This document shows positions 1 to 17,451 of a DNA stretch of 17,451 bases, in pieces. A program made the translations under genes and the position numbers. The number at the start of each line of letters is the position of its first letter. Position 1 is the first letter of the stretch. The DNA is taken from positions 1-17,451 of the forward strand of contig BDIU01000175.1 of the NCBI GenBank assembly GCA_002118135.1, in the 5' to 3' direction. This DNA comes from Trebouxia sp. TZW2008 (Eukaryota; Chlorophyta; Trebouxiophyceae; Trebouxiales; Trebouxiaceae). A model generated the notes under the pieces. It did not search any database. It saw only the letters and a list, made by a program, of their open reading frames with translations, and was not told the origin of the DNA.

Positions 1-1378
1 GCTGTAATTTTTGTCTCCTATCCGTACATGATACAATGTTGCTTCATGCAAATCATGCACTTGGTATCCATTGCGCCCCATGCATACGCCACACGCTTCT
101 AACTGCCTCTGATGATACTCAAGAAATCTAGGTGTCCCTTTATCCTCAGTTTCGAATTCAGAGTAGTCAAATGGTTCCATGCAAGCCACTCCTGCAACAA
201 CACAGTGTGAGCCGTGTCCATGATGTGTACATCATAAGTGCTGAGAGTGCTGGCAAGAGACTTCACCTAGCTTCGACCAACTCTCACCTGTTGATGCGTC
301 CAGAGGAAACTCTGCAAACCCATCCACCTCAGTCAACTGCACATCTTGCAACAGCTGGCTTGCCGCTGCCCCTGATATTGATGAGAAGGCAATACTCTTG
401 GCTATAACGCTTGCCTGGGACGACATTTCTGTAAATACAGCACACAGAGCTTGATGTTGCCAGTAACACTAGTGTAGAGCAAGGCAGAGAAAGTGCATAA
501 ACTCTCAACTCACCCTCTCTTAGCAATCGAAATTCGTCGCGCAGATATTCCTTGAGCTGCGTCAAGGGCTGCTCCAGTCCTACACATCATGCAAAAGCTT
601 AGCGACTTGTCAGGCCATACTCAGGTTCAAGGAGTGTCAAAAAACGACAATGAGATATCCAGTGCAAGATCAAGAAGTCATTGGCACACAGTGCATGACG
701 GCATGAGCGCAAGCCTGAGTCTTTGGCTGAAGAGACTAAGAGCTCCTACTCATCTTGCCAACCCCTATCAGCCAACAATGTGTTCATGCTCAAGATATGC
801 TCCTAGAGATGCATGGTGCAAGCCAGCCCTTGCCATAGCGCCGGACTATACCAAAGAGGATTGTGTGGCAGAAGCTGAGACGGTGAATTGAAGCTCACCA
901 GAGGACTGTCATGTCATGTGTCAGCAGCAACATTGCTCATGCAGTATGGTAACCCCTAAAGATAGTCAAGTTGGTTTTGATGGCGTGGCAGCATTGCCGT
1001 CTATGGACAAGGAGCCCTGTTGATGAGAGTGGCCATGGGACCTGCTGCCTTAAACTTGCATGTGGATTCTCATGATAAAGCAAAAGTTGACACTGACCTG
1101 ATGGTACGTCAGGTAGGAGTGTGCGTGACGCAAAGGACGACCGTCATGAGCCAGTTTCTGACCTATGCTTGCCAATTACTATGCAGGTGAAGATAGATAC
1201 CTGCTGACTTCAATTTGCCAATTTCTTTTTTCACATCTTCAGGAATTCCAGCTATAAGTTGTCGCCACTCATCCTTGCTCAAGTCATTGACTGTGCTTTC
1301 CAGCAGAAGACACTCAGCCTTCTCACTAGTAGTCTTGTTGCTGGACAGAATTTGCTGTCGAAGGGCTACTAGGTCCAT
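1..1378 (-). CDS. Unrecognised intron-containing gene, 5' part, runs off left edge
   Basis: Four minus-strand exons join in one reading frame: 1378-1201, 579-514, 428-288 and 191-1. Every junction is phase 1 with good sites (AG|GTATCT, GG|GTGAGT, AG|GTGAGA; acceptors GTAG, ACAG, GCAG). The joined reading of about 190 residues has no stop and stays open to position 1. It begins MDLVALRQQ, continues with helix-rich charged sequence (KDEWRQLIAG, LKEYLRDEFRLLRE), and ends with a section holding two nearby cysteines (EACGVCMGRN) and HDLHEATLYHVRIGD. I do not recognise the family. The ATG at 1378-1376 is my choice of start. A strong acceptor (CTCTGCAG, ending at 1386) lies just upstream, so an earlier exon is possible. 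A TATA-like TTTTATAC lies near 1460. Introns are 621, 85 and 96 nt; the long one (580-1200) shows nothing else I can support. Confidence 0.6.
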
Positions 1379-1871
1379 GTCCTCACTGCAGAGAAAACAA
1401 GCAGTGGAACCTTCCCTCACAGCAATTCAATTACAACCAAGTCAGCTTGCAGGCTACTGTATAAAAGGGTACCGTGCACTCAATGAGCCTGCTGTATCTT
1501 TGCACTACACTGGCCGCTCCTTGCAAAGGCTTGCTGACTGATACCTGACGCACTGATGAATATAACTGGGAGGACGTTCAGGCGTGAACTTGTGGATGTG
1601 CTGCAGTGAGAAAACAACGAGACTGCTGCCTGCTGGCACAATTTTGCAGTAGAGCCTGTCCGTGGACAACACGTAAGCTGAAAGGCTTGTGCGCTGACCT
1701 GAAGGCTTGGACTGCAGGTCTGCTTGTTGAGGTCTATCTGATTCAGTTGTAGCTGCAAATGTACGTGCTGTTCTTGCCGAAGGTCGCCATTGCCAATTGG
1801 TGCAGTCGTTTGGAGCGTAACAGGCCTACCAGAGAGGGCCACCGATCTCTTAGTACAAGATAGCTATACAG
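1379..1871. other. Region between divergent genes, content unresolved
   Basis: This stretch separates the minus-strand gene starting near 1378 from the plus-strand exon at 1872. It would hold the promoters or first exons of both. A plus-strand frame is open from about 1740 to 1909, and a minus-strand frame from about 1860 to 1480, overlapping it. Neither reads convincingly as protein throughout and I cannot choose between them. A minus-strand TTTTATAC near 1460 could serve as a TATA element for the left gene. Confidence 0.3.
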
Positions 1872-2606
1872 AGCACCGAGAGGGGAAAAAGATTGTACAT
1901 CGTTGCTAGACCAGTGGGACTTTTGGAATTACCACGAGCCCGTTCTGGCCACCAAGCCAAATGGAAACAGTTTTATGATACACTCACGCAAGCTATGACT
2001 GTCATCAAGAGAATGCATGCTGAAGCTGCCAATGCATCATGAAGCCTTGTCGTCAATCAGAAACTGTGAACTTGACTGCTGTGCATATTCTGATGCTTGC
2101 TATTGAAGCCTTGAGCGTGCTTTTGCAGGTACTGTCAGCTCAGTGACTACCCTGCTGATTGGGAATTGCTGCCAGTAGAATGGCATCGAGGCATTATGTA
2201 CAGCAATGAGCTGCATATGACAGTGCCTCTGGAGCAGCTTGAAAAGGATCTTGCAGAAGGCAGGTAAGCACAGGATACCAGCTATGAGCCCTGGCGCAGG
2301 ATAAACAGAAAGGCCATCTTTGAGAGGAAGGTCATCATCTACAGCATGCTGGGTGCAAGCAAGGCTGGCCAAGAGCTGGAAGACTTCATTCAGCCCTATC
2401 ACAACCAAGCAGAAGACATCATGCAACATGCTCAAGGCAAAAGGGGTCCAAAGCCATCGTATATGAGCAGCTTGTTGAAAGTGTTGATGGATGACTTCAA
2501 GCAGAAGTATAACACCCCAGTTGACTTTGAGAGGGAAATTCTCAACTGGAAGCATACCAAAACTCTGGCCAGCCAGGCAGCCAGCAAGCAGCCAGTCCAG
2601 CAATGA
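1872..2606 (+). CDS. Unrecognised plus-strand gene, 3' part, with a 36-nt intron or an in-frame stop
   Basis: The clearest coding block is 2129-2263 (after TTTTGCAG) plus 2300-2606, ending in TGA at 2604-2606. It reads as charged, protein-like sequence: PADWELLPVEWHRGIMYSNE, VPLEQLEKDLAEGR, then FERKVIIYSMLGASKAGQEL, KPSYMSSLLKVLMDDFKQKY and PVDFEREILNWK. I do not recognise the family. Between the two parts lies GGCAG|GTAAGC ... GCGCAG over 36 nt. Both sides are in the same frame, but reading through meets TAA at 2265-2267. A likely upstream exon is 1872-1987, after CTATACAG, reading from STERGKRLYI to KWKQFYDTL. It joins at 2129 in correct phase only if a GC donor (CAC|GCAAGC) is used. The 5' end is not resolved. 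A 167-aa minus-strand frame lies opposite but has a less protein-like composition. Confidence 0.45.
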
Positions 2607-2679
2607 ACACTTCTTTTGTGACCTTGTTTTTCACCCCAATGCATCAGACATGTTTGTTTGAGAATCACTGGTTCTCAAT

Positions 2680-3240
2680 GAAGCGCTGCTGCAGTAGGTG
2701 CTCCCGAATCATGGCAAGCACACAGGACTGCTCAGCCAGATGTTCATGCATCCTGAAGCAGTGCACAAAAGTGCATCATACACAGCAAACAGCTCTGCCA
2801 TGCACCAGATGCTGCTGCTGTCATGGCATACTGTGACTTGTGAGCTGGTTTTCATTAAAGCGCTGCTGCAGTAGGTGCTCCCAAACATGGCAAGCACACA
2901 GGACTGCTCAGCCAGATGTTCATGCATCCTGAAGCAGTGCACAAAAGTGCATCATACACAGCAAACAGCTCTGCCATGCACCAAATGCTGCTGCTGTCAT
3001 TGCATACTGTGACTTCTGAGCTGGTTTTCATGGAAACACTGCTGCAGTAGGTGCTCCCAAACCATGCCAAGCACACAAGACTGCTCAGCTAGCTGTTTGT
3101 GCATCCTGAAGTAGTGCATCATAAACAGCAAACAGCTCTGCCGTGCACCAAATGCTGCTGCTGTCATGGCATACTGGACTTTGAGCTGGTTTCCATTGAA
3201 GAGCTGCTGCAGCAGGTGCTGCCAAACCCTGTCAAGCTCA
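2680..3240. repeat. Four-copy tandem repeat, unit about 165-177 bp
   Basis: The word GCTGCAGTAG (GCTGCAGCAG in the last copy) recurs at 2688, 2865, 3041 and 3206, giving spacings of 177, 176 and 165 bp. Each unit also repeats a block with AAGCACACAGGACTGCTCAG, a CATCCTGAAGCAGTGCA segment, CAGCAAACAGCTCTGCC and GATGCTGCTGCTGTCAT. The middle copies are nearly identical and the fourth is the most diverged. The 177-bp unit is a multiple of three, so long frames stay open through it on both strands. On minus, about 3263-2997 reads as a fairly protein-like unit (VWQHLLQQLFNGNQLKVQYA) that partly repeats. I cannot say whether it is a true coding repeat or a non-coding array like those in the TTC27 introns. 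Confidence 0.85.
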
Positions 3241-3491
3241 TATAACTGCTGTACCACACACAATTCCTTTCTCCATGTTTAGCCGCAGGAGTCACTTTGA
3301 CATGATCATGAAAGATTTCTCCGACAGCAGAGTGTGAGGCCTGATTGGAGCAATGCCTATGCCTATCTGTTGCATGCAAACGCAACAAGTTGTCCTTGCA
3401 CTGAGTCGTTTGGCCAAAAGCATTCACTCTTGTAACATCTTCAGGTCTGACTTTCAGCAACAACAGGTTCAACCCAAGACACATTCTTGCC
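3232..3491 (-). other. Possible minus-strand exon, function unknown
   Basis: After an acceptor-like CTGTTGCAG (ending at 3492) the minus strand reads open for about 85 codons. It passes through MCLGLNLLLLKVRPEDVTRV, CKDNLLRLHATDRH and SAVGEIFHDHVKVTPAAKHG. It then reaches the edge of the 177-bp tandem array, where AGG|GTTTGG could be a donor. The histidine-rich stretch has the texture of a real protein, but I recognise no domain. No upstream start or downstream exon can be tied to it with confidence, and it may be chance or a decayed gene. Confidence 0.25.
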
Positions 3492-3497
3492 CTGCAA

Positions 3498-4189
3498 CAG
3501 TTTAACATGATAATGCAGCTTTATTTGCCTACACAAGTGACAAAGCATGTTGCATGTTCTGAGCTCAGGGGAGGTTCGGTTTTGGCAATCTTTGGAAAAC
3601 ATGATTATGCTGACTGTTGCAATCAATGGCCTCTGCTCAGGTCTCAGAAGCCATGCATGGCATTTGGGATGTCATTGCAACATGTTGTTTGTGTAAGAGT
3701 ATGGTATGCAGGCCAGGCTTTGTGCAGTTGGAAGCTTATGCGGCAGCGCCGTTGAAATCACTTATAGCCAGTTGGGTGGGTGCAGTTGTTTGTGCCAAAA
3801 GCAAAGCCTGTGCGGCTTTGATGTGCAGCAACAATGCAGCTGAATGCTGTGTCGTAAGGCGCCATCGCTGCTGTGTTATTTGCCTCACTTTGCTCTCTTC
3901 ACACATCACATGTCAACAGAGGCAGTTCCGGCCGAACAGATTCTGACCTTCGTTGGCCTCGCTTCAAGTCAGCAGACTTGGCGCAGGGAAACGCGCCTAG
4001 GTGCAACGAGCAGAAGCAAATGTCTTTCTATTATGTTAGTGCTGTGAGGTCAAGGTCGCAGATGCCGTGTAGCACAGCACGAGCGTCTCCGGCTTCACGA
4101 CAGGGAAATAGCAGGCGTGAGCTATGCAAGAGATGCAGCATCAGCGTAGTTTTGGTTGTCACCAGTTTGACGCATCTTTTTGGTACTGC
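3498..4189. other. No gene supported
   Basis: Short open frames occur on both strands. One is a plus-strand start at 3909 reading MSTEAVPAEQILTFVGLASS. Another is a minus-strand start near 3868 reading MAPYDTAFSCIVAAHQS. Neither can be extended through convincing splice sites into a longer protein. I see no RNA gene or repeat. Either short frame could be a first exon or noise. Confidence 0.3.
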
Positions 4190-4549
4190 TGCGCGGTGAC
4201 AGCGTGATCGTGTAAGCGTGATCAAGACTGACAGACGTGCTCCAAACTCCGGCGGACTCTGCCAGAAGACGCCCGTAACATATCGCCGACCATATGGCAC
4301 CCTGCGGCCTGCGTGCAAGCGGCGCAGTGTCTGCGTCAGCGCGCAAGAGCACAAGGGCCGGTGATCGCAGCGGGGATGGGATCGGGGCGTTTTCGGGCAA
4401 TAGAGAACGCCGGGACGTTTTTCTATTGCGGAAGGGCGTTTCTACATTGAACAGGTTTGCCTCTGCATCATTGCAAGCCAACAACCCGCGTTCGAAAACA
4501 AACATCGTGAGAACGCCAAGCCCATCGCCAAAACTCTGCATCAAACGTC
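4190..4549 (+). promoter_or_regulatory. CpG-rich promoter and 5' leader of MOG1
   Basis: About 360 bases directly before the MOG1 start are conspicuously rich in CpG compared with the genes around them; note the run of CG-containing words from 4195 to 4440. Long frames here on both strands (minus to 4544, plus from 4294) have arginine/serine/alanine-rich composition typical of GC-rich non-coding DNA. I read it as a promoter CpG island plus leader. It may act in both directions. No clear TATA box is seen. Confidence 0.5.
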
Positions 4550-5659
4550 ATGCAGGAGGAGCAGCTTGAGCTTAGACAGTTATATGGAGGCGCAGTACAG
4601 TTGAGCATGCCGCACCGCTTCCAGGATGTCAGTGACTTTCGACCAGTGCCTGATCATCAGGAGGTAGCACACATTGTGCAGCAGGATCGTGTCTCTTGTA
4701 CGTCAGGCATCGAATTATTCACAGGTCTGGACTGATGGCGCAATCGACCAGTCTCTCGTTGTTGAGATCGTGGTGAGCATGCGCAAGTGATCGCTGCTTA
4801 GGCCCTACGAAGAGGACTCTGCAGCGTGTCATGTGTTTGCATATGTGTTTGCAGGAGCACCAAGCCAGGTCAGATCAGGGTTGCGCGGAAGTTTACTTCC
4901 AGGACCTAGCTGACCGGAACGAAGCTGCACACTCTCAGATCCAGAACACTCAATTCCCAAGTGCGTCCTTGCCTGACTGAGCACAGAATGCAACTAGCTA
5001 AGCGCTGCCATTGCCCAGCACTGTGACAGGTACTGACTTTGCACTGCATTTTGACAATGTGCAGCTGACTGAAAGTGTATTGGCTAGCACAGCACTTTCT
5101 GATGCCATGTAATACTACAGGCGGAATTGGTGGCGGAGCTTTGAAGGCAATAGTCACGGGTTGTCAGTCCATTGCCAAGGGCAGGCAATTACAGGACACT
5201 GCGAACACTGTTCAGGTATGGAGCACTCAAACATGTGCATGACCGAACTGGTTGGAGACAATTGGTTGCTCCAGTATGTACCTAGCTGGGCCTGCTAAGC
5301 CTCCCTACATTCAGAACAAATTGATAAGATTGAAATGAATCTTGTGCAGGCACAACTATGATACACGATGTGCTGTCAGCGCTTGGCATGTATTGAGTAC
5401 AGAAGTTGTTGTCTGGGCATGATTGCAGTTGAATTGAATTGTGATGCATGTGACGCAGGTTCAGCTCGCTATTTTCAGGTATTCTGAACATGACACAGAC
5501 ATCCTAGTTTCTATGAACACACCCACATTCATCAATGCAGAAAGTGCTGCAGCAGAGCATGATGCGTCTGGGCAGAAAAATGATCACTTGAAAGCGCCTG
5601 AACTCTTTATGAGGATGCTCAAGACCTTTCAGGTCTCAGACTACTCACTGTTCGGCTGA
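4550..5659 (+). CDS. MOG1: MOG1 family Ran-binding nuclear import factor, complete, five exons
   Basis: MOG1 proteins (human RANGRF) bind Ran GTPase, promote nucleotide release and support nuclear protein import. The exons are 4550-4663, 4725-4772, 4855-4960, 5121-5215 and 5459-5659, ending in TGA. They sum to 564 nt, or 187 residues, the usual family length. All phases match (0, 0, 1, 0), all donors are GT, and the first intron is 61 nt. Family motifs appear in order: LYGGAVQLSMP, FQDVSDFRPVPDHQE (residues about 24-38), WTDGAIDQSLVVEIV, YFQDLADRNEA, TGCQSIAKGRQ and the C-terminal block FRYSEHDTDILVSMNTP. The tail runs through HLKAPELFMRMLKTF to SLFG, as in plant and animal relatives. The ATG at 4550 starts about ten residues before the conserved LYGG motif, as expected. 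The gene converges on TTC27. Confidence 0.93.
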
Positions 5660-6526
5660 CTTTGTTGGTGCGCAGCAGATAATATGCAAGGGCATGCAAA
5701 CTTGCTGGAATCAAATCACAAGCAAATATACGATAAGGCATTCCACCCTTCAGAATTACGAGACATATACAGTTCACCAGCAGGCAGGCATTCTTATTGT
5801 TCAAAATGGCTGGAAGCTGCGCCTCGCTATACACTGTCAGATTGCATATGTATATACTCCAGGGCTGCCTGCATAGACGCTTATGACGGCGTTTGCAACA
5901 GGGAAGCACATAAGTGAACCTAGCCTAGAGGCACCAACCAGTTACATGTCTTGTAACAGCTACTTGCTGTTTAATGATGTCATGAGTCGATACATGATTC
6001 TTTTCAGTCTACAAGCAGATCCATTGTTACAGCGTAGCTGCAGCTCAGTCTGAAGTACATTAAAGATGCAGCAGCAACTGTATAACCTATGCTCTGTGCA
6101 GAAGTGTGTGGCATATGCATCAGGTTAGATGTGAGTGGTGTCACAGATACTCTCTCATGCCCAAGTCAAAGAGCAGAACAAGCAGAAGCCCCTTAGATAC
6201 TCTCAGGCAGTCCAGCATGTCTGCAATTCTCCAGCTGCAGCTACGCCCAGCCCAAGCAAATGCATCAATCTTGCCCTGGCTCTAAGGCAAGACAATCAGC
6301 TACTGTGAAATTGCCTGACTCGTTATACAAGTAGAACTTTGCAGCGCAGCTTTATCAATCTTTTGCAGTGGCACCTGAGTGTGCAAGTGTGCTAAAGTGC
6401 TTGCTCCACCCAACCACTTAACATTCACTCGTAAATTGACAGCCCACACGATCCTCTGCATACACTGAGCAATTGACTTGCAACAAGCTGCAACAGCAGA
6501 TGACCACATACTTCCTAGTATTTTGC
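5660..6526. other. Convergent intergenic region / 3' UTRs
   Basis: The MOG1 stop (+) and TTC27 stop (minus) face each other across this region, which should hold both 3' UTRs. A plus-strand TGTAA, the usual green-algal polyadenylation word, occurs at 5952-5956, about 290 bases after the MOG1 stop. The open frames here, up to 96 codons, have no recognisable content. I see no RNA gene or mobile element. Confidence 0.5.
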
Positions 6527-6531
6527 TTACA
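6527..6531 (-). terminator. Likely TGTAA polyadenylation signal of TTC27
   Basis: TTACA on the plus strand, TGTAA on the coding strand, lies about 46 bases past the TTC27 TGA stop. In chlorophyte algae TGTAA is the dominant poly(A) signal, and this distance is plausible. The word is short, so chance occurrence is possible. Confidence 0.5.
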
Positions 6532-6576
6532 GATGAGACAGACAAGGGCAGCATTTCCTGCAGACCTTTGACATTC

Positions 6577-9500
6577 TCAACTCTTGGCAGCTTGTCTCTG
6601 CTCTGCTTCCAATGCTTCAACTTGCGTCAACAACTCTTGCATCTGCTGGTACAGAGCATACTCACTGTGCAATTCCGCAGCTTGCTTCAACGTCGTTCGC
6701 AAATGCATGCGAGCTGAAGCTAAGCTTTGGGCGCTGCCTTGACTGCTGCTAGCCATGTTCAGATGCAGCTGACACAGCTGTAGGGAAGCTTTGGCATATG
6801 TGTGAAAAGCAGCCGAGTCATTCTTCCATGAAGTGCCCTGTAGACCTCGAATCTGCTTTAGTAAAGCCTCTTTTGCACTGATTTGGAAACCCATGCTCCT
6901 GCAGCGCCAGCACGCAGCATGGATGACATTTTTCTCGGCTGAAAAGGCTCATATAGCCCGAGTGCATGGCGCTGCATGACATAGCATGGAACGCTGACAT
7001 ATTGCTCAGTCGTAATCTGTCCACTCACCAACACCAACTACAATGAACGAAGACAAACAATACAGATGTGACCAGCACTGGCAGCAATGCTCCTGCAGAA
7101 ATGTATAGAGGTCAACAAACCCTCAAAGACACAGTAAAGCAAGCTGATGCTTGAGCATTCTTGCAATACTCCTTTGAGTGATCAACAAACAGACAATCTC
7201 CTTGTTCATCAGATGTTACAGCTGTGGGAAACAGGCCTGTAGTACTGGGTGTACAACACAGAGAATGCTCAAGCGTTATTCAAACAAGCTTGGAGTGGCA
7301 GATGAGCAGATGCCTGGTGTGACTGATGGTTGTGTCATTGCTGTGGGTGACAATCTGGAGTACTGTAAATACAACACAGAGGTTATTGGAGCGTCACTCA
7401 AACAAAATGCAGCTCTGCTTGACTCAATTGCTAAGACATACAATAGTTCATTGTGGAACATCAACAAACAAGCTTTAATTGGTGTACCAGCACTTTGTCC
7501 AGTTCTCATGTTTGCTGCAGATGTGCTGACTGCGAGTAACAAACCTGTAATACTGTGCGTACAAGCCCCAGACAGCAGGGCTGCAGCCAGGGGCAGCGCT
7601 AGCAGCCTTCAGGGCTGCTGCAAGGGCTTGCTCTAACTGGCCCTGGGCATGATCTGATCCTATAGGCAACACATGGGTTATTGGAGATCCAACATGGGCT
7701 TTTGACTCGAAGCTTCCCTTGATGTGCTGATGTCTGCAACATTGTACCAATGGCAGGCTTATGCAAACAGCAAAGTGAATCACAATAGAAAGTCTGCTGT
7801 GGTGTGTAGCTGGAGCTGTATGGGGTCATGCAGACAACGTCAAGAGTCATTTGCAATTGCACCCATAATGCATATCGGTCAGCCAGTCATGATGGCAGCT
7901 GAAATCGCAAGTTGACAAGGTGAACAGCACTGCATGTCACTCAGTGAGCTGAATTCAACAGTCATGGGCAAAGTTTAGCAATGCAAACTATGTGACTGGT
8001 CGGCCAAAAGCAGTGGCTACAGCCATAAGGAATGCTAACGTTCCTACAAACGGGAACAGGAAGGAGAGAATCAAGGAAGAGAAGGAACAGGACTTGCCTG
8101 GAGCATCTTTGCCATCCAAGCCTTGCTGCTGCCTGACTTCTTGCAAGTGACTCAGCAGGAGCGTCAATATTTCCACTTCTATCTTCTGACCTTGCGTCAG
8201 CTCCAGCACCTGAAGAAGCATTTGCCATGCATTAGCTAGCCAATACAGCTGATTGCATGTGCCACATAACGGTGATGACACGTTCACAGGGGACGTATGG
8301 CAAGCAGCTCGCCCTTCAAGCAGCGACTGCAAAGGACACAAAAAGCAGGCAGCTTGCCATCTGAACCGCCCTTACAGCTGGTTGTTATATGCTAGTTTGG
8401 GCATGCATGTTGCCATTTGGACTGCCCTTATAGCTGGCAGATGGCTGCCAGGTTGGACAGCTGCTTGCCCACAGCTTTTGCAAAAGGCGCAAAAAGAAAA
8501 CAGCTTGCCTTCCAGAGAGCGAATCTCTGGAGGGCACAAAGGGCAGCCAGCTTGCCTTTTGAACTGCCCTGACAGCTGGCAGGTGGTTGCCACATTGGGC
8601 AGCTGCTTGCGCACAGCTGTTGCAAAATGCACAAAAGGCAAACAGCTTGCCCTTCCAAAACCAATGAGGAAGGCCGCAAAAGGCAAACAGCTTGCCTCTT
8701 ACTGAGTTGGTGATCTGGAAGCAGATTTCCAAACTGCACTGACGAGCAAGCTTTGGGAAGTCGCCGAGATTCCATATCGTAGCAACATTCAAGCATTTGT
8801 GCCGTGAAGAAACTGTTGCTCTCAAACAACTTGCCTTTTGTACTGCCCTGACAGCTGGCAGGTGGTTGCCAGTCTGTGCGGCTGCTTGCCCATAGTTTGC
8901 CCAGGTCTGCCAGCTATCGCGTTTGAATTTGACAGCCTCACTGAGCGCTGAGAAGGCCTCTGGAGCGTGAGCCAGTTGCAAGTGGATGGCTGCGATGTTG
9001 TTCCAGGCTTCCCCGTTGTCAGGCTCCTGTTGCGCACACCTTGTAAATGCCTGCACCAAGTAATTCTAATGAGTGTGCATATGTCAAGTGCCTTGGGCAA
9101 ACATGCCTTGTTCCGAGGTACAAAACAGGCTGAAGTGACCTGTGATTTCAAAACAACTCATGAGCACAAACCAGAGCATGCAGCTCTGTGTAAGAGAAAA
9201 CATGCAAGTTCTCATAATAGGACAGGTACAGTAAAACTTGTCATGGCAAGCAACCGTGTGCTTATTTGTCGTGTGCTTATTTGGGTGTCTCAAGAGATCA
9301 GAATCAGACAAGACAAGAAAGACACATTGCACAGAATGTGTGTTGGTGATGCTTGCCTGAGGTGCTCTCTAGCTTTTGTTTGTCTTGAGGCAATCAAGTC
9401 TATCACGGCAAGTGATTGTCTTATCTCGTTGCACTATAAACTAGAATGGAACTACACAAACAGAAACAAAACTTTAGTCCTGAAGACTGATATTACTTGC

Positions 9501-12500
9501 CTGAAGTGCTCTCTGGCTGTTGTGAGTCTTCAGACAGCAGTAGCCCAGCGCGAACCAGCCCTGAGGAAACAAAGGATTCAGCCCCAGGGCATTTTCCCAA
9601 TGCCCTTCAGCCTGCAGACACAGAAATACTCCAATTTTTTTGATGCAGACATTTCTAACAAGGACACTTTTTATGTATAGGCAATGCAACTGGCAAGCAA
9701 CGACTGCAGTAGACTGCAGTGACACTTGTGTATACCGCTTGGCCCATCCAAGGACATAGTCTGTGTTTGTGAAATTGCACAGAGTTGCTACATGCAGTGT
9801 TCTGTATGTCCTGATATCATGTAGAACAGGGAGCACAAGCTTGTACCCTAAACCCTAAACCCTGCTGGCACAATTGTCCATCAAAATGATGCTCTGCTGA
9901 CTGTCTGACAGGTTGCTGCCAGCGCTGCCAACTGGTCCAAGCTGGTGCTGCTGCTACTGATGCTGCTGCTGCTGCTGCTGGTGCTGGTGCTGGCACTCTG
10001 TCACTGAAATGACTTTGCCACTGTTTTGAAATTTTGATCACTGCATTTGTGCCAATTCGTGCCCAAGAAACCAACTTTGAGCATCAGCATTAGCTTACGT
10101 ACCTGTTCTCAGCATTGCCGGCGCTGTGCAAAGCGTGCCAGAAAGGTGATGATGATGTGGCTGTTACCACTGGTATTTTACAGTCAAACTTTTGTGAGTA
10201 TGAGGATCAGTGTGACTATACGCATGACAATGTCTGTGACTATCAAAGAGACTGATTCAACCTGTTCCTGGCATTATTGGCGTTGTGGGGTGCATGCCAG
10301 GGAGCGCTGCGCTTGCGTGCTGTGGCCCTTCGAATCTGTTTCAGCCAAAATGAGCAGTATAGAACATATCAAGTGGCTATATTACCTGTTCCCAACATTG
10401 TTGGCGCTGTGGAGAGCGTGCCAGGGAGCGCTGCGCTTGCGTGCTGTGGCCCTTTGACTCTGTTTCAGCCAAAATGAGCAGGTATGAAACAAATCAAAGC
10501 GGCTAGACTACCTGTTCCCAGCGTTGTTGGCGCTGTGCACAGTGTGCCAGGGAGCGCTGAGCTTGTGTGCTACAGCTGTTTGACTCTTTTTCAGCCAAAA
10601 TGAGCAGTATGAAACAAATCAAAGCGGCTGTATTACCTCTTCCCAGCTTTGTTTGCGCTGAGCAGAGTGTGCCAGGGAGCGCTGCGCTCGTGTGCTGCGG
10701 CCCTTTGACACTGTTTCAGCCAAAATGATCAGTATGAAACAGAACACAGTGGCTATATTACCTGTTCCCATCGTTGTTGGCGCTGCGCAGAGCGTGCCAT
10801 GGAGCGCTGAGCTCGTGTGCTGCGGCCCTTTGACGCATCCCAAGCATGTTGGTAATGACTGTCGTCCAAAGTGATGTCACCCAAGGCACACAGCAGGGAT
10901 GGGTCATCAGGCAGCACCTAAAACAGTGCAGGGTAAATGTAAGATCAGACGCTTTGGACTCTGTGGTTTTAGGTCAGTCGCGCAAAACACAGAGCAACGT
11001 CCTGGGGCACCTGCAGCAAAGTTGGCTCACAGTCAATGCTCAGATGCTTTCCAATTGACAACGAGGAGTCAAGTATGCAGCGTGCCCGGCGTGCTCGGCG
11101 TGCCTGTGTTTCAAGGCACACAGCAAAGCAGCACCCTCCTTTCAAGCCTGTGGTAGAGAGAGCACTTGTCACCTCTCGACTTTCAGATGCCTGTTGACAA
11201 TTCCTCTAAGCTGTGATGTCACCCAGGGTACACAGCAAGAAGGTGCCATTGGGCAACATGTGCAGCAGGCAAGGCGACCTGAATCAGTTGATACCACAGA
11301 GAGCTTGTGACTGCCACTGAAGACCCACTGCACTGTGTTGAGCTGGCAGGGTCAAATTCAGAATCCTAGAGACAAGCAAAGACAAATCCCATACCTGCAA
11401 TCTAGCTTGAACTAGCTGCTGAGCCTGCGGCAGCTTCTGCAACAGGCGGAAGCAGATGATGAGGGAGTCCCACAGCTCTTCTTCCTCAAACAGACCCATG
11501 GCCGCCCCCACTAGACCCGTGCTCAACAATTGCTCACCCAACTCCTTTCGCAATGATGGTCTCAATGGAAACAACACTCCAAAAGCGTGCCTGAGACGGG
11601 TCATGACAGGGGGTTGGGGCTGATCCGCGCTCTCTGCTAGCTGTTGTAAATGCATCAAAGAGCGCTCCAGGGTACGAGTTCTGGTACGCTCATGGCGGGC
11701 TTGCAACAGTTGGGCTGTCGCTCTCACCAATGGATGACTCCTAGGCTGCCGCAACACTGCTTCAATGTAAGGTGCCATTTGCCACGCCTGCAAGATGCAG
11801 TTGAGGGTTTCAATTAGGTAACACCATGAAGACAAAGAAGGTTAACGGCGGGCTTGCAACAGTTGGGCCGTTGCTCTCACCAGTGGATGGCTCCTAGGCT
11901 GCCGCAACACTGCTTCAATGTAAGGTGTCATCTGCCACGCCTGCAAGACGAAGTTGAAGGTTGCAATCAGGTAACCCATGAAGACAAAGAAGGTGAACGA
12001 CGGGCCTGTAGAAGCTTGGCTGAAGCTGTGATCGTTGGGTGACTCCAGGGCTGCCTGAGCACTGCTTCAATGTAGGGAGCCATCTGTCATGCCTGCCACA
12101 TGCGGACGCAGACAAGTTTCAGGCACAACAAGATGCAGGAGAAGAAGATGACAGGCAAGAGAAAGAAGAAGATGATAAGCAGCCCTGATTCAGCAGGTGG
12201 CTCTTTTCTGCTGCAGCACTGCTGCAATGCAATGGACCATGCCCGTACCTATGAAGTGGAATTTAAGAGGGAAGAAGGGCACGAGAAGCAGAGGTGGAGG
12301 AATGATGGTAACAACCCTTGACTAGGGGTGCTTTCGCGGCTGCCGCATTACTGCTTCCAAGTCAGGCTCTATCTGTCAAGCCTGAGTTGCACCAATAGAG
12401 GTATCACCAAGAGGAAGGAAAGGCAAAGTGCAAAACATGCCCTGAGCATAGGGCAGCATCTTAAGCGTCAGAGCATGACTGTACGCGCCACATGACCGAT

Positions 12501-15500
12501 GACACCATTTTGATGCAATTGGCTCAAACAGCTTGACCAGCCATGTGAAACAAGGTGATGACTGCTTTGCATACAAACTCCAACACTGAAGCTGCGCTGC
12601 ATTTCACAAGCTCTTGGTGTTCTGGCTCTGAGTTTTGTCTTCTTGAGCGTAAACTCAACATGTCAGACTATTCAAAAGTCCTTGACAACACCAGCAGGAT
12701 GACGTTAAAGACAATGAGCACACCTGCAATTCATCAGCAGATGTTCCTTTCTTGACTTGCTGTGCCCAACCCAACAGCGCAGCCTGCTCCAGAGCCCCGA
12801 GGGGTTTACTCTGAGACCCCCCTGGACCCGCCACCAGCTTAGGGGCGCTCAGCACATCCGAGTCAGTGCTCAGCCCCTTGAGCTCTGGGGACTGAGCCTG
12901 CGACCCGAGGCTCATGGAATCTAAATCTGCTGAGTCATCTCCGCTGACGTATCCATCATCATCACCCTGAGCTGAGTGCGAGGTGGAAACAATCAGTTGT
13001 GCTTTAGGGTCCACCTGATGGGCAGTGCGCACTCCCATAGCACCTGTAGCAATGAACGTGTGGTGATGCCTTGTTGCAGGCAAGTATGTAGTTGTGCGGC
13101 CTCACGTGACATGACAGACCGTCACATTGATGCATTGCTACTTGACTGAACTACTCTCTTAGGATTGTCAATATAAGCTGCTGCTGTGTACAGGTCACTG
13201 GGCACGCTGGGGCTCACGCCGTCCTTAGTCAACAGACAATGACAAAGGGCTTCATGAATAATTTGACTTGACTTATACAGCTACTGCTTACAGTTCAGCA
13301 TCCTAAACCTGTGACAGTGCTGTGGGAATTGGGAGGGGTCAAAGTGAGTTGAACGGCCCAAAGACAATGTGCTTCAAGGACAAGATGACAAGTAGTATGA
13401 CATGATAGTATGTACCCTGTCAGTCTGATGTTACTGCTGATGCAAAAATATACAGACAAGAAAAGGGACATGAATTGGCAGAGGTACAAAACCAAGAGGA
13501 ACAATCAAAACAGCCCTTGGATGGACCTTCAACCAAATTGCATGCCTTTCTAAGAGCCTTTGACAGGGCAAGGCAGTCCAGGGCATTTCAATAAGCCCCT
13601 GCAGACGCTTTGTAAGTATTTTGCATGCATGCATGATACTAAAGCACTTGAGACCAAAGAAGAACACAGCATGGGGACCAACAAGAAGACAGCAGCTGAC
13701 CTTCCACAGTAAGTTCCATGCCAAGGGCCTGCCCTGCTGCCTGCAGGTGGGGCAGGGCAGCCTGAGGGCTGTTGTACACATGCTCCACAAGGGCACTTTC
13801 CAGCTCTGCTGCAGCTGTGAAAGCTCCCCTGCTGATGCCTAGGTTCAATTGAGACTCTGGCCCAAAAGACTTGATGACCTACAGCAGAAAAGCAGAGGTG
13901 TCACCAGTTTCACCCAAAACGCAACTTCAAATAAAGCTTTGTTCCCAGGTTCATGGTCAACTTGGTTGCCATGTTGATCAACAACGTAAAATTTCACAAA
14001 AGGGTGGGCTATGACAAGCAGCAAAGCAGTGGAAATCCTGGCAGTAGACATTGTCACAGAGACCGCCTTCTAAGAATGCAGACGGTGTGTCAGATGTTTG
14101 CGCTTTTGGACGACAAGCTATTGAGCAGACATTTGGACTTCTGCTGCTTTGCACGAAATCATGCATAGTAGTAGCCTGACCTGGACCACATCAAGCGCAA
14201 ACTCAAAAACTTGAAAGCCGCAGACTAACCAGCTCATGTGAGCAACATCGTGAGTCAAAGTGAACATTCATTGAATCAGGAAAAGTCCAGAATTCAACAG
14301 GTCCCGGACCCTACCTGAGGCATCAACATGGACAGTGCAGACTTGAGAGTGGCAGCAGGTTTGGAAAGTAACCGTTGATTAGTCAACAGAACTCTGGCAG
14401 TCCACCAACTCCAGCTGGGAAGCTGAGTCAGCACTTCTGAGACTTTGTCACCATCAAACGGCTCATTAGCACTGTTGGCTCCAAATGTTATGCCTGCAGA
14501 TCAGTACTTCAGGGCATGAGATAGCCAAGGTGCAACTGGTATGGCTTGAAATCTTTTGCACTTCCCCTTTGTACGTCCACGTGGTTTGTATCTGCCTATA
14601 TTGGCAATATTGCATCAAGAGCATTTCCAAAACTTCTGTTGATTGCCTCCTTGTTGCAAGCAATCATAAACTCAACAGTTTGCAAGCGGGCCAATAAGGT
14701 GTTGCATTCAGGCTGACTCAACTGTTTGAAGCTCTTGCGATTGTATGAACCAGCTTTGTGCTTGATGCTCACGAAGAGGTTTTGCCAGCAGCAGATACTG
14801 TGGCATGAACACTTTGCCTGTGACCTCCTACCCATCAACTGCTACATGGTCTCTATGTAGCCCATGATATTGTGTCCTGAGATATGCAACAGCTTTTGCT
14901 CAGGACTCCCCAAGAAGTTTTCTTGAGAGCGTTCTCGCCAACAGCAAATACTGTGGCAATTGCACTTTGCCTGTGACCTCTTCCCCATCAACTGCTACAA
15001 TTTTGATATTGTCTATCCAACCCTTTCAAGCCTTTGCCAATATATGCAACAGCCTTTTGCTCTGTAATTACAAGTATATTTGCCAAGAGTCCTTGCAAAC
15101 AGCAGGTACTGTGGCAATCGCACTTTGCCTGTGACCACTTCCGTATTCACTGCTACACTGTTTATGTTATTGCTGCAACCCTTTGAAGGCTTTGCCAGGG
15201 TAAAAACAGCTTTTTGCACAGGACTCACCAAGAGGTTTTGTTAAGAGTGTTCTCGACAACAGCAGGTACTGTGGCAGTCGCACTTTGCCGGTAACTTCTT
15301 CTCCGTCCACTGCTAATTGCTGACAAGCCCATCTGTCTCCTGTGCTGGTTGTGTCGTGCCCCAATACAGTCGTGGGTGACTGGGCTCCAGAAGCAGGGTT
15401 TGATAGGGTTTTGTGTGGCAGAAGCTCAGCAGGACATTCTGGACACTCTATCGGGGGTCTGCAGCAGTGGTGTTTAATCGATTGAGTCACTGGTGAATAG

Positions 15501-16052
15501 AAAATCAGCTGTGGAAGCCTTCCCTTGCAGCCATTTTGGCATGAAGACGGCATGTGATTGACAGTAAAGGGTCCAGAAATAGCTGCAAGAGTGCAACAGG
15601 ACAGCTGCTGCAAATAACCGCAAAACTCAGATCATGCTAGAACTTGGCAATCAGAGCATGCTGGGTCTTTTGCTGTGCAGAATGTTGCTTGCAGGATGTG
15701 GAATATCAGCTGGCCATGCATGAGCATTGCAGCATTCCATCTGCGAATCAAGGACACTGTTTTGAACTTGCCCTGCGAGGTTGGCTTGAGTGAACACCAG
15801 CAAGGATGCGACTGCAGATTCAAGCCGGGAAAGCATGTCAGCGGCGGACTGCTGCTGTTGAACATGCTGCTCAATGGCGCGAAAGTAGACCTCTGTCGAA
15901 AAGAGCGCCTGGTCAGGTGGCTGCACCCACGGCTGCGCTTCAGGGTGCGACAGGGCAGCTGCGAAGTTGCCCTTCAGGACGGCCTGTAAAACTGCTGTCC
16001 GCTCGCCTGGAAATCGCACACAATATTGATGCCGTGCTTCAATTTGCGACAT
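6577..16052 (-). CDS. TTC27: TTC27-family tetratricopeptide repeat protein, complete, twelve exons
   Basis: Exons on minus: 16052-15772, 15458-15229, 14493-14315, 13878-13701, 13043-12724, 11787-11395, 10917-10762, 9611-9501, 9050-8835, 8209-8098, 7659-7545, 6898-6577. They sum to 2613 nt (870 aa, TGA stop); human TTC27 is about 843. All phases match. Family landmarks run in order: VLKGNFAAAL and QANLAG (N-terminus), VDGEEVTGKVRLPQYLLL, LPSWSWWTARVLL, GAMGVRTAHQVDPKAQLIV (residues ~290), WQMAPYIEAVL (~398), LLSTGLVGAAMGLFEEEELW, LGDITLDDSHYQHAW (~538), LNPLFPQGWFALGYC and EPDNGEAWNNIAAIHLQLA (TPR core, ~590-645), VWGLYAQYYR, then a helical C-terminus with LEALEAEQ-like sequence. Exon 5 carries an acidic serine-rich insert. 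Introns 1, 8, 9 and 10 have GC donors. The family is thought to act in protein assembly; the molecular role is poorly defined. Confidence 0.93.
7225..7400. repeat. Diverged copies of the exon 11 donor edge in TTC27 intron 11
   Basis: The exon 11 3' edge reads, on plus, AACCTGTAATACTGTGCGTAC from 7542. Related words occur at about 7237 (CCTGTAGTACTGGGTGTAC) and 7351 (CTGGAGTACTGTAAATAC), each followed by ACAACACAGAG. They look like older copies of the same junction, weaker than the other arrays in this gene. They give a 152-codon antisense frame over the intron that I do not treat as a gene. Confidence 0.4.
8345..8834. repeat. Tandem copies of the exon 9 donor edge in TTC27 intron 9
   Basis: The last ~45 bases of exon 9 and its GC donor read, on plus, from CTTGCCTTTTGTACTGCCCTG at 8830. 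Copies begin at about 8691, 8551, 8409 and a truncated one at 8353, giving a period close to 140 bp. The 8551 copy is nearly identical (TTGCCTTTTGAACTGCCCTG). The others are more diverged. A linked intronic word, CAGCTTGCC(C)TTCC, recurs at about 8645 and 8503. The array lies wholly between the exon 9 donor and the exon 10 acceptor. Confidence 0.75.
9340..9410. repeat. Copy of the exon 8 donor edge in TTC27 intron 8
   Basis: On plus, CTTGCCTGAAGTGCTCTCTGG at 9496 is the end of exon 8 with its GC donor. A near copy, CTTGCCTGAGGTGCTCTCTAG, lies at 9352, 144 bp away. It is followed in both places by a related TTGT(T)TG/TTGTGAGTCTT segment. It includes the GCAAG donor. One clear extra copy is seen. 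Confidence 0.65.
9846..9863. repeat. Interstitial telomere-type CCCTAAA tract
   Basis: Eighteen bases read as CCCTAAA twice plus CCCT, the complement of the TTTAGGG telomere repeat of plants and many green algae. It sits inside TTC27 intron 7, so it is not a chromosome end. A tract this short could be chance, or a scar of break repair that captured telomere repeat. Confidence 0.6.
9945..9993. repeat. Impure CTG/GTG trinucleotide repeat in intron 7
   Basis: About 50 bases of CTG units with a few GTG and CTA/ATG interruptions lie in the middle of TTC27 intron 7, about 80 bases from the telomere-type tract. It is a simple microsatellite. On minus it gives an alanine-rich frame with no sign of coding. 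Confidence 0.8.
10095..10761. repeat. Five tandem copies of the exon 7 donor half in TTC27 intron 7
   Basis: The 3' half of exon 7 with its donor (on minus TGGGAACAG|GTAAT) is repeated outward into the intron. On plus, the ACCTGTT or ACCTCTT donor word is at 10101, 10260, 10384, 10510 and 10635, with the working one at 10760. Spacings are 159, 124, 126, 125 and 125 bp. Copies at 10384, 10510 and 10635 still read open as forms of SKGRSTRAQRSLARSAQRQQ on minus. Those at 10260 and 10101 carry an in-frame TAA and TGA. Each copy is preceded by TTTTGGCTGAAACAG-like sequence that could mimic an acceptor, but inclusion would shift the frame. Confidence 0.88.
10975..11280. repeat. Copies of the exon 7 acceptor half in TTC27 intron 6
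   Basis: On plus, exon 7's 5' half includes GTGATGTCACCCAAGGCACAC (from 10871). Related segments occur at about 10981 (weak), 11112 (CAAGGCACACAGCAAAG) and 11211 (GTGATGTCACCCAGGGTACAC), a period of about 112-115 bp. The 11211 copy still reads LLCTLGDIT on minus, matching LLCALGDIT of the exon, then soon meets a stop. With the intron 7 array this shows the same exon duplicated at both edges. Confidence 0.7.
11788..12395. repeat. Four tandem copies of the exon 6 acceptor edge in TTC27 intron 5
   Basis: The first ~33 codons of exon 6 with its acceptor are repeated upstream in the intron. The working acceptor is at 11788. Acceptor-like positions in the copies are about 11941, 12094, 12245 and 12381, so spacing is 153, 153, about 151 and about 136 bp. 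The copy at 11941 is nearly identical and reads WQMTPYIEAVLRQPRSHPLV before a TAA. The next reads MAPYIEAVLRQPWSHP but has a TGA in its second codon. The outer two are strongly diverged. Divergence grows with distance from the exon, as if duplication moved outward over time. Confidence 0.88.
14715..15228. repeat. Three tandem copies of the exon 2 donor half in TTC27 intron 2
   Basis: The exon 2 end (VDGEEVTGKVRLPQYLLL) with its donor recurs three times downstream. On plus, ACTGTGG marks the working copy at 15268 and extra copies at 15108, 14950 and 14797; spacings are 160, 158 and 153 bp. The 15108 copy reads EVVTGKVRLPQYLLFARTLG but has lost the GT. The 14950 copy keeps AVDGEEVTGKVQLPQYLLLA, with the donor changed from GT to GG. 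The 14797 copy has an in-frame TAG but retains a CGTGAGC donor. Intronic sequence beyond the donor (GGCTTTGCCA, AACAGC..TTTGC) is carried along in the unit. Confidence 0.88.
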
Positions 16053-16330
16053 TGTTGCAGCACAGCGTAAGCAAAATACCGTTGAACGTTGCTGTAACAT
16101 CGGCACTGTTTGGTCCCGAAAGCGTCGTGCGCAGCAAGGCAAGCTCAGGACTGGACATCGCTGCTCAAGCGAGGGCAACTTTGATAAATTCACAGCTTTG
16201 CTGACCAATCTGTGTGCAGCGTGAAGCTCTTGCGCCGCGACGGCCTCGTGTTTGCGTTATGTCGGGGGTTATGCGTTACGGGCTCAGCTCCGAAACCAAA
16301 AGTTTGCTAGCTCGATATCGCTTCGGCTAC
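16053..16330 (-). promoter_or_regulatory. CpG-rich promoter and leader of TTC27
   Basis: The bases directly upstream of the TTC27 start (ATG at 16052-16050) are dense in CpG, especially 16120-16140 and 16230-16330, unlike the introns. The reading frame remains open upstream of the chosen ATG as far as 16208. However, family proteins begin about where MSQIEARHQ does, so I treat 16053 onward as leader and promoter. No TATA box is evident. Confidence 0.5.
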
Positions 16331-16878
16331 TCGTAGAAACTTTGCGGTGCACACTTGTCCCAACATCTGATTGCTCTGTGGGAAGTGATCATGCAATCCA
16401 TGACTGGATGGTAAACGTTAACGGACGGTCATTACGGTATCACTGAGCATGCATGTGCGCACGAGATTGCAGTTCCTTTAGACCAGCCACCTGAAATGTG
16501 CAGTGAGGTGTGTGAAAGCTTCGGCAAAGACGCACGGTGCGAGGTTTCAAGGTTTCGCAACGTGCGTCAAAGGGTGCAAGGCCAACAGTGTCCGGATTTT
16601 GAAAGATGCCAAAATTCGCATGACCCTTTTCAGAACAATCACATCCTCCTGGATTGGCTGCTGCACAAAGTTTGACAGGGCCGGCTGTTTGGAGTGTAAA
16701 CACACCTGCTGAGTCAAGTTGTGTACAGAAGCAAAAGTAACGACATAGACGGGACAAGTGCGGGGCGCTGCGGTCACGGTCAGTCTAGCCGTCATTTTTT
16801 GGACGCTGAGCCCGCACTCCATCTCCACCCCATAGCATGCAAGCAGAGGCTTCTGGTGGCGCCCATGTGACTATAGCT
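16331..16878. other. No gene supported between TTC27 promoter and Fanzor stop
   Basis: Both flanking genes are on minus, so this is the 3' side of the Fanzor gene and the 5' side of TTC27. Open frames of up to 105 codons (minus 16757-16440) and 69 codons (plus 16503-16712) have no recognisable motif. I could not identify a terminal inverted repeat or an element boundary by eye. If the Fanzor gene is part of an element with a guide RNA at its 3' side, that RNA would be expected in or near this stretch. Confidence 0.3.
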
Positions 16879-17451
16879 TTATGACTTCCAGACAGCTCCT
16901 CTGCGAGACTCCGGCGGTTTTGGACGACCATCCACCCATTCCAGAAAAAGTTGCAGGATGTTTAATGCGGCATTTACGTCTCGGTTCCACAACGCACGAG
17001 GACTTTCTGTGTTGAGGCACAGTCGTGCACTGTAGCTCCAGGAGCCGTAATCCCGCGGACCCCTTTCTGCAGGCAGGGGCAGTCAACTGCTCAGAGCAAG
17101 CCATAACTGCTACTACTGCAGGTTGGATATTGTGCAATGCATGTACACTTGGCCAATGACAAGCTGTGCTGAAAGTGAGCATGCTTGCAGGAAGTACATC
17201 TAGGCATGTAGTCAATGCCTGTGCAATACATCTGCAGCCTGACTACAACTTTGACAGGGGGTATTACCTGTAAGGGGAAGCTTCATGCCGTCCATCCTGC
17301 TTTTGCACGCACAGCACAGCATGCTGGTGCGGAATTCGTCTGTATTGAACACTCTGCAGCACTGCCCTAGCTTGCGGCCCAGAGTCACGTCTATCAGATT
17401 GGGGTGATGCTGCTAAAGTTCCTGGAGTTGTCAGCGGCCAGCAGAGCATTT
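16879..17451 (-). CDS. Fanzor-type (TnpB-like) RNA-guided nuclease, 3' end, two exons, cut by right edge
   Basis: Fanzors are eukaryotic relatives of TnpB: guide-RNA-directed DNA nucleases often carried by transposons. The last exon, 17066-16879, reads RLCLNTESPRALWNRDVNAA then LNIL and ends GAVWKS-TAA. WNRDVNAALNIL is the RuvC-III block; its catalytic Asp codon is 16980-16978. The preceding exon ends at 17268 and reads VFNTDEFRTSMLCCACKSRM, the family's DE.RTS..C..C zinc-ribbon start (Cys codons 17316 and 17307). The two join in phase 1 over a 201-nt intron (ACAG|GTAATA ... CTGCAG). In the second zinc pair the first Cys (17019) remains, but the expected partner at 17004-17002 is Ser. Upstream of about 17412 the frame meets TAG (17415-17413) next to an acceptor-like TTTAGCAG, so an exon boundary or a frameshift lies there. 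Identification rests on these motifs. Confidence 0.75.

Follow-up and report, generated by a model that had tools for sequence, protein, structure and literature searches.

Tandem arrays of short units are familiar from minisatellites and from nucleosome-length satellites, the monomers of which often measure 150-180 bp, and duplication mutations are known in yeast and human cells from rad27/FEN1 flap-processing mutants or from stress. Closer to gene structure stand the single cases of tandem genomic duplication such as that of the potato RdRp gene where, according to the available text, a duplication can cross the exon-intron boundary and creates a new intron (PMC4974935). Small tandem duplications at DNA breaks are described, in the available part of another report, as short insertions under 100 bp (PMC8355091). 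Among the matches listed for Trebouxia, we found no paper on such duplications, and words beginning with “tandem” are absent from the available main text of two Trebouxia genome papers (PMC12712428, PMC11523091) and of an Asterochloris paper (PMC6652019).

The window studied here, the whole stretch of 17,451 nucleotides of Trebouxia sp. TZW2008, very likely a lichen alga, that was analysed, carries a TTC27-like gene whose introns hold copies of its exon edges. Unlike minisatellites and satellites, such arrays have few copies, and five of the six that were searched are unique in sequence. They resemble tandem genomic duplication intron gain in that local head-to-tail duplications overlap gene structure, cross the exon-intron boundary and carry old splice signals in the copy, whereas here it is apparently pre-existing introns that were lengthened, and in many genes (compare PMC4974935, available text). 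With the small duplications at breaks they share head-to-tail order and local placement, yet their median unit is 144 bp and they occupy roughly one fifth of the DNA sampled (compare PMC8355091, available part). Like the rad27/FEN1 duplications (PMC13202174, available text), they are proposed to be tandem duplications made as errors of lagging-strand replication, but in a natural genome rather than in mutants or under stress.

Here, we propose that the TTC27 edge copies are probably remnants of genome-wide, likely nucleosome-length head-to-tail duplications, the exon copy having likely been kept by selection while the intronic copy drifts. This is based on the copies themselves and the head-to-tail order in which they stand, on finding them in unrelated genes as well as in blind stretches, on the distribution of unit lengths, on the pattern of decay, and on the uniqueness of five arrays.

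Exon-edge copies in the TTC27 introns

When the TTC27 model was rebuilt (Table 1), splice phases matched at all junctions, and the protein of Trebouxia sp. C0006, 80% identical to the model over residues 150-870, aligned gap-free at 11/11 junctions; at junction 10, the protein alignment has small inserts in three more distant algae. The splice sites are predictions from these phases and this alignment. Intron 7 also contains an interstitial telomere repeat, and in the intron 8 pair a GC donor is found in both the exon 8 edge and its copy.

Table 1. The TTC27-like gene and the copies in its introns (positions in the window; p from the edge test described below)
Feature	Position	Strand	Members and basis	Unit or measured spacing (bp; measured values are approximate)	Edge identical to intronic copy
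TTC27-like gene, 870 aa, 12 exons	6577..16052	(-)	splice phases and C0006 protein alignment		
Exons 1-6	16052-15772, 15458-15229, 14493-14315, 13878-13701, 13043-12724, 11787-11395	(-)			
Exons 7-12	10917-10762, 9611-9501, 9050-8835, 8209-8098, 7659-7545, 6898-6577	(-)			
Intron 2 array, exon 2 donor edge	14775..15357	(-)	exon copy 15246-15357; three outward copies 15086-15197, 14928-15039, 14775-14846; edge test and spacing	about 158	65/79 (p 0.002)
Intron 5 array, exon 6 acceptor edge	11694..12384	(-)	exon copy 11694-11822; copies 11847-11975, 11999-12127, 12338-12384; edge test and spacing	unit 152-153, measured about 152	74/80 (p 0.002)
Intron 6 pair	10871..11258	(-)	exon 7 acceptor edge 10871-10916; distant copy 11213-11258	342	36/46 (p 0.002)
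Intron 7 array	10100..10856	(-)	exon 7 donor edge and five outward copies (10634, 10509, 10383, 10259, 10100)	125	65/73 (p 0.002)
Intron 8 pair	9352..9536	(-)	exon 8 donor edge 9496-9536; one copy 9352-9392	144	29/36 (p 0.002)
Intron 9 array	8299..8898	(-)	exon 9 donor edge 8827-8895; copies at 8548, 8406, 8350	about 142	53/61 (p 0.002)
Intron 11	7210..7564	(-)	weak exon 11 donor-edge copy; intronic pair	118	17/20 (p 0.016)

In the edge test, 80-nt exon edges were compared with their own intron against 500 dinucleotide shuffles each, which sets a floor of p 0.002. A significant copy of the exon edge lies in the adjoining intron at 6 of the 22 TTC27 junctions, all at this floor, and 15 others stand at background level. 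The same edges reached at best 30 against other TTC27 introns and 24 against the reverse complement, likewise background, the six hits scoring 37 to 130. An earlier note, made from the letters alone, had claimed junction copies in introns 2, 5, 6, 7 and 9 and, as probable, in introns 8 and 11, affecting donor and acceptor edges alike; the copies proved significantly similar to donor edges at introns 2, 7, 8 and 9 and to acceptor edges at introns 5 and 6, leaving intron 11 with a weak match. Details differ from that note: intron 6 holds a single distant copy and no array, and from its list of periods, that of 112 bp was measured nowhere (intron 11 gives 118 bp).

Occurrence, unit length and uniqueness of the arrays

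The pattern had been taken to belong to one gene, which did not hold. The same edge test placed 8/74 junctions of nine CCT/Cpn60 chaperonin genes and 8/60 junctions of nine kinesin genes at floor p, with about 0.5 expected by chance among the 156 junctions of TTC27, chaperonins and kinesins (sets that omit 10/47 chaperonin and 4/34 kinesin exon pairs, for which profile gap or score gave no safe junction). Local tandem arrays with a unit of at least 60 bp make up 22.1% of the 120 kb in twelve blind 10-kb stretches, as against 22.3% of the window (about 19% without the array at 2668-3250), and they are found on 12/12 contigs; these stretches are bases 100,001-110,000 of contigs picked by number, 8/20 of which were too short, so that large contigs are favoured. 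Some arrays (5/63) lie in DNA predicted to be intergenic by a home-made gene finder that labels only 10% of the blind DNA so, probably too little. The finder returned 9/12 TTC27 exons exactly, though partly trained on them, missed a MOG1-like gene and miscalled one exon-edge copy as an exon. TTC27 is an ordinary example of duplications that are scattered through the sampled genome.

Among 93 arrays with a unit of at least 60 bp, the median unit is 144 bp (interquartile range 114-174). Units of 120-199 bp account for 53/93, and the mode at 140-180 bp holds 34 arrays where a fitted exponential gives 13.7. The length is not sharply nucleosomal, since 28/93 units measure 60 to 119 bp and 12/93 measure 200-399 bp; none of the 93 reaches 400 bp, with lags searched to 1500. 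In 202 kb, 382 segments are direct and 15 inverted, and the arrays are thus head-to-tail, with few, diverged copies each. The lag detector found no segment in one set of shuffled sequence and one direct segment in 50 kb of E. coli, the latter showing only that the detector is quiet. Of 13 young single-segment arrays, four have a ratio of aligned length to unit of 0.92-1.0 and nine a lower one.

Tandem copies within the introns of many genes might suggest an introner, a transposon or a shared satellite, and the window does hold one array in a dispersed element: that at 2668-3250, outside TTC27, is matched at 94% and 89% on two other contigs, for which reason it was dropped as an example outside genes, while still counted among the 93. 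We nevertheless regard such an origin as exceedingly improbable for the edge copies, and reject an introner or transposon for the arrays tested. The TTC27 edges match no other TTC27 intron, and in a whole-genome search of six arrays, five (introns 7, 2 and 5, the last queried with 11694-12127, and two blind arrays) match their own locus only. Within the 202-kb sample, 87/93 arrays have no blastn hit elsewhere, and the hits of the other six are 26-46 bp long among the matches listed. In place of the shared monomer and long homogeneous arrays of a satellite there are few, diverged copies, genome-unique in 5/6 searched arrays, and the arrays of introns 7, 2 and 5 lack the similar intron sequence at many unrelated loci that characterises introners. 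The central claim of the earlier note, a recurrent junction-spanning duplication that lengthens introns and is distinct from introners and transposons, is upheld by these same three arrays and by the edges.

Decay of the copies and possible preference for exon edges

Leaving out the L026 acceptor and the L030 donor, which scored under 36, 20 of 22 positive junctions remain. In these, differences between exon and copy fall at codon positions 1, 2 and 3 in 57/412, 38/418 and 97/416 cases, a proportion near 1:1:2, as a constrained exon and a drifting copy would lead one to expect. An assembly artefact, for which one might point to the 527 contigs of the assembly, is scarcely credible given copies that have diverged, differences that follow codon position and arrays on every blind contig. 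Because selection acts on exons, the copies run outward and the predicted working splice site lies in the exon copy. That selection keeps the copies as spare or alternative splice sites is very improbable: the splice dinucleotide is retained in 13/19 copies (one of 20 rows, the L023 donor, was aligned to itself and set aside), with acceptors at 8/10, but about 11 would be expected from identity alone, donors stand at 5/9, and the codon-position pattern fits drift.

The copies contain intron flank as well as exon, which, as far as the predicted junctions go, points to growth of an existing intron. Median intron length is 623 with arrays (n=23) and 313 without (n=55), a difference partly expected as longer introns have more room for arrays, and the extra copies are estimated at 5,280 of 33,149 intron bases.

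Do the duplications favour exon edges? An edge is included in 23/26 intron arrays, where uniform placement gives 12.6, and in 41/62 blind-stretch arrays, where it gives 17.9. The blind counts run too high, since arrays can contain false exons (one was seen) and since each array was scored over its full span while the expectation assumes a single unit. After detection is corrected by a factor of two, the excess persists in the gold introns (23 against 16.2, P 0.002) and the blind stretches (41/62 against 26.9, P 0.0001), and with age-matching it is marginal (13/31 against 8.4, P 0.049). Age-matching combined with the twofold factor (12.8 of 31, P 0.54) corrects one bias twice, and we have set that figure aside. 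With ancestral introns of 200 bp and the twofold correction, however, 21.1 of 26 are expected (P 0.23). The longer detectability of exon-anchored pairs and shorter ancestral introns explain the excess at least in part, while some true preference is possible because the excess survives single corrections. A duplication mechanism that favours exon edges, linked to the spliceosome, to R-loops or to exon nucleosomes, would account for it, but we consider this unlikely, as the exon share of the unit ranges from 0.06 to 0.74 (23 edges), with no fixed phase relative to the splice site, and as arrays also occur in predicted intergenic DNA.

Origin and meaning of the duplications

How might these duplications arise? 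We infer the molecular step, for which it is the size distribution alone that fits an Okazaki flap model. About one nucleosome length of DNA would be copied twice during replication or repair, our preferred route being the faulty maturation of a nucleosome-sized Okazaki fragment, in which the displaced flap would be ligated instead of cut. Such an error would yield a direct tandem duplication of at most one fragment, and would explain why units above 200 bp are scarce. The same genome-wide duplications could instead come from fill-in repair (by Pol alpha-primase/CST or NHEJ) of breaks whose staggered nicks lie in neighbouring linkers, a reasonable possibility that falls short of a likelihood. 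In mouse cells, staggered breaks give rise to small tandem duplications by this route, but as short insertions under 100 bp against the median of 144 bp here (PMC8355091, available part); the telomere repeat in TTC27 intron 7 would be consistent with break repair that adds DNA.

A unit that spans a splice junction would not alter the protein while the exon's own site is used, and the extra copy would become intron; selection would likely retain the exon copy, the intronic copy would drift, and the intron would remain longer. Selection would usually remove a unit that falls wholly within an exon. More tentatively, and with rather more doubt than conviction, we suggest that a dominant mutational process, as yet undescribed, may make the genome grow, each event duplicating about one nucleosome (one Okazaki fragment), with the junction copies as its fossils and introns lengthening in nucleosome-sized steps.

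The surprising part is the genome-wide process, not TTC27 itself. How introns lengthen without transposons is an open question, and the steps are still legible here. Copies of exon edges could act as a clock, given the constraint on the exon side, and the distribution of unit lengths suggests that chromatin or lagging-strand replication is the ruler. Such arrays can mislead gene finders and may escape repeat libraries, as most of the searched ones share their sequence with no other locus. Should this be confirmed, Trebouxia would offer a natural case where much of the non-coding DNA comes from nucleosome-length duplication and not from transposition.

Exon-edge copies in a TTC27-like gene

In the gene model, which encodes a product of 870 residues, every splice phase matches. 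The closest relative of this product is a protein of Trebouxia sp. C0006 (80% over residues 150-870), the alignment showing zero gaps at the TTC27 junctions, and the name tetratricopeptide repeat protein 27 is given to several relatives, e.g. in Coccomyxa sp. Obi and Chlorella vulgaris. The source genome (68.5 Mb, 527 contigs, of which the window is C168) agrees in size and GC with published Trebouxia genomes, given in the available text of PMC11523091 as 63.08-73.88 Mb and 49.64-51.05% GC; the source organism is very likely a Trebouxia lichen photobiont. GC donors occur in 4 of the 11 TTC27 introns and in 0 of 67 introns of CCT and kinesin genes, a rough comparison with splice scoring weighted towards GT.

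Features located in the window
Feature	Position	Strand	Remarks
TTC27-like gene	16052 to 6577	minus	12 exons placed by splice sites
GC donors, TTC27 introns 1, 8, 9, 10	15771, 9500, 8834, 8097		
Fresh copy of exon 6 acceptor edge	11881-11940	minus	labelled exon by ab initio model
Interstitial telomere repeat	9846-9863	plus	CCCTAAACCCTAAACCCT; inside intron 7
Likely MOG1 (Ran-interacting) gene	about 4551-5876	plus	convergent with TTC27; outer limits by eye
PF04603 match in MOG1 candidate	5438-5659		E 0.006, under curated cut-off
Array	2668-3250		176-bp units, about 3 copies, two 95% alike
Open frame	2268-2606	plus	no Pfam match
Open frames	16879-17412	minus	CxxC and WNRDVNAALNIL stretch; PF07282 at E 0.12 only

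Arrays (local head-to-tail tandem duplications) were recovered by TRF and a repeat finder at the positions named in the earlier note. At each of 22 junctions, the 80-nt exon edge was aligned with the intron it adjoins and with 500 dinucleotide shuffles. The exon-edge copies are real: the lowest reachable p (0.002) was obtained at 6 junctions (donors of introns 2, 7, 8 and 9; acceptors of introns 5 and 6), while exon edges set against control introns and reverse complements gave background level only. Thus copies previously reported in introns 2, 5, 6, 7 and 9, and as probable in intron 8, stand, and intron 11 is left with a weak donor copy (p 0.016). The alignments run past the splice site into intron sequence, which makes the duplicated units genuine junction sequence. 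Going outward along the intron 7 array, resemblance to the exon copy declines (0.76, 0.74, 0.69, 0.57), as expected under stepwise growth.

Intron 7 also holds a telomere repeat, which could be a telomerase-patched break; genome-wide it has 29 matches, at 16 places and the end of contig C120 (reversed control: 0).

Spread across genes and contigs

The same test was positive in other genes. Pfam profiles were used to pick comparison genes unrelated to TTC27 (nine fetched per set), with repeats not looked at: PF00118 gave 63 exon matches and PF00225 gave 146. The introns of these genes were located via profile continuity, phase and splice score. CCT/Cpn60 genes gave 8/74 positive junctions, in 7 of 37 introns (37/47 exon pairs usable), and kinesin genes reached the floor p at 8/60, 6 of these scoring 36 or more (30/34 pairs usable). 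The TTC27 rate (6/22) exceeds both, in a gene with long introns that was chosen for its pattern.

Twelve blind stretches of 10 kb (12 of 20 requested existed) were scanned with TRF and a gapless self-lag detector, which found nothing in a shuffled set. Arrays with units of at least 60 bp were present on all 12 contigs and made up 22.1% of the 120 kb; the corresponding shares were 9.5% for the gene loci and 22.3% for the window. Of the blind-stretch arrays, 5 of 63 fell in intergenic DNA, according to a home-made gene finder. Local segments were direct in 382 cases and inverted in 15 (1 and 0 in a 50-kb E. coli control).

Six arrays were searched genome-wide, with common words skipped: those of introns 7, 2 and 5, the tabulated 176-bp array, L006:6604-7411 and L013:3222-3692 (sampled stretches). 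All but the 176-bp array matched only their own place, and blastn found a match elsewhere in the sample for 6 of 93 arrays. The 176-bp array also matches contigs C420 (94%) and C21 (at its end, 89%) and therefore lies within a dispersed element, which perhaps includes the neighbouring open frame. In the tabulated minus-strand open frames, the CxxC and WNRDVNAALNIL stretch resembles the C-terminus of Fanzor/TnpB. In L006, positions 4601-8643, predicted intergenic, hold three large adjoining arrays (units 188, 178 and 163, one 93% alike), a possible hot spot; the 178-bp array is found nowhere else in the genome.

Unit length, placement and mechanism

Duplication is local and head-to-tail, with units mostly of 100-200 bp. 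Among the 93 arrays with units of at least 60 bp, the median was 144 bp (IQR 114-174), with 28 at 60-119, 53 at 120-199, 12 at 200-399; no unit reached 400 bp, with lags searched up to 1500. A fitted exponential was rejected (observed distance reached in 0/5000 simulations; 34 units of 140-180 vs 13.7 expected), and young arrays (identity at least 0.85) were alike, with 20/30 units at 120-199. One nucleosome length of DNA is probably copied twice, most likely through ligation of a displaced Okazaki flap. Okazaki fragments are nucleosome-sized in yeast. The main rival is a fill-in reaction at breaks, carried out by Pol alpha-primase with CST (PMC8355091).

An exon edge was included in 23 of 26 arrays (unit at least 60; 78 introns) vs 12.6 under uniform placement, and in blind stretches 41/62 arrays overlapped a predicted edge vs 17.9 (41/63 vs 18.2 in another count). 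Exon-anchored pairs stay visible up to twice as long because decay acts on one side only; a second bias is that introns were shorter before growth. With a twofold detection factor the excess stays (23 vs 16.2, P 0.002; 41 vs 26.9, P 0.0001), with age matching it is marginal (13/31 vs 8.4, P 0.049), and with 200-bp ancestral introns plus the twofold factor it vanishes (21.1 of 26 expected, P 0.23). Among 23 edges, two of them limited by the length of exon searched, the fraction of the unit lying in the exon varied between 0.06 and 0.74, and no phase was favoured. Most of the excess can be accounted for by random placement together with selection; exon edges may be modestly preferred.

Copies, intron length and annotation

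Exon and copy differ at 57/412, 38/418 and 97/416 sites of codon positions 1, 2 and 3, near the pattern predicted when selection holds the exon and leaves the copy free to drift, and the splice dinucleotide is kept in 13/19 copies vs about 11 expected from the mean identity of 0.76. Median intron length is 623 bp with arrays vs 313 without; of 33,149 intron bases, about 5,280 are estimated to belong to extra copies.

Such intron lengthening is unreported among the literature matches listed. Trebouxia repeat content is put at 9-16% and 12.72% in the available texts of PMC11523091 and PMC12712428 respectively, and a term search of both main texts gave no word starting with 'tandem'; repeat libraries may miss arrays whose sequence is unique to them. 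The process differs in scale and outcome from known intron gain by tandem genomic duplication, in that the introns of many genes appear to be lengthened, by units of characteristic length. Exon-edge copies can mislead genome annotation.
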